Shown: piece by piece, positions 1 through 64,000 of the stretch | Layout: each line of letters starts with the position of its first letter | Numbering within the stretch: the first letter of the stretch is position 1 | Assembly: GCF_029223525.1 (NCBI RefSeq) | Contig: NZ_JARHTQ010000014.1 | Span: 62,001-126,000 of the forward strand | DNA from: Streptantibioticus ferralitis | GTDB taxonomy: Bacteria > Actinomycetota > Actinomycetes > Streptomycetales > Streptomycetaceae | Reading direction: 5' to 3' | Length of the DNA: 64,000 nt | Notes under the pieces: model-generated | Seen by the model: the letters and a program-made list of their open reading frames with translations, nothing else | Database searches by the model: none | What the model was told of the DNA's origin: nothing | Program-made: the position numbers and the translations under genes

Positions 1-1
1 G

Positions 2-310
2 GAGAACCTGCAACTCGCCGAGGTACCAGAACCGAAAGTGGGACCCGGCGCTGTTCTCGTCCGGGTCAAGGCAGCCGGGGTCAACCCGGTGGACCGGAAG
101 ATCGGCCGGGGCTACGTGGGCGGACACCCGGTGTGGGTACGGCCGGACTCCGCTGACCTCACCGCACTCGCCGAGCTCGCCGACCAGGGCAGGCTGACCG
201 TCCACGTCGACCGGGAGTTCCCCCTCGCCGAGGCCGCCGAGGCCGCCGAAGCCTGGCGGGTCAGTGCCGAGGGGCGCACTCGCGGCAAGATCGTGCTGAC
301 GATGTCCTGA
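2..310 (+). pseudogene. Collapsed zinc-type/quinone oxidoreductase remnant, 5' end outside window
   Basis: The frame is open from the first bases of the window, so the true start lies upstream. The N-terminal part (ENLQLAEVPEPKVGPG, then VLVRVKAAGVNPVDRKIGRG) is the start of an NADPH:quinone reductase or MDR-type dehydrogenase, a family of about 300 residues. It jumps directly into the family's C-terminal end (ALAELADQGRLTVHV, then GRTRGKIVLTM). The catalytic middle and the Rossmann NADPH-binding domain, roughly 200 residues, are missing without a frame break. I infer an in-frame internal deletion and no enzyme activity. A GTG at 38 could start a 90-residue product but has no clear ribosome-binding site. 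Confidence 0.7.
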
Positions 311-462
311 ACCGGGGACCTGCGGAGGTTTTCCGGTACGGATTTCCTCCCCGGCGGGTTTCTTTTCGGCGGACGACGCATGCCTTGCTCCTCCTCGGGT
401 ACGCGGAGCGTCCGACGTCGGGCGCACAAGGCGTCCGGCCGCGGCACCCGAGGAGTGGTCCG

Positions 463-882
463 ATGACCGACAACGTACCGAACCAACCGATCTCGCCGGA
501 CGCGCGTGCCGCACAGGAGGCGCTGCACAAACTGGCCACCGACAGCAACGATGTGGTGGCGCTGGGTACCCTGGCCGCCAGTGAGGTGCTGCTGCCCGTT
601 CCGGAGACCCCCGACACCCCGGAGGGTGACCCGGGCGGCATCCAGCTACCGGTGTTCGAGCAGGGCGATGGCGTCCGCCTGGTGCCGGTCTTCACCTCTG
701 AGGAGCGGCTCGCCCTCGCGCTGCCGCAGATCCGCAGCTACCGCACGGTGCGGCTTTCCCTGTTGGGCCAGGGCTGGCCTGCGGATGATCTCGCGCTGTC
801 CATCGACGCGGGCTCTCCGGACACCGTGACCGTCCAGGGCCAGGGCGTCCGCGCGCTGGCCACCCTGACGGGCGGCGGCTGA
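463..882 (+). CDS. SseB-family protein
   Basis: A 139-residue protein starting at ATG 463, with AGGAG at 451-455. The N-terminal helix with ARAAQEALHKLA, the central LPVFEQGDGVRLVPVFTSEE segment and the following LxxxPQIRSYRTVRLS block match the SseB N-terminal domain. In actinobacteria this domain occurs in short soluble proteins of unknown role; SseB was named from enhanced serine sensitivity in enterobacteria. There is no signal peptide or membrane segment. It faces the DUF2795 gene, with a shared hairpin between them. The family call is fairly sure and the function is unknown. Confidence 0.7.
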   Translation: MTDNVPNQPISPDARAAQEALHKLATDSNDVVALGTLAASEVLLPVPETPDTPEGDPGGIQLPVFEQGDGVRLVPVFTSEERLALALPQIRSYRTVRLSLLGQGWPADDLALSIDAGSPDTVTVQGQGVRALATLTGGG

Positions 883-899
883 ACGCCAACTGGTCTGGT

Positions 900-937
900 A
901 CGGGCGCCACTTCGCCGCCGGCGAGGTGTGCGCCCGT
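900..937. terminator. Bidirectional hairpin between convergent genes
   Basis: The left arm begins ACGGGCGCCACTTCGCC at 900 and pairs with GGCGAGGTGTGCGCCCGT ending at 937, with one bulge and one wobble. It lies 18 bases after the SseB-like stop and 22 bases before the end of the convergent DUF2795 gene, so it can serve both. Confidence 0.65.
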
Positions 938-958
938 TCCGTTGTATGACTCTCGCGG

Positions 959-1333
959 TCAGGCGGCCCGGCGGCGGAGTGCGTCGACGACCTCCTGCAC
1001 GGTGTGGAACGTGGTGTCGGCGGGCAACGCGCGCACCTGGTCGATCAGGGCGTCCGGCGCGTGCTGGCCGACCATTTCGCGGACGAGCGCGCTCCGCTTG
1101 GCGGGGAACACCTTGCGCCCCAAATGGCGCGCAAGCTCGAAGCGCAGCGCGTCCTCGCTCCGCATACCGGTCGGTACGGGATGGGCGGCCACCGCCGGGT
1201 CGTCGTCGGCCAGGGGCTCCGGATCGAACCACTCCGCAACCCGCGTGGAGTGCCCGGAGCGGATCAGCCCCTGCAACTCGTGCTTCATCTCGTCGTCGCG
1301 GTAGACACTGAGCCGGTCGCTGCCTCGTTGCAT
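959..1333 (-). CDS. DUF2795 domain protein
   Basis: A 124-residue protein. Its C-terminal part (about residues 75-118) has the DUF2795 pattern: LARHLGRKVFPAKRSALV, then a hydrophobic helix and LPADTTFHTVQEVVDAL. This small helical domain is common in actinobacteria and has no known biochemical role. The ATG at 1333 has a GGGAGG about 6 bases upstream on the minus strand. The N-terminal 60 residues are polar and Asp/Pro-rich. No partner gene is evident; the upstream neighbour is divergent. Confidence 0.75.
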   Translation of the reverse strand: MQRGSDRLSVYRDDEMKHELQGLIRSGHSTRVAEWFDPEPLADDDPAVAAHPVPTGMRSEDALRFELARHLGRKVFPAKRSALVREMVGQHAPDALIDQVRALPADTTFHTVQEVVDALRRRAA

Positions 1334-1606
1334 GGTGTTCCTCCCGGTTTGGTCTTGCTATCCGTCTTACCTCCCGCGCGCGTCTGATGCGCGGTCGAGG
1401 GCGCGCGATGCGGAAATTCCGCGGACGGCCCGGTCTGCCGCTCCGCAACGGCTCCGGATGACGGCCCACCGCCGGGCCCGGGGCGACCCGTGTCGCCATC
1501 CGCCGGCCGCGGCGTGACCGCGCCGCGGCGCCGGCCGATCACCGCCGAGACGGTGCGCCGGCCGACGCCGCGCCACGCTGCCGCGTACGGCTGTTCGGAT
1601 CCCCAA

Positions 1607-1612
1607 TATCCT
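1607..1612 (+). promoter_or_regulatory. Candidate -10 element of a leaderless promoter
   Basis: TATCCT sits exactly at -12 to -7 relative to the ATG at 1619, and no ribosome-binding site precedes that ATG. Together these suggest a leaderless transcript starting at the A of the start codon. No convincing -35 hexamer is visible. Confidence 0.4.
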
Positions 1613-1618
1613 TATGCC

Positions 1619-2131
1619 ATGGGACCGTTGAAGCCGGATGTCATTGAACTCGTTCTTGGGCTCGTCCTGTTCTTCATCGTCTTCGGGGTGTTCGCCGGTG
1701 TGCTGCTACCCCGCGTCGCCAAGGTCATCGCCCGCCGCGAGGACGTGATCAACGGTGGCCTGGCCCGGGCGGAGCAGCGGGCGGCCGAGGCCGAACGCAT
1801 AGCCGCCGAGGGGCGCGAGATCATCGCCGAGGCGCGCCGTGACGCGGCCCGAGAGCGGCAGCGCCAGATCGAGGACGGCACCGCGCTGCTCGCCCAGGTC
1901 CGGGCGGAGGGCCTGCGGCAGCGCGAGCGGACCGTCGAGACCGCACAGGCGGAGATCGCCGCCGACCGGGCCATCGCTGAGGCCGAGCTGCGGCACGACG
2001 TCGGCACGCTCGCCGTGGAGCTCGCCGGACGGATCATCGGTGAGGCGCTCGACGAGACGGCTCGCGACAGCGCGGTGGTGGAGCGGTTCTTCGCGGAGCT
2101 GGAAGCGAGCGACGCACCAGCCGCCGAGTAG
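1619..2131 (+). CDS. Orphan ATP synthase F0 subunit b-like protein
   Basis: A 170-residue protein with one N-terminal membrane helix (about residues 8-32) followed by VAKVIARREDVINGGLARAE and a long Ala/Glu/Arg-rich coiled coil. This is the layout of the b subunit (AtpF), the peripheral stalk that links F1 to F0. The end (VGTLAVELAGRIIGEAL) also resembles the part of b that contacts delta. It is alone: no other atp gene lies nearby, so it is a second copy outside the atp operon. ATG 1619 has no ribosome-binding site and may be translated leaderless. Whether it joins ATP synthase or has been reused is unknown. Confidence 0.7.
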   Translation: MGPLKPDVIELVLGLVLFFIVFGVFAGVLLPRVAKVIARREDVINGGLARAEQRAAEAERIAAEGREIIAEARRDAARERQRQIEDGTALLAQVRAEGLRQRERTVETAQAEIAADRAIAEAELRHDVGTLAVELAGRIIGEALDETARDSAVVERFFAELEASDAPAAE

Positions 2132-2280
2132 CCCGGCGCCGAGCAGCACATGCGGGTCCCGGCACCCGTTGGGATACTGGCCCCGACGGGGCTGGCCGCG
2201 ATTCTCCGCTGGGGAATGCGCACCGCGCGGGCGACCGCCGTGGCGGGACCGGTACTGACCGGTCCGGGAAGGACGTGCGC

Positions 2281-2523
2281 ATGGCCGACTACAACAACGG
2301 TGTGCCACCCGAGCGGCTGGACGAGCGCCAGCTGATCAGGGAGCTGGAGGCTATCCACCGCACCCGGCACGAGACGCTGCTGTACGGATCGTCGGACGCG
2401 TTGCGTACGCACAGCTCGCGCATGGCCGCGTTGGAGGGCGAGTACCTGCGCCGCCACCCGCAGCGCCGCCCGGCCGCCGGTCGTACCAGGGCAGGCGCCC
2501 GAGCCCGCGCCGCCTGCGTCTGA
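2281..2523 (+). CDS. DUF6158 family small protein
   Basis: An 80-residue soluble protein from ATG 2281, with GGGAAGG about 8 bases upstream. The core GVPPERLDERQLIRELEAIH followed by RTRHETLLYGSSDALRTH and LEGEYLRRHPQR matches a short Streptomyces family that I recall as DUF6158. It is charged, probably helical, and has no signal or membrane segment. The Arg/Ala-rich tail is not informative. The role is unknown. It is closely followed by the lysine-free aminotransferase-like gene and may be co-transcribed with it. Confidence 0.6.
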   Translation: MADYNNGVPPERLDERQLIRELEAIHRTRHETLLYGSSDALRTHSSRMAALEGEYLRRHPQRRPAAGRTRAGARARAACV

Positions 2524-2575
2524 GCCGCAGGTGCCCGGTGGCCGCGAAGGCACGGCCTGCCGCACGGAGGTACGG

Positions 2576-3760
2576 ATGCAGCGCACTGCGGCTGGTTCTC
2601 CCCCCGCCCTCACCGATCCCGGGCTGCCCGCGGCTCCCGAGCTCGCCGAGCGGTTCGCCCAGGCCTGGGACGCCCCGCCGCAGCCGGTCGGCGGGGACAC
2701 CGCGGTCCGTACCGCCGCCTGCGGCTACTGGGAGCGCCGGGGGCATGCCACCGAGCCGGATCGGGTGCTGCTCGCGCCCGGGCCCGCACCGCTGCTGCTC
2801 GCCCTGCTGGCCGCCGTCGGCGGCGATCTGGTGGTGGCCAGCCCGGCGGCCGCCTGGTACTCCGCCCAGGCGCATGTCCTCGGCCGCCGCGTCCATTTGG
2901 TGGCGACACCGGCCGAATGCGGTGGGGTACCGGATCCCGTGGCGCTGCTGGAGACGGTCCGCCGGGCCCGGGACGGCGGCGCGCAGCCGCGGCTGCTGGT
3001 GGTCTCCGTCGCCGACGACCCCACCGGTACGGTCGCCCCGCCCGAGCTGCTGCACGAGGTGTGCGAGGCGGCGGCGGGCGCCGGAATGCTGGTGGTCTCC
3101 GACGAGACATACCGCGATGCGCTGCACGATCCGCACACCGTCCTGCTCAGCCCGGCGGAGTCGTTCCCCGGGCACACCGTGGTCCTCGCCGACCTGGCGG
3201 GCGGGCTGCTGCCGCCGGCCTGGCCCGCGGCCGTCGCGCGGTTCCCGGCCGATGATCCGGCGGGCGGCCTGCTCGGCCCGGTACGTGATGTGCTCGACGC
3301 GCAGCGGGGGGTACCGGCCGCCCCGGTCGCCCGGGCCGCCGCGCTCGCCCTCGCCGAGCCCGCCGCGCTGCGGGAGCGCGCCGCCGCGGCCGTACGGCTG
3401 CACGCCGCGGTGGCCGCCGCCGTGCACCGCGTCGTCATCCGGCTGGGCGCGCTCTGCCTGCCGCCGCAGGCCGGGTTCCAGCTGTATCCGGACTTCGGGC
3501 CGCTGCGCCCGGCGCTGGCCGGGCACGGTGTCACCGGACCCGACGCGTTGGCCGAGCGGCTGCCCGGAGCCGTCGCGGGCCCCCGGTTCGGCGATGACCC
3601 GTCCGCGTTGCGGATACGGATCACGACCTCGGTGCTGTACGGCGGCACGCCCGCCGAGCGGGAGGCCGCGCTGCACGCCGCCGAGCCGCTGCGGGTGCCG
3701 CATGTCGCCGAGGCGTTGGCGGCGCTCGGCACCGCCTTCTGCGAACTGACAGCCGCCTGA
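2576..3760 (+). CDS. Aminotransferase class I/II-fold protein lacking the PLP lysine
   Basis: A 394-residue protein from ATG 2576 (GGAGG at 2566-2570). It has the architecture of fold-type I PLP aminotransferases: an NPTG-like turn reading DDPTG at residues 147-151 and the cofactor-contacting SDETY at 175-179. Where the family has S-x-S-K with the Schiff-base lysine, this protein reads LADLAGG (204-210). The whole protein contains no lysine, so the normal internal aldimine cannot form. Length and folding landmarks are intact, and there is no frameshift. It is either a pseudo-enzyme (binding or regulatory) or dead. It lies upstream of an MBL hydrolase with an 87-base gap. Confidence 0.65.
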   Translation: MQRTAAGSPPALTDPGLPAAPELAERFAQAWDAPPQPVGGDTAVRTAACGYWERRGHATEPDRVLLAPGPAPLLLALLAAVGGDLVVASPAAAWYSAQAHVLGRRVHLVATPAECGGVPDPVALLETVRRARDGGAQPRLLVVSVADDPTGTVAPPELLHEVCEAAAGAGMLVVSDETYRDALHDPHTVLLSPAESFPGHTVVLADLAGGLLPPAWPAAVARFPADDPAGGLLGPVRDVLDAQRGVPAAPVARAAALALAEPAALRERAAAAVRLHAAVAAAVHRVVIRLGALCLPPQAGFQLYPDFGPLRPALAGHGVTGPDALAERLPGAVAGPRFGDDPSALRIRITTSVLYGGTPAEREAALHAAEPLRVPHVAEALAALGTAFCELTAA

Positions 3761-3847
3761 ATTACCGTCTACGGCGCCGCGCTTTCGGTCGCGTCCGCCC
3801 GCCGTGTCTCCGGGACGCCGCCCGGTTCCCCACCGATTGGAGCCTTG

Positions 3848-4921
3848 ATGACCGATCAGACCGAACAGAGCGACCGGCCTGATCAGGCCGGGCAGCCGCT
3901 GCTCGGCCCCGGCGCCGGGCGGGGACCGGTCCCGGCGGGTACCCCCGGCACCGCCGGCGGTCTGCGGCCGATCGGCGAGCGGCGGGTCTGGCCGAGGTCC
4001 TTCGCCGCCCGGATGACCGAGCCGCTCCCGGGGTTCCTGGAAATGCTCAAGGTCGGCCGCCAGGGCGGTTTCCGCCCGCGCCGCGAGGACCTCGCCGACC
4101 TGCCCAGACTTCCCGTCCGGCCCGCCCGGCTGCCCGCCGTGGACACCGGGACCCTCGCCGTCACCTGGGTGGGACACGCGAGCTGGGTGGTGCGGGTGGG
4201 CGGGCTGACCGTACTGACCGACCCGGTCTGGTCCCGCAGGATCCTCGGCACTCCGCCCCGCGTCACGCCGGTCGGCGTGCCCTGGGCGAACCTTCCGCCG
4301 GTGGACGCGGTGGTGATCAGCCACAACCACTACGACCATCTGGACGCCCCCACCCTGAAGCGGCTGCCGCGCGACACCGCGCTGTTCGTCCCCGCCGGCC
4401 TGGCCCGCTGGTGCCGCCGCCGCGGTTTCACCCGGGTCACCGAGCTCGACTGGTGGGAGGCGGCCGAACTCGGCTGCGTGCGCTTCGAGTTCGTCCCCGC
4501 ACACCACTGGAGCAAGCGCACCCTGACCGACACCTGCCGTTCGCTGTGGGGCGGATGGGTGATCAGCGACCCGGCCGGGCAGCGGCTGTACTTCGCCGGG
4601 GACACCGGGTACGGGCACTGGTTCACCGAGATCGGCCGCCGCCACCCCGGGATCGACCTCGCGCTGCTGCCCATCGGCGCCTACCAGCCCCGCCGACTGC
4701 TGCGTTCGGTGCACACCGACCCGGAGGAGGCGGTCCAGGCCTGCGTCGACGTCGGCGCACGGGTGATGGTCCCCATGCACTGGGCGACGTTCCTGCTCTC
4801 CGCCGAGCCGCCGCTGGAGCCGTTGACCCGGTGCCGGGCGGCCTGGGCCGCCGCCGGGCGGCAACGACAGGACCTTTGGGATCTGCCAATCGGCGGTTCG
4901 CGGGTGCTGGACGGCCCGTGA
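3848..4921 (+). CDS. MBL-fold metallo-hydrolase (NAPE-PLD/UlaG-like)
   Basis: A 357-residue protein from ATG 3848, with TTGGAG just upstream. After about 95 variable residues, the metallo-beta-lactamase fold starts at TLAVTWVGHASWVVRVGG. The metal-binding motif HNHYDHLD follows, then PAHHWS, the bridging aspartate in FAGDTGYG, and a final histidine in MVPMHWATF. This arrangement matches the RomA/NAPE-PLD-like branch, which hydrolyses phosphodiester or lactone-type substrates. The substrate here cannot be read from sequence. It is cytoplasmic, with no signal peptide. It may share transcription with the upstream aminotransferase-like gene. Confidence 0.8.
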   Translation: MTDQTEQSDRPDQAGQPLLGPGAGRGPVPAGTPGTAGGLRPIGERRVWPRSFAARMTEPLPGFLEMLKVGRQGGFRPRREDLADLPRLPVRPARLPAVDTGTLAVTWVGHASWVVRVGGLTVLTDPVWSRRILGTPPRVTPVGVPWANLPPVDAVVISHNHYDHLDAPTLKRLPRDTALFVPAGLARWCRRRGFTRVTELDWWEAAELGCVRFEFVPAHHWSKRTLTDTCRSLWGGWVISDPAGQRLYFAGDTGYGHWFTEIGRRHPGIDLALLPIGAYQPRRLLRSVHTDPEEAVQACVDVGARVMVPMHWATFLLSAEPPLEPLTRCRAAWAAAGRQRQDLWDLPIGGSRVLDGP

Positions 4922-4995
4922 TCGGGAATGCTGTTGGCGAAAATCGCGGTCGGCATGTCGAGGCCGCCGTGGCACCGGATGAAGGGCCATAACTG

Positions 4996-5199
4996 ATGGC
5001 AACAGGCACCGTGAAGTGGTTCAACGCCGAGAAGGGCTTCGGCTTCATCACCCAGGACGAGGGCGGTCCGGACGTGTTCGTCCACTTCTCGGCCATCCAG
5101 GGCACCGGCTACAAGTCCCTGGAAGAGAACCAACGCGTCGAGTACGAGGTCACCCAGGGGCCGAAGGGACCGCAGGCGGAGAACGTGGTTCTCCTATAG
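4996..5199 (+). CDS. Cold shock protein
   Basis: A complete 67-residue cold-shock domain. The RNP1 motif KGFGFI and the RNP2 motif VFVHFS are present and in the right spacing after [12 protein letters not shown]. It binds single-stranded RNA or DNA and acts as an RNA chaperone. The start is ATG 4996, with a modest GAAGGGC upstream. It is monocistronic, with a hairpin about 75 bases after the stop. Streptomyces carry several csp copies, so a specific symbol is not assigned. Confidence 0.95.
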
Positions 5200-5272
5200 C
5201 ACTGCGCCGTGCGCCTTTGGTGGTACGGGCGCATGTGCCGGACAGGTGAACTCCCGTCGAATTCCCGGTTCC

Positions 5273-5302
5273 AAGGCCTCGCGCGGATAGGTGCGAGGCC
5301 TT
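5273..5302 (+). terminator. Hairpin after cold shock gene
   Basis: A perfect 10-bp stem, AAGGCCTCGC (5273-5282) with GCGAGGCCTT (5293-5302), and a 10-base loop. It lies 74 bases after the csp stop and before efeO. There is no T-run, which is common in high-GC terminators. Confidence 0.6.
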
Positions 5303-5388
5303 CCGGCTCCCTACGATGAGCGGCGGCATCACTGCCGATCGCACTGGTGTCCGTACCGCTCATGTCCTGTACTCGCTGGAGCCGCCGA

Positions 5389-6612
5389 GTGATCCGCCCC
5401 CGAATACCCCGCGGTCGGCGCGGGCTGCTGTCCGCGGGGGGAGCGCTGGCGGCCGTCGCCGCGGTGGCGGCGGTGCTGGTGGGAACACTGGGCGGCGACG
5501 GGCGCCCCGCCGCGCAGCACGGCCCCGGCAACGCTGACGGGCTGCCGCGCACGCGGGTGCGGATGTCGGCCGGCGAGTGCGGGCAGGGCTGGACCCAGGG
5601 CCACAGCGGCAGCCAGGTGTTCGATGTGTACAACGCCTCCAACGGGCCCGCCGAGGTCGACCTGCTCGATCCCGGGTCCGGAGCGGTCTACGGTGAGGTC
5701 GAAGGCCTGGCGCCGGGCACGTCCCGTCCGCTGCAGGTCACCCTCGGGGGCGGCTCCTACGCCTTCAAGTGCCTGCCCGACGACTCCGACGCGTTCACCG
5801 GCCCGACCGTCCGGATCTCCGGTCACGCCGCGGCCGGACCCGCCGCCGTACCGGTCAACCAGCACGATCTGATCCCGCCCACCCTCGCCTACCAGCAGTG
5901 GATCGGCGACCGGATGGGCGAACTCGCCGACCGGGTGGGCGCGTTGCGGGACGCGGTCGACGGTGGCGACCTCGACTCCGCGCGGACCGCCTGGCTGCCC
6001 GCGCACCTGGTGTACGAGCGGATGGGCGCCGCGTACGGCACCTTCGGCGACGCGGACAAGGCGATCAACGGCACGACCGCCGGGCTGGCGCAGGGCACCT
6101 CCGACCCGCGGTTCACCGGCTTCCACCGCATCGAGTACGGCCTGTGGCACGGGCAGAGCGCGGACCGACTGCGCGGCCCCGCCGACCAGTTGGCCAAGGA
6201 CGTGGACCAGCTGCGCGCCGGCTGGCCGCAGGCGCGGATGGACCCGGCGCAGCTGGGGCTGCGGGCGCACGAGATCCTGGAGAACACCGTGCAGTTCGAG
6301 CTCACCGGCCGGACCGACTACGGCAGCGGCAGCAACCTGGCCACCGCCCGCGCCAACCTCGACGGCACCCGGGCCGTACTGGGCTATCTGCGGCCGCTGC
6401 TGACCGGTTCCCGCTTTCCGCAGCTCCCTCGGCTGGACGGCGCGCTGGACCGGGCGCAGCACACCCTGGACGGCTTTGACACCGGCGGCCACTGGACCCC
6501 GCTGGGCAGCCTCAGCCGCCCGCAGCGGGAGAAGGCCAACGCCGACATCGGCGCGGCGGTGGAGCAGCTCGCCTCGGTCGCGGCGGTCTGCGATGTACGG
6601 AGGACGTCATGA
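5389..6612 (+). CDS. efeO: EfeO-type iron uptake lipoprotein-like component (cupredoxin + M75)
   Basis: 407 residues from GTG 5389, chosen because GGAG lies 7 bases upstream. An in-frame GTG at 5347 lacks a ribosome-binding site. The protein starts with an Arg-rich stretch and a hydrophobic export or anchor segment (about residues 12-33). A cupredoxin-like domain follows, then a peptidase-M75/imelysin domain carrying the HxxE iron-site motif as [10 protein letters not shown]. EfeO is the periplasm-side or extracytoplasmic partner of EfeB in ferrous iron uptake or haem deferrochelation. It overlaps efeB by 4 bases (ATGA). No efeU permease gene is present on either side. Confidence 0.88.
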
Positions 6613-7832
6613 CGGCGCTGGACCGACGCTTCTTCCTGCGCGGCGCGGCCGCCGCGGGGATCACGGGCGCCGCGGCCACCGGTCTGGTACGGGCCGACGC
6701 CGCACCGGCCGCGGCCGAGGACGCGCCCGCGGTCGTACCCTTCCACGGCGCCCACCAGGCGGGCATCATCACGCCGGCCCAACGCCACTGCGTCATGGCC
6801 GCGTTGGACGTGACCGCGGGCGGCCGCGCCGAACTCACCGATCTGCTGCGGACCATCACCGAGCGGGCGCGCTTCCTGACCTCCGGCGGGACTCCGCCCT
6901 CCCTCGGCATCACCGCGCCGCCCCCGGACTCCGGCACCCTCGGCTCTCAACTGCCCGCCGACCGGCTGACCGTGACCCTGGGTGCCGGGGCCTCCCTGTT
7001 CGACGACCGGTTCGGTCTGGGCGACCGCAAGCCGGCCAAGCTGCGCGCCATGGACACCTTCCCCGACGACGACCTCGACCCGGCGTGGTGCCATGGCGAC
7101 CTGAGCCTCCAACTGTGCGCGGACTCGCCCGACACCGTGCTGCACGCACTCCGCGACATCGCCCGGCACACCCGCGGTGCGGCGCAGGTGCGCTGGCGCA
7201 TCGACGGTTTCGTCAGCGCACCGCGCCCGTCCGGCACCCCGCGCAACCACATGGGGTTCAAGGACGGAACCGCCAACCCCGACACCTCAAACGCACGGGA
7301 GATGGACCGTCTGGTGTGGACGGCGCCCAGCGGCTCCGGTGAACCGGCGTGGGCCGCGGGCGGCAGCTACCAGGTGGTGCGGCTGATCCGGATGCTGGTG
7401 GAGTTCTGGGACCGGGTCTCGATCAGCGAGCAGGAGCGGATGTTCGGCCGCCGCCGGGATACCGGCGCGCCCCTGGACGGCAACGCGGAGACCGACACAC
7501 CGCAGTACGCCCAGGACCCCAAGGGCGATGTGATCCCGCTGGACAGCCACATCCGGCTGGCCAACCCGCGCAACGCGGCCACCGGCGACCAGCGGATCCT
7601 GCGCCGCGCGTACAACTACGACAAGGGGATGGACGCGAACGGCAACCTCGACATGGGGTTGGTGTTCCTGTGCTACCAGCAGGATCTGGACCGTCAGTTC
7701 ACCGCGGTGCAAAAGCGGTTGGCGGGCGAGCCGCTGGTGGACTACATCAAGCCGTTCGGCGGCGGCTACTTCTTCGCGCTGCCCGGTGTGCGGGGCGCGA
7801 GCGACTGGCTCGGGCGCGCCCTCTTGACGTGA
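6609..7832 (+). CDS. efeB: EfeB-type Dyp peroxidase, Tat-exported
   Basis: 407 residues from ATG 6609, coupled to efeO by ATGA, with a GGAGG 5 bases upstream. The N-terminus carries a twin-arginine signal (LDRRFFLRG plus a hydrophobic Ala/Gly run). The dye-decolorizing peroxidase signature [10 protein letters not shown] supplies the distal aspartate, and [12 protein letters not shown] supplies the proximal haem histidine. It binds haem, folds in the cytoplasm and is exported by Tat. EfeB with EfeO handles iron or haem outside the membrane. Length is normal for the family. Confidence 0.92.
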
Positions 7833-7935
7833 ACTGTTCACTTCGATGTCATCGCAGTTCCGTCGTGCCGCCCCGACCAGGCAGCAGCATCACCGGCGGA
7901 ATCGCGGCATTACCGCATCTAACGGAGGCCATGGC

Positions 7936-9819
7936 ATGACCGTCAGAGTGAGACCACCCGGGACCCGGCGCCGGGCGGCACGGTGGGGAGCACTGGCCGG
8001 AGCTGCCGTGTTGGCGGCGGCGAGCGGCACCGCGCCCGCGATCGCCGCGCCCGACCACGGTGGACCGGTGCGCACCGCCACGCCGGTCAAGCACCTCGTC
8101 GTGATCTTCGACGAGAACATCTCCTTCGACCACTACTTCGCCACCTACCCGAAGGCGGCGAACACCGACGGTTCGAAGTTCACGGCGTCCCCGAAGACCC
8201 CGAAGGACACCAACAACCTGGCCAACGCCGGGCTGTTGACGAAGAACCCCAACCAGTACGCGCCGCAGCGACTCGGTTCGTCCCAGGCAATGACCTGCGA
8301 CCAGAACCACGAGTACGCCGCCGAGCAGTACGCGTACAACGGCGGCAAGGCCGACCAGTTCGTCCAGAACACCGACTCCGGCAAGTGCTCGGGCAACCTG
8401 TTCGGCGAGCCCGGCCTGGCGATGGACTACTACGACGGCAACACCGTCACCGCGCTGTGGAACTACGCCCAGCACTACACGCTGAACGACAAGTCGTTCG
8501 GCTCGGGGTACGGTCCGTCGACCCCCGGCGCGCTGGAGCTCATCTCCGGCCAGACGCATGGCGTCGTCTCGGTGGACCCCGCCTCCGGCACCGAGCACCC
8601 CAAGCAGACCGCGAAGCCCGACCCGTACACGGTCCAGTCGCCGAACGCCAAGGGCGTCGGCACGGTGATAAACGACCCGGACCCGGCCTTCGACGACTGC
8701 GCGAACAAGGACCACACCGCCAAGAACGCGCTGGCCAAGATGGCCGGTCCGAACATCGGTGACCGGCTCAACGCCAAGGGCGTCAGCTGGGGTTGGTTCC
8801 AGGGCGGCTTCCGGCCGAGCACCCCGTGGAACGGCCGGCAGGGCTCGTACGCGCTGTGCAAGGGCACCACGCACACCAACGTCGGCGGCGCCGCGGTGGA
8901 GGACTACAGTCCGCACCACAACCCCTTCGCGTACTACCAGTCCACCTCGAACCCGCACCACGTCGCGCCCGCCTCGCTGGGCGAGATCGGGCACAGCGGC
9001 CGGGCCAACCACAACTACGACCTCAGCGACTTCGACACCGTGGTCAAGGCGGGCAAGCTGCCCTCGGTCAGCTTCCTGAAGGCCGGCGAGTACCAGGACG
9101 GCCACGCCGGGTACTCCGACCCGATCGACGAGCAGCACTTCCTCGTCAAGGAGATCAACGAGGTCCAGAAGTCGCCGCAGTGGCGCGACACCGCGGTCGT
9201 CGTCGCCTACGACGACTCCGACGGCTGGTACGACCATGTGTACGCCCCGCCGCTGAACGGCTCGAAGGACTCCGCCAAGGGCTCCGACGGCAAGGCCACG
9301 GACAGCCCGGGCTGCCAGGCCGGTCCCGCGGCGGCCGGTGGCTACGCCGACCGCTGCGGTCCGGGCACCCGGCAGCCACTGCTGCTGATCTCTCCGTTCA
9401 GCAAGGTGAACTCGGTCGACCACACCCAGACCGAGCAGACCTCGATCACCAAGTTCATCGAGGACAACTGGGGCACCCGCCGCATCGGGGACGGCTCCTT
9501 CGACCAGCGGGCCACCTCGATCGGGGCGCTGTTCGACTTCAAGCACCCCAACAACCAGCAGGTGCTGCTGAACCAGGACGGTTCGGTCGCCTCGGTGAAG
9601 CCGATTCCGCCGTCACACGGCGGATCTGACAACTCTGGTGACTATGGCAACTCCGACAACTCTGGCAACGCCGCCAGCACGGACAACCTCTCCCAGCAGC
9701 AGCTCGCCGAGACCGGCGCGTCCTTCCCGGCGCTGCCCGTCGGGCTGGCCTCCGGCGTGGTCGTCGTCGCTGGTGGGGCCATCGCGGTAGCGGTGCACCG
9801 CCGCCGCAGCGCCGCCTGA
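7936..9819 (+). CDS. Cell-wall-anchored alkaline phosphatase/phosphoesterase-family protein
   Basis: 627 residues from ATG 7936, with GGAGG at 7924-7928. It has a Sec-type signal peptide ending near APAIAAPDH. The phosphoesterase (phospholipase C/acid phosphatase) domain opens with VKHLVVIFDENISFDHYFAT. It contains the metal-site stretch AYDDSDGWYDHVY about residues 430-440. After a Gly/Ser/Asn-rich linker the C-terminus reads LAETG, a hydrophobic helix, then HRRRSAA. This is a class E sortase sorting signal, so the enzyme is probably linked to peptidoglycan. It likely releases phosphate from phosphoesters at the cell surface. A T-tailed hairpin follows. Confidence 0.85.
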   Translation: MTVRVRPPGTRRRAARWGALAGAAVLAAASGTAPAIAAPDHGGPVRTATPVKHLVVIFDENISFDHYFATYPKAANTDGSKFTASPKTPKDTNNLANAGLLTKNPNQYAPQRLGSSQAMTCDQNHEYAAEQYAYNGGKADQFVQNTDSGKCSGNLFGEPGLAMDYYDGNTVTALWNYAQHYTLNDKSFGSGYGPSTPGALELISGQTHGVVSVDPASGTEHPKQTAKPDPYTVQSPNAKGVGTVINDPDPAFDDCANKDHTAKNALAKMAGPNIGDRLNAKGVSWGWFQGGFRPSTPWNGRQGSYALCKGTTHTNVGGAAVEDYSPHHNPFAYYQSTSNPHHVAPASLGEIGHSGRANHNYDLSDFDTVVKAGKLPSVSFLKAGEYQDGHAGYSDPIDEQHFLVKEINEVQKSPQWRDTAVVVAYDDSDGWYDHVYAPPLNGSKDSAKGSDGKATDSPGCQAGPAAAGGYADRCGPGTRQPLLLISPFSKVNSVDHTQTEQTSITKFIEDNWGTRRIGDGSFDQRATSIGALFDFKHPNNQQVLLNQDGSVASVKPIPPSHGGSDNSGDYGNSDNSGNAASTDNLSQQQLAETGASFPALPVGLASGVVVVAGGAIAVAVHRRRSAA

Positions 9820-9831
9820 TCCGGTACGCCT

Positions 9832-9879
9832 GAAGAGGGCGCATGGCTCGGAAGGCCGAGCCGTGCGCCCCTTCGTTTT
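9832..9879 (+). terminator. Intrinsic terminator after phosphoesterase gene
   Basis: GAAGAGGGCGCATGGCTCGG pairs with CCGAGCCGTGCGCCCCTTC around an AAGG loop, with one bulge and one wobble. It is followed by GTTTTC, starting 13 bases after the stop codon. Confidence 0.85.
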
Positions 9880-10020
9880 CTCCGGCCGAGCGCCGTCCGC
9901 GCCGCAACATTTTCCGTTTGCGGGTCACTGTCCGGAACAAATGTCATCGATTTGGGTAACGAGCCGGGCTGGGCCACCATGGTGGCGCTCCGAAACAGGA
10001 GACCAACCCTTCCGCCTTGT

Positions 10021-10060
10021 CATCGCTGGACCCGGTGCGACCGCACCGGGTCCAGCGATG
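10021..10060. repeat. Perfect 19-bp inverted repeat upstream of APC permease
   Basis: CATCGCTGGACCCGGTGCG (10021-10039) is exactly repeated in inverse at 10042-10060, with only two bases between. It ends 38 bases before the permease start. As RNA it would form a very stable hairpin; as DNA it could be an operator. Confidence 0.85.
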
Positions 10061-10098
10061 TGCTGTGCGGCGGCAGGACCAGAGAGGCACGATCACCC

Positions 10099-11460
10099 AT
10101 GCACGACACCGCGAGCGAGACCCGAGCCCCGGCGGCCGACCAGGCCGCGACCGGGACGCACTCGCGAAAATTCGGTCTGCCCACCGCTGTGGCGCTGGTG
10201 ATGGGCAACATCATCGGCGGCGGCATCTTCCTGCTGCCCGCCTCCGTCGCCCCCTTCGGCACGCTCAGCCTGCTCGCCTTCGTGGTGCTCACGGTCGGCG
10301 CGATCACCCTCGCGCTGGTCTTCGGCCGCCTCGCCGGGCGCGATCCGCGCACCGGCGGCCCGTACGTCTACGCCCGTGAGGCCTTCGGCGACTTCGCCGG
10401 GTTCCTGTCCGCCTGGTCGTACTGGGTGATGACCTGGGTGAGCAACGCGGCGCTCGCGGTCGCCGCGGTCGGCTACATCGATGTGATCGCCCCTGGCCAC
10501 GTCTCGAAGTGGACCCATCTCGCGGTGGCCCTGCTGGCCCTCTGGCTGCCCGCGCTGGCGAACCTCGCGGGCACCCGGTGGGTCGGCGCGGTGCAGATCG
10601 TCTCGACCGTGCTGAAGTTCCTGCCTCTGCTGTTCGTCGCCGTCGTCGGGCTGTTCTTCTTCGACCCGCACAACCTCGGCCCGTTCGACACCAGCGGCGG
10701 CAACCTGGTCGGCGGGATCTCCGCCTCGGCCGCGCTGCTGCTCTACTCCTACGTGGGCGTGGAGTCCGCCGCCGTGAGCGCGGGCGAGGTGTGCGACCCC
10801 GCGCGCAACGTCGGCCGGGCCAGCGTGCTGGGCACCATCGGCGCCGCACTGGTCTACCTGCTCGGCACGCTGTCGGTGTTCGGCACCGTCCCGCACGACA
10901 AGCTGGTGAAGTCCTCCGCGCCGTTCTCCGACGCGGTCAACAGCATGTTCGGCGGCCATTGGGGCGGCACGCTGATCGCCACCGCCGCGGTGATCTCCAT
11001 CATCGGCGCGCTCAACGGCTGGACGCTGATGAGTGCCCAGGCTCCGTACGCGGCCGCCCAGGACGGGCTGTTCCCGGCCGCGTTCACCAGGAAGCAGCGC
11101 GGGGTGCCGACCTTCGGCGTGCTCGTCGGTGTGGTGCTCGCCTCGCTGCTGACCATCGTCAACTACACGACCGGTGCCACCGGGGTCTTCAACATCCTGG
11201 TGCTGATCACCACGTTCTCCGCCACGGTGCCCTATCTGCTGGCCGCCGCCGCCCAGTTGTACTGGCTGGCGTCCGGCCGCCGCCACCAGGTCCAGCCGGG
11301 CCGCTTCGTCCGCGATGTGGTCATGGCGCTGGCGGCCTTCGGCTTCTCGATGTGGCTGGTCGCCGGTGCCGGGTACGCGGCGGTGTACCAGGGCACGCTG
11401 TTCCTGTTCGCCGGTGTGCTGGTCTACGTATGGATGAAGGGCCGCCGCGCCGAGCGGTGA
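10099..11460 (+). CDS. APC-family amino acid permease/antiporter
   Basis: 453 residues from ATG 10099, with AGAGAGG about 11 bases upstream. It starts with a short polar tail, then the APC motif VMGNIIGGGIFLLPAS in helix 1. About 12 membrane helices follow, with the conserved GRLAGRDPRTGGPYVYAREAFG-like loop (GGPYVYARE). The pattern resembles arginine/agmatine (AdiC) and YjeH-type exchangers. Substrate specificity cannot be read. A strong inverted repeat sits in its leader. It ends tail to tail with the methyltransferase; the two stop codons abut as TGATCA. Confidence 0.85.
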   Translation: MHDTASETRAPAADQAATGTHSRKFGLPTAVALVMGNIIGGGIFLLPASVAPFGTLSLLAFVVLTVGAITLALVFGRLAGRDPRTGGPYVYAREAFGDFAGFLSAWSYWVMTWVSNAALAVAAVGYIDVIAPGHVSKWTHLAVALLALWLPALANLAGTRWVGAVQIVSTVLKFLPLLFVAVVGLFFFDPHNLGPFDTSGGNLVGGISASAALLLYSYVGVESAAVSAGEVCDPARNVGRASVLGTIGAALVYLLGTLSVFGTVPHDKLVKSSAPFSDAVNSMFGGHWGGTLIATAAVISIIGALNGWTLMSAQAPYAAAQDGLFPAAFTRKQRGVPTFGVLVGVVLASLLTIVNYTTGATGVFNILVLITTFSATVPYLLAAAAQLYWLASGRRHQVQPGRFVRDVVMALAAFGFSMWLVAGAGYAAVYQGTLFLFAGVLVYVWMKGRRAER

Positions 11461-12261
11461 TCACGCCCGGCAGATGACCTCGCCGTGCAGCACGGCCAGC
11501 CAGCCGTCGGGGTCGGCGGACCAGGTGCGCCAGGCGTCGGAGATACGGCGCAGATCGTCCTCGGTGGCGTAGCCGTCGCGGCGGGCCTGCTCGGCCAGGG
11601 CCGACTGGAGGATCCGGTCGGCCCACATCCCGCCCCAGTGGGCGCGGTCCGCGTCATCGGCATGGCACCAGGTGCTGGAGCTCGCCGTGATCTCGGTGAA
11701 ACCGGCGGCGCGGGCCCAGGCCGGCATACGGCGCCCGGCGTCCGGCTCACCGCCGTTGGCGCGGGCACACCGCTGGTAGAGGGCCATCCACTCGTCCAGG
11801 GCGGGCAGTTGCGGGTACCAGGTGAAGCCGTGGTAGTCGGATTCCCGGGCCGCCACGATGCCGCCGGGCCTGCACACCCGGCGCATCTCGCGCAGCGACC
11901 GCACCGGGTCGGCCACGTGCTGGAGCACCTGGTGGGCGTGCACCACGTCGAAGGTGTCATCGGGGAACTCCAGCGCGTGGACATCGGCGGTGCCGAACTC
12001 GACGTTGCGCAGGCCGCGTTCGGCGGCCACCGCGGCCGCCGACTCCAGTACGTCCGCCGCCGCGTCGACGGCGGTGACATGGCCACCGGGGGAGACCAGC
12101 TCGGCCAGGTCCGCGGTGATCGTGCCGGGGCCGCAGCCCACGTCCAACAGCCGCATTCCGGGCCGCAGATGGCCGATCAGATACACCGCCGAGTTCCGCG
12201 CGGTGCGCCAGCGGTGCGAGCGCAGCACCGACTCATGGTGTCCGTGGGTGTACGCGGTCAT
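11461..12261 (-). CDS. Class I SAM-dependent methyltransferase
   Basis: 266 residues. The SAM-binding motif LLDVGCGPGTITADLA lies at about residues 39-54, followed by the acidic AVDAAADVL and the FDVVHAHQVLQHVADP and RVCRPGGIV blocks of the Methyltransf_11 fold. This resembles UbiE/YcgJ-like small-molecule methyltransferases. The acceptor is unknown. ATG 12261 has GAAGGGA about 7 bases upstream. It is monocistronic. The upstream 260 bases hold a short GC-rich repeated motif and then the truncated response regulator. Confidence 0.85.
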   Translation of the reverse strand: MTAYTHGHHESVLRSHRWRTARNSAVYLIGHLRPGMRLLDVGCGPGTITADLAELVSPGGHVTAVDAAADVLESAAAVAAERGLRNVEFGTADVHALEFPDDTFDVVHAHQVLQHVADPVRSLREMRRVCRPGGIVAARESDYHGFTWYPQLPALDEWMALYQRCARANGGEPDAGRRMPAWARAAGFTEITASSSTWCHADDADRAHWGGMWADRILQSALAEQARRDGYATEDDLRRISDAWRTWSADPDGWLAVLHGEVICRA

Positions 12262-12349
12262 GGGGTTCCCTTCGGGGGCTCGTCCTACTCCTGCGCCTGC
12301 CCGGCGGGGGCTCGCCGGGGCGTGTCCGGTTCGGTACCGGCCGGTTGGC

Positions 12350-12413
12350 GGCGGTGTCGAACCCCGCCGCGACCCACGACGGCGCCACCCGGCGGTGTCG
12401 AACCCGCCGCGAG
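12350..12413. repeat. Two-copy imperfect direct repeat
   Basis: GGCGGTGTCGAACCCCGCCG at 12350 recurs as GGCGGTGTCGAACCCGCCGC at 12391, in the gap between the methyltransferase start and the broken regulator. Each copy has a partial dyad (GGCGG/CCGCC). Confidence 0.6.
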
Positions 12414-12524
12414 CACAGCGACTCCAACCGGCCGAGCCGAACCGAGCGCAACCCCGGCGGAGCCTTACCGGACCCGCGGCAGCACTCTAAAGCGCATCTC
12501 GCGATCCGGGAATCACGTCCCGAA

Positions 12525-13064
12525 TCATGGACACGACGGCGTGATGAAGCCACACTCGTACGCGGTGATCACCGCCTGAGTGCGGTCCCGCGCTCCCAGT
12601 TCGGCCAGCACCCGGGCCACATGCGTCTTCACCGTCTCCGGCCCGACCGCCAGTTCGGTCGCGATCCCGGTGTTGGACAGCCCGGTGGCCATCAGCCGCA
12701 GCACGGCCGCCTCGCGCTCGGTCAACCGCTCCCGCAGGGCGTCCCGCCGCCGCGACGAGCGCTCGGCGGCGCCGTGCCGCGCCGCCGGCTGCCGTACCGC
12801 CTCCGGAAACAGCAGACAGTCGCCGGAGGCCACCAGCCGTACCGCGCGGAGCAGTTGTTCCGCCTCCGCGCGCTTGAGCAGAAAGCCACTTGCCCCCGCG
12901 CGCAGTGCGTCGTACACGTAGGAGTCGTTCCCGAAGGTGGTGACGACCATGATCCGGGGCGGGGCGGCCATCGTCCGGATCAACTCCTCGGTGGCGCGGA
13001 TGCCGTCGACACCCGGCATCCGGACGTCCATCAGCACGATGTCCGGCCGCAGTTCGCGGTACCG
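12525..13064 (-). pseudogene. Truncated NarL/LuxR-family response regulator
   Basis: From 13064 down to the stop at 12525 the frame encodes 179 residues of a response regulator: RYRELRPDIVLMDVRMPGVD with the phospho-acceptor aspartate, the TTFGNDSYVYDALRAGASGF block with FLLKR, then a linker. A full LuxR helix-turn-helix (LTEREAAVLRLMATGLSNTG, then ETVKTHVARVLAELG) follows. The first 45 or so residues, with the beta-1 strand and the acidic DD pocket, are absent. The frame upstream runs into unrelated sequence belonging to the neighbouring secreted-protein gene. No start codon with a ribosome-binding site fits, and no histidine kinase is nearby. Confidence 0.75.
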
Positions 13065-13080
13065 CGTCCGGCGTGTCGGT

Positions 13081-13107
13081 GATCCGGGTCCCCCGTGCGG
13101 GGGATCG
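13081..13107 (-). terminator. Hairpin after secreted-protein gene
   Basis: TCCCCC (13089-13094) and GGGGGA (13099-13104) around GTGC, flanked by further GATC pairing. It lies just beyond the stop of the minus-strand secreted-protein gene. Confidence 0.45.
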
Positions 13108-13111
13108 TCGG

Positions 13112-13969
13112 TCAGCCGGTGGTGGGCCGGTACTCGTAGACGCGGGTGGCGACCTTGCAGATGCCCGGTGAGACGACGTCCACGCGCAGCACCTTGGCGT
13201 TCGGGTCGTAGTCGATGCCCTCGGTCTCGAAGGTGCCCGTGCAGATGCTGCGCTGCGGCAGCTGGAAGAGGGTGGTCACGTGGCCGGTGGTCCGGGCACC
13301 GTCCAGCGGGTGCGGCAGGTCGACCTGGAACACGTCCTTGGCCGGATCGTCGGAGCTGCACAGCAGCCGGGTTCCGGAGACGAAGTCGCAGCCCTGGATG
13401 TTGCTGATGGTCCGGTCGAGGCTGATCTGACCGGCCTGCGGCAGGCTGCCACCGGTGCGCGGGGTCGAGGAGTTGAGCAGCGGCGCGGGAAAGACCTGGA
13501 GGCGGTTCTCGTCGCCCCACTCGCCGGAGACCAGCCACTGCGCGTCGGGCGAGACGGTGGCGAACGAGTTGTTCAGCATCTCGCCGGAGTCCAGCGGGTG
13601 GGTGTACTCGTAGCGTTGTCCGCCCGGCGTGGTGACGGCGAACATCTTCGAGGTCGCGTTGTCGCCGCCCTGGTAGGCGTCGAAGATGTAGCCGCGGGCG
13701 ATGTCCGGGTCGCCGATGTGGTTCCAGCCCTGTATCCGAAGGTCCAGCGGTATCGAGCCGAGGCCCCGGTAGAGCAGTGAGCCGTCGGCGCGGCTGGCCA
13801 GGCCCTGGCCGCCGGTGAGTGAGTTGACGGTGCTGCTGCCGGTCTCCACCCAGCCACCGGGCGAGGTGGGGGCGGCGGCGCCGGCGGTGCCCGCGGTGGT
13901 CAGGGTCGCGGCGGCGAGCAGTAGCGCGGCGGCGCGCGCACGAAGGCCGCGTCGGTTACGAGTGGTCAA
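13112..13969 (-). CDS. Secreted protein of unknown function
   Basis: 285 residues from TTG 13969, chosen because AGGGGG lies about 6 bases upstream. The N-terminus is a clear Sec signal peptide (NRRGLRARAAALLLAAATL, ending near GAAAP). The mature part has short strand-like repeats with WxxSGEWGDENRLQVF, SGTRLLCSSDDP and FETEGIDYDPNAKVLRV, suggesting a beta-propeller-like fold. I see no catalytic motif. It contains paired cysteines compatible with an exported protein. It is divergent from a lipoprotein gene. Confidence 0.75.
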   Translation of the reverse strand: MTTRNRRGLRARAAALLLAAATLTTAGTAGAAAPTSPGGWVETGSSTVNSLTGGQGLASRADGSLLYRGLGSIPLDLRIQGWNHIGDPDIARGYIFDAYQGGDNATSKMFAVTTPGGQRYEYTHPLDSGEMLNNSFATVSPDAQWLVSGEWGDENRLQVFPAPLLNSSTPRTGGSLPQAGQISLDRTISNIQGCDFVSGTRLLCSSDDPAKDVFQVDLPHPLDGARTTGHVTTLFQLPQRSICTGTFETEGIDYDPNAKVLRVDVVSPGICKVATRVYEYRPTTG

Positions 13970-14155
13970 GGTTCCCCCTGGTCATGGATTCCCCCCGGAC
14001 CTGGTCAGAGGCACCCCGGGTTGTCGGGTCATCGTCAAGTCGGCCTCTGAGGGTACGTCCACCGCCTTGGATGAGCCATGGCCTGTGGGCCAACTCGTGC
14101 TGAACTCGTCGCGGTGAATCCGGGTTGCGCGGAAACGGAACCCGGATCGCACCTC

Positions 14156-14626
14156 ATGCGTCACATCCACATGAACGGACGACTTCTTGCACTGGCCGCC
14201 ACGGCCGCCATCGCCGCGAGCGCCGCCCTGACCGGCTGCGGGCACACCACCGTCTCCCCGGCGAGCGGCTCCGTCTCCTCCAGCCCGGTCGGCTCCCAGC
14301 ATTCGACGAGCGCCCCCAGCGGTGACACGACCGGCCAGCCGAAGGACCAGCCGATCACCAAACAGGTCACCGTCGCCTCCGACGGCCGTACGCTGCACAC
14401 CGAAGCCGTACGAGGTGGCTGCGAGACCGTCGCGTTGCAGGCCAAGGAATCCGCGTCGGACGTCACGCTGACCGTCCAGGTGACAAAGCACCAGAAGGTC
14501 GGTCAGATGTGCCCGGACATCGCTCAACTCACCACGGTGAGCACCACGTTGAAGGCCCCGCTGGACAGCCGCAAACTGCTGGACGGAGCTACCGGGAAGC
14601 AGCTTCCGGCGGCGAAGCGGCAGTAG
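14156..14626 (+). CDS. Small lipoprotein
   Basis: 156 residues from ATG 14156; ATG 14171 is an alternative. The signal sequence ends in the lipobox ALTGC, so the protein is lipid-anchored outside the membrane. A Ser/Thr/Gly-rich linker follows, then a compact domain with GCETVALQAKESASDVTLTV and a second Cys in GQMCPDIAQL. These probably form one disulfide. I do not recognise a function. It overlaps the 3' end of the convergent PhyH-like gene by 38 bases. Confidence 0.75.
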   Translation: MRHIHMNGRLLALAATAAIAASAALTGCGHTTVSPASGSVSSSPVGSQHSTSAPSGDTTGQPKDQPITKQVTVASDGRTLHTEAVRGGCETVALQAKESASDVTLTVQVTKHQKVGQMCPDIAQLTTVSTTLKAPLDSRKLLDGATGKQLPAAKRQ

Positions 14627-15443
14627 CACCGGCCGACAGGCCCGCGCGGATGGCGAGTTCAACGGGGGAGTACGCGCCGTCCGCGCGCTCCAGCTCATGG
14701 TCGCCCGAGGGACACAGCGGTGGCTGGGCCATGAACCGCGGGCGGCTGCCGTGGTGCGGCTGGGCGGCGTGCACCAGGAACGGATGGCACAGGTACACGT
14801 CGCCCGGCGCGCCGGTGGCGTGGGCGATCGGCCGGTGCGCCGAGGCCCGCGCCACCTCCTCGGCGATCGCCGGCATCGAGACCCCCGTCTCGCCGTACCG
14901 CCGCAGTACGGGCGGGACGTCCAGATGCGACCCGACCCGGATCCTGGTGGGCGCGTCCCGCTCGCCCACCTCGGAGAACAGGAAGAGCATCAGCAGCGCG
15001 CGGCCCTTGGAGCGCACATTGACGTAATGCCAGCGAGGGTCGGCGCCCTCGGGCAGATAGCTGCCGTCGATGTGCCACCCGGCGTTGTCCGGCTCCACGG
15101 GGTGCGGAAAGCGCAGCGGGAACGCGCCGAGTGAACCGCGCGGCGTCCAGCGGCCGTTGCCGGTCAGCCGGTCGAACGCGGCGCGCAGCGCCGGGCTGTT
15201 GGCGGCCTCGGTGAACGGCGGCTGCGCCATGTCGCCCACCCAGTACACCGGTTGCCGCCAGGTCGCCGGATCGTCGCGGTCCATGCCCGTTTGCTGCCAC
15301 AGCAGGTCGGCGCAGGCCTGCGCGGTGTCGCGGGGGAACGCGCCCGCCATCTTGACGAAGCCGTCCCGGATGAAGCGCTCCACCTGTCCGTGGTCCATGG
15401 CAACCATGGGCACATGGTGGCCGCCGGCAGCCGCGCGCCGCAT
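14589..15443 (-). CDS. Phytanoyl-CoA dioxygenase (PhyH)-family protein
   Basis: Up to 284 residues. The 2-His-1-carboxylate iron site is visible as WHIDGSYLP (HxD) and the distal LCHPFLVHAAQ, followed by an arginine in SRPRFMAQPP that would bind 2-oxoglutarate. These Fe(II)/2-oxoglutarate oxygenases hydroxylate varied small molecules, so no substrate can be named. The start is uncertain: ATG 15443, 15407 (MVAMDHGQ) and 15398 are in frame and none has a good ribosome-binding site. It ends in antisense overlap with the lipoprotein gene. Confidence 0.75.
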   Translation of the reverse strand: MRRAAAGGHHVPMVAMDHGQVERFIRDGFVKMAGAFPRDTAQACADLLWQQTGMDRDDPATWRQPVYWVGDMAQPPFTEAANSPALRAAFDRLTGNGRWTPRGSLGAFPLRFPHPVEPDNAGWHIDGSYLPEGADPRWHYVNVRSKGRALLMLFLFSEVGERDAPTRIRVGSHLDVPPVLRRYGETGVSMPAIAEEVARASAHRPIAHATGAPGDVYLCHPFLVHAAQPHHGSRPRFMAQPPLCPSGDHELERADGAYSPVELAIRAGLSAGATAASPPEAASR

Positions 15444-15496
15444 CCGGATATTCGGGTGCCCGCCGTCGTCGGACGGCGGGCACCGAGCGGAACGGC

Positions 15497-16330
15497 TCAG
15501 ATCATGTCGAAGGTGTCCGGGTCAGGACCCAGCCGGGTCCCGGTGTCCATACCGGCCAGCGCCGCGAGGTCGTCGGCGTCCAGCTCGAAGTCGAAGACGT
15601 TGATGTTCTCCACGATCCGGGAGGGGGTCACCGACTTCGGGATGGCCACGTCGCCGATCTGGAGGTGCCAGCGCAGCACGATCTGGGCCGGGGTCCTGCC
15701 GTGCCTTCCCGCGATCGTGGCGATCGTCGGGTCGTCCAGCAGTCCCCTGCCCTGCCCCAGTGGGGACCAGGCCTCGGTGGCGATGTTGTGCTCGGCGTGG
15801 AAGGCGCGCAGCTCGGCCTGCTGGAAGTGGGGATGCAGTTCGATCTGGTTGACCGCGGGGACGATGTCGGTCTCGTCCAGCAGCCGCCGCAGGTGCGCGG
15901 GCTGGAAGTTGCAGACGCCGATCGCCCGGGTCAGGCCGTCGGCGTAGAGCTTCTCCAACGCCCGCCAGGTGTCCACGTACAGATCGCGCGACGGAACCGG
16001 CCAGTGGATGAGGTAGAGGTCCAGCTGCTCCAGGCCCAGCTTGGCCAGCGAGGTGTCGAAGGCCCGCAGTGTGCTGTCGTAGCCGTGGTGGTTGTTCCAC
16101 ACCTTCGTCGTCGCGAAGAGTTCTTCACGCGGGATGCCGGAGGAGGCCAGTGCCCGGCCGGTGCCCGCTTCGTTGCCGTAGGCGGCGGCGGTGTCGACGC
16201 TGCGGTAGCCGGCTTCCAGCGCGGTGCGCACCGCGGTCTCGGCCTGCGCGTCCGGCACCTGCCAGACGCCGTAGCCGAGCTGCGGCATCGTGACGCCGTT
16301 GTTCAGAGTGATGGCAGGGACCTTGCTCAC
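15497..16330 (-). CDS. Aldo/keto reductase
   Basis: 277 residues from GTG 16330, with AGGAAA about 11 bases upstream. The AKR tetrad is present: Asp and Tyr in VDTAAAYGNEAG, Lys in FATTKVWNNHHG and His in DLYLIHWPVPS. It is an NADPH-dependent carbonyl reductase of the 2,5-diketo-D-gluconic acid reductase type. Length and barrel motifs are normal, with the C-terminal IPKSVTPSRIVENINVFDF block intact. It probably acts on small aldehydes or ketones in the cytoplasm. It is monocistronic. Confidence 0.9.
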   Translation of the reverse strand: MSKVPAITLNNGVTMPQLGYGVWQVPDAQAETAVRTALEAGYRSVDTAAAYGNEAGTGRALASSGIPREELFATTKVWNNHHGYDSTLRAFDTSLAKLGLEQLDLYLIHWPVPSRDLYVDTWRALEKLYADGLTRAIGVCNFQPAHLRRLLDETDIVPAVNQIELHPHFQQAELRAFHAEHNIATEAWSPLGQGRGLLDDPTIATIAGRHGRTPAQIVLRWHLQIGDVAIPKSVTPSRIVENINVFDFELDADDLAALAGMDTGTRLGPDPDTFDMI

Positions 16331-16465
16331 GAGCAGTGGTTTCCTTGTCCTGTTGTCGTGCGTTGCCTGACTCCAACGTTGCCTTAGCTCCGACGAGGAC
16401 GCACCCGCTGCGCGTTTCCGGCCGTCGGCGCGGGCGCGGTGCCGAAGATGCGCGGGAACCGCTGG

Positions 16466-18289
16466 TCAGCCGTGGTAGAGCGCCTCGATCTCCGCCGAGT
16501 AGGACTTCTCGATCGCCTTCCTCTTCAACTTCAGCGAGGGCGTGAGCAGCCCCTTCTCCTCGCTGAACTGCGCCGCGAGGATACGGAACGTACGGATGGA
16601 CTCGGCCTGGGACACCAGGGTGTTGGCGGCGACCACCGCACGCCGGATCTCGGTCTCCAGATCCGGGTCGCGGACCAGCTGCGCGGGCGGCAGCTGCGGC
16701 TTGCCGCGCATCGACAGCCAGTGGGTGACCGACTCGGGGTCGAGGGTGACCAGCGCGGCGATGAACGGCCGGTCGTTGCCGATGACCACACACTGCGCGA
16801 CCAGCGGATGCGCCCGCACCCGCTCTTCGAGCAGCACCGGCGAGACGCTCTTGCCGCCGCTGGTGACCAGGATCTCCTTCTTGCGGCCGGTGATGGTCAG
16901 ATAGCCGTCGTCGTCCAGCGCGCCCAGATCGCCGGTGGCCAGCCAGCCGTCGTGCAGCACCTCGTCGGTCGCCTTCGGGTTGTTCAGATACCCGGTGAAC
17001 ACCTGGCCGCCGCGCAGCCACACCTCGCCGTCATCCGCGATGTGCACGGTGGTACCCGGTACCGGCTGGCCCACGGTGCCGAACCGGGTCCGCTCCGGCG
17101 GGTTGGCGGTCGCGGCGGCCGTCGACTCGGTCAGCCCGTACCCCTCGTAGATCGTCACGCCCGCCCCGGCGAAGAACAGCCCGAGCCGCCGCTCCATCCC
17201 CGAGCCGCCGGACATCCCGTGCCGCATCCGGCCGCCGAGCGCCGCCCGGACCTTGGCGTACACCAGCTTCTCGTACACCTGGTGCTGCATCCGCAGGCCG
17301 GGGCCGGGGCCGGGGCCGGTGCCGAACGCCTTGTGCTCCAGCGCCTCCGCGTACCGCACCGCCACGTCGACGGCCTTGTCGAACGGGCCGAGCCTGCCGT
17401 CCCCCTCCGCCTTGCGGCGCGCCGCGTGGAAGACCTTCTCGAAGACGTACGGGACCGCGAGCGTGAACGTGGGCTTGAAGGCGGCAAGATCGGGGATCAA
17501 GTCCTTTGCCGCCAGGCTCGGTTGGTGGCCGAGCCGCACCCGGGCCCGGATCGCCGCGACCTCCACCATCCGGCCGAAGACGTGCGCCAGCGGCAGGAAC
17601 AGCAAGGTGCCCGCCTCGTCGCCGGGCTTGGAGTGGAACACCGGCTCCCAGCGGGCCACCACGTTGTCGGCCTCCGCCATGAAGTTGGCGTGGGTCAGCA
17701 CACAGCCCTTGGGGCGGCCGGTGGTGCCGGAGGTGTAGATGACGGTGGCCACCGCGTCCGGCGTCACCGCGAAGCGGTGCCTGCTGACCACCTCGTCGTC
17801 GATGTGCGTGCCCGAAGCGGTCAGCTCCCCGACCACCCCGGCGTCCAGCTGCCACAGCCGGGTGAGCTGCGGCAGCCGGTCGACCACCGCGCCGATCGTC
17901 ATGGCGTGGTCCTCGTGCTCGACCACGCAGGCCACCGCTCCGGAGTCGTGCAGCATCCAGTAGACCTGCTCGGACGACGAGGTGGGGTAGACCGGCACCG
18001 GCTGGGCGCCGATCGACCACAACGCGAAGTCGAACAGCGTCCATTCGTAGCGGGTGCGCGCCATGATCCCGACCCGGTCACCGAACCGGATCCCGTGTGC
18101 GAGCAGCCCCTTGGCCAGTGCCAGCACCTCGTCGCGGAAGGCCGCCGCGGTCACGTCCCGCCATTCGCCGTCCGTCTTGCGTCCGAGGACTACGTGGTCC
18201 GGTGACTGCGCGGCATTGTTGTACACGGCGTCGGCCAGCCCTCCGACCTGGGGCGCCGTCGCCAGTGGCGGGACACTGAACCTGCGCAA
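16466..18289 (-). CDS. Long-chain fatty acid-CoA ligase (AMP-forming)
   Basis: 607 residues. The start is TTG 18289, with GAGGAG 5 bases upstream; the open frame continues further up but without homology. The AMP-binding P-loop VIYTSGTTGRPKGCVLTH is intact. The EGYGLTESTAAATANPPERT block, DDGYLTITGRKKEILV and the C-terminal LSMRGKPQLPP-to-KLKRKAIEKSY region are as in FAA1/FadD-type ligases. It activates fatty acids for degradation, lipid synthesis or storage, probably at the inner membrane face. It sits downstream of the MFS gene with a 324-base gap. Confidence 0.9.
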   Translation of the reverse strand: MRRFSVPPLATAPQVGGLADAVYNNAAQSPDHVVLGRKTDGEWRDVTAAAFRDEVLALAKGLLAHGIRFGDRVGIMARTRYEWTLFDFALWSIGAQPVPVYPTSSSEQVYWMLHDSGAVACVVEHEDHAMTIGAVVDRLPQLTRLWQLDAGVVGELTASGTHIDDEVVSRHRFAVTPDAVATVIYTSGTTGRPKGCVLTHANFMAEADNVVARWEPVFHSKPGDEAGTLLFLPLAHVFGRMVEVAAIRARVRLGHQPSLAAKDLIPDLAAFKPTFTLAVPYVFEKVFHAARRKAEGDGRLGPFDKAVDVAVRYAEALEHKAFGTGPGPGPGLRMQHQVYEKLVYAKVRAALGGRMRHGMSGGSGMERRLGLFFAGAGVTIYEGYGLTESTAAATANPPERTRFGTVGQPVPGTTVHIADDGEVWLRGGQVFTGYLNNPKATDEVLHDGWLATGDLGALDDDGYLTITGRKKEILVTSGGKSVSPVLLEERVRAHPLVAQCVVIGNDRPFIAALVTLDPESVTHWLSMRGKPQLPPAQLVRDPDLETEIRRAVVAANTLVSQAESIRTFRILAAQFSEEKGLLTPSLKLKRKAIEKSYSAEIEALYHG

Positions 18290-18613
18290 TTCTGCTCCTC
18301 GGGAGCGCCCCGCGCGGCGCTTCGACGATGGTGCTGTCGCCCGGGGAGGGGCCAGTGGATCGTAAGTGGACCCGCTGGGCAAAGTTGCCGGGCGGGCCCG
18401 TAAGCTACCTGATCCCGTCGCGCTAGGGGAGAGGTCCACAGATCCCGCGAAACCGGATTTGTCGGCCAGCTGATCGCCCGTTCTGTGGGCAAAGGCCGGA
18501 AACAGCGGGAACTTCCGTACGGTTTCACCGATGTAACGGCTCGTGGATCTGCACCGAATCTCTCCGCCATCTTTCCGGCGCACTCACCCGTGCCTTACAG
18601 CCGCCCACGGGAT
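18290..18613. other. Intergenic region, 324 bp
   Basis: This is the gap between the MFS stop and the acyl-CoA ligase start. It should hold the ligase promoter on the minus strand. I see no hairpin with a T-run, no small gene and no repeat that I can support. Confidence 0.5.
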
Positions 18614-20137
18614 TCATCCCGCGTTGACCTCCGCGGGGACCTGTTCGGCCACCTGCCGATGGGCGGTGCGGGCCGGGTTGGGGCCGGCGGGGGTGCGTAC
18701 CAGTACGAGCACCAGCGCCCCGGCGGCCAGGCCCACCGCTCCCGCGGCCAGCGCCGCGGTGTCGAGGCCCGAAGTGAAGGCGGCCCGCAGTACGTGGGGC
18801 GTGGTCACCCGGGCGGCCAGCAGTTCGCGGGCGGCGCCACCGGCCAGTGCCTGCGCGGTGCCGTGCGGGTCGGGCACCCGGCCGGTCAGGCCGTGGGTCA
18901 TCCGGGATGCGGCGAGGGTGCCGAAGAGGGCCACCCCCAGCGCATAGCCGAGCTGCCGGAACGTGTTGACCGCGCCGCCCGCCATCCCCGCCCGGTGCGG
19001 AGGCACCGAGGCCAGCGCGGCCTGGGACAGCGCGGGCGTCGCCACCCCGACACCGACGCCCGCCACCATGAGGCCGGGAACCAGCGCCGCCCAGCCGGAG
19101 TCGGCGCCCAGCACGGCCTGCGCCAGGGCCCCCGCGCCGATCAGCAGCATGCCGAAGCCCACCGTCAGCCGGGCGGACACCCCGTGCGTCAGCCGCCCGC
19201 ACACCGCCGCCACCACGAAGGACGCGGCAGCCAACGGCACCAGCACCAGACCGCCCTGCAGCGGCCTGAAGCCCAGCACCGTCTGCAGCCATATCGAGGT
19301 GTACGGCAACACTCCGAACGCCGCCGCGTTCAGCGCGAACGCCGCCGCCATCACGCCGGTGAACGCCGCGCCCCGGAACAGCCCCAGATCCAGCAGTGGA
19401 TCCGCGGCCCGCCGCTCGACCAGCAAGAACGCGACCAGCGCCACCGCGGCGAGCGCCAGCGCGCCCAGGGTGGCCGCCGAACCCCAGCCCACCGAGTCCG
19501 CGCGCACCACCGCGTAGACGGCCGTCCCGGCGAACAGCGTCCAGGCCGCGGTCCCGGCCACGTCGACCCGCTGCCCGGCGCGCCCGCGCGACTCGCCGAC
19601 CACCCGCAACGTCAGCGCGACCGCCAGCACGCTGACCGGCAGGTTGACGTAGAAGATCCACCGCCAGTCCAGGTTCTGGGTCAGCAGACCGCCGAGCACC
19701 GGGCCAAGTGCCGCCGCCGCACCGGAGACCGCGCCCCACACCCCGAAGGCCACACCGCGATCCCGCCCCTGGTACTCGGAGCCGAGCAGGGAGAGCGTCG
19801 TGGCGAACATCGCCGCGCCTCCGACCCCCTGGACACCGCGCATCGCCACCAGCACATCGGCACTGGAACTCAGCCCGCAGGCCAGCGACGCCCCGGCGAA
19901 GACCACCGTCCCCGCCACGTACATCCGTCGGCGGCCGATGACGTCCGCCGTCGAACCCGCGCCCAGCAGCAGAGCGGCGAGTGCCAGCGCGTAGCCGTCG
20001 ATCACCCACTGGAGGCTGGACAGCGAGGCGCGCAGTGCCCCCGCCATGTCGGGCAGCGCCACCGTCACGATCGTGACGTCGAGCAGCAGCATGAACGTGC
20101 CGAGGCAGACCGCTGTCAGCGGTGCCCACTTGCGCAT
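18614..20137 (-). CDS. MFS drug/metabolite exporter, DHA2-like
   Basis: 507 residues from ATG 20137, with AAGGGG 6 bases upstream. About 14 membrane helices. It has the DHA2 hallmarks: LLLDVTIVTVALPDMAGAL in helix 1, the motif A loop GSTADVIGRRRMYV, and motif C-like AFGVWGAVSGAAAALGPVLG with GGLLTQNLDWRWIFYVNLP. It is a proton-driven exporter of drugs or lipophilic compounds. The gene is divergent from an AsnC-type regulator 116 bases away, which makes control by that regulator likely. Confidence 0.9.
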   Translation of the reverse strand: MRKWAPLTAVCLGTFMLLLDVTIVTVALPDMAGALRASLSSLQWVIDGYALALAALLLGAGSTADVIGRRRMYVAGTVVFAGASLACGLSSSADVLVAMRGVQGVGGAAMFATTLSLLGSEYQGRDRGVAFGVWGAVSGAAAALGPVLGGLLTQNLDWRWIFYVNLPVSVLAVALTLRVVGESRGRAGQRVDVAGTAAWTLFAGTAVYAVVRADSVGWGSAATLGALALAAVALVAFLLVERRAADPLLDLGLFRGAAFTGVMAAAFALNAAAFGVLPYTSIWLQTVLGFRPLQGGLVLVPLAAASFVVAAVCGRLTHGVSARLTVGFGMLLIGAGALAQAVLGADSGWAALVPGLMVAGVGVGVATPALSQAALASVPPHRAGMAGGAVNTFRQLGYALGVALFGTLAASRMTHGLTGRVPDPHGTAQALAGGAARELLAARVTTPHVLRAAFTSGLDTAALAAGAVGLAAGALVLVLVRTPAGPNPARTAHRQVAEQVPAEVNAG

Positions 20138-20253
20138 GGGAAAACCCCTTGTCTCGTTGAGTCGTTGCGGTACGTACGATGAGTGGGCGCGCCGATACAT
20201 GCCAGGCAGTACCTGTGCCACGCCGGAAACCGACATCGGACGGGGGTTTGACG

Positions 20254-21228
20254 GTGGAATCCATTGCTGCTGACGAGCTGGATCTCCAGCTGCTGCAGGC
20301 GCTGCAGCTCGACGGGCGTGCTCCGTTCAGCAAGATCGCGGGCGTGCTCGGCGTCTCGGACCAGACCGTCGCCCGTCGTTACGCCAAACTGCGCAGCCGT
20401 GGCGGGCTGCGGGTCATCGGCGCCACTGATGAGACCCGGATCGGTCGCACCCGCTGGTACCTGCGACTGAGCTGTACCCCGGACGCCGCCGAGGCGCTGG
20501 CCACCGCGCTCGCCCGGCGCCCCGACACCTCCTGGGTCGGGCTGACGTCCGGCGGCACCGAGGTGCTGTGCGTGATGGCCGCGCGCAACCGCGATGAGCG
20601 CGACGCCCTGCTGTTCGACAAGCTCCAGCGCACCCCTCGGGTCACCGCGGTCAGCGCGCACTGCCTGCTGCACACCTTCTACGGGGGTTCGCTCGGCTGG
20701 TTCAGCAAGGCGGAGATCCTCCCCCCGGAGCAGATCGCGGCGCTCACCCCGCCACCGGCCGAGCCGGGGCCGGACCCGGTGGTCCTCGACGCCACCGACG
20801 AACTGCTGCTCGCCGCGCTCGGACGGGACGGCCGCACTCCGGTGACCGAGCTGCGGAAGGTGGCGCAGCAGTCGGAATCCGCGGTGCGGCGGCGCCTCGA
20901 ACAACTGCGGCGCAGCGGTGTGCTGTTCATGGACGTCCAGTTCGACTCCGGACTGATCGGCCAGGAGATGAGGGCCACGCTCTGGCTGACCGTGACCCCG
21001 TCCGCCCTCGGGTCGGTCGGCGCCGCGCTCGCCGCCCATCGGGAGATCGTCTTCGCTGCGGCGATCACCGGGCCGTCGAACATCGTCGCGGTCGCCATCT
21101 GCCGCGACACCATGGCCCTGTACCGGTACCTGAGCGAGCGGATCGGCGCCCTGGACGGCGTTCCACAGGTCGAAACGGCCCCGATGCTGCGGCAGGTCAA
21201 GCGGCTCACCTACGAAGGGCCGCGCTGA
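20254..21228 (+). CDS. Lrp/AsnC-family regulator with duplicated AsnC module
   Basis: 324 residues from GTG 20254 (GGGGG about 7 bases upstream); an in-frame ATG at 20179 has no ribosome-binding site. The first helix-turn-helix lies in LDLQLLQALQLDGRAPFSKI and VSDQTVARRYAKL. An effector-type domain follows, then a second HTH (DELLLAALGRDGRTPVTELR) and a C-terminal AsnC ligand domain (FAAAITGPSNIVAVAICRD). This two-module form is common in Streptomyces. The divergent MFS exporter is its likely target. The palindromic GTACGTAC at 20170-20177 lies in the shared promoter region. Confidence 0.85.
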   Translation: MESIAADELDLQLLQALQLDGRAPFSKIAGVLGVSDQTVARRYAKLRSRGGLRVIGATDETRIGRTRWYLRLSCTPDAAEALATALARRPDTSWVGLTSGGTEVLCVMAARNRDERDALLFDKLQRTPRVTAVSAHCLLHTFYGGSLGWFSKAEILPPEQIAALTPPPAEPGPDPVVLDATDELLLAALGRDGRTPVTELRKVAQQSESAVRRRLEQLRRSGVLFMDVQFDSGLIGQEMRATLWLTVTPSALGSVGAALAAHREIVFAAAITGPSNIVAVAICRDTMALYRYLSERIGALDGVPQVETAPMLRQVKRLTYEGPR

Positions 21229-21234
21229 CCGTCC

Positions 21235-22104
21235 TCACATCGGCCGGTGCAGCCGGTCGCCCGCCGCCAGGATGGTCCGGGACAGCGCCATGGCGGGCTC
21301 CTGGCCCGCCGTACGCTGTCGGCCGTGCAGCAGGACGAAGTCGACGCCGCCGAGCTCCGGCAGGCCCGGTGAGCGGGTCGGCAGGATCCGCAGCCCCGGC
21401 GGGATCAGGCCCTGGGCGTGCGGGACGACGCCCAGCCCGGCCAGCGCCGCCGCGCGTACCCCGCTGAGGCTGCCGCTGGTGCAGGCGATGTGCCAGGTGC
21501 GGCCCGCCCGCTCCAGCACCTCGAGGGCGCGGGCCCGGGTGATGCTCGGCGGCGGGTAGAGGATCAGCGGCACCGGCCGGTCCGGGTCGATCCGCAGCCG
21601 TTCGCCGCCGATCCACACCAGCCGGTCCCGCCACACCAGCCGCCCGTGGGTCTCCCCGGCGGCCCGCTTGCCCAGCACCAAGTCCAGCCGCCCATCGGCC
21701 AGTTGCTGGTGCAGGGTGCCGGACAGTTCGACGGTCAGCTCCAGGTCCACCTCGGGGTGGTCATGGCGGAACCGCTCCAGGATCTCCGGCAGCCGGGTCA
21801 GTACGAAGTCCTCCGAAGCGCCGAAGCGCAGCCGGCCGCGCAGCCGGGTGCCCGCGAAGAAGCCAGCCGCCCGCTCGTTGGCCTCCAGGATCGTCCGGGC
21901 GAAGCCGAGCATCGCCTCGCCGTCCTCGGTCAGCTCCACGCCATGGGTGTCGCGCAGGAACAGCTGCCGCCCGGCGGTCTCCTCCAGCTTGCGTACGTGC
22001 TGGCTCACCGTCGACTGCCGCAGCTCCAACCGGTGCGCGGCCTGGGTGAAGCTCAGCGTCTGCGCCACCGCGAGGAAGGTCCGCAGCTGTGTGGGGTCGA
22101 ACAC
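21235..22104 (-). CDS. LysR-family transcriptional regulator
   Basis: 289 residues from GTG 22104. The N-terminal winged HTH reads LRTFLAVAQTLSFTQAAHRL followed by RQSTVSQHVRKLEETAGRQL, and a LysR substrate domain starts near residue 90 (GRLRFGASEDFVLTRLPEIL). The substrate half is slightly short but ends normally. It is divergent from the BASS-type transporter, the usual layout for a LysR protein and its target. A dyad at 22126-22140 is a possible binding site. No ribosome-binding site is evident for GTG 22104. Confidence 0.9.
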   Translation of the reverse strand: MFDPTQLRTFLAVAQTLSFTQAAHRLELRQSTVSQHVRKLEETAGRQLFLRDTHGVELTEDGEAMLGFARTILEANERAAGFFAGTRLRGRLRFGASEDFVLTRLPEILERFRHDHPEVDLELTVELSGTLHQQLADGRLDLVLGKRAAGETHGRLVWRDRLVWIGGERLRIDPDRPVPLILYPPPSITRARALEVLERAGRTWHIACTSGSLSGVRAAALAGLGVVPHAQGLIPPGLRILPTRSPGLPELGGVDFVLLHGRQRTAGQEPAMALSRTILAAGDRLHRPM

Positions 22105-22125
22105 GCCGTCGATGGTAGCGCGGCT

Positions 22126-22140
22126 ATCGCAAAGTGTGAT
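22126..22140. promoter_or_regulatory. Candidate LysR operator
   Basis: ATCGCAAAGTGTGAT is an imperfect dyad (ATC-CA/TG-GAT). With the preceding T at 22125 it fits the T-N11-A rule of LysR sites. It lies between the divergent regulator and transporter. Confidence 0.35.
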
Positions 22141-22255
22141 GATTATCAGTGCGGTGAACGGGGTTCACAATGAGCCTGGTGCGGAGCAGGCTGATCGAGT
22201 CAGCGCCCCCGTCCCCACGAAGGCGTCCCCTGGTCCGTACCGACTGAGAGAAGAC

Positions 22256-23314
22256 ATGCGCCGCGTCACGATGCCGTCCTGGCCGTCCTGGATGCCGATC
22301 GAACCGTTCATCGTGGCGCTCGTCGCCACGGTCGGCCTGGCGGCGCTGCTGCCCGCCAAGGGCGCGGCGGCGCCGGTCGCCGACGGAGCCTCCACCTTCG
22401 CGATAGCGCTGCTGTTCTTCCTGTACGGCGTCCGGCTCTCCAGCCGCGAGGCACTGGCGGGCCTCAGCCACTGGCGGCTGCACCTGACCGTCGTACTCAG
22501 CACCTTCGTGCTGTTCCCGCTGCTCGCACTGGCGGCGCGCGGCCTGGTCCCGTACGTGCTGACCCCGCAGCTGTACACCGGCTTCGTCTACCTGTGCATC
22601 CTGCCGTCGACCATCCAGTCCTCGATCGCGTTCACCTCGATCGCGCGCGGCAACGTGTCGGCGGCCATCTGCGCCGGGACGTACTCCGCCCTGCTCGGCA
22701 TGGTCGTCACCCCGCTGCTCGCCGGGCTGATGCTGAACTCCAGCGGCGCCGGGTTCTCCGCGCACGGCCTCGTCGACATCGCGCTGCAACTGCTGGCGCC
22801 CTTCCTCGCCGGGCAGCTGCTGCGCCGCTGGATCGGCGGCTTCGTCACCCGGCACAAGAAGGTGCTCGGACTGGTCGACCGCGGCTCGATCCTGTTCGTC
22901 GTCTACACGGCGTTCAGCGAGGGCGTGGTGCACGGCATCTGGCACCAGGTGACGGTGGTCCGGCTGCTGGCGCTGCTCGGGGTGGAGGCGGTGCTGCTCG
23001 GCCTGGTCCTGTGCCTCACGTCGGTGGTCTCCCGCAGGCTCGGCTTCGGGCGGGCGGACCGCACCGCGATCGTCTTCTGCGGCTCCAAGAAGAGCCTGGC
23101 GAACGGACTGCCGATGGCCGGCGTGCTGTTCGGCGCGCACGCGGGGCTGATGATCCTGCCGCTGATGCTGTTCCATCAGATGCAACTCATGGTTTGTGCG
23201 GTGATCGCCAAGCGGTGGTCTCATGACTCAACTGACGCGGACGGCGGCGGGGAAGGTAGCCTGCCATCGGAACGGTCGTCGCCCGACGCCCAGGCCCGCC
23301 CTGTCCACGCTTGA
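22256..23314 (+). CDS. Bile acid:sodium symporter-like (BASS/SBF) transporter
   Basis: 352 residues from ATG 22256. Ten hydrophobic segments are visible, with the family motifs FAIALLFFLYGVRLSSREAL, LCILPSTIQSSIAFTSIARG and FCGSKKSLANGLPMAGVLFG. The last of these marks the SBF-like (PF13593, YfeH/P3-type) subgroup. It likely moves an organic anion with sodium; the substrate is unknown. The C-terminal 40 residues are hydrophilic. It is divergent from the LysR gene. The TatA gene follows 9 bases after its stop, with its GAGGAG overlapping the end of this gene. Confidence 0.85.
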   Translation: MRRVTMPSWPSWMPIEPFIVALVATVGLAALLPAKGAAAPVADGASTFAIALLFFLYGVRLSSREALAGLSHWRLHLTVVLSTFVLFPLLALAARGLVPYVLTPQLYTGFVYLCILPSTIQSSIAFTSIARGNVSAAICAGTYSALLGMVVTPLLAGLMLNSSGAGFSAHGLVDIALQLLAPFLAGQLLRRWIGGFVTRHKKVLGLVDRGSILFVVYTAFSEGVVHGIWHQVTVVRLLALLGVEAVLLGLVLCLTSVVSRRLGFGRADRTAIVFCGSKKSLANGLPMAGVLFGAHAGLMILPLMLFHQMQLMVCAVIAKRWSHDSTDADGGGEGSLPSERSSPDAQARPVHA

Positions 23315-23323
23315 GGAGTATCC

Positions 23324-23584
23324 GTGATCCGCGACCTGTTCACCCCCACGCATCTGCTGATCGTCGCCGTGGTGGCGATCGTCCTGTTCGGCGCCAAGCG
23401 CCTGCCGGACACCGCCCGTCAGCTCGGCAAGTCGATGCGCATCCTGAAGGCGGAGACCAAGGCGCTCAAGGACGAGACCCCGGCGGGCGAGCAGCGCACG
23501 GTGGCCGGCGAGGTGCTCGACGGCGCGGCCGGCCCGGCCGCCGAGCGGCAGGCGAAGAGCGAGGCGTCGGCGCAGGCCCGCTGA
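23324..23584 (+). CDS. tatA: TatA/TatE-type twin-arginine translocase subunit
   Basis: 86 residues from GTG 23324, with GAGGAG at 23311-23316. One membrane helix ([20 protein letters not shown]) contains the conserved FG hinge followed by the amphipathic helix [20 protein letters not shown]. This is the pore-forming TatA type. It is not next to tatBC here, so it is probably an extra copy. FdhD, encoded convergently next door, serves a Tat-exported class of molybdo-enzymes. That link is suggestive only. Confidence 0.88.
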
Positions 23585-23590
23585 CCCGGT

Positions 23591-24439
23591 TCAGCCTCCG
23601 GCCGCCGTCGCCCCGAGCATGACGCGGTGTTCGCCCGCGTAGACGTTCATCGACGATCCGCGCAGGAAGCCGACCAGCGTCATGTCGGCCTCGGCGGCCA
23701 GATCCACGGCGAGCGAAGACGGCGCCGACACGGCCGCGAGCACCGGGATCCCGGCCATCACCGCCTTCTGCGCGAGCTCGAAGGAAGCGCGCCCGGAGAC
23801 CAGCAGCACACTTCCGGACAGGGGAAGCAGGTTCTGCTGGAGGGCGCGTCCCACGAGCTTGTCGACCGCGTTGTGCCGGCCCACGTCCTCCCGTACGTCG
23901 AGGAGTTCGCCGTCCGGTGTGAACAGCGCGGCGGCGTGCAGACCCCCGGTGCGGTCGAAGACCCGCTGCGCGGCCCGCAGCCGGTCCGGGAGCGCCGCCA
24001 GTACCTCGGGGTCCAGCCGCACCGAGGGCGTGTCAGCGAGCTGCCAGCGGGCGGTCGTTGTCACGGCGTCGAGGCTCGCCTTGCCGCACAGCCCGCATGA
24101 GGACGTCGTGTAGACGTTGCGCTCCAAGGTGATGTCGGGGACCGGAACGCCCGCGGCGAGCGTGACGTCGACCACGTTGTAGGTGTTCGCGCCGTCATCC
24201 GTCGCGCCCGCGCAGTAGACGATCGAGGCCAGCTCGTCAGCCGAGCCGAGCACTCCCTCGCTGACCAGGAAACCGGCGGCCAGTGCGAAGTCGTCACCGG
24301 GAGTGCGCATGGTGATCGCCAACGGCTTGCCGTTCAGCCGGATTTCCAGCGGCTCCTCGGCGACCAGAGTGTCCGAGCGATGGCCGACCGCCCCGTCCCT
24401 GACACGTAGTACGCGGCGGCGCTCGGTAACCCGTCCCAT
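23591..24439 (-). CDS. fdhD: Formate dehydrogenase accessory sulfurtransferase FdhD
   Basis: 282 residues from ATG 24439 (MGRVTERRRV), the usual start of the family. An upstream ATG at 24499 adds 20 residues without homology. The sulfur-carrying CxxC is present in SSCGLCGKASLDA. GDDFALAAGFLVSEGVL, the REDVGRHNAVDKLVG motif and GRASFELAQKAVMAGIPVLA are typical. FdhD passes sulfur from a cysteine desulfurase to the molybdenum cofactor of formate dehydrogenases. No formate dehydrogenase gene is in the window. Confidence 0.95.
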   Translation of the reverse strand: MGRVTERRRVLRVRDGAVGHRSDTLVAEEPLEIRLNGKPLAITMRTPGDDFALAAGFLVSEGVLGSADELASIVYCAGATDDGANTYNVVDVTLAAGVPVPDITLERNVYTTSSCGLCGKASLDAVTTTARWQLADTPSVRLDPEVLAALPDRLRAAQRVFDRTGGLHAAALFTPDGELLDVREDVGRHNAVDKLVGRALQQNLLPLSGSVLLVSGRASFELAQKAVMAGIPVLAAVSAPSSLAVDLAAEADMTLVGFLRGSSMNVYAGEHRVMLGATAAGG

Positions 24440-24658
24440 GGTGATCAGTCCCGCTTCCCGAAGTTCGTGTTGGTCGACTCCATGATCTGATGTTGACACG
24501 CTTGACCAGGGTCACACCTCGCGCTGTTTCGCGTGCCCGTTCGTTCCGGTAGACCTTGAGGCCCTCGCAGTACCGTCCGGCCGTTGCCGGTGCGGACCTT
24601 TGCTGTTGTAGAGCTTTGCTGTTGGCCGAGATCTCCCGACTACCGAGCGGAGACCGAC

Positions 24659-26200
24659 ATGGCACCAATCCTCGTACTCAAGCCCGGAACCGCCTGGCAG
24701 GACGCCTGGCGGCGGTGTCTGGACACCGCGCCCGAGGCGTTCACCGAAGACCGGGTACGCAACCTGTGGAACGGCCGCTGGCATGCGGACGGGCATCTGC
24801 TGCCCTGCCAGTCGCCGGTCGACGGCAGTCCCATCGCGGGCCTGCCGCGACTTGACCCGGACGGCGCACACCAGGCGGTACGCGCCTCACTCGACCAGCA
24901 CCGCGCCTGGCGCGATGTTCCGCTGCCCGAGCGCAAGGCGCGGGTGACCGCGGCCCTCGACGCGCTCACCGAACACCGGGAGCTGCTCTCGCTGCTGCTG
25001 GTCTGGGAGATCGGCAAGCCCTGGCGCCTCGCCCAGGCCGACGTGGACCGGGCCATCGACGGCGTCCGCTGGTACGTCGAGGAGATCGACCGCATGGTCG
25101 ACGGCCGTGTCCCGCTGCCCGGTCCGGTCAGCAACATCGCCAGTTGGAACTACCCGATGAGCGTGCTGGTGCACGCCATGCTGGTGCAGATCCTGGCGGG
25201 CAACGCGGTGATCGCCAAGACCCCGACCGACGGAGGACTGGCCTGCCTCACCCTCGCCAGCGCGCTGGCGGTGCGCGAGGGGCTGCCGATCACCTTGGTC
25301 AGCGGTTCCGGCGGGGAGCTGTCCGAGGCGCTGGTGCGGGCGCCGGAGATCGGCTGCGTCTCCTTCGTGGGCGGCCGCGACGCGGGCGGACGGGTCGCCG
25401 CCGATGTCGCCGACCTCGGCAAACGGCACATCCTGGAGCAGGAGGGGCTCAACTGCTGGGGAGTGTGGGAGTACAGCGGCTGGGACACGCTGTCCGGCCA
25501 GATCCGCAAGACCTTCGACTACGCCAAGCAGCGCTGCACCGCCTACCCCCGGTTCGTCGTCCAACGGCAGCTCTTCGACCGGTTCCTGGGCGCCTACCTT
25601 CCGGCGGTCCGCTCGGTGGTGTTCGGTCACCCGCTCGCGGTGGAGGCGCCGGACGACCCGCTGCCCGAGCTGGACTTCGGTCCGGTGATCAACGCCGCGA
25701 AAGCCAAGGAGTTGGCCGAGCTGGTGGACGACGCGATCGACCGCGGCGCCGTGCCGCTGCACCGCGGCACTCTCGCCGCGGGCCGCTTCCTCCCAGGTCA
25801 GGACACCGCCGGCTATATGCCCCCGGTCACCTTGCTGGCTCCGCCGCGATCATCGCCGCTGCACCACGCCGAACCGTTCGGTCCGGTCGACACCGTCGTG
25901 CTGGTCGACACCGAGGCGGAGCTGCTGGCCGCGATGAACGCCAGCAACGGCGCGCTGGTCGCCAGCCTGTCCTGCGACGACGAACGGACGGCGGCGCGCC
26001 TGGCCCCGCAGATCCGCGCGTTCAAGGTCGGCCTGGGCGCACCGCGGTCACGCGGCGACCGCGACGAGCTGTTCGGCGGCTTCGGCGCGTCGTGGCGCGG
26101 CGCCTTCGTAGGCGGCGAGTTGCTGGTGCGGGCCGTCACGGACGGCCCGCGGGGGGAGCGGCTGCCGGGCAACTTCCCTGACTACCACCTGATGCCGTAG
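24659..26200 (+). CDS. Aldehyde dehydrogenase-family protein
   Basis: 513 residues from ATG 24659 (GCGGAGA upstream). The NAD-binding and catalytic folds are recognisable: VSNIASWNYPMSVLVHAMLV, the AGNAVIAKTP segment, the catalytic glutamate in LEQEGLNCWGVWEY and the catalytic cysteine in AKQRCTAYPRFVVQ. The motif around the glutamate is not the usual ELGG, so this is a divergent subfamily. The substrate is unknown. A strong hairpin follows the stop. It appears monocistronic. Confidence 0.85.
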   Translation: MAPILVLKPGTAWQDAWRRCLDTAPEAFTEDRVRNLWNGRWHADGHLLPCQSPVDGSPIAGLPRLDPDGAHQAVRASLDQHRAWRDVPLPERKARVTAALDALTEHRELLSLLLVWEIGKPWRLAQADVDRAIDGVRWYVEEIDRMVDGRVPLPGPVSNIASWNYPMSVLVHAMLVQILAGNAVIAKTPTDGGLACLTLASALAVREGLPITLVSGSGGELSEALVRAPEIGCVSFVGGRDAGGRVAADVADLGKRHILEQEGLNCWGVWEYSGWDTLSGQIRKTFDYAKQRCTAYPRFVVQRQLFDRFLGAYLPAVRSVVFGHPLAVEAPDDPLPELDFGPVINAAKAKELAELVDDAIDRGAVPLHRGTLAAGRFLPGQDTAGYMPPVTLLAPPRSSPLHHAEPFGPVDTVVLVDTEAELLAAMNASNGALVASLSCDDERTAARLAPQIRAFKVGLGAPRSRGDRDELFGGFGASWRGAFVGGELLVRAVTDGPRGERLPGNFPDYHLMP

Positions 26201-26211
26201 CCGCCCGGCCC

Positions 26212-26239
26212 TCCTGGCGCCGCTCCGGCGGCGCCAGGA
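26212..26239 (+). terminator. Hairpin terminator after aldehyde dehydrogenase
   Basis: A perfect 12-bp stem, TCCTGGCGCCGC (26212-26223) and GCGGCGCCAGGA (26228-26239), around TCCG, 11 bases after the stop. Confidence 0.75.
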
Positions 26240-26396
26240 CCAGCAGGCGGTCCCGGGCCCGTGGCAAACCCGTCGTAGCTCAGCTCAGCGCCACAGCCAG
26301 GCTTCCCATCCGGAGTGGATGAATCACCCGTAACGCCTGTATCGCGCGTATCACCCATAAGTCGAGCGCGGGCCGCGCCCGCGGGCGGATACGCAG

Positions 26397-26426
26397 GTGA
26401 AACGCACTCCGAATCCTTGGTATCGT
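26397..26426 (+). promoter_or_regulatory. Possible promoter of tRNA-Leu
   Basis: GTGAAA (26397-26402) and TATCGT (26421-26426), 18 bases apart, lie 37 bases before the mature tRNA 5' end. The fit to consensus is only moderate. Confidence 0.25.
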
Positions 26427-26463
26427 TATCCATGTCGCCGCGGGGAACCGCGGCACACACCCG

Positions 26464-26551
26464 GTCCGGGTGGCGGAATGGCAGACGCGCTAGCTTGAGG
26501 TGCTAGTGCCCTTTATCGGGCGTGGGGGTTCAAGTCCCCCCTCGGACACCA
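26464..26551 (+). tRNA. tRNA-Leu (anticodon GAG)
   Basis: The acceptor arm GTCCGGG (26464-26470) pairs with CTCGGAC (26541-26547), followed by discriminator A and an encoded CCA. The anticodon stem-loop is GCTAG-CTTGAGG-TGCTAGT with GAG in the loop. The long class II variable arm (GTGCCCTTTATCGGGCGT region) is typical of leucine tRNAs. The T arm GGGGG-TTCAAGT-CCCCC is perfect. Confidence 0.96.
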
Positions 26552-26559
26552 GATCGAAT

Positions 26560-26588
26560 AGCCCCTCACCAGGGGCTTTCGTCATTTC
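26560..26588 (+). terminator. Terminator after tRNA-Leu
   Basis: AGCCCCT and AGGGGCT form a 7-bp stem around CACC, followed by a T-rich tail TTCGTCATTTCT, 8 bases beyond the CCA. Confidence 0.85.
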
Positions 26589-26713
26589 TAGGCTGTGGCG
26601 TGACCAACCACGTGACCAACAGCCGAGCGAATCCCCAAGTCAGACCAGGGGTGAGAGGCCGATACGGCTGGGGAAGCGGCCGGTTTCTTCGCTCCTTCGG
26701 CGCGACGCCTGCC

Positions 26714-26923
26714 GTAGCGCGCCATGGTGTAGCCCGGCGAGTGGAGGGGCTGGACGCTGCGGCCCGCAAGGGCAACGTCGGTGGGCGTCCGCCCGTCATG
26801 GACGACGAAAGGCTAGCCGTAGCGCGTGCACGGCATGCCAAGGGAGAGAGCGTCACACCCATCGCTGAGGCCCTGGGCATCGGCCATGCCACCTTGTACC
26901 GGCACCTTGGGGAGAGCGCCTGA
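26714..26923 (+). pseudogene. C-terminal remnant of a serine recombinase/resolvase
   Basis: About 70 residues ending at 26923 match the DNA-binding tail of resolvase/invertase proteins. A GNVGGRPPVM linker is followed by the Hin-like helix-turn-helix (VARARHAKGESVTPIAEALG, then IGHATLYRHLG). The catalytic serine domain is absent; upstream the frame reads unrelated sequence back into the tRNA. It sits 160 bases downstream of tRNA-Leu(GAG), a usual integration target. I read it as the residue of a lost mobile element, although the gene could not have used this tRNA through a tyrosine-type integrase that is no longer visible. Confidence 0.65.
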
Positions 26924-26944
26924 GACAGGTGCGCAGAGGCGCAG

Positions 26945-27282
26945 TCAGGCGCTCACCTCGGAGTGCACCGGGACGGGCGGGCGCACTCCAGTGAGGGCTT
27001 CCGCGCAGGCAACGAGGTGGCGGGCGCGGGGCGACGGCTGAGGGGGCGCCCCGCGCCCCTCGCACCCGGTCGTGCGGAGGCGTGCTCGCGAGTGCGAGGA
27101 CCTGCCACTGCCCGCGCGCGATCGTGCGCGGCGATTCCGGGGACCCGCCGCACCCGATGACACCTCCCAGAACCGCCCGGCCGCCGTCGCCGCCTTCGGT
27201 ATCCAGACCTCGGCGGCCCGGCAAGCCAGCCGCAAGTCGCCGACCTGGAGCTTTGCCAGGGGTGAGGTGGCGACGCGGCCGG
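26945..27282. other. Gene-free stretch after the recombinase remnant, 338 bp
   Basis: All frames translate to low-complexity Arg/Pro/Ala sequence and I recognise no protein. It contains a short palindrome around 27112-27128 (GCGCGCGATCGTGCGCG). It probably belongs to the same decayed insertion as the recombinase tail. Confidence 0.4.
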
Positions 27283-28020
27283 TTACCGGTGTTCGGGGTT
27301 CTCGTAGTCGTGGCGGCAACCCGCGTCCCAGGCCGTGCGCTGGTTGCCGTAGGCGGGGAAGCCGCCGGCGTCCTTCATCATCCGGGCCAGGTGCAGCAGG
27401 TTCCAGGTCATGAACGTGGTGTTGCGGTTGGTGAAGTCGTTCTCCGGGCCGCCTGACCCCGGGTCGAGGTACGAAGGGCCGGGGCCGGCCTCGCCGATCC
27501 AGCCGGCGTCGGCCTGCGGGGGGATGGTGTAGCCGAGATGCTGCAGGCTGTAGAGGACGTTCATGGCGCAGTGCTTGACGCCGTCCTCGTTGCCGGTGAT
27601 CAGGCAGCCGCCGACCCGGCCGTAGTAGGCGTACTGTCCCGCGTCGTTGAGGAGGCTGGAGCAGGCGTAGAGGCGTTCGATCACCCGCTTGGTCACCGAG
27701 CTGTTGTCGCCCAGCCAGATCGGACCCGCCAGTACCAGGATGTCGGCCGCCAGGACCTTTTCGTACAGCCCCGGCCAGGCGTCGGTCTGCCAGCCGTGTT
27801 CGGTCATGTTCGGCCAGACGCCGGTGGCGATGTCGTGGTCGATGGCTCGCACGACGTCGACCTGGACGCCCTGCCCCTCCATGATGACCACGCTGCGGTC
27901 GATGAGCCCCTGGGTGTTGCTGCGTGCCGGCGACCGCTTGAGCGTGCAGTTGAAGACGAGGGCACGCAGGTCGTCGTAGCGGGCAGGCGGTGCGTCGGCG
28001 GTCGGCGACTGGGCGGTCAA
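27283..28020 (-). CDS. Flavodoxin-like NAD(P)H-dependent oxidoreductase
   Basis: 245 residues from TTG 28020, chosen because GGGAGGG lies about 5 bases upstream. The flavin-binding loop begins ALVFNCTLKRSPARSNTQGL and the second landmark is ILVLAGPIWLGDNSSVTKRV, both as in the NADPH-dependent FMN reductase/flavodoxin superfamily. The C-terminal 80 residues (PENDFTNRNTTFMTWNLLHL) match the family of about 240 residues found in actinobacteria. It likely binds FMN and reduces quinones or other electron acceptors. It is divergent from the TPP-enzyme gene. Confidence 0.8.
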   Translation of the reverse strand: MTAQSPTADAPPARYDDLRALVFNCTLKRSPARSNTQGLIDRSVVIMEGQGVQVDVVRAIDHDIATGVWPNMTEHGWQTDAWPGLYEKVLAADILVLAGPIWLGDNSSVTKRVIERLYACSSLLNDAGQYAYYGRVGGCLITGNEDGVKHCAMNVLYSLQHLGYTIPPQADAGWIGEAGPGPSYLDPGSGGPENDFTNRNTTFMTWNLLHLARMMKDAGGFPAYGNQRTAWDAGCRHDYENPEHR

Positions 28021-28237
28021 GGAGCCCTCCCGGGGATCCTGCCACCGTGCCCTTCACGGTGGCGCAACGCTGACATCGTGCTGGCCCGGCGGCCGTCGTG
28101 GTCGCTGCGGCACAGTCAACTGTCGGCGACCACCCCGACGGCCGAACAACCCCCGGGCAGGTCACGGCCATGCCCTGGGTAACCCGGCTGGGGTCCAATG
28201 GCTGGCTGGTGCAGCGCACTGCGCCTACGTTCTGCTC

Positions 28238-29932
28238 ATGGAAACCCAGCGCACCCCCGACCGCCGAAGCGACAGTCCCGTGACGGAGGACGTGGCGCAC
28301 TTGATGGTGCGTTGTCTCCAGGCTGAGGGTGTGGAGTACGTCTTCGGGATCCCGGGTGAGGAGAACATCCGCTTCGTCGACGCGTTGAGCGGCTCGGGCA
28401 TCCGGTACGTTCTGGTCCGGCACGAGCAGGGCGCCTCGTTCATGGCGGAGATGTACGGGCGGCTGACCGGCCGGGCCGGGGTGTGCTCGGCGACCTTGGG
28501 ACCGGGTGCGATCAATCTGCTGCTGGGCACCGCGGACGCGACGACGAACAGCACACCGCTGGTGGCTCTGGCGGCGCAGGGTTCGTTGAGTCGCGTCCAC
28601 AAGGAGTCCCACCAGGTGATCGACCTGGTGTCGATGTTCGGCCCGGTCACCCAGAGGGCGGCCCGGGTCCAGAGCCCGGATGCGGTGCCGGAGATGGTGC
28701 GCAAGGCGTTCAAGACCGCGCAGAGCGAGCGTCCCGGGGCCGTCTTCCTGGCGGTTCCCGAGGACATCGAAGGGGCGCACACCACGGTGCCGCTCGCGCC
28801 CTTGCAGGTCGACACGGTACGCGCCGACGCGCCGTCGCCCGCCCAGATCGCCCGGGCCGCGCAGGTTCTGGCGGCGGCGCGCCGCCCGGTCGTGCTCGCC
28901 GGTCATGGTGCCGCCAGGGCCAAGGCGTCAGCGGCTCTGCTGCGCTTCGCCGAGCGGCTGAACGTGCCGGTGGCGACCACCTTCCACGGCAAGGGCGTCT
29001 TCCCGGACGACCACCCGAACGCGCTGGGCGCGGTGGGCTTCATGCGTCACGACTACAGCAACTTCGGCTTCGACGCTGCTGATGTCCTGGTCTGTGTCGG
29101 GTACGAGGTCCAGGAGTTCGACCCGGTGAAGATCAATCCGGACGGTGACAAGCGCATCGTCCACCTGCACCGGTTCCCCGCCGAGGTGGACGCCCACTAC
29201 CCGGTCAAGGTCGGCGTGGAGGGCGACCTTTCCCAGGCGTTGGACGCGCTCGCGGCCGCCGTGCCCAACAGATTCGGGTACGAAGCCGGTACCGGTGAGC
29301 GCATCCGGACGCTGCTCGCCGAGGAACTGGAGTACGGGCGCGGCAACCACGCGTGCCCGCTGGTGCCGCAGCGCGTGGTGGCCGATGTGCGCACCGCGCT
29401 GGACCGCAGCGACATCGTGCTCGCCGACACCGGCGCGGGGAAGATGTGGATGGCACGGCTGTACCCGGCGTACGAGCCGGACACCTGTCTGGTCTCCAAC
29501 GGCCTGTCCACCATGGGGTTCGCGCTGCCGGGCGCGATCGCCGCCAAGCTCGCCCGCCCGCAGCGGCGGGTGCTGGCGATGATGGGTGACGGCTCGTTCC
29601 TGATGAACTCCCAGGAACTGGAGACCGCCGTACGCGAACACGTGCCCCTCGTCGTGCTCGTCCTGGTGGATGAGGAGTACGGCCTGATCACGTGGAAGAT
29701 GGAGCTGGTGCTCGGCCGCCACAGCCACACCCGCTTCACCAACCCCGACCTGGTCGCCTACGCGGAGAGCTTCGGCGCCCGCGGTCACAGGATCAAAGCG
29801 GCCGACGAGCTGCTGCCGACGCTACGCCGCGCGCTCGACGAGGACGCGGTATCCGTGATCGCCTGCCCCGTCGACTACTCCGAGAACCTGCGGCTGACCG
29901 CCCGGCTCGGAGCGCTCCACGGTCCCTTCTGA
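28238..29932 (+). CDS. Acetolactate synthase-type ThDP-dependent enzyme
   Basis: 564 residues. The three domains of the ThDP-enzyme family are present in order: the N-terminal Pyr domain with YVFGIPGEENIRFVDALSGS and catalytic glutamate in LVRHEQGASFMAEMYGR, the central FAD/DHS-like domain, and the C-terminal PP domain with GDGSFLMNSQELETAVREHV. Overall it resembles catabolic acetolactate synthases (AlsS type) more than IlvB, and there is no ilvN beside it. ATG 28238 lacks a clear ribosome-binding site; GTG 28280 is an alternative. Other carboligase or oxidase activities cannot be excluded. Confidence 0.8.
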   Translation: METQRTPDRRSDSPVTEDVAHLMVRCLQAEGVEYVFGIPGEENIRFVDALSGSGIRYVLVRHEQGASFMAEMYGRLTGRAGVCSATLGPGAINLLLGTADATTNSTPLVALAAQGSLSRVHKESHQVIDLVSMFGPVTQRAARVQSPDAVPEMVRKAFKTAQSERPGAVFLAVPEDIEGAHTTVPLAPLQVDTVRADAPSPAQIARAAQVLAAARRPVVLAGHGAARAKASAALLRFAERLNVPVATTFHGKGVFPDDHPNALGAVGFMRHDYSNFGFDAADVLVCVGYEVQEFDPVKINPDGDKRIVHLHRFPAEVDAHYPVKVGVEGDLSQALDALAAAVPNRFGYEAGTGERIRTLLAEELEYGRGNHACPLVPQRVVADVRTALDRSDIVLADTGAGKMWMARLYPAYEPDTCLVSNGLSTMGFALPGAIAAKLARPQRRVLAMMGDGSFLMNSQELETAVREHVPLVVLVLVDEEYGLITWKMELVLGRHSHTRFTNPDLVAYAESFGARGHRIKAADELLPTLRRALDEDAVSVIACPVDYSENLRLTARLGALHGPF

Positions 29933-29941
29933 CCGCGCGGG

Positions 29942-29978
29942 CGAGTGGTGCTGGCCGGGTCTCGGTCAGCACCACTCG
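29942..29978 (+). terminator. Strong hairpin terminator after the ThDP enzyme
   Basis: CGAGTGGTGCTGGCCG (29942-29957) pairs with CGGTCAGCACCACTCG (29963-29978) with one G-T wobble and a 5-base loop, starting 10 bases after the stop. A T-containing tail (TGCTTTG) follows. Confidence 0.85.
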
Positions 29979-30057
29979 TGCTTTGTGCTCCCGCGCGGCC
30001 CGTCACGGCGCCCGGGAGCGCACCCCCGGGCCCGCGCCGCGCGCTGGACGGCAAGCC

Positions 30058-30362
30058 TTAGTAGCCGAGTAGCTTCGCTGCCAGCGTGCTCGCGTTGTAC
30101 GAGCCCCAACCGCTTGCGAAGTCCCAGCCCTTGGTGGCGCTGTAGGCGCCGTTGCTGCCGCTGGTGATGTCGTGGAAGCCGGTGCCCTTCGCCGCGTAGA
30201 GCTTCGGTTGGCGAAGCCGAGGTTCGGCTTGCCGGCGGCCGCGGCCTGCTGGTTGACCAGGGCGGCGAAGGCGGCCCACTCGGGTGCGGCGGCGCTGGTG
30301 CCGCCCACCGAGGTCCAACTGCCCTGCGAGTAGATCGAGACGCCGGGGGACGGGTCGGCGTG
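30058..30362 (-). pseudogene. Sedolisin (S53 peptidase) C-terminal remnant, frameshifted
   Basis: On the minus strand the end of an S53 protease can be read: DPSPGVSIYSQGSWTSVG and the catalytic-serine motif GTSAAAPEWAAFAALVNQ, up to GFAN. It then continues one frame over as KLYAAKGTGFHDITSGSNGA and GWDFASGWGSYNASTLAAKL to the stop. A single missing base near 30206 (AACCGAAG where AACCCGAAG is expected) explains the shift. The pro-domain and the Glu/Asp part of the catalytic triad are missing upstream. It cannot make an active protease. Confidence 0.8.
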
Positions 30363-30733
30363 CGCCGACCCGTCCGGGACCTGCCGATGGCCGTTCCCCG
30401 CGCTGAGCTGGAGGCAACTCCTTGCGGCCGGTGAGGGCCGGTTCTCGCACGGTCCCCACCCTTCGCCCGGAATCCGGCCACGATGGGCGGGATCACTCAT
30501 ATACCCATGCGTGTGCTCATGACAACGTTTAGCGAACGCTTGTCAATGGCGTCCCGTGAACACCGGATTGCGCGGCGCGGCCCCGCCGGGGTCACCGTGC
30601 GTGTCGCCCCGATGGCGGTATGCGCGTGGCGGACGATGCGGACGGGACGCAGCGTGGGGAGACAGCAGCGCGAGCGACACACGCGGAGCCGCACTCGGTG
30701 GCCCGACAGTGCCGACGCGCACGAGGAGGCACC
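30363..30733. other. Gene-free stretch upstream of multicopper oxidase, 371 bp
   Basis: Holds the 26-bp inverted repeat at 30520-30545 and then GC-rich sequence running to the oxidase ribosome-binding site. I see no supportable small gene. The left third may be residual DNA of the deleted protease gene. Confidence 0.5.
30520..30545. promoter_or_regulatory. 26-bp inverted repeat, candidate operator
   Basis: TGACAACGTTTAGCGAACGCTTGTCA is a near-perfect dyad (TGACAA/TTGTCA outer arms, CGTT/AACG inner arms). The outer arm on the minus strand contains TTGACA, a consensus -35. The shape fits a TetR-type operator. It lies between the protease remnant and the multicopper oxidase. Confidence 0.45.
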
Positions 30734-32287
30734 ATGAAGCGGCGGCGTTTCCTGGCGGCGGCCGCCGGTACGGGCCTGGTGGCTGGGACCCCGTTCGCCG
30801 GACGGATCCTGGTACCCGGTCGGCCCGGACTGCCGCTGCCGCTGCGCAGCACGGCCCCGCTACCGCGCCCGTACCAGGTGCCGCTGCCACTGCCCGCGGT
30901 GCTGCGGCCGGTCCGCACCGACGCCACCACGGACACCTACGCGATCACCCAGCGGCTCGCGCGCCTGCGGATACTGCCGGGGCTGGAGACAGAGGCATGG
31001 ACCTACGGCGGCAGCTACCCCGGGCCGACACTGGTCTCCCGGGCCGGGCGGCGCACCGTCGTCACCCACCGCAACGAGCTGCCGCAGCCGGTCGCCGTCC
31101 ATCTGCACGGCGGCCACACCCCGCACGAGAGCGACGGTCATCCGACGGATCTGATCCTTCCGGTCGGCTGGGAGATGCGGCACCCGTACGGCATGTCCGA
31201 CATGAACGGCACGGGTGTGACGACGCTGGGGGAGCGTACGTACACCTATCCGCTGGACCAGCGGGCCGCCACGCTCTGGTACCACGACCACCGCATGGGC
31301 TTCACCGGCCCCTCGGCCTATCGCGGGCTCGCCGGATTCCACCTGGTGCACGACGACGAGGAGGAAGCGCTGCCGCTGCCCCGCGGTGAGCGCGACATCC
31401 CGCTGATGATCACCGACCGGTCCTTCGCGGCCGACGGATCCTTCCACTATCCGGCGCTCGACCCCGCCTGGGGTACTCCGGGGGTGACCCACCACTGGAT
31501 GGAAGGGGTGCTCGGCGACACGATCCTGGTCAACGGCGCGCCGTGGCCGGTACTCGACGTACAGCGGCTGCGCTACCGACTGCGGGTGCTCAACGCCTCC
31601 AACTCCCGTATCTACAAGCTGGAGTTGGACCCGCAGCCGCCCGGCGGTGACGCGCTGGTGCAGATAGGTTCCGACGGCGGGCTGCTGGAACGGCCGGTGC
31701 GGCACGACGCGTTGGCCCTGGCGCCCGCCGAACGCTTCGACCTCGTGGTCGACTTCGCCCGGTACCGTCCGGGCACACAGGTGCGGCTGGTCAACCGGCT
31801 GGGCAGCGGGACGACGGCGGAGGCGATGCGGTTCGACGTCTCCGGCGCGGCCCGCACCCCGGCCGACGAGACCGCGGTGCCCGCCAGGCTTTCGACCGTC
31901 GAACGGCTCGACCCGCGGCGCGCCGCGGTAACGCGGACGTTCCACTTCCAGCGGTCGGAGGGCGTCGGCTGGACGATCAACGGCATGGCGTACCAGCCGG
32001 GGCGGGCGATCGCGACGCCGAAGCTGGGCACCACGGAGGTATGGCGGATCGTCAGCGACTTCCACCATCCGGTCCACGTCCACCTCAACCCGTTCCAGGT
32101 GGTCGCCCGCGACGGCCAGGCACCGGGGCCGTATGACGCGGGGTGGAAGGACACCGTGGACGTGCTGCCCGGGCAGTCGGCCGAGTTCGCCGTCCGGTTC
32201 ACCGACTACCCCGGACGCTTCCTGCTGCACTGCCACAACCTGGAGCACGAGGACATGGCGATGATGGCCGACTTCGTGACGCGGTAG
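30734..32287 (+). CDS. Multicopper oxidase, Tat-exported
   Basis: 517 residues from ATG 30734, with GAGGAGG 5 bases upstream. The N-terminal KRRRFLAAAAGTGLVAG looks like a twin-arginine signal. All four copper motifs are present: HLHGGH, WYHDHRMG, HPVHVHLNPF and the C-terminal HCHNLEHEDMAMM, which holds the T1 and trinuclear ligands. It is a three-domain laccase/CotA or phenoxazinone-synthase-like enzyme that oxidises phenols or metal ions using oxygen. The methionine at the T1 axial position is plausible in EDMAMM. It is monocistronic. Confidence 0.93.
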   Translation: MKRRRFLAAAAGTGLVAGTPFAGRILVPGRPGLPLPLRSTAPLPRPYQVPLPLPAVLRPVRTDATTDTYAITQRLARLRILPGLETEAWTYGGSYPGPTLVSRAGRRTVVTHRNELPQPVAVHLHGGHTPHESDGHPTDLILPVGWEMRHPYGMSDMNGTGVTTLGERTYTYPLDQRAATLWYHDHRMGFTGPSAYRGLAGFHLVHDDEEEALPLPRGERDIPLMITDRSFAADGSFHYPALDPAWGTPGVTHHWMEGVLGDTILVNGAPWPVLDVQRLRYRLRVLNASNSRIYKLELDPQPPGGDALVQIGSDGGLLERPVRHDALALAPAERFDLVVDFARYRPGTQVRLVNRLGSGTTAEAMRFDVSGAARTPADETAVPARLSTVERLDPRRAAVTRTFHFQRSEGVGWTINGMAYQPGRAIATPKLGTTEVWRIVSDFHHPVHVHLNPFQVVARDGQAPGPYDAGWKDTVDVLPGQSAEFAVRFTDYPGRFLLHCHNLEHEDMAMMADFVTR

Positions 32288-32454
32288 CCCTTCCGGCGGA
32301 TCCTCGGCAGCTGGGTTGCGGAAGGTTCGGCACCGCCGGTCGGCGTCGTGGGGGTCGCCCGCCGCCGCGGCGGGAGGACCCGCGGGGGCACGCCCCCTGC
32401 ACTCCTTTTCGGCGGGAGGGTCCGTCGGAGGCAGGCTCAGCCCCGGGCTGCCCG

Positions 32455-32751
32455 CTACGACCAGAAGCGGTGCCACCACGGCGTACGGCGGTCATCGCTG
32501 CCCGCGGGCCAGTACGGCGGGATGTTGCGGCCCGGCTGGTAGTGCGGGCCCTGGTGGATGCGGTGGATGATCACGGTCAGGTCCACCACCGCCAGCAGCG
32601 CCACCGCGCCGAAGAATCCCGCCCACCCCGGCTGGTGCGCGGCGACGAAGCCCCCCATGGCCCCCAGCGACCAGACCAGCCCGAACACGGCCAGCCCTGC
32701 CCGCAGCCGCAGCGGGCTGCGGGCCTGTGACGGTTCGCTTCCGGTACGCAT
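32455..32751 (-). CDS. DUF6343 small membrane protein
   Basis: 98 residues from ATG 32751, with GGGAGA about 8 bases upstream; the longer frame from 32778 has no signal. The N-terminal RTGSEPSQARSPLRLRAGLA is the family hallmark. Two membrane helices follow (about residues 20-60), then RRIHQGPHYQPG-type sequence (HRIHQGPHYQPGRNIPPYW) and a basic tail. Function is unknown. It lies between the convergent oxidase and the TetR end of the acyl-CoA operon. Confidence 0.75.
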   Translation of the reverse strand: MRTGSEPSQARSPLRLRAGLAVFGLVWSLGAMGGFVAAHQPGWAGFFGAVALLAVVDLTVIIHRIHQGPHYQPGRNIPPYWPAGSDDRRTPWWHRFWS

Positions 32752-32849
32752 CACCGCACATCTCCCACCAGGTCTCATACCCGTTTCTCGTGGGTCCTAC
32801 GAGGTGTGCCCGCCCCCAGCCTACGGCGGCCCAACCGGACCGTGCCGGG

Positions 32850-33491
32850 TCAGCCGTCCCGGCGCAGAGCGGAGTCCAGGATCCGCGACCACTCCCGCAC
32901 GATCGCGGTCCGCCGCGGGGTGTCGTCCCGCAGAAGAGTGGCGAGGCCGAGGCCGCGGGCCATGTCCAAGGTCGCCTGCACCGTCTCCCGCACCCCCGGC
33001 ACGTTCTCGTCCGCGCCGAGGAACTCCACCGCGAGCCGGTGTGCCTCCCGGCCGATACGGCTCTCCAACGCCGTAACCCTCGGCCGCAGTCGGGCCTCGT
33101 CGGCCGCTGCCACCCACAGGTGCAGCGCCGCCCGGAACAGTGTTCCGGTGTAGACGCCCACCAGCATCTCCACCACGGCACGGGTGCGCGGCGCCCCGCT
33201 GTCCGGGAGGGTGCGGGCGTGCTCGCGCAGCGTCGCCAGCCATTCCTCCGCGACATGCTCGATGGCGGCGGTGAACAGGTCCTCGCGGGTGCGGAAGTGG
33301 TGCTGGGCGGCGCCGCGGGACACACCGGCGCGCTCGGCCACGACGGCGACCGTGCTGCCGCTCCAGCCGCGCTCGGCGAGGCAGGCCACCGCGGCCTCCA
33401 GCAGCCGTCGCCGGGTCGCCCGGCTGCGGTCCTGCTTGGCGGGCCTGACGGACCGCGCGGTCGCGGTGGAGTGATCGGTCACAACACCCAT
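32850..33491 (-). CDS. TetR-family repressor of the acyl-CoA operon
   Basis: 213 residues from ATG 33491 (GGGAG about 6 bases upstream); GTG 33482, overlapping the stop of the upstream gene as GTGA, is an alternative. The N-terminal HTH reads RRRLLEAAVACLAERGWSGS and RAGVSRGAAQHHFRTREDLF, a classic TetR head. The ligand domain is all helical. It is the last gene of a six-gene operon of acyl-CoA metabolism. The 8-1-8 palindrome at 39832-39848 in front of the first gene is its probable operator. Confidence 0.9.
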   Translation of the reverse strand: MGVVTDHSTATARSVRPAKQDRSRATRRRLLEAAVACLAERGWSGSTVAVVAERAGVSRGAAQHHFRTREDLFTAAIEHVAEEWLATLREHARTLPDSGAPRTRAVVEMLVGVYTGTLFRAALHLWVAAADEARLRPRVTALESRIGREAHRLAVEFLGADENVPGVRETVQATLDMARGLGLATLLRDDTPRRTAIVREWSRILDSALRRDG

Positions 33492-34207
33492 GGTGGCTCC
33501 CGGCGTTCGAGGAAGGCGCGCATGCCCTCGGCCGCCTCCGCCGAGGCGAACAGCCGGGCCGACTGCTCAGCGTACGCGCCGGTGTCCCGGTCGAATCCGC
33601 GCAGCAACTCGGCGGTGGTCAGCCGCTTGGACTCGGCGAGGCCCTGCGGTGAGGCCGCCCGCAGCCCGTCGAGTATCCCGTCGAGAGCCTCCGCACCCGC
33701 GCTCACCAGCCCCATCCGCTGGGCCTCCGCCGCGCCGAACAGCTCACCGGTCAGGTAGTGGCGGGCGATGGCCCGCGGCTGCGTTCGGGGCAGCACCGTC
33801 AGTGAGATCACCGCGGGTGCCAGGCCCAACCGCGCCTCGGTGAAGGCGAAGGTGGCCTCCGGTCCGGCGACCGCGACATCGCAGGCGGCCAGCAGTCCCA
33901 GGCCCCCGGCGCGGACATGCCCGGTGACCCGGGCCACCACCGGCTTGGGCAGCTCCACGATGCACCGCAGCAGCCCGGCCAGCTCCGTCGGTCCCGTCGG
34001 GGTCCGCTCGGTCAGGTCGGCGCCCGCACAGAAGGTGTTGCCGGTGTGGGCCAGGAGCACGGCGCGGGTCCGCGGATCCTCGGCCGCCGCCGCCAGTTCC
34101 TCGTGCAACTCGGTGACGAGCTTGGTGGACAGGGCGTTGCGGTTGTGCGGCGAGTCCAGGGTCAGTACCCGGACGCCACGGTCGTGGTCGCGTTGGACAC
34201 AGGTCAT
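33479..34207 (-). CDS. Enoyl-CoA hydratase/isomerase-family protein
   Basis: 242 residues from ATG 34207, with GGAGG about 6 bases upstream. The crotonase fold is clear: SPHNRNALSTKLVTELHEEL, the first oxyanion-hole motif NTFCAGADLTE and the second HVRAGGLGLLAACDVAVAG. The first catalytic glutamate position in ATFAFTEARLGLAPA is kept. It hydrates or isomerises an enoyl-CoA made by the acyl-CoA dehydrogenase encoded next to it. It is slightly shorter than the usual 255-260 residues. Confidence 0.88.
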   Translation of the reverse strand: MTCVQRDHDRGVRVLTLDSPHNRNALSTKLVTELHEELAAAAEDPRTRAVLLAHTGNTFCAGADLTERTPTGPTELAGLLRCIVELPKPVVARVTGHVRAGGLGLLAACDVAVAGPEATFAFTEARLGLAPAVISLTVLPRTQPRAIARHYLTGELFGAAEAQRMGLVSAGAEALDGILDGLRAASPQGLAESKRLTTAELLRGFDRDTGAYAEQSARLFASAEAAEGMRAFLERREPPWVL

Positions 34208-34218
34208 GACGGGCCTCC

Positions 34219-35394
34219 TCAGTAGGACTTGGGCAGGCCCAGGGTGTGGTGGGAGACGAAGTTGAGGATCATCTCCCGGCTGACCGGGGCGATCCGGCCC
34301 ACCCGGGAGGCGGTCAGCAGTGACGCCAGGCCGTACTCGGTGGTCAGCCCGTTGCCGCCGAGGGTGTGCACGGCCTGGTCAACGGCGTGCGCCCCGGCCT
34401 CGGCGGCCGCGTACTTGGCCATGTTGGCCGCCTCACCGGCGCCCATGTCGTCACCGTTGTCGTAGAGGAACGCCGCCTTGCGCATCATCAGCTGCGCCAG
34501 CTCCAGCTCGATCCGCACCTGGGCCAGCGGGTGCGCGATCGCCTGGTGCGCACCGATCGGCGCCTGCCAGACCTGACGGGTACGGGCGTACTCCACCGCG
34601 GTGTCCAGCGCGTAGCGCCCCATGCCGAGTGAGAAGGCGGCCGTCATGATCCGCTCGGGGTTGAGCCCGGCGAACAACTGGAGCAGACCCGCGTCCTCGT
34701 CGCCGACGAGTGCGTCGGCGGGCAGCCGCACATCGTCGAGGAACAGCTGGAACTGCTTCTCGGGTGCGGCCAACTCCATGGGTATCGGCCGGAACTCGAA
34801 CCCGGCGGTCTCCCGCGGGACGATGAACAGGCAGGGCTTGAGCTTGCCCGTCCTGGCGTCCTCGGTCCTGCCGACGATCAGGGTCGCGTCGGCGATGTCC
34901 ACACCGGAGATGAAGACCTTGCGCCCGGACAGCAGCCAGTCGTCGCCGTCCCGGCGGGCGGTGGTGGTGATCCGGTGCGAGTTCGAGCCCGCGTCCGGCT
35001 CGGTGATGCCGAACGCCATCCGCACCGAGCCGTCAGCCAACCCCGGCAGCCAGTGCGCCCGCTGGGCTTCGGTGCCGAACCTGGCGATGACCGTTCCGCA
35101 GATCGCGGGGGAGACCACGAGCAGCAGCAGCGGACAGCCGGTCGCCCCCAACTCCTCCAGCACGATGGACAGTTCGGTCATCCCACCGCCGCCTCCGCCG
35201 TATTGCTCCGGCAGGTTGACGCCCAGGTATCCGAGCTTGGCCGCCTCCCGCCACAGCTCATCGGTCTGCCGCCCCGCGCGGACGGCGGCGGTGAAGTACT
35301 CCCGGCCGTAGCGACGGCCGAGTGCGGCGACGCAGGAGCGCAGCGTGCGGTGCTCCTCGCTCTCCAGCAACGCGTTGTCGAGGGTGACGCTCAT
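34219..35394 (-). CDS. Acyl-CoA dehydrogenase
   Basis: 391 residues from ATG 35394, overlapping the biotin carboxylase stop by 4 bases. The FAD-binding motif FGITEPDAGSNSHRITTTAR, the GDDWLLSGRKVFISG block, the QVWQAPIGAHQAIAHPLAQV stretch and the C-terminal TLGGNGLTTEYGLASL are all present. It oxidises acyl-CoA to enoyl-CoA with FAD. In this operon it precedes the carboxylase step, as in leucine-type or branched terpenoid-acid catabolism (Liu/Atu logic). The substrate chain cannot be fixed from sequence. Confidence 0.92.
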   Translation of the reverse strand: MSVTLDNALLESEEHRTLRSCVAALGRRYGREYFTAAVRAGRQTDELWREAAKLGYLGVNLPEQYGGGGGGMTELSIVLEELGATGCPLLLLVVSPAICGTVIARFGTEAQRAHWLPGLADGSVRMAFGITEPDAGSNSHRITTTARRDGDDWLLSGRKVFISGVDIADATLIVGRTEDARTGKLKPCLFIVPRETAGFEFRPIPMELAAPEKQFQLFLDDVRLPADALVGDEDAGLLQLFAGLNPERIMTAAFSLGMGRYALDTAVEYARTRQVWQAPIGAHQAIAHPLAQVRIELELAQLMMRKAAFLYDNGDDMGAGEAANMAKYAAAEAGAHAVDQAVHTLGGNGLTTEYGLASLLTASRVGRIAPVSREMILNFVSHHTLGLPKSY

Positions 35395-37301
35395 GGTGTG
35401 GTGCCCTCCTGCGTGACGACGGCCAGTACGGTGCCGACCTCGACCTGATGGCCGACGGCGGCCTGGAGCGTGCTGAGGGTGCCGGAGGCGGGGGCGCTGA
35501 TCTGGTGCTCCATCTTCATCGCCTCCAGCCAGACCAGCGGTTGCCCGGCCGTCACCCGGTCGCCGACGGCGATCTCGGCGACCCGTACGACCGTGCCGGG
35601 CATCGGGGCCAGCAGTGAACCGGGCGCGGTACTCGCCCGCGGCGCCGGGAAGCGCGGCAGGGTGGTGAACGCGACCGCGCCGAGCGCCGAGTCGACGTAC
35701 ACCTGGTTCCCGTACACCGCCACCTCGAACTCCCGCCGGACACCGGCTACTTCGAGCACCGCGCGGTCCGCGACGCACGACAGCAGCCGCACGTCCGGAT
35801 GGCCCTCGGCCACCAGGCCGGCTCGGGTGAGGCGGTAGCGGACCCGGTACTCGTCACCGGTGGACGCGGTGCGGTAGCCCTTGGACTGCGGCTGCGACGG
35901 CACGTTGCGCCAGCCGCCGAACGGTGAGCGGCCCACGGCGTCGCACAGCGCGGCGGCGAGCGCGGCGAGCCGTACCGCCGAGGGATCGCCGGTGTCCGGC
36001 GGCAGCTGTTCGAGGAAGGCGGTGGACACCCCGCCGCGGACGAAGTCCGGGTGGCGCAGTACCCGCACCAGCAGGTCGCGGTTGGTGACCGGACCATGGA
36101 TCCGGGCCCGCCGCAACGCGTGGGCGAGCAGGCGCAGGGCCTCGTCGCGGGTCGGCGCATGGGCGATGACCTTGGCGAGCATCGGGTCGTAGTGCACTCC
36201 GATCGTGCCGCCGTCCTCGACCCCGGAGTCCACCCGCAGGCCGTCGCTCTCGCGGATCGAGAAGCGGTGCAGTGCGCCGGTCTGCGGCTGCCAGTGCCGG
36301 GCCGGGTCCTCCGCGTACAGCCGGGCCTCGATCGCATGGCCGCGCGGCGGCGCGGGTACGTCGGGCAGCCGGGCGCCCTCCGCCACCCGGATCTGCCAGC
36401 ACACCAGATCGAGCCCGGTCACGCACTCGGTGACCGGATGCTCCACCTGCAGGCGGGTGTTCATCTCCAGGAAGTACGGGCGACTGTCCGCGGAGACCAG
36501 GAACTCGATGGTGCCCGCGCCGACATAGCCGATCGTCCTCGCGGCCTCGCGGGCCGCCTCATACAGCGTGTCGCGCAGTTCGTCGCCGATGCCGGGCGCC
36601 GGGGTCTCCTCGATGACCTTCTGGTGCCGCCGCTGCACCGAGCAGTCCCGCTCGCCGAGCGTCCACACGGTGCCATGGGCGTCCGCCAGCACCTGCACCT
36701 CGATGTGGCGGCCGTCCTCGACGTATGGCTCGACGAAGACCTCACCGTCCCCGAACGCGGCGGCCGCCTCGGTCCGGGCCGCCGCCAACTCGCCGTCCAG
36801 CAGATCGAGTCGGCGGACGATCCGCATGCCCCGGCCGCCACCGCCAGCCGCCGCCTTCACCAGCAGCGGCAGCCGCTCCGATGTGGCGGTCGCCGGGTCG
36901 ACCGGGTCGAGCAGCGGCACACCGGCCTTCGCCATCAGGCTCTTGGCGCGGGTCTTCGACCCCATCGCCTCGACCGCATCGGGCGGCGGACCGATCCACG
37001 TCAGACCGGCGTCCAGTACGGCCCGCGCGAACTCGGCGTTCTCCGAGAGGAATCCGTATCCCGGATGCACCGCGTCGGCGCCCGCCGTGAGCGCGGCCGC
37101 CACGATCAGGTCGCCGCGCAGATAGGTGTCGCCGGGCGCGTTGCCCGGCAGCCGCACGGCGGCGTCGGCCTCCCGCACATGCGGGGCGTCGGCGTCCGCG
37201 TCGGAGTACACCGCGACGGTGGCGATGCCGAGTCCACGGCAGGTCCGGAAGACCCGCCGGGCGATCTCGCCGCGATTCGCCACCAGCAGGGAAGAGATCA
37301 T
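35391..37301 (-). CDS. Acyl-CoA carboxylase alpha subunit (biotin carboxylase + BCCP)
   Basis: 636 residues from ATG 37301 (GGGGG about 9 bases upstream). Biotin carboxylase parts are in order: SSLLVANRGEIARRVFRTCR, ATP-grasp with KAAAGGGGRGMRIV, EMNTRLQVEHPVTE and RLYAEDP. A linker domain follows, then the biotinyl domain with the biotinylation motif EAMKMEH near the C-terminus. It carboxylates its own biotin using ATP and bicarbonate, for transfer by the carboxyltransferase encoded just upstream. It belongs to the MCC/AccA-like type. Confidence 0.94.
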   Translation of the reverse strand: MISSLLVANRGEIARRVFRTCRGLGIATVAVYSDADADAPHVREADAAVRLPGNAPGDTYLRGDLIVAAALTAGADAVHPGYGFLSENAEFARAVLDAGLTWIGPPPDAVEAMGSKTRAKSLMAKAGVPLLDPVDPATATSERLPLLVKAAAGGGGRGMRIVRRLDLLDGELAAARTEAAAAFGDGEVFVEPYVEDGRHIEVQVLADAHGTVWTLGERDCSVQRRHQKVIEETPAPGIGDELRDTLYEAAREAARTIGYVGAGTIEFLVSADSRPYFLEMNTRLQVEHPVTECVTGLDLVCWQIRVAEGARLPDVPAPPRGHAIEARLYAEDPARHWQPQTGALHRFSIRESDGLRVDSGVEDGGTIGVHYDPMLAKVIAHAPTRDEALRLLAHALRRARIHGPVTNRDLLVRVLRHPDFVRGGVSTAFLEQLPPDTGDPSAVRLAALAAALCDAVGRSPFGGWRNVPSQPQSKGYRTASTGDEYRVRYRLTRAGLVAEGHPDVRLLSCVADRAVLEVAGVRREFEVAVYGNQVYVDSALGAVAFTTLPRFPAPRASTAPGSLLAPMPGTVVRVAEIAVGDRVTAGQPLVWLEAMKMEHQISAPASGTLSTLQAAVGHQVEVGTVLAVVTQEGTTP

Positions 37302-37312
37302 GGCACAGCCCC

Positions 37313-38959
37313 CTACATCCGGAAGACGCCGAAACCGCCACGCGCTCCCTCGACGGGCGCACTGTGGATCGCCGACAGGCACAGGCCGAGTACGGTGCGG
37401 GTGTCACGCGGGTCGATCACGCCGTCGTCGTAGAGCCGCCCGGACAGGAACATCGGCAGCGACTCGGACTCGATCTGCTGCTCCACCATCGCGCGCAGTC
37501 CCGCGTCCGCCTCCTCGTCGTACGGCCTGCCCTGCGCGGCGGCCGACTGGCGGGCGACGATGGACAGCACCCCGGCCAGCTGAGCGGGGCCCATCACCGC
37601 GGACTTGGCGCTCGGCCAGGCGAACAGGAAGCGGGGCTCGAACGCCCGGCCGCACATGCCGTAGTGCCCGGCACCGTAACTCGCGCCCAGCAGCACGGAG
37701 ATGTGCGGGACACGGGAGTTGGCCACCGCGTTGATCATCATCGCGCCGTGCTTGATGATGCCGCCCTGTTCGTACTCCCTGCCCACCATGTAACCGGTGG
37801 TGTTGTGCAGGAAGAGCAGCGGGATGTCGCGCTGGTTGGCCAGTTGGATGAACTGCGCGGCCTTCTGCGACTCGGCGCTGAACAGCACGCCCTGTGCGTT
37901 GGCGAGGATCCCCACCGGGTAGCCGTGCAGCTCGGCCCAACCGGTCGCCAGACTCGGTCCGTACAACGGCTTGAACTCGTCGAACACCGAGCCGTCCACC
38001 ACCCGGGCGATCACCTCGCGCGGGTCGAAGGGGGTGCGCAGATCGCCCGGGACGAGACCCAGCAGTTCCTCCTCGGCACAGCGCGGCGGTACCGGGTTCT
38101 GGCGCGGGGCCGGACCCTGCTTGCGCCAGCCCAGCCGGGCGACGATCCGCCGGGCGGTGCGCAGCGCGTCCGGTTCGTCGACCGCGAAGTAGTCGGCGAG
38201 ACCCGAGGTGCGGGCATGCATCTGCGCGCCGCCGAGCGACTCGTCGTCGCTCTCCTCACCGGTCGCCATCTTCACCAGCGGCGGCCCGCCGAGGAAGACC
38301 TTGGAACGCTCCCGCACCATGACCACGTGGTCGGACATACCGGGTATGTACGCTCCGCCCGCGGTGGAGTTGCCGAACACCACGGCGACGGTGGGGATTC
38401 CGGCGGCGGACAGCCGGGTCAGGTCCCGGAAGAGCGCACCGCCCGGGATGAAGATCTCCTTCTGGCTCGGCAGATCGGCGCCGCCGGACTCGACGAGGCT
38501 CACCACCGGAAGCCGGTTGGCGAACGCGATCTCGTTGGCGCGCAGTGCCTTCTTCAGCGTCCACGGGTTGCTCGCGCCGCCGCGCACCGTCGGATCGTTG
38601 GCGGTGATCAGGCACTCGGTGCCCTCGATCACCCCGATACCGGTGACCATCGAGGCGCCCACCGGATAGTCGCTGCCCCATGCGGCGAGCGGCGACAGCT
38701 CAAGGAACGGTGTGTCGGGGTCGATCAGCAACTCGATGCGCTCGCGCGCCAGCAGTTTGCCGCGCCCCCGGTGGCGGTCGACGTACTTCGGTCCGCCGCC
38801 GCCGATCGCCTTGGCGTGTTCGGCGTCGAGTTCGGCGAGCCGGGCGAGCGCGGCTTCGCGGTTCGCCAGGTACTCGGGGCTCGCGGTGTCGACCGCGGTG
38901 CGCGTTTCGGGTGGGCTCGGCGCTGGGTGTTGTGGCCCGGTGTCGACGGTCCTTGGCAC
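37313..38959 (-). CDS. Acyl-CoA carboxylase beta subunit (carboxyltransferase)
   Basis: 548 residues from GTG 38959, preferred because GAAGGAG lies 8 bases upstream; GTG 38983, which overlaps the previous stop as GTGA, is the alternative. Family blocks: GGGPKYVDRHRGRGKLLARE, NDPTVRGGASNPWTLKK, VFGNSTAGGAYIPGMSDHVV and LHNTTGYMVGREYEQGGIIK. These fit methylcrotonyl-CoA or geranyl-CoA carboxylase-type beta subunits better than acetyl/propionyl-CoA types. It moves the carboxyl group from biotin to the acyl-CoA. The alpha subunit gene follows 11 bases later. Confidence 0.93.
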   Translation of the reverse strand: MPRTVDTGPQHPAPSPPETRTAVDTASPEYLANREAALARLAELDAEHAKAIGGGGPKYVDRHRGRGKLLARERIELLIDPDTPFLELSPLAAWGSDYPVGASMVTGIGVIEGTECLITANDPTVRGGASNPWTLKKALRANEIAFANRLPVVSLVESGGADLPSQKEIFIPGGALFRDLTRLSAAGIPTVAVVFGNSTAGGAYIPGMSDHVVMVRERSKVFLGGPPLVKMATGEESDDESLGGAQMHARTSGLADYFAVDEPDALRTARRIVARLGWRKQGPAPRQNPVPPRCAEEELLGLVPGDLRTPFDPREVIARVVDGSVFDEFKPLYGPSLATGWAELHGYPVGILANAQGVLFSAESQKAAQFIQLANQRDIPLLFLHNTTGYMVGREYEQGGIIKHGAMMINAVANSRVPHISVLLGASYGAGHYGMCGRAFEPRFLFAWPSAKSAVMGPAQLAGVLSIVARQSAAAQGRPYDEEADAGLRAMVEQQIESESLPMFLSGRLYDDGVIDPRDTRTVLGLCLSAIHSAPVEGARGGFGVFRM

Positions 38960-38979
38960 TGCGCTCGCTCCTTCGCCGC

Positions 38980-39819
38980 TCACTCGGTCTCGTCTCTTTC
39001 GGTACCGGCGCGCTCACCTCGGGGGACGGCGGTGGGCGTACGGCCCGCGCCCGGCGGACCGGCGAACGCCTGGGCGATGTCCAGCCAGCGGTCGGCGTCC
39101 GGGCCGTGCGCGGTGACCGCGAGGTCGGCGCGATGACGGCGTTGGGTGGCCAGCAGACAGAAGTCCAACGCGGGCCCGGTCACCCGCTGTTCGGCGTCGG
39201 CCGGTCCGTACGTCCACAACTGGCCGTCGGGGGCGGTCAGTTCGACCCGGAACGCGGTTTCCGGCGGGATCAGTCCGTGCACCGTGAACGCGTGGTCCCT
39301 GGCCCGTACGCCGATCCGGGCCACATGCCGCAACCGGCTGGTCGGTGTCCGGCGCACACCGAGCGCGTCGGCGATGTCCTGGCCGTGCGCCCAGGTCTCC
39401 ATCAGCCGCGCGGTGGCCATCGACGCGGTGCTCATCGGCGGCCCGAACCAGGGGAAGCGGGCGTCCGGCGGCTGGGCGGCAAGCGTTTCGCGCAGTTGGG
39501 TGCGCCCTTGGCACCAGCGTCTCAGCAGGGCGTCGAGCGGTTGTGCGGCGCCCTCGGCGGCGCAGTCGTCCACGTAGTCGCTGATGGCTCGCGCCGCGCG
39601 CTCCGCCTCGCGGGCGAAGGCGGCCGGGTCGGTGAGGGTGAGCACGGTGGCGCGGTCGGTCCAGGCCAGGTGGGCGATCTGGTGCGCGATGGTCCAGCCC
39701 GGGGCGGGCGTCGGCCCGCGCCAGCGCTCCTCGGACAGACCGGCGACCAGCGTGTCGAGCTCCTCGCTCTCGGCCGCCAAGTCCGTCAGGACTTCGCGCA
39801 CGAGGCGTGAATCGGCCAT
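38980..39819 (-). CDS. TIGR03084-family metal-binding protein (DinB/MPI-like)
   Basis: 279 residues from ATG 39819, with AGGGGG 5 bases upstream. The N-terminal DinB/maleylpyruvate-isomerase-like helix bundle shows the metal histidines in GWTIAHQIAHLAWTD and later METWAHGQDIADALG. This is the TIGR03084 pattern. The family is tied to mycothiol-using actinobacteria and is often encoded with acyl-CoA carboxylase genes, as here. It is the first gene of the operon and lies directly behind the palindromic operator. The exact reaction is unknown. Confidence 0.85.
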   Translation of the reverse strand: MADSRLVREVLTDLAAESEELDTLVAGLSEERWRGPTPAPGWTIAHQIAHLAWTDRATVLTLTDPAAFAREAERAARAISDYVDDCAAEGAAQPLDALLRRWCQGRTQLRETLAAQPPDARFPWFGPPMSTASMATARLMETWAHGQDIADALGVRRTPTSRLRHVARIGVRARDHAFTVHGLIPPETAFRVELTAPDGQLWTYGPADAEQRVTGPALDFCLLATQRRHRADLAVTAHGPDADRWLDIAQAFAGPPGAGRTPTAVPRGERAGTERDETE

Positions 39820-39831
39820 ACCAGCCCCCTG

Positions 39832-39848
39832 GTTGACGTCACGTCAAC
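39832..39848. promoter_or_regulatory. Perfect 8-1-8 palindrome, probable TetR operator
   Basis: GTTGACGT-C-ACGTCAAC, centred at 39840 and 12 bases upstream of the first start codon of the carboxylase operon. The position is suited to block transcription or initiation. The operon's own last gene encodes a TetR repressor, so autoregulation is the simple reading. Confidence 0.7.
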
Positions 39849-39916
39849 ATCCAATGGACCCCGTCACCGGAGAAGGCTGGCACTGCGGGGGACAACAATC
39901 AAGCGTGCTTGCATGC

Positions 39917-40620
39917 TTTTTCGCCTCCCGCTTGGGGTTGGCCGCTTCCGGGGGCCAGGCCCCCGGGCCCCTTTCGCCTCCCGGCGGGCGGGGGCCTAGG
40001 GTGCTTTCCCCTCCGGGCGGGGGGCCGGGGGCCCTGGGCGCTTTCGCCTCTCGGCGGGGGCCCTGGGCTCTTTCGCCTCTCGGCGGGGGCCCTGGGCTCT
40101 TTCGCCTCTCGGCGGGGGGCTGCGGGGGGCGAGGTTCCCCGGGCCGTTTCGCCGCCGGGCGGGGGCGAGCGCTCTATCGCGTGCGGGCGGGGGGATCTGC
40201 GGGGCTGGGGCCCACGGCTTTTCGCCTGCGGGTGGGTGGCTTGCGGGGGGTGGGATTTCTGGGGAACCTTTCGCCTTCGGGCGGGGTTCGCCGCGGGGGA
40301 CGTACCGCGGGCCCCCTTTGCCGCCCGGGCGGGGGCTGTGTGTGGGGGGCCCAGGGTCCCTTCGCTTGGGTCGGTGGGTTGCGAGGGTGAGGTCCTCAGT
40401 TACGGGGTGGAATCCCAGGGCTCCCTTGCCTGCGGGTGGGGGCTGCGGGGTCGGGGCGTAGGGCCCCCTTCGTCGCGGCGGGGGGAGGTCCCCCGGGGCC
40501 CCGTTCCCTCCGGCTGGGGGATCTGCCGGGGGGCGATGTCCCTCGGGCCCTCTCGCTGCCGGGCGGTGGCTGGGGGCTGGGGCCCAGGGTCCCTTCGCTT
40601 TGGGGCGGAGGGTGCCGGGG
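39917..40620 (+). repeat. G-rich degenerate repeat array, about 17 units
   Basis: A stretch of about 0.7 kb made of units beginning with TTTCGCC-like sequence, followed by a pyrimidine/CGG core, GGCGGGGG, and a variable GGG-rich tail. Exact tandem copies of a 29-bp unit, CTTTCGCCTCTCGGCGGGGG plus CCCTGGGCT, start at 40041, 40070 and 40099 (the last is cut short). Other units are degenerate, at roughly 39971, 40004, 40146, 40174, 40219, 40269, 40316, 40358, 40422, 40468, 40504, 40550 and 40592. Spacing runs from 29 to 60 bases. Frames through it give only low-complexity Gly/Arg/Pro sequence, so I treat it as non-coding. It follows the 3' end of the dimethylargininase gene. Confidence 0.9.
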
Positions 40621-40667
40621 GCGAGGGCGCGTGCGGTTGTCGCATGGTGCTGTGGGGGGATGGCCCC

Positions 40668-41444
40668 TTACTCGTACAGGTCGCGGAGGCGGACCGACAG
40701 GCAGGTGACGCAGCCTTCCAGTTTTTCGAACTCGGTGATGTCGACCGGGACCGGGGCGTAGCCGAGAGTGGCGAAGAGTTCGGCGGTCTTCGGGGCGCTC
40801 GCGGACATCAGCAGTCTGCCGCCGCCGAGCAGCACCACATGGGCGCCGGACTCCTCCGGAACCGGAAGGAAGTGCGGGAAGACCGACGGGTCGTCGACCA
40901 GGGGTGGATGGCCGATCACGGTGCCGTCCGGGAGCGCGGTCACGGCGGATTTCAGATGCAGGACCCTGGTCACCGGAACGGCGATCACCCGGGCGCCCAG
41001 TGGTTCGAAGGCGGCGCGCAGCTGCCGTACACCCGCCGCGTTGGTGCGGCCGCCACGGCCTACGTAGACGGTGTCGCCGACCTTGAGGATATCGCCGCCG
41101 TCCAGGGTGCCCGGTTCCCGGACCCGGTTGATGGACAGGCCGAGATCGGCCGCGGCCCGCTCGGCCGCCGCGGTCTCGGGCCTGCGGGATCCCGCTCCGG
41201 GACGGGCGATCAGCGCGACGTTGCGGAAGACGACCATCGTGTCCTCGACGAACACACCGTCCGGACAGTCGTCGGCCGGGTCGACCTCGACGGTCTGCCA
41301 CCCGTGCGACCGCAGGGTCTCGACATAGCCCGCCCACTGGCGCAACGCGAGGGCGGTGTCGATCGGTGAGCGCGCTGTATGGGTGACCAGTCCCTCCGCG
41401 AGACGCGGGCTGGGGTGGCGGACCAGGGCCTTCTTACTGGGCAC
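40668..41444 (-). CDS. ddaH: Dimethylarginine dimethylaminohydrolase
   Basis: 258 residues from GTG 41444, with GGAGG 7 bases upstream. The catalytic triad of the pentein fold is visible: the acidic FVEDTMVVF, His in VLHLKSAVTALPDG and the C-terminal cysteine in KLEGCVTCLSVRL. LDGGDILKVGDTVYVGRGGR is also conserved. The enzyme hydrolyses methylated arginine (or arginine-like guanidines) to citrulline and dimethylamine. The symbol follows Streptomyces usage. Its 3' end runs into the G-rich repeat array. Confidence 0.9.
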   Translation of the reverse strand: MPSKKALVRHPSPRLAEGLVTHTARSPIDTALALRQWAGYVETLRSHGWQTVEVDPADDCPDGVFVEDTMVVFRNVALIARPGAGSRRPETAAAERAAADLGLSINRVREPGTLDGGDILKVGDTVYVGRGGRTNAAGVRQLRAAFEPLGARVIAVPVTRVLHLKSAVTALPDGTVIGHPPLVDDPSVFPHFLPVPEESGAHVVLLGGGRLLMSASAPKTAELFATLGYAPVPVDITEFEKLEGCVTCLSVRLRDLYE

Positions 41445-41522
41445 GGAACCTACCTCCAGGCGGTTGGCCGGGTGGAAATGTCATCGAACGGGCGGGCGCG
41501 GGCAGCTAGGATCTACCCTCTT

Positions 41523-43160
41523 ATGAGTGCCACTCTCGTCGCCAAGGGCCTCGCCGCGGGACACGGCGACCGCATCCTGTTCTCCGGTCTGGAACTCGTC
41601 GTCGCACCCGGCGATGTCATCGGGCTGGTCGGTGCCAACGGCGCCGGGAAGTCCACGCTACTGCGGCTGCTGGCCGGTATCGACGCCCCCGAGGACGGGA
41701 CGCTGCGGCTCAGCCCGCCCACGGCAGTGGTAGGCCATCTGCCGCAGGAGCCGGAGCGCAGGGCGGGTGAGACGGTACGGGCCTTCCTCGCCCGACGCAC
41801 CGGTGTGGCCGCTGCCCAGCGCGACCTCGACGCCGCGACCGAGGCGCTGGTCGACGGCTCGCCGGGCGCCGATGACGGGTACGCGATCGCCCTGGAGCGC
41901 TGGCTCTCGCTCGGCGCGGCCGATCTGGAGGACCGGGCCGAGACGGTCGCCGCCGACCTCGGCCTGACCGTGGACCTCGACCAGCCCATGACCTCGCTGT
42001 CCGGCGGCCAGGCCGCCCGCGCCGGGCTCGCCTCGCTGCTGCTCAGCCGGTACGACGTCTTCCTGCTGGACGAGCCCACCAACGACCTCGACCTGGACGG
42101 CCTCGACCGGCTGGAGGCCTTCGTCCAGGGCCTGCGCGCCGGAACCGTGGTGGTCAGCCATGACCGCGAGTTCCTGACCCGTACCGTGAACCGCATCGTC
42201 GAACTCGACCTCGCGCAGCAGCAGGTGAACGTCTACGGCGGAGGGTACGAGGCCTACCTGGAGGAGCGCGAGGTCGCCCGCAGGCACGCCCGCGAGGAGT
42301 ACGAGGAGTACGCGGAGAACAGGTCCGCCCTGTTGGCCCGGTCCCGTATGCAGCGCGCCTGGATGGAGAAGGGCGTGAAGAACGCCCGGCGCAAGGCCAC
42401 CGACAACGACAAGATCGGCCGCAATGCCCGGGTGGAGACCACCGAGAAGCAGGCCGCCAAGGCTCGCCAGACCGAGCGCCTCATCGAGCGGATGGAGGTG
42501 GTCGAGGAACCCCGCAAGGAGTGGGAGCTGCGGATGAGCATCGCCGCCGCACCCCGCGCCGGTGCGGTGGTGGCCACGCTGCGCGGAGCCGAAGTACGGC
42601 TTGGCGAGTTCCGGTTGGGGCCGGTGGATCTGCAGGTCGACTGGGCCGACCGGATCGCCATCACCGGGGCCAACGGCTCCGGCAAGTCCACGCTGCTCGG
42701 CGCCCTGCTCGGGCGGATCCCGCTGGCGGCCGGGGCGGCCTCGCTCGGGCCGGGGGTGGTGGTCGGCGAGGTCGACCAGGCGCGGCGGCTTTTCTACGGA
42801 GATGAGGCGCTGCTCGAAGCGTTCGAGGCGGTCGTACCCGACATGGCGACGGCCGAAGTCCGTACGCTCCTGGCCAAGTTCGGGCTGAAGTCCGACCATG
42901 TGCTGCGCCCGGCCGCCACGCTGTCGCCGGGAGAGCGGACCCGGGCGGCGCTCGCGCTGCTCCAGGGGCGTGGAGTGAACCTGCTGGTACTGGACGAGCC
43001 CACCAACCACCTTGACCTGCCCGCGATCGAGCAGCTGGAGTCCGCGCTGGCCTCGTACGACGGCACGCTGCTGTTGGTCACCCACGACCGCCGGATGCTC
43101 GGTGCGGTCCGCACCAACCGGCGGATCGAGGTGGCGGCCGGCAAGGCCGTCGAGGCCTGA
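41523..43160 (+). CDS. ABC-F family ATPase
   Basis: 545 residues from ATG 41523. Two ATP-binding modules on one chain: Walker A GLVGANGAGKSTLL and AITGANGSGKSTLL, signatures TSLSGGQAARAGLAS and LSPGERTRAALAL, and Walker B FLLDEPTNDLDLD and LVLDEPTNHLDLP. There are no membrane helices. A charged interdomain linker (about residues 230-320) forms the tRNA-contacting arm. ABC-F proteins act on the ribosome, as translation factors or antibiotic-protection proteins. No ribosome-binding site precedes ATG 41523. A TAGGAT at 41507-41512 suggests a nearly leaderless transcript. Confidence 0.92.
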   Translation: MSATLVAKGLAAGHGDRILFSGLELVVAPGDVIGLVGANGAGKSTLLRLLAGIDAPEDGTLRLSPPTAVVGHLPQEPERRAGETVRAFLARRTGVAAAQRDLDAATEALVDGSPGADDGYAIALERWLSLGAADLEDRAETVAADLGLTVDLDQPMTSLSGGQAARAGLASLLLSRYDVFLLDEPTNDLDLDGLDRLEAFVQGLRAGTVVVSHDREFLTRTVNRIVELDLAQQQVNVYGGGYEAYLEEREVARRHAREEYEEYAENRSALLARSRMQRAWMEKGVKNARRKATDNDKIGRNARVETTEKQAAKARQTERLIERMEVVEEPRKEWELRMSIAAAPRAGAVVATLRGAEVRLGEFRLGPVDLQVDWADRIAITGANGSGKSTLLGALLGRIPLAAGAASLGPGVVVGEVDQARRLFYGDEALLEAFEAVVPDMATAEVRTLLAKFGLKSDHVLRPAATLSPGERTRAALALLQGRGVNLLVLDEPTNHLDLPAIEQLESALASYDGTLLLVTHDRRMLGAVRTNRRIEVAAGKAVEA

Positions 43161-43329
43161 TCGCGGGTGCGGTGGGAGAGCCGATCGAGCGCGACCGATC
43201 GTGGCCGACAATGATCGATTGCTGTCGGGTCTGATCAGGTGTGACACGGCGTGGTCGAACAGGGGGCGGCTCGTCCGCTGTCCGCCGCATCCGGCATGAT
43301 CGGTGCCCTGAGCGAAGTGTGGGGGACCG

Positions 43330-44097
43330 ATGACCGTGCTGGACGCCTTACAGCTGATACCCGTCGCCGTCGCCGCCGGGTGGATCGACGCGGTCGTGGG
43401 TGGCGGCGGTCTGCTGCAACTCCCCGCGATGCTGGTGGCGTTCCCCGGGCTGCCCACCGCCACCGTGCTCGGCACCAACAAGGCGGTGGCGATCACCGGT
43501 ACCACCTCGGCGGCCATCACCTATGTGCGCAGGACGGACATCAACTGGCGATTCGTCGGGCTTGCCGCGGCGGTCGCGCTGCCCGCGGCCTCTGGCGGCG
43601 CACTGGTGGCCACCACGCTGCCCAGCCAGGTGTTCCGCCCGGTGATCATGGCGGCGCTGCTGACCGTCGGCGCGTTCGTCACCCTGCGCCCGGACTTCGG
43701 CCGTACCCATGCCCCGGTGCGGCTCAGCCGCTCCCGTGCGGTGACCGCCGCCGCGCTCAGTGGCGCGGGCATCGGCTTCTACGACGGCGTGATCGGCTCC
43801 GGCACCGGCACCTTCCTCATCATCACCTTCCTGCTGGTCCTCGGTGCCGACTTCGTCCACGGCTCGGCGATGGCCAAGGTGGTCAACGTCGGGACCAACC
43901 TCGGTGCGCTCATCGTCTTCGTGGTGCAGGGTCATGTGCTGTGGCTGCTCGCCGCCACGATGGCCGTGGGCAATGTGACGGGTGGCGCGCTCGGCGCTCG
44001 GATGGCGCTCAAGAACGGCGCCTCGTTCGTCCGGTACGCGCTGCTGGTCGTCGTCGTGCTGCTGGTCGCCAAGCTCGGCTACGACCAGTGGAGCTGA
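43330..44097 (+). CDS. TSUP-family (TauE/SafE) anion exporter
   Basis: 255 residues from ATG 43330 (GGGGG 5 bases upstream). Eight hydrophobic segments and the family motifs AAGWIDAVVGGGGLLQLPAM and GTNKAVAITGTTSAAITYVR in the first repeat, with GAGIGFYDGVIGSGTGTFLI in the second. TSUP proteins export sulfite, sulfoacetate or other organosulfur anions. Codon 7 is TTA (43348-43350), the rare leucine codon that in Streptomyces depends on the bldA tRNA. Expression may therefore be tied to development. Confidence 0.88.
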   Translation: MTVLDALQLIPVAVAAGWIDAVVGGGGLLQLPAMLVAFPGLPTATVLGTNKAVAITGTTSAAITYVRRTDINWRFVGLAAAVALPAASGGALVATTLPSQVFRPVIMAALLTVGAFVTLRPDFGRTHAPVRLSRSRAVTAAALSGAGIGFYDGVIGSGTGTFLIITFLLVLGADFVHGSAMAKVVNVGTNLGALIVFVVQGHVLWLLAATMAVGNVTGGALGARMALKNGASFVRYALLVVVVLLVAKLGYDQWS

Positions 44098-44230
44098 TGG
44101 CGGGAGACGGTCGCTGACCCCGACGGGGGGCGCTATCGTCGGCACTGCGGAGACCGCACAGCCGTTATATCGAGGCAGGCGCCGTGACGGCGCCCGAGGT
44201 CGGTTCGAGCCGGGTCGAGAGGGTGACGTC

Positions 44231-45163
44231 GTGGTCGTATTCCTACTCGGGATCAGCGCCGCCTGCTGCCTCGGCTTCGGTTTCGTGCTCCAGCAGCGAG
44301 CAGCGCAACGCGCTCCGCTCAGCGACTTCCTCTCCTTCCGGCTGCTGCTCGACCTGCTGCGGATGCCCGAGTGGGTGATCGGCATCGCGGCGATGGTCGC
44401 CGGGATGGTGCTCGGGGCGCTCGCGCTCGCGCACGGCCAGATCTCCCTTGTCGAGCCGCTCACCGCCACCAACCTCCTTTTCGCCATGGGCCTGTCGAGG
44501 TGGCTCACCGGACAGCCGCTGGGCTGGAGCGGCTGGGCCGGGGTGGCGATGCTGGCCCTCGGCGTGACGTCGTTCATCGTCGCGGGGCAGCCGTCCGGCG
44601 GTGGTGAGCTGGCCGGACCACTGCGGCACTGGGTGCTGTTCGGCACCTTCGTCGGCCTCGCGATGCTGCTCACCGCGCTGGCGAAGCGCCTGCGGCCCAC
44701 CTTGGAAGCGACCGTCCTGGCGCTGGCCGCGGGGCTGCTCTACGGGTTGCAGGACGCCCTCACCCGTATCTCGGGCCAGTTCGTCAGGAGCGGTGGAGTC
44801 GCCGTGCTGCTCGTCCACTGGCAGCCGTACGTGATCGTGGCGCTCGGGCTGACCACGCTGCTGCTGGTGCAGAGCGCCTTCGAGACCGCGCCGCTGCGCT
44901 CCTCGCTGCCCGCGCTGACCGCCGCGCAGCCGCTCGCCGGTATCGCCTGCGGGGTGGGGTTCCTGGGCGACCAGCTGCGGGTGACGCCCGGCGCGCTCGC
45001 CTGGCAGGCCGCCGGACTGCTGGCCATCGTGATCGGCATCGTGCTGCTGGGAAGCCACCCGGCGATGCCGGAGGGACCGTGTGCGTTGCGTGATCCTCAC
45101 ACGGTCGACCGCCATGCCCGCGAGCAGGCCCGCGAGCATGCCCGCGAGTCGGTCGAGCCGTAG
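44231..45163 (+). CDS. DMT/EamA-like small-molecule transporter
   Basis: 310 residues from GTG 44231, with GAGAGGGTGA just upstream. Nine to ten hydrophobic segments. GHALA-type halves are seen in LGALALAHGQISLVEPLTAT and RSSLPALTAAQPLAGIACGV, as in the DMT superfamily (DUF-type EamA-like proteins, possibly magnesium-transporter NIPA-like). The substrate is unknown. The C-terminal tail carries an imperfect repeat, HAREQAREHARESVEP. It lies 133 bases after the TSUP gene and may be separately transcribed. Confidence 0.8.
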   Translation: MVVFLLGISAACCLGFGFVLQQRAAQRAPLSDFLSFRLLLDLLRMPEWVIGIAAMVAGMVLGALALAHGQISLVEPLTATNLLFAMGLSRWLTGQPLGWSGWAGVAMLALGVTSFIVAGQPSGGGELAGPLRHWVLFGTFVGLAMLLTALAKRLRPTLEATVLALAAGLLYGLQDALTRISGQFVRSGGVAVLLVHWQPYVIVALGLTTLLLVQSAFETAPLRSSLPALTAAQPLAGIACGVGFLGDQLRVTPGALAWQAAGLLAIVIGIVLLGSHPAMPEGPCALRDPHTVDRHAREQAREHARESVEP

Positions 45164-45450
45164 CCCGCCCGGCCGGTCCGAACTCACGGCAACTCTTTCC
45201 GCCCCACGCCCCCGGGCGAAGTTCCGCACCTCCTTCTCCTTCCGCCGAGATGGGGCAGCACGCCCGGCGAAGACCCCGCCCCCTCTCCGCCGCGACGGCG
45301 AGCGACGACGACGCGGCCCGGCGGTCTCGTACCCGCCGCACGCCCCACCGAAGATCCACAACCCTCACCGCCGCGACGGCGAGTAACCCCAATGCCGTAA
45401 ACCGGTGAAGCCAAGCCCACCGCACCCCGGGGCGAAGGCCCGCCGCAGCG
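45164..45450. other. Intergenic region with a two-copy 16-mer
   Basis: This is the gap between convergent genes. CCGCCGCGACGGCGAG occurs at about 45287 and again at about 45372; each copy carries the small dyad CGCCG/CGGCG. No gene is supportable. Confidence 0.5.
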
Positions 45451-46950
45451 CTAACGCTTCGGCGGTACGTATGCGGACCAGCCGGTGATCAGCGGTGATC
45501 CGGTGAGCTCGCGGCGCTGCCAACCCGGTGCGTAGGAGGGAGCGCCGCCGCCGGGAGCGACCAGGATCGCCACCGCCCGGTGTTCCGCCGCGCGGACCAC
45601 CACCGGTCCCGAGGCCTGCGAGGCGTCGCTGCGCAGGTTCGAGTTGATCGACGAGGCGCAGCCCGCGTCGTAGGCGATGGGCTGCGAGTCACCCGCGACC
45701 AGGCACGGCGGCCGGATGCCGATCCGGCGCAGTGCGTCGGCGAGCGCCCGGTACTCGCCGACGTTCCGCCGCGCCGAGCCGATCTGCCGGTGCAGGATCT
45801 GCGCCTGCACGTACCAGTGCCCGGCGAGCAGCGCCCCGGCGAGCACGGCGGCGGTGATCCGCAGCGGCGTCGGCGAGGTGCGTACCGCCCGCGCCCCCGC
45901 GGTCAGCAGCGCGGCGACCGGCAGCGCCAGCAGCGCGTACGCGGGAAGCAGGAAACGCGGTGCCGCATACGGGATCAGGAAGAGATACGAGGCCGACAGC
46001 GACACCGCACACAGCACCGGCAGCAGCGCGGGCGCCAACCGCCCCGCCCGCGCTGCCACCACGATCCCCACCACGGCGAGCAGCGGCAGCGCGGGCCACC
46101 AGGCGATGTGCGACACGGCCGGATAGCCGACGTCGCACGGGCGGCACAGCAGCGGGCCGTCCGCGCTGCGCAGCGCGTTGCCGACGTTCCACGAGAAGCC
46201 CAGACCGCCTTCTATCGCGTCCGAGTCCGCCAGCCGCTCGGTGATCCCGCCGAACCGGGCGTACGCCTCCGCTATCCACTCCGCCATCCCGGCCGCCAGC
46301 CCCGCGGCGATCGCCGCGGCGATCCGCCAGTCGCGCCACGCCCGGACCAGCACCCCCGCGAGCAGCGGCAGCGCCAGCCACACACCGTCCGGGGCGCGGA
46401 CCAACGTGGGCCAGCCGACCGCCACCGCGAGCCCGACCAGATGACCCCGACGTGGCCCCTCCCGTACCGCGCGCAGGAAGAACCCGGTGGCCGCCACCGC
46501 GCCGAAGGCCACCCACAGGTTCGGCATCATCTGCGACCCGTACTCGACGGTCACCCACAGCCCCGCGAACAGCAGCGCGGCCAGCGCCGAGGTGCCCCGC
46601 CCGATGATCCGGTGCCACACGGCGAACGCACCGAACAGCGCGAGCCCGGAGAGCACCGCGAGGAAGGTCCGCAGCACCAGGGGGTCGGAGGTGAACGCCG
46701 CCACGGGCGCGCCGAGCAGGGTGACCCCCCGCGAGCGCGGTGCGCTGAAGAAGGCGGCGGGAGAGCGCGGATCGACCTGCGAGAAGTAGATCGACTCATC
46801 CCAGGCGAGCGAGCGACCGGGGGCCGCGAGTATCAGCTGAGCGGCGGTGTAGAGCGCGGCGACGATCGCCAGTCGTGGATCGCGGCGGACGCGTGCGACC
46901 GCTGGGGCGGCCGTACTGGTGCGTATCGCGGCTGTTCCGGCGAGTGTCAT
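45451..46950 (-). CDS. GT39-like polytopic glycosyltransferase/membrane protein
   Basis: 499 residues from ATG 46950 (AGGAG 6 bases upstream); ATG 46956 touches the ribosome-binding site and is less likely. About 11 membrane helices. After the first helix, the loop has the acidic pair in LAWDESIYFSQVDPRSPAAF, as in GT-C (protein O-mannosyl or ArnT-like) enzymes. The C-terminal 100 residues form a soluble domain with ADALRRIGIRPPCLVAGDSQ. It would use a polyprenyl-phosphate sugar on the outer face. The acceptor is unknown. Confidence 0.75.
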   Translation of the reverse strand: MTLAGTAAIRTSTAAPAVARVRRDPRLAIVAALYTAAQLILAAPGRSLAWDESIYFSQVDPRSPAAFFSAPRSRGVTLLGAPVAAFTSDPLVLRTFLAVLSGLALFGAFAVWHRIIGRGTSALAALLFAGLWVTVEYGSQMMPNLWVAFGAVAATGFFLRAVREGPRRGHLVGLAVAVGWPTLVRAPDGVWLALPLLAGVLVRAWRDWRIAAAIAAGLAAGMAEWIAEAYARFGGITERLADSDAIEGGLGFSWNVGNALRSADGPLLCRPCDVGYPAVSHIAWWPALPLLAVVGIVVAARAGRLAPALLPVLCAVSLSASYLFLIPYAAPRFLLPAYALLALPVAALLTAGARAVRTSPTPLRITAAVLAGALLAGHWYVQAQILHRQIGSARRNVGEYRALADALRRIGIRPPCLVAGDSQPIAYDAGCASSINSNLRSDASQASGPVVVRAAEHRAVAILVAPGGGAPSYAPGWQRRELTGSPLITGWSAYVPPKR

Positions 46951-47048
46951 CGGCATCTCCTGTCGGTGCGCTCGCTGCATTCTCGCTGACCCACCCCATC
47001 ACACAACCGGCGAGGATGCTGGCGGGCGGCGCGGCGGAGCCCCGGCCC

Positions 47049-47909
47049 TCACTTGCCCATGTGCTTGACCGGCAGCGCGTTGGCCGCCAGCACCGCCTTG
47101 GTGAACGGGGACACGAGCTCGGTGAGCCGCTCTGCGTACTCCGCGCCCAGATGACGGTAAGGGGCGAAGCCGAGGCGGTCGGTGTCCGCCTCGATGGTGC
47201 GCCGCAGTTCCACACCGTGGTCGGTGAGTTCGCCCTCCGCGTCCAGTAGACCGCGTTCCCGCAGCCGGTCCTCGGCCGCCGACCACTCCTGGGCCGACCA
47301 GCCGCGGGTGGCCTGTGAGAAGTACCGGGTGAACCCCTTGCCGGTGGCGGTGTGGGTCACCAGGGCTTCCAGACCGTCGAGTTCGGCCTCGGCGAGCGCG
47401 ATCAGATGGCCGTCACCGCGGTGCTCGCGCAGCAGCGTGGCGGCGTGCCACAGCGCCAGGTGCGGGGCGTCGGGCACCGGCAGGTCGGCATTGGCCGAGT
47501 ACAGCGGGCGGCCGGGCCGCCCGCAGGCCTCGGTGGCCCGCAGGGCCAGTTCGGCGGCCTCGGTCAACTGCCGTGAAGCGATCGCCTCCGGGCCGAGCAG
47601 CCGCCTCAGATAGGCGTCGGTGATGCGCAGCCGGGCCTCCAGCACCGCACGCGGAGACGCGGCGTGCCAGGCGCGCGGGATGTGCCGGGCCACCAGGTCG
47701 GGGTGGAAGTTGTAGAAGGTCGCGGTGACCGTGCCCGCACCGACGGCGCCGAGCGGCGCGGCTCGCCCGGCGAAGTACGCCATCGACCCGCGTTCGAGTC
47801 CGAGCGCGGCAAGCTCGTCATCGTGCTCGGGCGCGAAGTAGAAGGCCGAGTGCAGCGGGTTGAGGGCGTTGTAGCAACGCCGTGACGCGCGCAGGGTGAG
47901 AGTCGTCAT
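47049..47909 (-). CDS. SCO6745-family protein
   Basis: 286 residues from ATG 47909. The N-terminus RRCYNALNPLHSAFYFAPEH and the block MAYFAGRAAPLGAVGAGTVT match the actinobacterial family named after SCO6745 of S. coelicolor. The C-terminal half has a winged-helix-like look (WSAQEWSAAEDRLRERGLLD). No catalytic motif is known. Its presence close to idi, the lipid-polymer operon and the hopanoid genes echoes the order of the S. coelicolor SCO6745-SCO6764 region, as I recall it. Confidence 0.8.
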   Translation of the reverse strand: MTTLTLRASRRCYNALNPLHSAFYFAPEHDDELAALGLERGSMAYFAGRAAPLGAVGAGTVTATFYNFHPDLVARHIPRAWHAASPRAVLEARLRITDAYLRRLLGPEAIASRQLTEAAELALRATEACGRPGRPLYSANADLPVPDAPHLALWHAATLLREHRGDGHLIALAEAELDGLEALVTHTATGKGFTRYFSQATRGWSAQEWSAAEDRLRERGLLDAEGELTDHGVELRRTIEADTDRLGFAPYRHLGAEYAERLTELVSPFTKAVLAANALPVKHMGK

Positions 47910-47918
47910 GGCGTCACG

Positions 47919-48755
47919 TTACCCGCCGGTAGAACCGTTGCCGAGATGTCGTCGCCGCGCGGGGCGGGCGGTGTCCGCCGCCTCGACCGTCCAGGTGAAC
48001 CTCGGCGCCCGGCGCTCCAGGAAGGCGGCCACCCCCTCGGCGCGGTCCGCGCTGCCGCTGGCCTGGTCCGCCCAGTGCGCCAGCCGCCCGGGGTCCGCGA
48101 CGCCGTCCGCCCCCAGCGCCATCGCCGTGAACTCCTTCGCCGCGGCCTGGGTGAGCTGGGAGCGGCTGGCGAGGATCCCGGCGAACTCCGCCACTCGTCC
48201 GTCCAGTACGTCCTCGGGGAGCAGTTCGTCCACCAGGCCGGTGCGCAGTGCCCGCTCGTCGTCGATCAACTCGGCCGAGAACAGCAGGTACTTGGCGGTC
48301 GAAGGGCCGACCAGGCCGACCAGCCTGCGGGTGGACGACGCCGGATAGACGATGCCGAGTCTGGCGGGTGTCACCCCGAACCGTGCGCCGTACGCCGCGA
48401 ACCGCAGATCGCAGGCGGCCGCCAGTTGGCATCCACCGCCCACGCAGAAGCCGCGGATCGCCGCGATCGTCGGCTTGGGGAACGCGGCCAGTGCCTCCTC
48501 CGCGACCGCCGCGGCCGCGCCGGGGTCCTCCTGTCCGCGCAGTCCGGCGATGTCGGCACCCGCGCAGAACGTCCCGTCCGCACCGGTGAGCACCAGTACC
48601 CGCACCGCGGGGTCGGCGGCGAGCCGGTCGAGCAACTCCGGCAACTCCCGCCACATGGACACTGTCATGGCGTTCCGCTTGGCCGGATTGCTGATGGTGA
48701 CGGTCGCGGTGGCAGCGCCGTCGGCGTGGTCAAGCAGCAGGCCGGGCTCTGGCAT
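47919..48755 (-). CDS. Enoyl-CoA hydratase/isomerase-family protein
   Basis: 278 residues from ATG 48755, with GGAAGGAA about 5 bases upstream. Crotonase motifs: NPAKRNAMTVSMWRELPELL, the oxyanion motif GTFCAGADIAGLRG and IRGFCVGGGCQLAAACDLRF. The gene ends 9 bases before the SCO6745-family start, so the two are probably co-transcribed. The position of the second glutamate is PARLGIVYPASST, so isomerase rather than hydratase activity is possible. The substrate is unknown. Confidence 0.88.
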   Translation of the reverse strand: MPEPGLLLDHADGAATATVTISNPAKRNAMTVSMWRELPELLDRLAADPAVRVLVLTGADGTFCAGADIAGLRGQEDPGAAAAVAEEALAAFPKPTIAAIRGFCVGGGCQLAAACDLRFAAYGARFGVTPARLGIVYPASSTRRLVGLVGPSTAKYLLFSAELIDDERALRTGLVDELLPEDVLDGRVAEFAGILASRSQLTQAAAKEFTAMALGADGVADPGRLAHWADQASGSADRAEGVAAFLERRAPRFTWTVEAADTARPARRRHLGNGSTGG

Positions 48756-49041
48756 GCGCGTTCCTTCCGTCCGGTCCGGCTGTCAGGTCTGGGCGATCCT
48801 ATTGTCTGCCTCTCGGACAACCCCCTGAAATCAGCGAACAAAAGCCGCAAGACCGCTCTGCCCGCCCACTGTAGACGGTCTCAATCGGTCAAGAGCCGTC
48901 GAGACACGCTGACTTGTGGTCAGCGCAACGGCAAAGGCGTTGTGGCCCCAACACTCTTCACATATGAGGCGGTTCCCGCCGCCCCGGCAAGTGGGGACCG
49001 GGCGGGACTGCGGGGAACGTCACGCGAGGGCTGGTGCTGTC

Positions 49042-49551
49042 ATGACGGTCTGCGGGAGAACCCCGCCCGAACCCATGCCCCCGGAGGCCGCCGGCGCGGC
49101 TCCGGGTGCGGAGCGAGTCGCTTCCTGCCCCTACGAGGGCGCCTGGCGGTTCACCGCACCGGCCGTCGACTCCTCGGTACCGCAGGTACGGCACGCGGTG
49201 CGCGACCTGCTCGCCCGGCAGGGCGTCCCGGTCGCCGCCGAGACCGTGGACGGGCTGCTGCTGATCGTCTCGGAACTGGTCACCAACGCCGTACGGCACG
49301 CCGCCGTGCTCTCTCCGCAGATCACGGTGGAGATCACGGTGGGCCCGCAGTGGGTCAGGGTCGGCGTCGGCGACAACCACCCGTACCGCCCCAAGGCCTT
49401 GGAGGCCGACTACGCGAAGACCGGCGGTCGCGGCCTGCTGCTGGTGAAGGCGATCACCGCCGAGGCAGGAGGCGCCTGTGATGTCGAACACACCCCCGCG
49501 GGCGGCAAGGTGGTCTGGGCGGCCCTCCCGTTCTCGGCGCCGCTGCTGTAG
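49042..49551 (+). CDS. RsbW-like ATP-binding protein (anti-sigma/HATPase_c)
   Basis: 169 residues from ATG 49042, with GAGGG about 12 bases upstream; ATG 48964 is an in-frame alternative. The histidine-kinase-like ATPase fold shows the N box LLLIVSELVTNAVRHA, a short G1 (GVGDNHPYRP) and the G2 box TGGRGLLLVKAI. The kinase phospho-histidine domain is absent. Streptomyces carry dozens of these, thought to act as anti-sigma factors or partners of STAS proteins. There is no partner gene next to it. Confidence 0.85.
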   Translation: MTVCGRTPPEPMPPEAAGAAPGAERVASCPYEGAWRFTAPAVDSSVPQVRHAVRDLLARQGVPVAAETVDGLLLIVSELVTNAVRHAAVLSPQITVEITVGPQWVRVGVGDNHPYRPKALEADYAKTGGRGLLLVKAITAEAGGACDVEHTPAGGKVVWAALPFSAPLL

Positions 49552-49572
49552 CGGGGCGCCCCTACCGGCTCG

Positions 49573-50202
49573 TCACCAGCCCGCTGACGGGCCGGTCAGC
49601 TCCCGTGCCGCGGGCAGCGCGGCCTCCAGCACGGTGTCGAACCACGCGGACAGCGTGGTCCGCTCACGCAGCCCCGCCAGCCCGTCCGGCGTCACGAACG
49701 CGGTGTCGCAGACCTCCTTCGGATCGGGGCGCACCTCGGCCCGGACCAGACCCACGAACAGGTGGTTGAACTCCTGCTCCACCAGGCCCGAGGCCGGATC
49801 CGGATGGTTGTAGCGGACCGTCCCCGCCTCACGCAGCAGCGCCGGGGCGACCCCCAGCTCCTCGGCGGTACGGCGGGTGGCGGCGACGAAGGGCTGCTCC
49901 CCCGGGTACGGGTGGCCGCAGCAGGTGTTGGACCACACACCGGGCGAGTGGTACTTGCCCAGCGCACGCCGCTGCATCAGCAGCCGACCCGCCTCGTCGA
50001 AGAGGAACACGGAGAACGCCCGGTGCAGTCTGCCCGGCGGTAGGTGCGCGGACAGCTTCTCGGCCGTGCCGATGGTCACACCGCCCTCGTCGACCAGCTC
50101 CAGCAGGATCGGTGCGCAGCTGCCGTCGGACGACGGCCCCTCGGACGACGGACCGGTGCTCCCTGGGTCGCCGGGCCGGCCGGTGGCGGGACTGATCGGC
50201 AT
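49573..50202 (-). CDS. idi: Isopentenyl-diphosphate delta-isomerase, type I
   Basis: 209 residues from ATG 50202 (GAAGG 6 bases upstream), preferred over ATG 50208, which touches the ribosome-binding site. The first 25 residues are a Gly/Ser/Pro-rich extension. The Nudix fold shows HRAFSVFLFDEAGRLLMQRR, the catalytic cysteine in VWSNTCCGHPYPGE and the RRTAEELG metal-binding helix. It interconverts IPP and DMAPP and so feeds polyprenyl and hopanoid synthesis. It is divergent from the lipid-polymer operon and about 8 kb from the hopanoid genes that need its product. Confidence 0.95.
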   Translation of the reverse strand: MPISPATGRPGDPGSTGPSSEGPSSDGSCAPILLELVDEGGVTIGTAEKLSAHLPPGRLHRAFSVFLFDEAGRLLMQRRALGKYHSPGVWSNTCCGHPYPGEQPFVAATRRTAEELGVAPALLREAGTVRYNHPDPASGLVEQEFNHLFVGLVRAEVRPDPKEVCDTAFVTPDGLAGLRERTTLSAWFDTVLEAALPAARELTGPSAGW

Positions 50203-50553
50203 GGCCATCCTTCGCTCTTGACGCTCATGACGTACGAGATCCCTAAGTCTGCCGCACGCCACCGCACCCCTGCCGGTTTGTCGCCACGCCCGGCCCTCGC
50301 CCATGCTGGGGTGTCTGCTGTGCCGCCCTCCCGGGCGACCAGCCCCGGTCCAGGCCCTGGCGCGGCCGCCACCGGGCGGTAGTGAACGTGCGGTGAACGG
50401 TGCCTTCCGGGTATCCGATAGCCTCAGCCGTCGAACCCGCCCCAGCGACCTGCCGTGGCGGGACGCAGGCGCGTCTGGAAGCCGGGCGCCACGGGATGCA
50501 GCAGCCAACGCAGGCCATTGCCGTCGCCTCGACCCATCAGGGAGTGAGTTCGT
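50203..50553. other. Divergent promoter region between idi and the CDP-alcohol operon, 351 bp
   Basis: Both operons must start here. I see a GTGAAC direct repeat (50382 and 50393) and A/T-richer TATCCGATAGCC at 50412, which could be part of a promoter for the plus-strand operon. No small gene or riboswitch is recognisable. Confidence 0.4.
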
Positions 50554-52320
50554 CTGTCGACCGCCATCCTCACCGGTCCGCCGGTCGCGGACTCAACCCT
50601 GGAGGACGACCTGCGCCTCCTCGGCTTTGACGTGGTCGCCGCGGACAGCCCGGCGGAGCTGGCCGGCCACCTCAAGGCCGCGCCCGCCGGGACCAGGGTC
50701 GCCGTGGTCGACCGCCGCTTCACCGGGCACCGCCACGCGCTGCGGCTGGCCCTGATCGATCCGCGCTTCGCGGCCGGCGCCATCCCCGGCGCCCTCGGCG
50801 TCAGCGCGGCCGTCCGCGGGCAGCTGTGCCTCGCCGCCGACGGCCTCGCCGCCCCCGACGAGCTGGCCGCCGCGCTGGACACCGCGGGCGTCCCCGTACA
50901 CCGTCCGGAACTGGGCGTACTGACCGCCGCCGTGCCCACCGACGACGCGGAGCGCGCGCGGGTCCGCGGCGCCGTCGCGGCCGTCGACGAGGAGCAGGTT
51001 CGGCTGCGTACCGCCGTCAAGGCGCGTGACGGCTTCTTCACGACCTTCTGCGTCAGCCCGTACTCCCGCTACCTGGCCCGCTGGTGCGCCCGGCGCGGAC
51101 TCACCCCCAACCAGGTGACCACCGCCTCGCTGCTGGTCGCGCTGATCGCCGCCGGTTGCGCGGCCACCGGGACCAGGATCGGTTTCATCGCGGCGGGCGT
51201 CCTGCTGCTCGCCTCGTTCTTCCTGGACTGCACTGACGGGCAGCTGGCGCGGTACTCCCTGCAGTACTCCACGCTCGGCGCCTGGCTGGACGCCACCTTC
51301 GACCGGGCCAAGGAGTACGCGTACTACGCGGGCCTCGCGCTCGGCGCGGCCAGGGCGGGCGACGACGTCTGGGCGCTGGCGCTCGGCGCGATGGTGCTGC
51401 AGACCTGCCGCCATGTCGTGGACTTCTCCTTCAACGAGGCCGCCCACTTCGAAGACGGGGCCACCGCCAACACCAGCCCCACCGCCGCCCTCTCCGACCG
51501 GCTGGACAGCGTCGGCTGGACGGTCTGGGTGCGCCGGATGATCGTGCTGCCGATCGGCGAGCGCTGGGCGCTGATCGCGGTACTGACCGCGGCCACCACC
51601 CCGCGGGTGGTCTTCTACGCGCTGCTGGTCGGCTGCTCGCTCGCGGCCTGCTACACCACCGCGGGCCGGGTGCTGCGCTCGATCACCCGCAAGGCCCGGC
51701 GCACCGACCGGGCGGCACACGCGCTGGCCGACCTGGCCGACTCCGGCCCGCTCGCCGAGCTCGCGGCCCGGGTGCTGCCGTCCTTCGCGGCGCCCGCGGT
51801 CGCGGTGGCCGGCGGCGCCGCCGCGATCGGCACCGCCCTGTTCACCCCGTACGGCACCTGGTGGCCGGTGCTCGGGGCGGGCGTCTACTGCCTGACCTCG
51901 GCGGCGGCGGTCACGGGTCGGCTGAAGGGGGCGCTCGACTGGCTGGTTCCGCCGGTCTTCCGCGCCACTGAGTACGTGGTCGTACTGGCGCTCGCCGCAC
52001 GCTCCGGCGTGTCCGGCGCGCTTCCGGCGGCGTTCGGGCTGATCGCGGCCGTCGCCTACCATCACTACGACACGGTGTACCGCATCCGCGGCGGCACCGG
52101 TGCGCCTCCCAGGGCCTTGGTCCATGCGACCGGCGGCCATGAGGGCAGGCTGCTGGTGGCCACAGTGGCGGCCGCCCTGCTCGCGCACAGCACAGCTTTG
52201 ACAACGGCGCTCGCGGCTCTGGCCGGCTATCTGGCGCTCGTGGTGCTCACCGAGTCCATTCATTTCTGGGTCTCGGCCGGAGCACCCGCGGTACACGACG
52301 AAACAGGAGAACCCACATGA
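50554..52320 (+). CDS. CDP-alcohol phosphotransferase with C-terminal DUF5941
   Basis: 588 residues. The frame opens after TGA at 50545, and the only codon well placed behind GGAG (50541-50544) is CTG 50554; the next standard start, GTG 50632, would remove 26 residues. Residues 1-145 look like a degenerate nucleotidyltransferase-type domain. RTAVKARDGFFTTFCVSPYS then leads into a CDP-alcohol phosphotransferase with the full motif DCTDGQLARYS...G...D...D (about residues 228-253). The C-terminal 200 residues are membrane helices of DUF5941 type. It would join a CDP-activated alcohol to a second alcohol at the membrane. It overlaps the next gene by 4 bases. Confidence 0.85.
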   Translation: MSTAILTGPPVADSTLEDDLRLLGFDVVAADSPAELAGHLKAAPAGTRVAVVDRRFTGHRHALRLALIDPRFAAGAIPGALGVSAAVRGQLCLAADGLAAPDELAAALDTAGVPVHRPELGVLTAAVPTDDAERARVRGAVAAVDEEQVRLRTAVKARDGFFTTFCVSPYSRYLARWCARRGLTPNQVTTASLLVALIAAGCAATGTRIGFIAAGVLLLASFFLDCTDGQLARYSLQYSTLGAWLDATFDRAKEYAYYAGLALGAARAGDDVWALALGAMVLQTCRHVVDFSFNEAAHFEDGATANTSPTAALSDRLDSVGWTVWVRRMIVLPIGERWALIAVLTAATTPRVVFYALLVGCSLAACYTTAGRVLRSITRKARRTDRAAHALADLADSGPLAELAARVLPSFAAPAVAVAGGAAAIGTALFTPYGTWWPVLGAGVYCLTSAAAVTGRLKGALDWLVPPVFRATEYVVVLALAARSGVSGALPAAFGLIAAVAYHHYDTVYRIRGGTGAPPRALVHATGGHEGRLLVATVAAALLAHSTALTTALAALAGYLALVVLTESIHFWVSAGAPAVHDETGEPT

Positions 52321-53066
52321 TCGGCCTCGTGCTGGCGGCCGGCGCCGGACGGCGTCTTCGCCCCTACACCGACACCCTGCCGAAGGCCCTGGTCCCCGTG
52401 GACCCTGCGGGAGAGGGCACCACCACCGTCCTCGACCTGACCTTGGGCAACTTCGCCGAGGTCGGTCTGACCGACGCGGCCGTCGTCATCGGCTACCGCG
52501 GCGAGGCCGTCGTCGAGCGCCAGGCCGCGCTGGAGCGCAAGTACGGCGTCAAGCTGCACCTGGTCCACAACGACAAGGCCGAGGAGTGGAACAACGCCTA
52601 CTCCCTGTGGTGCGCCCGTGACGTCATCAAGGAAGGCGTGATCCTCGCCAACGGCGACACCGTGCACCCGGTCTCCGTCGAGCGCACCCTGCTCGACGCC
52701 CGGGGCAACGGGCAGCAGATCATCCTCGCCCTCGACACGGTGAAGAAGCTCGCCGACGAGGAGATGAAGGTCGTCACCGCCGACGGCCAGGGCGTGCGGC
52801 GCATCACCAAGCTGATGGACCCCGCCGACGCCACCGGTGAGTACATCGGTGTGACCCTCATCGAGTCCGAGGCCGCCGAGGCGCTCGCGGACGCCCTGAA
52901 GGCCACCTACGAGCGCGACCCGCAGCTGTACTACGAGGACGGCTACCAGGAGCTGGTCAACCGCGGCTTCCAGGTCGACACCGCCGCCATCGGCGAGGTC
53001 TCCTGGGTCGAGATCGACAACCACGACGACCTCAACCGCGCCCGGGAGATCGCGTGCCAGTACTGA
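52317..53066 (+). CDS. Nucleotidyltransferase (sugar/alcohol-phosphate cytidylyl- type)
   Basis: 249 residues from ATG 52317, coupled by ATGA to the preceding gene. The NTP-transferase signature LAAGAGRRLRPYTDTLPKAL is at the N-terminus, with ILANGDTVHP as the metal-binding acidic site and EVSWVEIDNHDDLNRA at the end. This resembles phosphocholine or inositol-phosphate cytidylyltransferases. It would produce the CDP-activated donor used by the phosphotransferases on either side; glycerol-1-phosphate or a polyol phosphate is a plausible substrate. It overlaps the next gene by 13 bases. Confidence 0.88.
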   Translation: MIGLVLAAGAGRRLRPYTDTLPKALVPVDPAGEGTTTVLDLTLGNFAEVGLTDAAVVIGYRGEAVVERQAALERKYGVKLHLVHNDKAEEWNNAYSLWCARDVIKEGVILANGDTVHPVSVERTLLDARGNGQQIILALDTVKKLADEEMKVVTADGQGVRRITKLMDPADATGEYIGVTLIESEAAEALADALKATYERDPQLYYEDGYQELVNRGFQVDTAAIGEVSWVEIDNHDDLNRAREIACQY

Positions 53067-54115
53067 CCCGGCTGATCCCCTCGCCGGTCGTCGTCGACAT
53101 CAACGGCGGTGCGCTGGACGACCTGGCCGGCCTCCTCGCCGACCAGCGGGTCTCCAGCTCGGGCAAGCTCGCGGTCGCCATCAGCGGAGGCTCCGGCCAG
53201 AAGCTGCGTGACCGGCTCGCTCCCGAGTTGCCGGGCGCCGACTGGTACTCGGTGGCGGGCGGCTCGCTGGACTCCGCCGTCAAGCTGGCCGACGCGATGC
53301 GCGGCAAGCGGTACGACGCGGTGGTCGGGCTCGGCGGCGGCAAGGTCATCGACGTGGCCAAGTACGCGGCCGCGCGGGTCGGGCTGCCCATGGTGGCCGT
53401 GGCGACCAACCTGTCGCACGACGGCATCTGCTCGCCGGTCTCCACCCTGGACAACGACAACGGCCGCGGTTCCTACGGTGTCCCGCAGCCGATCGCGCTG
53501 GTCATCGACCTCGACGTGATCCGCGACACCCCGGCCCGCTTCGTGCGCTCCGGCATCGGTGACGCGGTCTCCAACCTCTCCGCCATCGCGGACTGGGAGC
53601 TGTCCCACCGCGAGACCGGTGAACCCGTCGACGGCCTGGCCGCCGCGATGGCCCGCAGCGCGGGCGAGTCGGTGCTCCGGCACCCCGGCACCATCGCCGA
53701 CGACGACTTCCTGACCACGCTCGCCGAGGGCTTGGTGCTCTCCGGCATCGCCATGGCGATCAGCGGGGACACCCGCCCGTCGTCCGGCGCCTGCCATGAG
53801 ATCAGCCATGCCTTCGACCTGCTGTACCCGCAGCGGGCCGCCTCGCACGGCGAACAGGTGGGCATCGGTGCGGCGTTCGCGATGTACCTGCGCGGCGCCA
53901 CGGCGGAGGCCCAGCACATCGCCGACGTCCTGCGGCGGCACAGCCTGCCGGTGCTACCGGGCGAAATCGGCTTCTCCGACGCCGAGTTCGTCTCAGCCGT
54001 GGAGTACGCGCCGCAGACCCGCCCCGGGCGGTACACGATCCTGGAACACCTGGACCTCGACACCGACGCGATCAGGGATGCGTACGCGGACTATGTCAAA
54101 GCCATCGGTAGCTGA
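53054..54115 (+). CDS. Glycerol-1-phosphate dehydrogenase-like iron/zinc alcohol dehydrogenase
   Basis: 353 residues from GTG 53054. NAD(P)-binding glycines are in AVVGLGGGKVIDVAKYAAAR. The metal-site strand NLSHDGICSPVSTL is characteristic of archaeal EgsA and bacterial AraM glycerol-1-phosphate dehydrogenases rather than glycerol dehydrogenases. Metal histidines follow in GACHEISHAFD and SHGEQVG. It reduces dihydroxyacetone phosphate to sn-glycerol-1-phosphate, the archaeal-type enantiomer. Its place between a cytidylyltransferase and a CDP-alcohol phosphotransferase suggests that G1P is activated and built into a lipid or polymer. Confidence 0.85.
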   Translation: MPVLTRLIPSPVVVDINGGALDDLAGLLADQRVSSSGKLAVAISGGSGQKLRDRLAPELPGADWYSVAGGSLDSAVKLADAMRGKRYDAVVGLGGGKVIDVAKYAAARVGLPMVAVATNLSHDGICSPVSTLDNDNGRGSYGVPQPIALVIDLDVIRDTPARFVRSGIGDAVSNLSAIADWELSHRETGEPVDGLAAAMARSAGESVLRHPGTIADDDFLTTLAEGLVLSGIAMAISGDTRPSSGACHEISHAFDLLYPQRAASHGEQVGIGAAFAMYLRGATAEAQHIADVLRRHSLPVLPGEIGFSDAEFVSAVEYAPQTRPGRYTILEHLDLDTDAIRDAYADYVKAIGS

Positions 54116-54872
54116 ACTGCGGCCGGTCGTTCACCCCGCCGGGGTGAAGGACCGGCGCAGCGGTGAGCACTGGGCCGGGCGCGCCTACATGCGGGAGATC
54201 TCCCTGCGGGTGGACCGGCACCTGGTGAACACGCGGGTCACGCCCAACCAGCTGACCTATCTGATGACCGTCTTCGGCGTCCTCGCCTGCCCCGCCCTGC
54301 TGGTGCCGGGCATTCCGGGCGCCGTGCTCGGCGTGCTGATGGTCCAGCTCTACCTGCTGCTCGACTGCGTCGACGGCGAGATCGCCCGTTGGAAGAAGCA
54401 GTTCTCGCTCGGCGGCGTGTACCTGGACCGAGTCGGCGCCTACCTTTGCGACGCCGCGGTCCTGGTCGGCTTCGGCCTGCGCGCCGCTGACCCGTGGGGC
54501 TCCGGGCGGATCGACTGGCTGTGGGCCTTTCTCGGTACCCTCGCCGCGCTCGGCGCGATCCTGATCAAGGCCGAGACCGACCTCGTCGCCGTCGCCCGTC
54601 ACCAGGGCGGGTTGCCGCCGGTCAAGGAGGCGGCGTCCGAGCCGCGTTCGTCCGGTATGGCGCTGGCCCGTAAGGCCGCTGCGGCCCTGAAGTTCCACCG
54701 GCTCGTGCTGGGGATCGAGGCGTCCCTGGTGATCCTGGTCCTGGCGATCGCGGACTCGATCAGGGGCGACCTGTTCTTCTCGCGGCTGGGCGTCGCCGTG
54801 CTGGCCGCGATCGCCGTGCTGCAGACCCTGCTGCACCTGGTGTCCATCCTCGCTTCGAGCAGGCTGCGGTGA
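54093..54872 (+). CDS. CDP-alcohol phosphatidyltransferase, variant motif
   Basis: 259 residues from ATG 54093, overlapping the dehydrogenase gene by 23 bases. Membrane protein with the CDP-alcohol motif DCVDGEIARWKKQFSLGG then VYLDRVGAYLCD. The first three aspartates are in place. The fourth, expected three residues after the third (DxxxD), is replaced: the residue there is Ala, and the next Asp comes only seven residues on. The normal enzyme uses that aspartate as catalytic base, so either this subgroup works differently or activity is altered. It would couple a CDP-linked head group in the pathway built by its neighbours. Confidence 0.85.
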   Translation: MSKPSVAELRPVVHPAGVKDRRSGEHWAGRAYMREISLRVDRHLVNTRVTPNQLTYLMTVFGVLACPALLVPGIPGAVLGVLMVQLYLLLDCVDGEIARWKKQFSLGGVYLDRVGAYLCDAAVLVGFGLRAADPWGSGRIDWLWAFLGTLAALGAILIKAETDLVAVARHQGGLPPVKEAASEPRSSGMALARKAAAALKFHRLVLGIEASLVILVLAIADSIRGDLFFSRLGVAVLAAIAVLQTLLHLVSILASSRLR

Positions 54873-55756
54873 CGGCCGCGGTCACGAAGCTCGGCGCGGT
54901 GGTGCTCACCATGGGCAACCGCCCCGCCGAGCTGCGCGCGCTGCTGGACTCCGTCGCCAAGCAGCGCGGCGACGCCGTCGAGGTGGTGGTGGTCGGCAAC
55001 GGCTCACCGCTGCCCGAACTCCCCGACGGCGTACGGACCGTGGAGCTGCCGGAGAACCTGGGCATCCCGGCCGGACGCAACGTGGGCATCGAGGCGTTCG
55101 GCCCGGGCGGCCGCGAGGTCGACGCGATCCTCTTCCTGGACGACGACGGCTTCCTGCCCAACGACGACACCGCGGAACTGGTGCGCGAGGCGTTCACCGC
55201 CGACCCGGGGCTCGGCATCCTCAGCTTTCGCATCACCGACCCGGAGACCGGCACCACCCAGCGCCGCCACGTACCGCGGCTGCGCGCTTCGGATCCGATG
55301 CGCTCCTCCCGGGTCACCACCTTCCTCGGCGGCGCCAGCGCGGCCAGGACCGCCGTCTTCCAGCAGGTCGGCGGGCTGCCCGACGAGTTCTTCTACGCCC
55401 ATGAGGAGACCGACCTGGCCTGGCGGGCGCTGGATGCCGGATGGCTGATCGACTACCGGTCCGACATGGTGCTCGAACACCCCGCGACCGCTCCGAGCAG
55501 GCACGCCGTGTACCACCGGATGGTGGCCCGCAACCGGGTGTGGCTGGCCCGGCGGAACCTTCCGGCTCCCCTGGTGCCGCTCTATCTGGGAACCTGGATC
55601 CTGCTGACCCTCGCCCGGCGCCCGTCCAGGAAGGCACTGCGGGCCTGGCTGGGCGGATTCAAGGAGGGCTGGACCAACCCCTGTGGCGCGCGTCACACAA
55701 TGAAGTGGCGTACGGTTTGGCGGCTGACCCGACTGGGACGACCACCCATCATCTGA
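54869..55756 (+). CDS. Family 2 glycosyltransferase
   Basis: 295 residues from GTG 54869, overlapping the previous stop as GTGA. GT-A fold with GAVVLTMGNRPAELRALLDS, the nucleotide-sugar-binding DDD in ILFLDDDGFLPNDD and the acceptor-side acid in FFYAHEETDLAWRALDAGW. A C-terminal hydrophobic stretch (VPLYLGTWILLTLARR) may hold it to the membrane. It resembles rhamnosyl or galactofuranosyl-type GT2 enzymes. In the operon it likely glycosylates the glycerol- or polyol-phosphate product before export. Confidence 0.9.
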   Translation: MTAAVTKLGAVVLTMGNRPAELRALLDSVAKQRGDAVEVVVVGNGSPLPELPDGVRTVELPENLGIPAGRNVGIEAFGPGGREVDAILFLDDDGFLPNDDTAELVREAFTADPGLGILSFRITDPETGTTQRRHVPRLRASDPMRSSRVTTFLGGASAARTAVFQQVGGLPDEFFYAHEETDLAWRALDAGWLIDYRSDMVLEHPATAPSRHAVYHRMVARNRVWLARRNLPAPLVPLYLGTWILLTLARRPSRKALRAWLGGFKEGWTNPCGARHTMKWRTVWRLTRLGRPPII

Positions 55757-55826
55757 CAAGCTCGGATGGAAACGCATCGGGTGCCGACCGGGATCCCGCC
55801 CCGGTCGGCGCATCATGAGGACGAAA

Positions 55827-56765
55827 GTGTCAACTGTGAGCGATACCACGCACGAGGGCGCGGTCGCCGTGAGCACCCCGCCGGCGCCGTCTGCCGGCGA
55901 CGGCCTCTCCGCGGCCGAGCTGGCGGCCAAGTACGGGCTGTCAGTGAGCGGCGCCCGGCCGAGCCTGCCTGAGTACGTACGCCAGTTGTGGGGACGTCGG
56001 CACTTCATCGTGGCGTACTCCGTCGCCCGGCTGAGCGCCCAGTACACCAAGGCCCGGCTCGGCCAGATCTGGAACGTGATGACGCCGCTGCTCAACGCGG
56101 CCGTCTACTACCTGATCTTCGGCGTACTGCTGCAGACCAACCACGGCATCGACAACTTCATCGCCTATCTGGTCACCGGCGTCTTCGTCTTCAACTTCAC
56201 GCAGTCCACGGTGCTCGCCGGCACCCGCGCCATCTCCGACAACCTCGGACTGATCCGCGCGCTGCACTTCCCACGGGCCGCACTGCCGATCTCGGTCACC
56301 CTCATCCAGCTCCAGCAGCTGCTGTACTCGATGATCGTGCTGGTCGCCATCGTGCTGATGACGGGCGAGGTGCCGCAGTTCTCGTGGTTCCTGCTGATTC
56401 CGACGCTGGTGCTGCAGTCCGTCTTCAACATCGGTGTCGCGCTGTACGTGGCCCGGCTCGGCAGCAAGGTCACCGACCTCGCCCAGCTCATGCCCTTCCT
56501 GCTGCGCACCTGGATGTACGTCTCCGGTGTGTTCTACGCGATCGACAAGGTCGTCAAGCATCTGCCGTCCGCGGTCGGTGTGTTGCTCGATCTGAACCCG
56601 GCCGCCGTGTACATCGACTTGATCCGCTTCGCGCTGATCGACAGCTTCACCTCCGCGCAACTGCCGCACCACGTGTGGATCGCCGCCGTGGCATGGGCGG
56701 TTGTCGCCGGTATCGGGGGCTTTGTGTTCTTCTGGAAGGCTGAGGAGCAGTACGGTCGTGGCTGA
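55827..56765 (+). CDS. ABC-2 type permease, TagG/Wzm-like
   Basis: 312 residues from GTG 55827, chosen for GAGGA 5 bases upstream; ATG 55815 would add four residues. A soluble N-terminal 55 residues are followed by the TagG-type start (SARLSAQYTKARLGQIWNVM) and six membrane helices. It pairs with the ATPase encoded next, overlapping by 8 bases, to form an exporter of lipid-linked teichoic-acid or polysaccharide-like polymers. This position supports an exported cell-surface product for the operon. Confidence 0.9.
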   Translation: MSTVSDTTHEGAVAVSTPPAPSAGDGLSAAELAAKYGLSVSGARPSLPEYVRQLWGRRHFIVAYSVARLSAQYTKARLGQIWNVMTPLLNAAVYYLIFGVLLQTNHGIDNFIAYLVTGVFVFNFTQSTVLAGTRAISDNLGLIRALHFPRAALPISVTLIQLQQLLYSMIVLVAIVLMTGEVPQFSWFLLIPTLVLQSVFNIGVALYVARLGSKVTDLAQLMPFLLRTWMYVSGVFYAIDKVVKHLPSAVGVLLDLNPAAVYIDLIRFALIDSFTSAQLPHHVWIAAVAWAVVAGIGGFVFFWKAEEQYGRG

Positions 56766-57558
56766 GCAGAGTGGAACCGGTGCGGTGTCCGAGTCCGGTG
56801 AGCGTGTGCCCACGGTGATCGTGGATGATCTGCACATCGTGTACCGGGTGCACGGTGCGGGCAGTGGCAAGGGGAGCGCGACGGCGGCGTTGAGCCGGAT
56901 CGTGCGGCGTCGTACGTCGCCGAATGTGCGTGAGGTGCATGCGGTGCGCGGGGTGAGTTTTGTCGCGTACCGGGGTGAGGCGGTGGGGCTTATCGGGTCG
57001 AATGGTTCGGGTAAGTCGACGATGTTGCGGGCGATCGCGGGGTTGTTGCCGCCGGAGCGGGGCCGGGTCTATACGGATGGTCAGCCGTCGTTGTTGGGGG
57101 TGAACGCGGCGTTGATGAATGACCTGACAGGGGAGCGGAACGTGATCCTGGGTGGGTTGGCGATGGGGATGGGGAATAGCGAGGTCCGGGAGAAGTATCA
57201 GGACATTGTGGACTTCTCGGGGATCAATGAGAAGGGTGATTTCATCTCGTTGCCGATGCGGACGTATTCGTCGGGTATGGCGGCGCGGTTGCGGTTTTCG
57301 ATCGCGGCGGCGAAGCAGCACGATGTGTTGATGATCGATGAGGCGTTGGCGACGGGTGACCGGGCGTTTCAGAGGCGGTCGGAGGAGCGGATCCGGGAGT
57401 TGCGGGCGGAGGCCGGGACGGTGTTCCTGGTGAGCCACAACAACAAGTCGATCCGGGACACCTGTGACCGGGTGTTGTGGTTGGAGAAGGGCGAGCTGTG
57501 GATGGACGGCCCGACCGAGCAGGTGCTTGAGGCGTACGAGCGGCACACCGGCAAATAG
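56758..57558 (+). CDS. ABC transporter ATPase, TagH/Wzt-like
   Basis: 266 residues from GTG 56758, with GAGGAG 10 bases upstream. Walker A GLIGSNGSGKSTMLRAIAGL, signature YSSGMAARLRFSIAA (degenerate, as usual in TagH), Walker B VLMIDEALATGD and the switch histidine in FLVSHNN. There is no C-terminal carbohydrate-binding domain. From about 56860 to 57480, codon use differs from its neighbours: leucine is mostly TTG and third positions are G- and T-rich rather than C-rich. This suggests a different history for this segment. It powers export with the TagG-like permease. Confidence 0.9.
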   Translation: MAEQSGTGAVSESGERVPTVIVDDLHIVYRVHGAGSGKGSATAALSRIVRRRTSPNVREVHAVRGVSFVAYRGEAVGLIGSNGSGKSTMLRAIAGLLPPERGRVYTDGQPSLLGVNAALMNDLTGERNVILGGLAMGMGNSEVREKYQDIVDFSGINEKGDFISLPMRTYSSGMAARLRFSIAAAKQHDVLMIDEALATGDRAFQRRSEERIRELRAEAGTVFLVSHNNKSIRDTCDRVLWLEKGELWMDGPTEQVLEAYERHTGK

Positions 57559-57905
57559 CCGCACCGCGGCATACCACACGGACTTTTTCCCGGCCTCCGC
57601 CGACAACATCGGCGGAGGCCGATAGCGTGATGAGCGGCAACTCGTGGGGTGGAAGGGAAGATTCACAACCCAACGTGTTGTTCTGTGGCGGGGTGGTTCT
57701 CCCGGGCCACCCCCGCGTACGGCGCCCCACTGTACGGCGTACGCTGGAGCGGTGCTCCGCGCCGTATTGGCGGTGGTCCGTCCCCTCATGGGGGAGGGCG
57801 GATCCAGAGGGCGGTGAGAGCCGGAATGGAGGGGTGGTATTGGGAGCGGCGTGTCCGAAATGGGAAGATCCTAGGGATCAGTGTAGAACGGGGGATGTGG
57901 CGGCC
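57559..57905. other. Region between ABC exporter and hopanoid operon
   Basis: Carries the hairpin at 57592-57620, then about 280 bases without a supportable gene. An inverted pair GCGTACG (57715) and CGTACGC (57738) 17 bases apart, together with the direct repeat TACGGCG, may be a regulator site for the hopanoid operon. No clear -10/-35 pair was recognised. Confidence 0.45.
57592..57620 (+). terminator. Hairpin after the ABC exporter genes
   Basis: A perfect 12-bp stem, GGCCTCCGCCGA (57592-57603) and TCGGCGGAGGCC (57609-57620), around CAACA. It lies 33 bases after the stop and has no T-run. It separates the polymer operon from the hopanoid operon. Confidence 0.65.
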
Positions 57906-57971
57906 ATGACGACGGAAACCATCCAGCTCCGAGGCGCGTCCGCCGCTCGCACCCGAGGTGTCCGGTGGTGA
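57906..57971 (+). CDS. Possible 21-residue leader peptide of hpnC
   Basis: ATG 57906 opens a 21-codon frame (MTTETIQLRGASAARTRGVR plus W) whose TGA overlaps a GTG of the hpnC start region as GTGA. GGGGG lies about 11 bases upstream of the ATG. The overlap suggests translational coupling. It could equally be chance, and I recognise no family. Confidence 0.25.
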   Translation: MTTETIQLRGASAARTRGVRW

Positions 57972-58894
57972 CCGCGCGGGTGGGTGACGGGCAGGCCGAT
58001 GCGGCCGTCCGGTCCCAGGCAGTGCAGTCGCAGGCCGTGCTGGACAAGGCCGCCCGTGAGAACTTCCCCGTCGCGCCGTTCTTCCTGCCGCGCGCCTGGC
58101 GCGCTGACCTGATGGCGATCTACGGCTATGCCCGGCTGGTCGACGACATCGGCGACGGCGACCTGCCGCCCGGCCGGGACGACGCGGTGTGGCTGGGCCT
58201 GCCGCGCGAGGCGTCCGGCGACCGGCTCGCCATGCTCGACGCCTTCGAGGCCGATCTGCGCAAGGTCTTCGACGCCACACCCGGCCACCCCATCCTGCGG
58301 GCGCTCCAACCGACCGTACGCCGCCACCGGCTCACCCCCGAGCCGTTCCTCGGCCTGATCGAGGCCAACCGCCAGGACCAGCGGGTCAGCCGCTATGCCC
58401 GGTACGAGGACCTGCTGAGCTACTGCGAGCTGTCCGCCAACCCCGTCGGCCGACTGGTCCTCGCCGTCACCGGAACCGCCACCCCGGAGCGGATCCGCCG
58501 CTCCGACGCCGTGTGCACCGCCCTGCAGATCGTCGAGCACCTTCAGGACGTCGCCGAGGACCTCCGCCGCGACCGCGTCTACCTGCCCGCCGAGGACATG
58601 GAGCGGTTCGGCGTGTCCGAGACCGATCTCGCCGCCCCCACCGGCGGCGCGAAGGTGCGTGCGCTGGTGAAATTCGAAGCGGAACGCGCCGACGATCTGT
58701 TGAATGAAGGCACCCCGCTGGTGGGTAGCGTCCACGGCAGGCTGAAGCTGCTGCTCGCCGGGTTTGTCGCCGGGGGCCGGGCCGCGCTCGCGGCGGTCGC
58801 GGCCGCACGGTACGACGTCCTTCCGGGGCCGCCGAAGGCCACCAAGCTCGGACTGCTGCGCGAGGTGGGCTCCACATTGCGACGAGAGGGGTGA
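57965..58894 (+). CDS. hpnC: Squalene synthase HpnC (hydroxysqualene-forming half)
   Basis: 309 residues from GTG 57965 (GAGG at 57955); GTG 57968 is equally possible. Trans-isoprenyl synthase fold with the first aspartate-rich motif in YGYARLVDDIGDGD and the second in EHLQDVAEDLRRDRVYLPAE. In the HpnCDE route HpnD makes presqualene diphosphate, HpnC converts it to hydroxysqualene and HpnE reduces that to squalene. It is the first gene of the hopanoid operon and overlaps hpnD by GTGA. Confidence 0.93.
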   Translation: MVTARVGDGQADAAVRSQAVQSQAVLDKAARENFPVAPFFLPRAWRADLMAIYGYARLVDDIGDGDLPPGRDDAVWLGLPREASGDRLAMLDAFEADLRKVFDATPGHPILRALQPTVRRHRLTPEPFLGLIEANRQDQRVSRYARYEDLLSYCELSANPVGRLVLAVTGTATPERIRRSDAVCTALQIVEHLQDVAEDLRRDRVYLPAEDMERFGVSETDLAAPTGGAKVRALVKFEAERADDLLNEGTPLVGSVHGRLKLLLAGFVAGGRAALAAVAAARYDVLPGPPKATKLGLLREVGSTLRREG

Positions 58895-59829
58895 GCCGGA
58901 CCGTGGACGGTACCGCGCACACGTCCGCGCCGGTGCTCGCTGCGTACCGGTACTGCGAGACCGTGACGGGGCAGCAGGCCCGTAACTTCGCGTACGGCAT
59001 CAGGCTCCTGCCCGGGGACAAACGCCAGGCCATGTCGGCCCTCTACGCGTTCTCGCGCCGGGTCGACGACATCGGCGACGGCGACCTCGACCCGGCGGTG
59101 AAGCAGGTGCGGCTGGAGGAGACCCGTGCGCTGCTGACCCGGATCCGGGACGGCGAGATCGAGCTGGACGACACCGACCCGGTGGCGGTCGCGCTCGCCG
59201 ACGCCGCACGCCGCTTCCCGCTGCCGCTCGGCGGCCTGGACGAGCTCATCGACGGCGTTCTGATGGACGTACGCGGTGAGACCTACGAGACCTGGGACGA
59301 CCTGAAGGACTACTGCCGGTGCGTCGCCGGGGCCATCGGTCGGCTCTCGCTCGGCGTGTTCGGCACGGTGCCCGGCGCGCGGGACGCCGAGCGCGCCGCG
59401 GAGTACGCCAATACGCTCGGTCTCGCACTGCAACTCACCAACGTCCTGCGGGACGTACGGGAGGACGCGGGCAACGGGCGCAGCTACCTGCCCGCGGAGG
59501 ACCTCGCCAAGTTCGGTTGTTCCGCCGGGTTCCACACATCAGCTCCACCGGAGGGCTCCGACTTCACCGGTCTTGTGCACTACGAAGTCCGGCGCGCCCG
59601 GGCGCTGTTCGACGAGGGGTTCCGACTGCTGCCCATGCTCGACCGGCGCAGCGGTGCCTGCGTGGCTGCCATGGCCGGGATCTACCGTCGGCTGCTGGAG
59701 CGGATCGCCGCCGACCCCGAGGCCGTGCTGCGCGGCCGGGTCTCACTGCCGGGCCGCGAGAAGGCCTACGTGGCGCTGCGCGGACTCGCCGGGCTCGACG
59801 CCCGGCAGGTCGGCAGGGGGCGCGCCTGA
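58891..59829 (+). CDS. hpnD: Presqualene diphosphate synthase HpnD
   Basis: 312 residues from GTG 58891, overlapping hpnC by 4 bases. The first aspartate motif is in FSRRVDDIGDGDLDP and the second in TNVLRDVREDAGNGRSYLPAED, both as needed to bind two farnesyl diphosphates through magnesium. The sequence is closer to phytoene/presqualene synthases than HpnC is. It condenses two FPP into presqualene diphosphate. The next small gene starts inside its stop (TGATG). Confidence 0.93.
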   Translation: MSRTVDGTAHTSAPVLAAYRYCETVTGQQARNFAYGIRLLPGDKRQAMSALYAFSRRVDDIGDGDLDPAVKQVRLEETRALLTRIRDGEIELDDTDPVAVALADAARRFPLPLGGLDELIDGVLMDVRGETYETWDDLKDYCRCVAGAIGRLSLGVFGTVPGARDAERAAEYANTLGLALQLTNVLRDVREDAGNGRSYLPAEDLAKFGCSAGFHTSAPPEGSDFTGLVHYEVRRARALFDEGFRLLPMLDRRSGACVAAMAGIYRRLLERIAADPEAVLRGRVSLPGREKAYVALRGLAGLDARQVGRGRA

Positions 59830-59948
59830 TGGACGTCGTACCAGCGAACGACATGGACCGGCCGCGGCACGGCGACTCAACCCTGCCGACCCGCCGCGCG
59901 TCCCTGACTGTGCCGCCGCACGGCGGTGGTGAACGGGGGCAGGTATGA
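59829..59948 (+). CDS. 39-residue conserved small protein between hpnD and hpnE (DUF6380-like)
   Basis: ATG 59829 shares its A with the hpnD stop (TGATG), and its own stop overlaps the hpnE start as ATGA. Both junctions look like coupled translation. The peptide has NDMDRPRHGDSTLPTRRASL in the middle, which resembles a small Streptomyces family I recall as DUF6380, also seen between these two genes. There is no membrane segment. Its role in squalene synthesis, if any, is unknown. Confidence 0.55.
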   Translation: MDVVPANDMDRPRHGDSTLPTRRASLTVPPHGGGERGQV

Positions 59949-61381
59949 GTGAGCGCACGGCACGCCGTGCCGCGCCGGAACCGGCGGCGGCGGTCGTCGT
60001 CGGCGGCGGCCTCGCGGGTACGACGGCGGCCCTCACCCTGGCCGACGCCGGAGTGCGGGTCACCCTGGTCGAGGGCCGCCCCCGGCTCGGCGGACTCGCC
60101 TTCTCCTTCCAACGGGACACGCCCGCAGGGGAGTTGACCGTCGACAACGGCCAACATGTCTTCCTGCGCTGCTGCACGGCCTACCAGTGGTTCCTGGACC
60201 GCATCGCCGCCCAGGACCTGGTCACGCTCCAGGACCGGCTCGACGTACCGGTGCTGGACGCGCGACGCGCCCGGCTCGGGCGGCTGCGCAGGGCATCGCT
60301 GCCGGTACCGCTGCACCTCGCCGCGTCGCTCGCCGGGTATCCGCATCTCTCGCTCACCGAGCGGGCCAAGGTCGGGCGGGCCGCGATGGCGCTACGCGGG
60401 CTCGACCTCGACGACCCGACGCTGGACGACACCGACTTCGGCAGCTGGCTGCGGGACCGCGGCCAGTCGCCGCGCACCGTGCAGGCGCTGTGGGACCTGG
60501 TCGGCGTGGCCACCCTCAACGCCACCGCCGAGCAGTCCTCGCTGGCGCTGGCCGCCATGGTGTTCAAGACCGGGCTGCTGTCCCACCCCGGCGCCGCCGA
60601 CATCGGCTGGGCCAACGCCCCACTGGGAGACCTGCACCACGGCCGGGCCCGCGCCGCCCTCGACGCGGCGGGCGTACGCACCGTGCTGCGCGGCCGGGTG
60701 AGCGCGCTGCGCCCGGGGCCGGACGGCGGCTGGCAGGTCGACGTGGCCACCGGACCCGGACGCGACGAGCGGCTGACCGCAGGCAGCGTGGTGCTCGCCG
60801 TACCGCAGCGGGAGGCCCACGGCCTGCTGCCGGACGGCGCGCTGCGGGACCCGGACGCGCTGCTGCGCATCGGCACCGCACCGATCCTCAACATCCATGT
60901 CGTGTACGACCGCACCGTGACGCGGCAGCCCTTCTTCGCCGCTCTCGACAGCCCCGTCCAGTGGGTCTTCGACCGGAGCGGCACCTCCGGGATGACGGGT
61001 TCCCCCGGAACAGAGCACTGGCAGTATCTGGCGCTGTCGCAGTCGGCCGCCCACGACGACATCGACCGTCCCGTCAGCGAGCTGCGGGACCGGTATCTGC
61101 CCGCGCTGGAACGGCTGCTCCCCGCCGCGCGCGGCGCCACCGTGCGGGACTTCTTCGTCACCCGGGAGCGCACCGCCACCTTCGCCCCCACCCCCGGCGT
61201 CGGCAGGCTGCGCCCCCAGGCCCGCACCCAGGCGCCCGGCCTGTACCTGGCCGGCGCGTGGACGGCCACCGGCTGGCCCGCGACCATGGAGGGCGCCGTG
61301 CGCAGCGGGCTGCGGGCCGCCAGGGAAGCGCTCACGGAACTCGGCAGGCCCGCCCCCGACGGGGAGCTGACGGCCGCATGA
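59945..61381 (+). CDS. hpnE: Hydroxysqualene dehydroxylase HpnE
   Basis: 478 residues from ATG 59945. The FAD-binding dinucleotide fold is at the N-terminus (VVVGGGLAGTTAALTLADAG then EGRPRLGGLAFSF). The amine-oxidase-like C-terminal FAD motif is GLYLAGAWTATGWPATMEGA. It reduces hydroxysqualene to squalene, the last step before cyclisation. Length and motifs are normal for HpnE. The stop overlaps an in-frame ATG of the polyprenyl synthase region. Confidence 0.93.
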   Translation: MSERTARRAAPEPAAAVVVGGGLAGTTAALTLADAGVRVTLVEGRPRLGGLAFSFQRDTPAGELTVDNGQHVFLRCCTAYQWFLDRIAAQDLVTLQDRLDVPVLDARRARLGRLRRASLPVPLHLAASLAGYPHLSLTERAKVGRAAMALRGLDLDDPTLDDTDFGSWLRDRGQSPRTVQALWDLVGVATLNATAEQSSLALAAMVFKTGLLSHPGAADIGWANAPLGDLHHGRARAALDAAGVRTVLRGRVSALRPGPDGGWQVDVATGPGRDERLTAGSVVLAVPQREAHGLLPDGALRDPDALLRIGTAPILNIHVVYDRTVTRQPFFAALDSPVQWVFDRSGTSGMTGSPGTEHWQYLALSQSAAHDDIDRPVSELRDRYLPALERLLPAARGATVRDFFVTRERTATFAPTPGVGRLRPQARTQAPGLYLAGAWTATGWPATMEGAVRSGLRAAREALTELGRPAPDGELTAA

Positions 61382-61416
61382 GCCACCACGACATCCACAG
61401 GATCAGAGGAGAACAC

Positions 61417-62487
61417 GTGACCCCGGCCCACGACCAGGTCGCAGCGCCCGAGGCGCACGACGGCGTCACCGCGCTGCTGGAGCGCGGGCGGACGATGTCC
61501 ACCCCCGTGCTGCGCGCGGCGGTGGACCGGCTCGCGCCACCCATGAACACCGTCGCCGCCTACCACTTCGGATGGATCGACGCCGCCGGCCGTCCCACCG
61601 ACGGCGACAGCGGCAAGGCGGTACGCCCCGCCCTGGCCCTGATGTCCGCGGAGGCCGCAGGCGTCGCACCCGAGGTCGGCATCCCCGGAGCGGTCGCCGT
61701 CGAACTGGTGCACAACTTCTCGCTGCTGCACGACGACCTGATGGACGGCGACGAGCAGCGCCGGCACCGCGACACCGTATGGAAGGTGCACGGACCGGCG
61801 CAGGCCATCCTCGTCGGCGACGCGCTGTTCGCGCTCGCCAACGAGATCCTGCTGGAGGTCGGCACCAGCGATGCCAGGCGGGCCACCAAGCGGCTCACCA
61901 CCGCCACCCGGAAGCTGATCGACGGTCAGGCGCAGGACATCTCCTTCGAGCACCGCGAGCGGGTCACCGTCGAGGAGTGCCTGGAGATGGAGGGCAACAA
62001 GACCGGCGCGCTGCTGGCCTGTGCCTCCTCCATCGGCGCGGTGCTGGGCGGTGCCGATGACGCGACCGCCGACGCCCTGGAGGCCTACGGCTACCACCTG
62101 GGCCTGGCCTTCCAGGCGGTGGACGACCTGCTGGGCATCTGGGGTGAGCCCGCCGTCACCGGCAAGCAGACGTGGAGCGACCTGCGGCAGCGCAAGAAGT
62201 CCCTGCCGGTCGTCGCCGCACTGGCCGCCGAGGGCGCCGCGGCCGAACGGCTCGCCGAACTCCTGGCCGCCGACGCCAAGAACCCGGAAATCGGCGACTT
62301 CAGCGAGGAAGAGTTCGCCAACCGCGCCGCGTTGATCGAAGAGGCGGGCGGCCGCGAGTGGACGTCGCAGGAAGCCCGCCGTCAACACGCGACAGCGTTG
62401 GACGCCCTGGCTGGAGTCGCCATGCCCGAGGAAACCCGGCAAAACCTCTTCGCCCTGGCCGACTTTGTTGTGGTACGAGAAAGATGA
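61417..62487 (+). CDS. Polyprenyl (farnesyl/geranylgeranyl-type) diphosphate synthase
   Basis: 356 residues from GTG 61417, which has GAGGAG 6 bases upstream; ATG 61378, overlapping the hpnE stop, would add 13 residues. The first aspartate-rich motif is LLHDDLMDGDEQRRHRDTVW and the second AFQAVDDLLGIWG, with GGDALF-like VGDALFALANEILLEV between. It supplies the prenyl diphosphate used by HpnD, most likely FPP or GGPP. Chain length cannot be assigned by eye. The TGA overlaps ATG 62484, which is in frame with the cyclase. Confidence 0.92.
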   Translation: MTPAHDQVAAPEAHDGVTALLERGRTMSTPVLRAAVDRLAPPMNTVAAYHFGWIDAAGRPTDGDSGKAVRPALALMSAEAAGVAPEVGIPGAVAVELVHNFSLLHDDLMDGDEQRRHRDTVWKVHGPAQAILVGDALFALANEILLEVGTSDARRATKRLTTATRKLIDGQAQDISFEHRERVTVEECLEMEGNKTGALLACASSIGAVLGGADDATADALEAYGYHLGLAFQAVDDLLGIWGEPAVTGKQTWSDLRQRKKSLPVVAALAAEGAAAERLAELLAADAKNPEIGDFSEEEFANRAALIEEAGGREWTSQEARRQHATALDALAGVAMPEETRQNLFALADFVVVRER

Positions 62488-62496
62488 CCAAGGCAA

Positions 62497-62532
62497 CCGA
62501 CGACTTATCCAAGTCCGACGACTTATCCCAGT
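62497..62532 (+). repeat. Tandem 18-bp repeat carrying TTA codons
   Basis: CCGACGACTTATCCAAGT (62497-62514) is followed at once by CCGACGACTTATCCCAGT (62515-62532), 17 of 18 identical. In the cyclase frame it reads two copies of a D-D-L-S-(K/Q)-S pattern, with TTA for leucine in both. Confidence 0.85.
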
Positions 62533-62600
62533 CGCCGACCGCACGCCGACGCCGGCGTGCGGTGGAAGCCCCACCAGCGCACTGTGCAGAAGGGGAAGCC

Positions 62601-64000
62601 ATGACAGCGACGACCGACGGCAGCGCGGGACCTCTACCACCCCGTGTCACCTCGGCCAACAAAACATCGACCCCGACGTCCGCAGCCGATCCGGTCCAGG
62701 AGTTGGAGGAGGCGGCAGCCCGCACCGCGCAGCGCGCCACCTCCTGTCTGCTGGCCGCCCAGCATCCCGACGGATGGTGGAAGGGCGCCCTGGAGACCAA
62801 CGTCACCATGGACGCCGAGGATCTGCTGCTCCGTCAGTTCCTCGGCATCCAGGACGAGAAGACCCTTCAGGCGGGCGCCCGCTGGATCCGCTCCCAGCAG
62901 CGTGACGACGGCACCTGGGCCACCTTCTACGGCGGCCCCGGCGAACTGTCCACCACCGTGGAGGCCTACACGGCCCTGAGGCTCGCCGGTGACCAGCCCG
63001 ACGCACCGCACATGGCGAAGGCCGCCGAATGGGTGCGCGCACAGGGCGGAATCGCGAGCTCCCGCGTCTTCACCCGTATCTGGCTGGCCCTGTTCGGCTG
63101 GTGGAAGTGGGAAGACCTGCCGGAGATGCCGCCGGAGATCATCTACCTCCCCAAGTGGTTCCCGCTCAACATCTACTCCTTCGGCCAGTGGGCCCGGCAG
63201 ACCATCGTGCCGCTCACCGTCGTCTGCGCCCACCGCCCGGTGCGGCCCGCGCCCTTCCCACTGGACGAACTGCACACCGATCCCGCGCGGCCGAACCCAC
63301 CGCGCCCCGGCGTCCCGCTCACCAGTTGGGAGGGCCTCTTCCAGCGCCTCGACAAGGCGCTGCACGTCTACCGCAAGGTCAGCAGCCGTACGCTGCGCCG
63401 TACCGCGCTGGGCGCCTGTTCCCGCTGGATCATCGAGCGCCAGGAGAACGACGGCTGCTGGGGCGGTATCCAACCGCCCGCCGTCTACTCGCTGATCGCC
63501 CTGCGTCTGCTCGGCTACGACCTCGACCACCCGGTGATGCGGGCGGGCCTTGAGTCCCTGGACCGCTTCGCCGTGTGGCACGAAGACGGCAGCCGTATGA
63601 TCGAGGCCTGCCAGTCCCCGGTCTGGGACACCTGCCTGGCCGCCGTCGCGCTCGCCGACGCCGGGCTGCCCGCCGACCATCCGGCGCTGGTCAAGGCAGC
63701 GGGATGGATGCTGGACGAGCAGATCATCCGTCGCGGAGACTGGTCGGTGCGCCGCCCCCAACTGCCCGCCGGCGGCTGGGCGTTCGAGTTCCACAACGAC
63801 AACTACCCGGACATCGACGACAGCGCCGAGGTCGTTCTCGCCCTCAAACGCGTCGCCCACCCCGAGCAGCCCCGGATGAGGTCCGCCATCGACCGCGGGG
63901 TGCGCTGGATCCTCGGCATGCAGTCCAAGAACGGCGCATGGGGCGCCTTCGACGTGGACAACACCAGCCGACTGCCCAACCTGCTGCCGTTCTGCGACTT
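62601..64000 (+). CDS. shc: Squalene-hopene cyclase, 3' end outside window
   Basis: 466 residues are visible from ATG 62601 (AGGGGAAG just upstream), and the frame is open at the window end; the full enzyme should be about 650-680. QW-type repeats are visible (QHPDGWWKGALETN, QQRDDGTWATFYGGPGELS, RQENDGCWGGIQPP). The catalytic protonating motif is DIDD at residues 404-407 (63810-63821). It cyclises squalene to hopene at the membrane. An in-frame ATG at 62484, overlapping the previous stop as ATGA, would add 39 residues that include two TTA codons. Confidence 0.95.
   Translation, partial: MTATTDGSAGPLPPRVTSANKTSTPTSAADPVQELEEAAARTAQRATSCLLAAQHPDGWWKGALETNVTMDAEDLLLRQFLGIQDEKTLQAGARWIRSQQRDDGTWATFYGGPGELSTTVEAYTALRLAGDQPDAPHMAKAAEWVRAQGGIASSRVFTRIWLALFGWWKWEDLPEMPPEIIYLPKWFPLNIYSFGQWARQTIVPLTVVCAHRPVRPAPFPLDELHTDPARPNPPRPGVPLTSWEGLFQRLDKALHVYRKVSSRTLRRTALGACSRWIIERQENDGCWGGIQPPAVYSLIALRLLGYDLDHPVMRAGLESLDRFAVWHEDGSRMIEACQSPVWDTCLAAVALADAGLPADHPALVKAAGWMLDEQIIRRGDWSVRRPQLPAGGWAFEFHNDNYPDIDDSAEVVLALKRVAHPEQPRMRSAIDRGVRWILGMQSKNGAWGAFDVDNTSRLPNLLPFCD

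Follow-up and report, generated by a model that had tools for sequence, protein, structure and literature searches.

A seven-gene operon of Streptomycetaceae with a predicted role in actinomycete teichoic-acid biosynthesis

Introduction

In Bacillus, wall teichoic acid (WTA) is built from sn-glycerol-3-phosphate and lipoteichoic acid (LTA) from sn-glycerol-1-phosphate (G1P), and the phosphodiesterase GlpQ distinguishes the two polymers (PMC7086022). The G1P units of LtaS-type LTA come from phosphatidylglycerol outside the cell (PMC7086022), and LtaS has been reported absent in Actinobacteria (PMC3196553). Streptomyces hygroscopicus possesses a phosphoglycerol LTA closely resembling its own WTA without having LtaS (PMC3196553), and bacteria have been described as probably having no CDP-1-glycerol (PMC8262930). 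A Streptomyces crtB-tagH-tagG-araM synteny block was published in 2026 (PMC13118837); its locus is identical to the operon described here, and it was presented as orphan-cluster synteny with the labels tagH, tagG and araM, no pathway, substrate or function being given, so that the preliminary description of this DNA, which knew of no assigned product for such an operon, still holds on that point.

The operon, whose genes are called A to G below, was analysed in a window of 64,000 nucleotides from Streptantibioticus ferralitis. With the TagD-TagB-TagF-TagGH pathway of Bacillus WTA it has in common a CDP-glycerol-type donor, TagF-like polymerases, a TagGH-class exporter and LCP ligases, and phosphate-linked regulation is suggested as a further likeness; it differs in having no TagD, in a donor predicted to derive from G1P via a LicC-like enzyme, in two membrane CDP-alcohol transferases and in the predicted opposite hand of its polymer. 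LtaS-type LTA shares G1P units with the polymer predicted for the operon, whereas the predicted donor of the latter is a cytosolic CDP compound. The AraM-PcrB route of Bacillus, leading to a G1P heptaprenyl ether lipid, likewise has a bacterial G1P dehydrogenase, but PcrB was absent from all 18 genomes tested here, and the structures closest to C are archaeal and clostridial G1P dehydrogenases (G1PDHs), entry 9h4x being more distant. The archaeal CDP-inositol and CDP-alcohol systems represented by IPCT-DIPP synthase and AF2299 have the same folds as A and B and the same logic of a cytidylyltransferase coupled to a CDP-alcohol phosphotransferase, while the operon has separate proteins, a dehydrogenase product instead of inositol phosphate, DUF5941 and an exporter.

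Layout and conservation of the operon

A preliminary description had proposed an operon of seven genes at 50554-57558, starting at 50554 and joined by start/stop overlaps or short gaps. All seven genes are present on the plus strand (Table 1), the start coordinate agrees with the CTG start of gene A, and adjacent genes either overlap or lie no more than 58 bp apart, making a compact operon. The stop of A overlaps the start of B at 52317, B (ending at 53066) overlaps C (starting at 53054), C (ending at 54115) overlaps D (ATG at 54093), and D overlaps E at 54869-54872; the widest spacing is the 58 bp between E and F, followed by about 19 bp between F and G if the latter starts at GTG 56785. All family matches exceeded the Pfam cut-offs (A, 294 bits for DUF5941 and 37 for CDP-OH_P_transf; B, 52 for NTP_transferase; C, 101 for Fe-ADH_2; D, 30; E, 45; F, 44; G, 68).

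Table 1. Features of the operon and its promoter region (positions in the window)
Feature	Coordinates	Strand	Remarks
A, NTase-like N-domain, CDP-alcohol phosphotransferase and DUF5941	50554..52317	+	CTG start; CDP-alcohol motif intact
B, LicC/IPCT/PntC-like cytidylyltransferase	52317..53066	+	profile and fold matches
C, sn-glycerol-1-phosphate dehydrogenase family enzyme	53054..54115	+	D170, H248 and H265 invariant
D, second CDP-alcohol phosphotransferase	54093..54872	+	Ala in place of the last motif Asp; most relatives have His
E, GT2 glycosyltransferase	54869..55756	+	family match
F, ABC-2 permease, TagG/Wzm-like	55815..56765	+	family match
G, ABC ATPase, TagH/Wzt-like	56785..57558	+	likely GTG start 56785; ORF open from 56701
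PHO-box-like direct repeat GTTCACC-GCAC-GTTCACT	50381..50398	-	about 155 bp upstream of gene A

The start of gene A was CTG in 69 of the 73 orthologues examined and TTG in the other four, with neither ATG nor GTG in any. It follows a conserved AAGGAG-TGAGTTCGT leader (window 50535-50580), with an in-frame TGA three codons upstream. A non-canonical start conserved with such regularity is unusual, and it may have a regulatory role.

The operon is flanked upstream by the divergent idi (ATG at 50208) and on the other side by the hopanoid genes hpnC, hpnD and hpnE. Most of 80 named Streptomycetaceae loci share the order idi-|A-B-C-D-E-F-G|-hpnC-hpnD-hpnE, and since it recurs so widely the arrangement is not due to chance; the exceptions mostly reflect the end of a contig or one gene that the search overlooked. 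The operon occurs throughout Streptomyces and in many other actinomycetes; the nearest relative of C from this host, itself a member of Streptomycetaceae, belongs to Streptomyces sp. RPT161 (96%). In S. coelicolor, A-G would be SCO6752-6758, a numbering taken from gene order since SCO6751 turned out to be zitB.

Putative donor enzymes C and B

The profile of C matched solved G1PDH-type chains, one of which (3ce9) carries the name glycerol dehydrogenase, at 223, 216, 216, 188 and 120 bits, compared with at most 77 bits for other glycerol dehydrogenases. Its GGG motif, DGxxSPV and RPxSGxxHExxHA segments and three metal-ligand positions are conserved in 22 homologues. Among these, D170, H248 and H265, which we take to be the zinc ligands (Asp, His, His), are invariant, and they align with the Mj G1PDH. 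C does not reach the NCBIfam equivalog PRK00843 (243 bits, cut-off 413), so that it is best regarded as a predicted relative within the G1PDH family, although in sequence solved G1PDHs lie much nearer to it than glycerol dehydrogenases, dehydroquinate synthases or any other group.

For B, LicC, IPCT and PntC ranked first in a profile search of solved structures and were among the top seven fold matches of a predicted model (pLDDT 94); these nearest relatives are CTP enzymes acting on phospho-alcohols or phosphonates. The proposal that a G1P-type dehydrogenase feeds a cytidylyltransferase and CDP-alcohol transferases is supported by the comparative evidence, and it is likely that B and C together make CDP-1-glycerol.

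A different ketose phosphate, such as ribulose 5-phosphate, could instead be reduced by C and converted by B into a CDP-pentitol, giving a ribitol- or arabinitol-type teichoic acid. The shortfall of C against the G1PDH cut-off and the occurrence of ribitol WTA in some streptomycetes (PMC13274773) would suit such a route. We nevertheless regard it as improbable, given the proximity of C to solved G1PDHs and the character of the host polymerases, which are two PF04464 proteins resembling TarF (196 and 180 bits; glycerol phosphate) rather than TarL (77 and 66 bits; ribitol phosphate).

No TagD was found in the host genome with TIGR01518, the best match (43.5 bits, cut-off 165) being an HldE-like protein; no TarI was evident there, and IspD gave a single strong match, presumably the MEP-pathway enzyme. 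Since TagD is missing and IspD is matched strongly only once, no CDP-polyol synthetase other than B was found in the host. A distant TagD-like protein below the cut-off (58-68 bits), encoded outside the operon (e.g., L195:5700-6138), was present in 10 of 28 sampled Streptomycetaceae, the host not among them, and could there be a source of ordinary CDP-glycerol.

Membrane enzymes and exporter

In A the motif D1xxD2GxxAR...GxxxD3xxxD4 is intact (DCTDGQLAR...GAWLDATFD), and the best fold matches of its model (pLDDT 89.5) were AF2299, PIP synthase and IPCT-DIPPS. A functional N-terminal cytidylyltransferase in A was rejected, as nucleotidyltransferase fold matches were weak and the LAAGxGxR motif was absent. 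We also considered whether DUF5941, for which no literature was found, might be a degenerate second copy of the CDP-alcohol transferase domain; its model is all-helical, yet profile similarity was absent and the idea was abandoned. A second copy of the DUF5941 and CDP-alcohol transferase combination occurs in f17 genomes, distant from any teichoic genes (L039, L041).

The last Asp of the CDP-alcohol phosphotransferase motif is usually regarded as the catalytic base. D does not carry the full motif: at this fourth position 19 of 20 aligned homologues have His, as do nearly all families, and the protein of the window has Ala, which is general in core Streptomycetaceae. Because D is without the usual catalytic base, it may be a pseudoenzyme, a heterodimer partner of A or an enzyme with another mechanism.

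The likeness of the CDP-alcohol phosphotransferases A and D to PIP synthase could suggest that the operon serves ordinary phosphatidylinositol or cardiolipin synthesis. This reading was rejected as highly improbable, since both proteins fall far under the equivalog cut-offs (66 of 180 and 50 of 170 bits, and lower) and the operon is linked to LCP, TagF and exporter genes. The ATPase G appears by sequence to be of the same class as TagH, while remaining below that equivalog (168 bits, cut-off 320), with galactan Wzt nearly as close (153 of 400).

Genomic neighbourhoods and co-occurrence

In other actinomycete families, homologues of A-G lie near genes for LCP ligases, PF04464 TagF-like proteins, IspD/TarI-like proteins and Stealth, and further neighbours include UDP-sugar dehydrogenase, glycerophosphodiesterase and cell-wall amidases. 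Loci of the wall teichoic acid kind, recognised by TagF-like, LCP and exporter genes lying together, were thereby found in these families. The TagF genes of the host are on contigs other than that of the operon, and in Streptomycetaceae the operon generally lies away from TagF genes. A second copy of C in one streptomycete (G133) is about 6 kb from two TagF-like genes, and a TagF cluster of the same genome contains close paralogues of F and G (65% and 73%; L095). The neighbourhoods in other families and the arrangement in this streptomycete therefore place the operon in teichoic-acid metabolism, a function we assign with considerable confidence. In f17 genomes a glycerophosphodiester phosphodiesterase gene (GDPD, GlpQ superfamily) adjoins the cluster (L038:14388-15137 and equivalents), and the stereospecificity of this enzyme would be telling.

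Among 297 genomes of the class, from 115 genera, C was found in 72, B in 72 and both in 71; in the one genome with C only (G084) and the one with B only (G097) the gene lies at a contig end and its partner would fall off the contig, so that B and C are inseparable across the 297 genomes. C spans 30 of the 115 genera, and the co-occurrence counts ignore relatedness. A full-length TagF-like PF04464 protein was present in 69 of the 72 genomes with C, three having none, and in 47 of the 225 without (Fisher p 5e-32, kinship ignored). A full-length TagD-like protein (at least 109 bits), in contrast, occurred in none of the 72 and in 23 of the 225. The operon thus probably takes the place of the usual bacterial TagD in genomes without it.

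The 116 genomes with strong PF04464 matches comprised 69 with C, 14 with TagD and 33 with neither. Of these 33, one is the B-only genome G097 and 25 carry NTP3 (54-100% identity), an unrelated and uncharacterised PF12804 nucleotidyltransferase (L049:12830-13525, L035:15365-16048 and others). At the 54-100% level NTP3 was absent from the seven C genomes tested, in which one weak paralogue (39%) was seen, and in clusters with A and D it was found in 8 of 8 lacking B/C and in 0 of 18 having them. A sequence search found no relative of NTP3 among solved structures. From its distribution, NTP3 seems to stand in for B/C in the teichoic clusters of other families of actinomycetes and is possibly a further CDP-polyol synthetase; we therefore read the two as exchangeable donor modules.

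Another possible reading is that B and C supply CDP-1-glycerol solely to A and D, for one fixed G1P-containing piece such as a linkage unit, a lipid anchor or the head group of a glycolipid, with the polymer made from other CDP-polyols. A, D and E do travel together and in f17 genomes adjoin an IspD/TarI-like gene, a possible source of CDP-ribitol, and ribitol phosphate makes up most of the WTA of S. griseus, which has GroP in terminal position (PMC13274773). Set against this, B/C also neighbour TagF-like genes and TagGH in clusters that have no A, D or E (L103, L109), and 14 of 18 genomes tested have one strong IspD match only, leaving such a restricted use of the donor unlikely, though the best placed of the alternatives.

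The flanks in Streptomycetaceae, idi and hpnCDE, together with the G1PDH homology of C, could also suggest an archaeal-type G1P ether lipid or a prenyl-linked phospholipid drawing on these isoprenoid genes. PcrB/GGGP synthase was absent from all 18 genomes tested, the host included, and an archaeal-type ether lipid is hence very unlikely; this route was rejected. The prenyl link that the preliminary description had allowed through the divergent idi, or one to hopanoids, was discarded as well, as these neighbours accompany only the Streptomycetaceae copies, and clusters of other families are flanked by wall genes rather than isoprenoid genes.

Promoter and phosphate regulation

The PHO-box-like repeat, the best match in the window, has one mismatch in 14 specified bases. 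A best match with at most two mismatches was found in 39 of 74 Streptomycetaceae promoter regions, all 39 on the minus strand and at roughly constant distance and orientation, compared with 7 of 1480 single-base shuffles and 0 of 74 coding regions of equal length. The promoter thus carries the PHO-box direct repeats by which Pho regulon members are recognised, which suggests that the operon may belong to this regulon. SCO6753 is on a list of PhoP targets with a PHO box (PMC4173021), and because gene order equates SCO6753 with B of S. coelicolor, the report would apply to the operon to the extent that this numbering is right.

Proposed pathway and implications

In the pathway that we propose, C would reduce dihydroxyacetone phosphate to G1P, from which B would form CDP-1-glycerol with CTP; with this donor A and D, both membrane enzymes, would together with E assemble or prime a glycerophosphate-containing unit linked to lipid, either a linkage unit or an anchor. 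Extension of the unit would fall to TagF/TarF-like polymerases, whose genes adjoin the operon in many families and in the host lie elsewhere in the genome; F/G would export the polymer and LCP enzymes would attach it. Because the donor would come from G1P, the predicted polymer is the mirror image of Bacillus WTA. Observed here are the genes present and the families to which they belong, the linkage of B with C, the joint occurrence with TagF-like genes, the exclusion of TagD, the neighbourhood and the promoter motif; substrates, stereochemistry, order of steps and the division of labour between A and D are predictions. The presence of phosphoglycerol WTA and LTA in Streptomyces, which have no LtaS (PMC3196553), counts for the pathway, and the report that teichulosonic acid and PDP, not poly(GroP), are the main wall polymers of S. 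coelicolor (PMC7831098) counts against it, as do the replaced Asp of D, the separation of the operon from TagF genes in Streptomycetaceae, the distant TagD-like protein of some members of that family and the three C genomes without PF04464. On balance we lean somewhat towards the view that the operon provides donor synthesis, membrane transfer and export for an actinomycete teichoic-acid pathway with a mirror-image polymer. Of the earlier proposal of an exported, archaeal-handed glycerophosphate lipid or polymer, the polymer has gained ground through the wall-gene neighbours, the lipid has not, given the absence of PcrB, and export of a teichoic-acid-like polymer is supported by the comparative evidence; the suggested comparison of gene order across actinobacteria also bore fruit, the order recurring in Streptomycetaceae and homologues of A-G standing beside wall genes in other families.

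If the proposal is true, it would give a role to the actinobacterial G1P dehydrogenases, known from lipid-evolution studies (PMC6431249), for which we found no assigned product, and would explain donor supply in TagF-bearing actinomycetes without TagD. It would also provide candidate genes for the phosphoglycerol LTA made by actinomycetes without LtaS (PMC3196553), and GlpQ, a phosphodiesterase specific for G3P, would be expected not to digest the polymer. The chances seem to us evenly balanced that CDP-1-glycerol is the standard phosphoglycerol teichoic acid donor in Streptomyces and in about a quarter of the sampled Actinomycetes genomes, whose wall, and perhaps lipo-, teichoic acids would thus be archaeal-handed and made without TagD or LtaS. 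The archaeal enantiomer would then reside in a bacterial wall polymer and not in a lipid, which would bear on arguments about the lipid divide.
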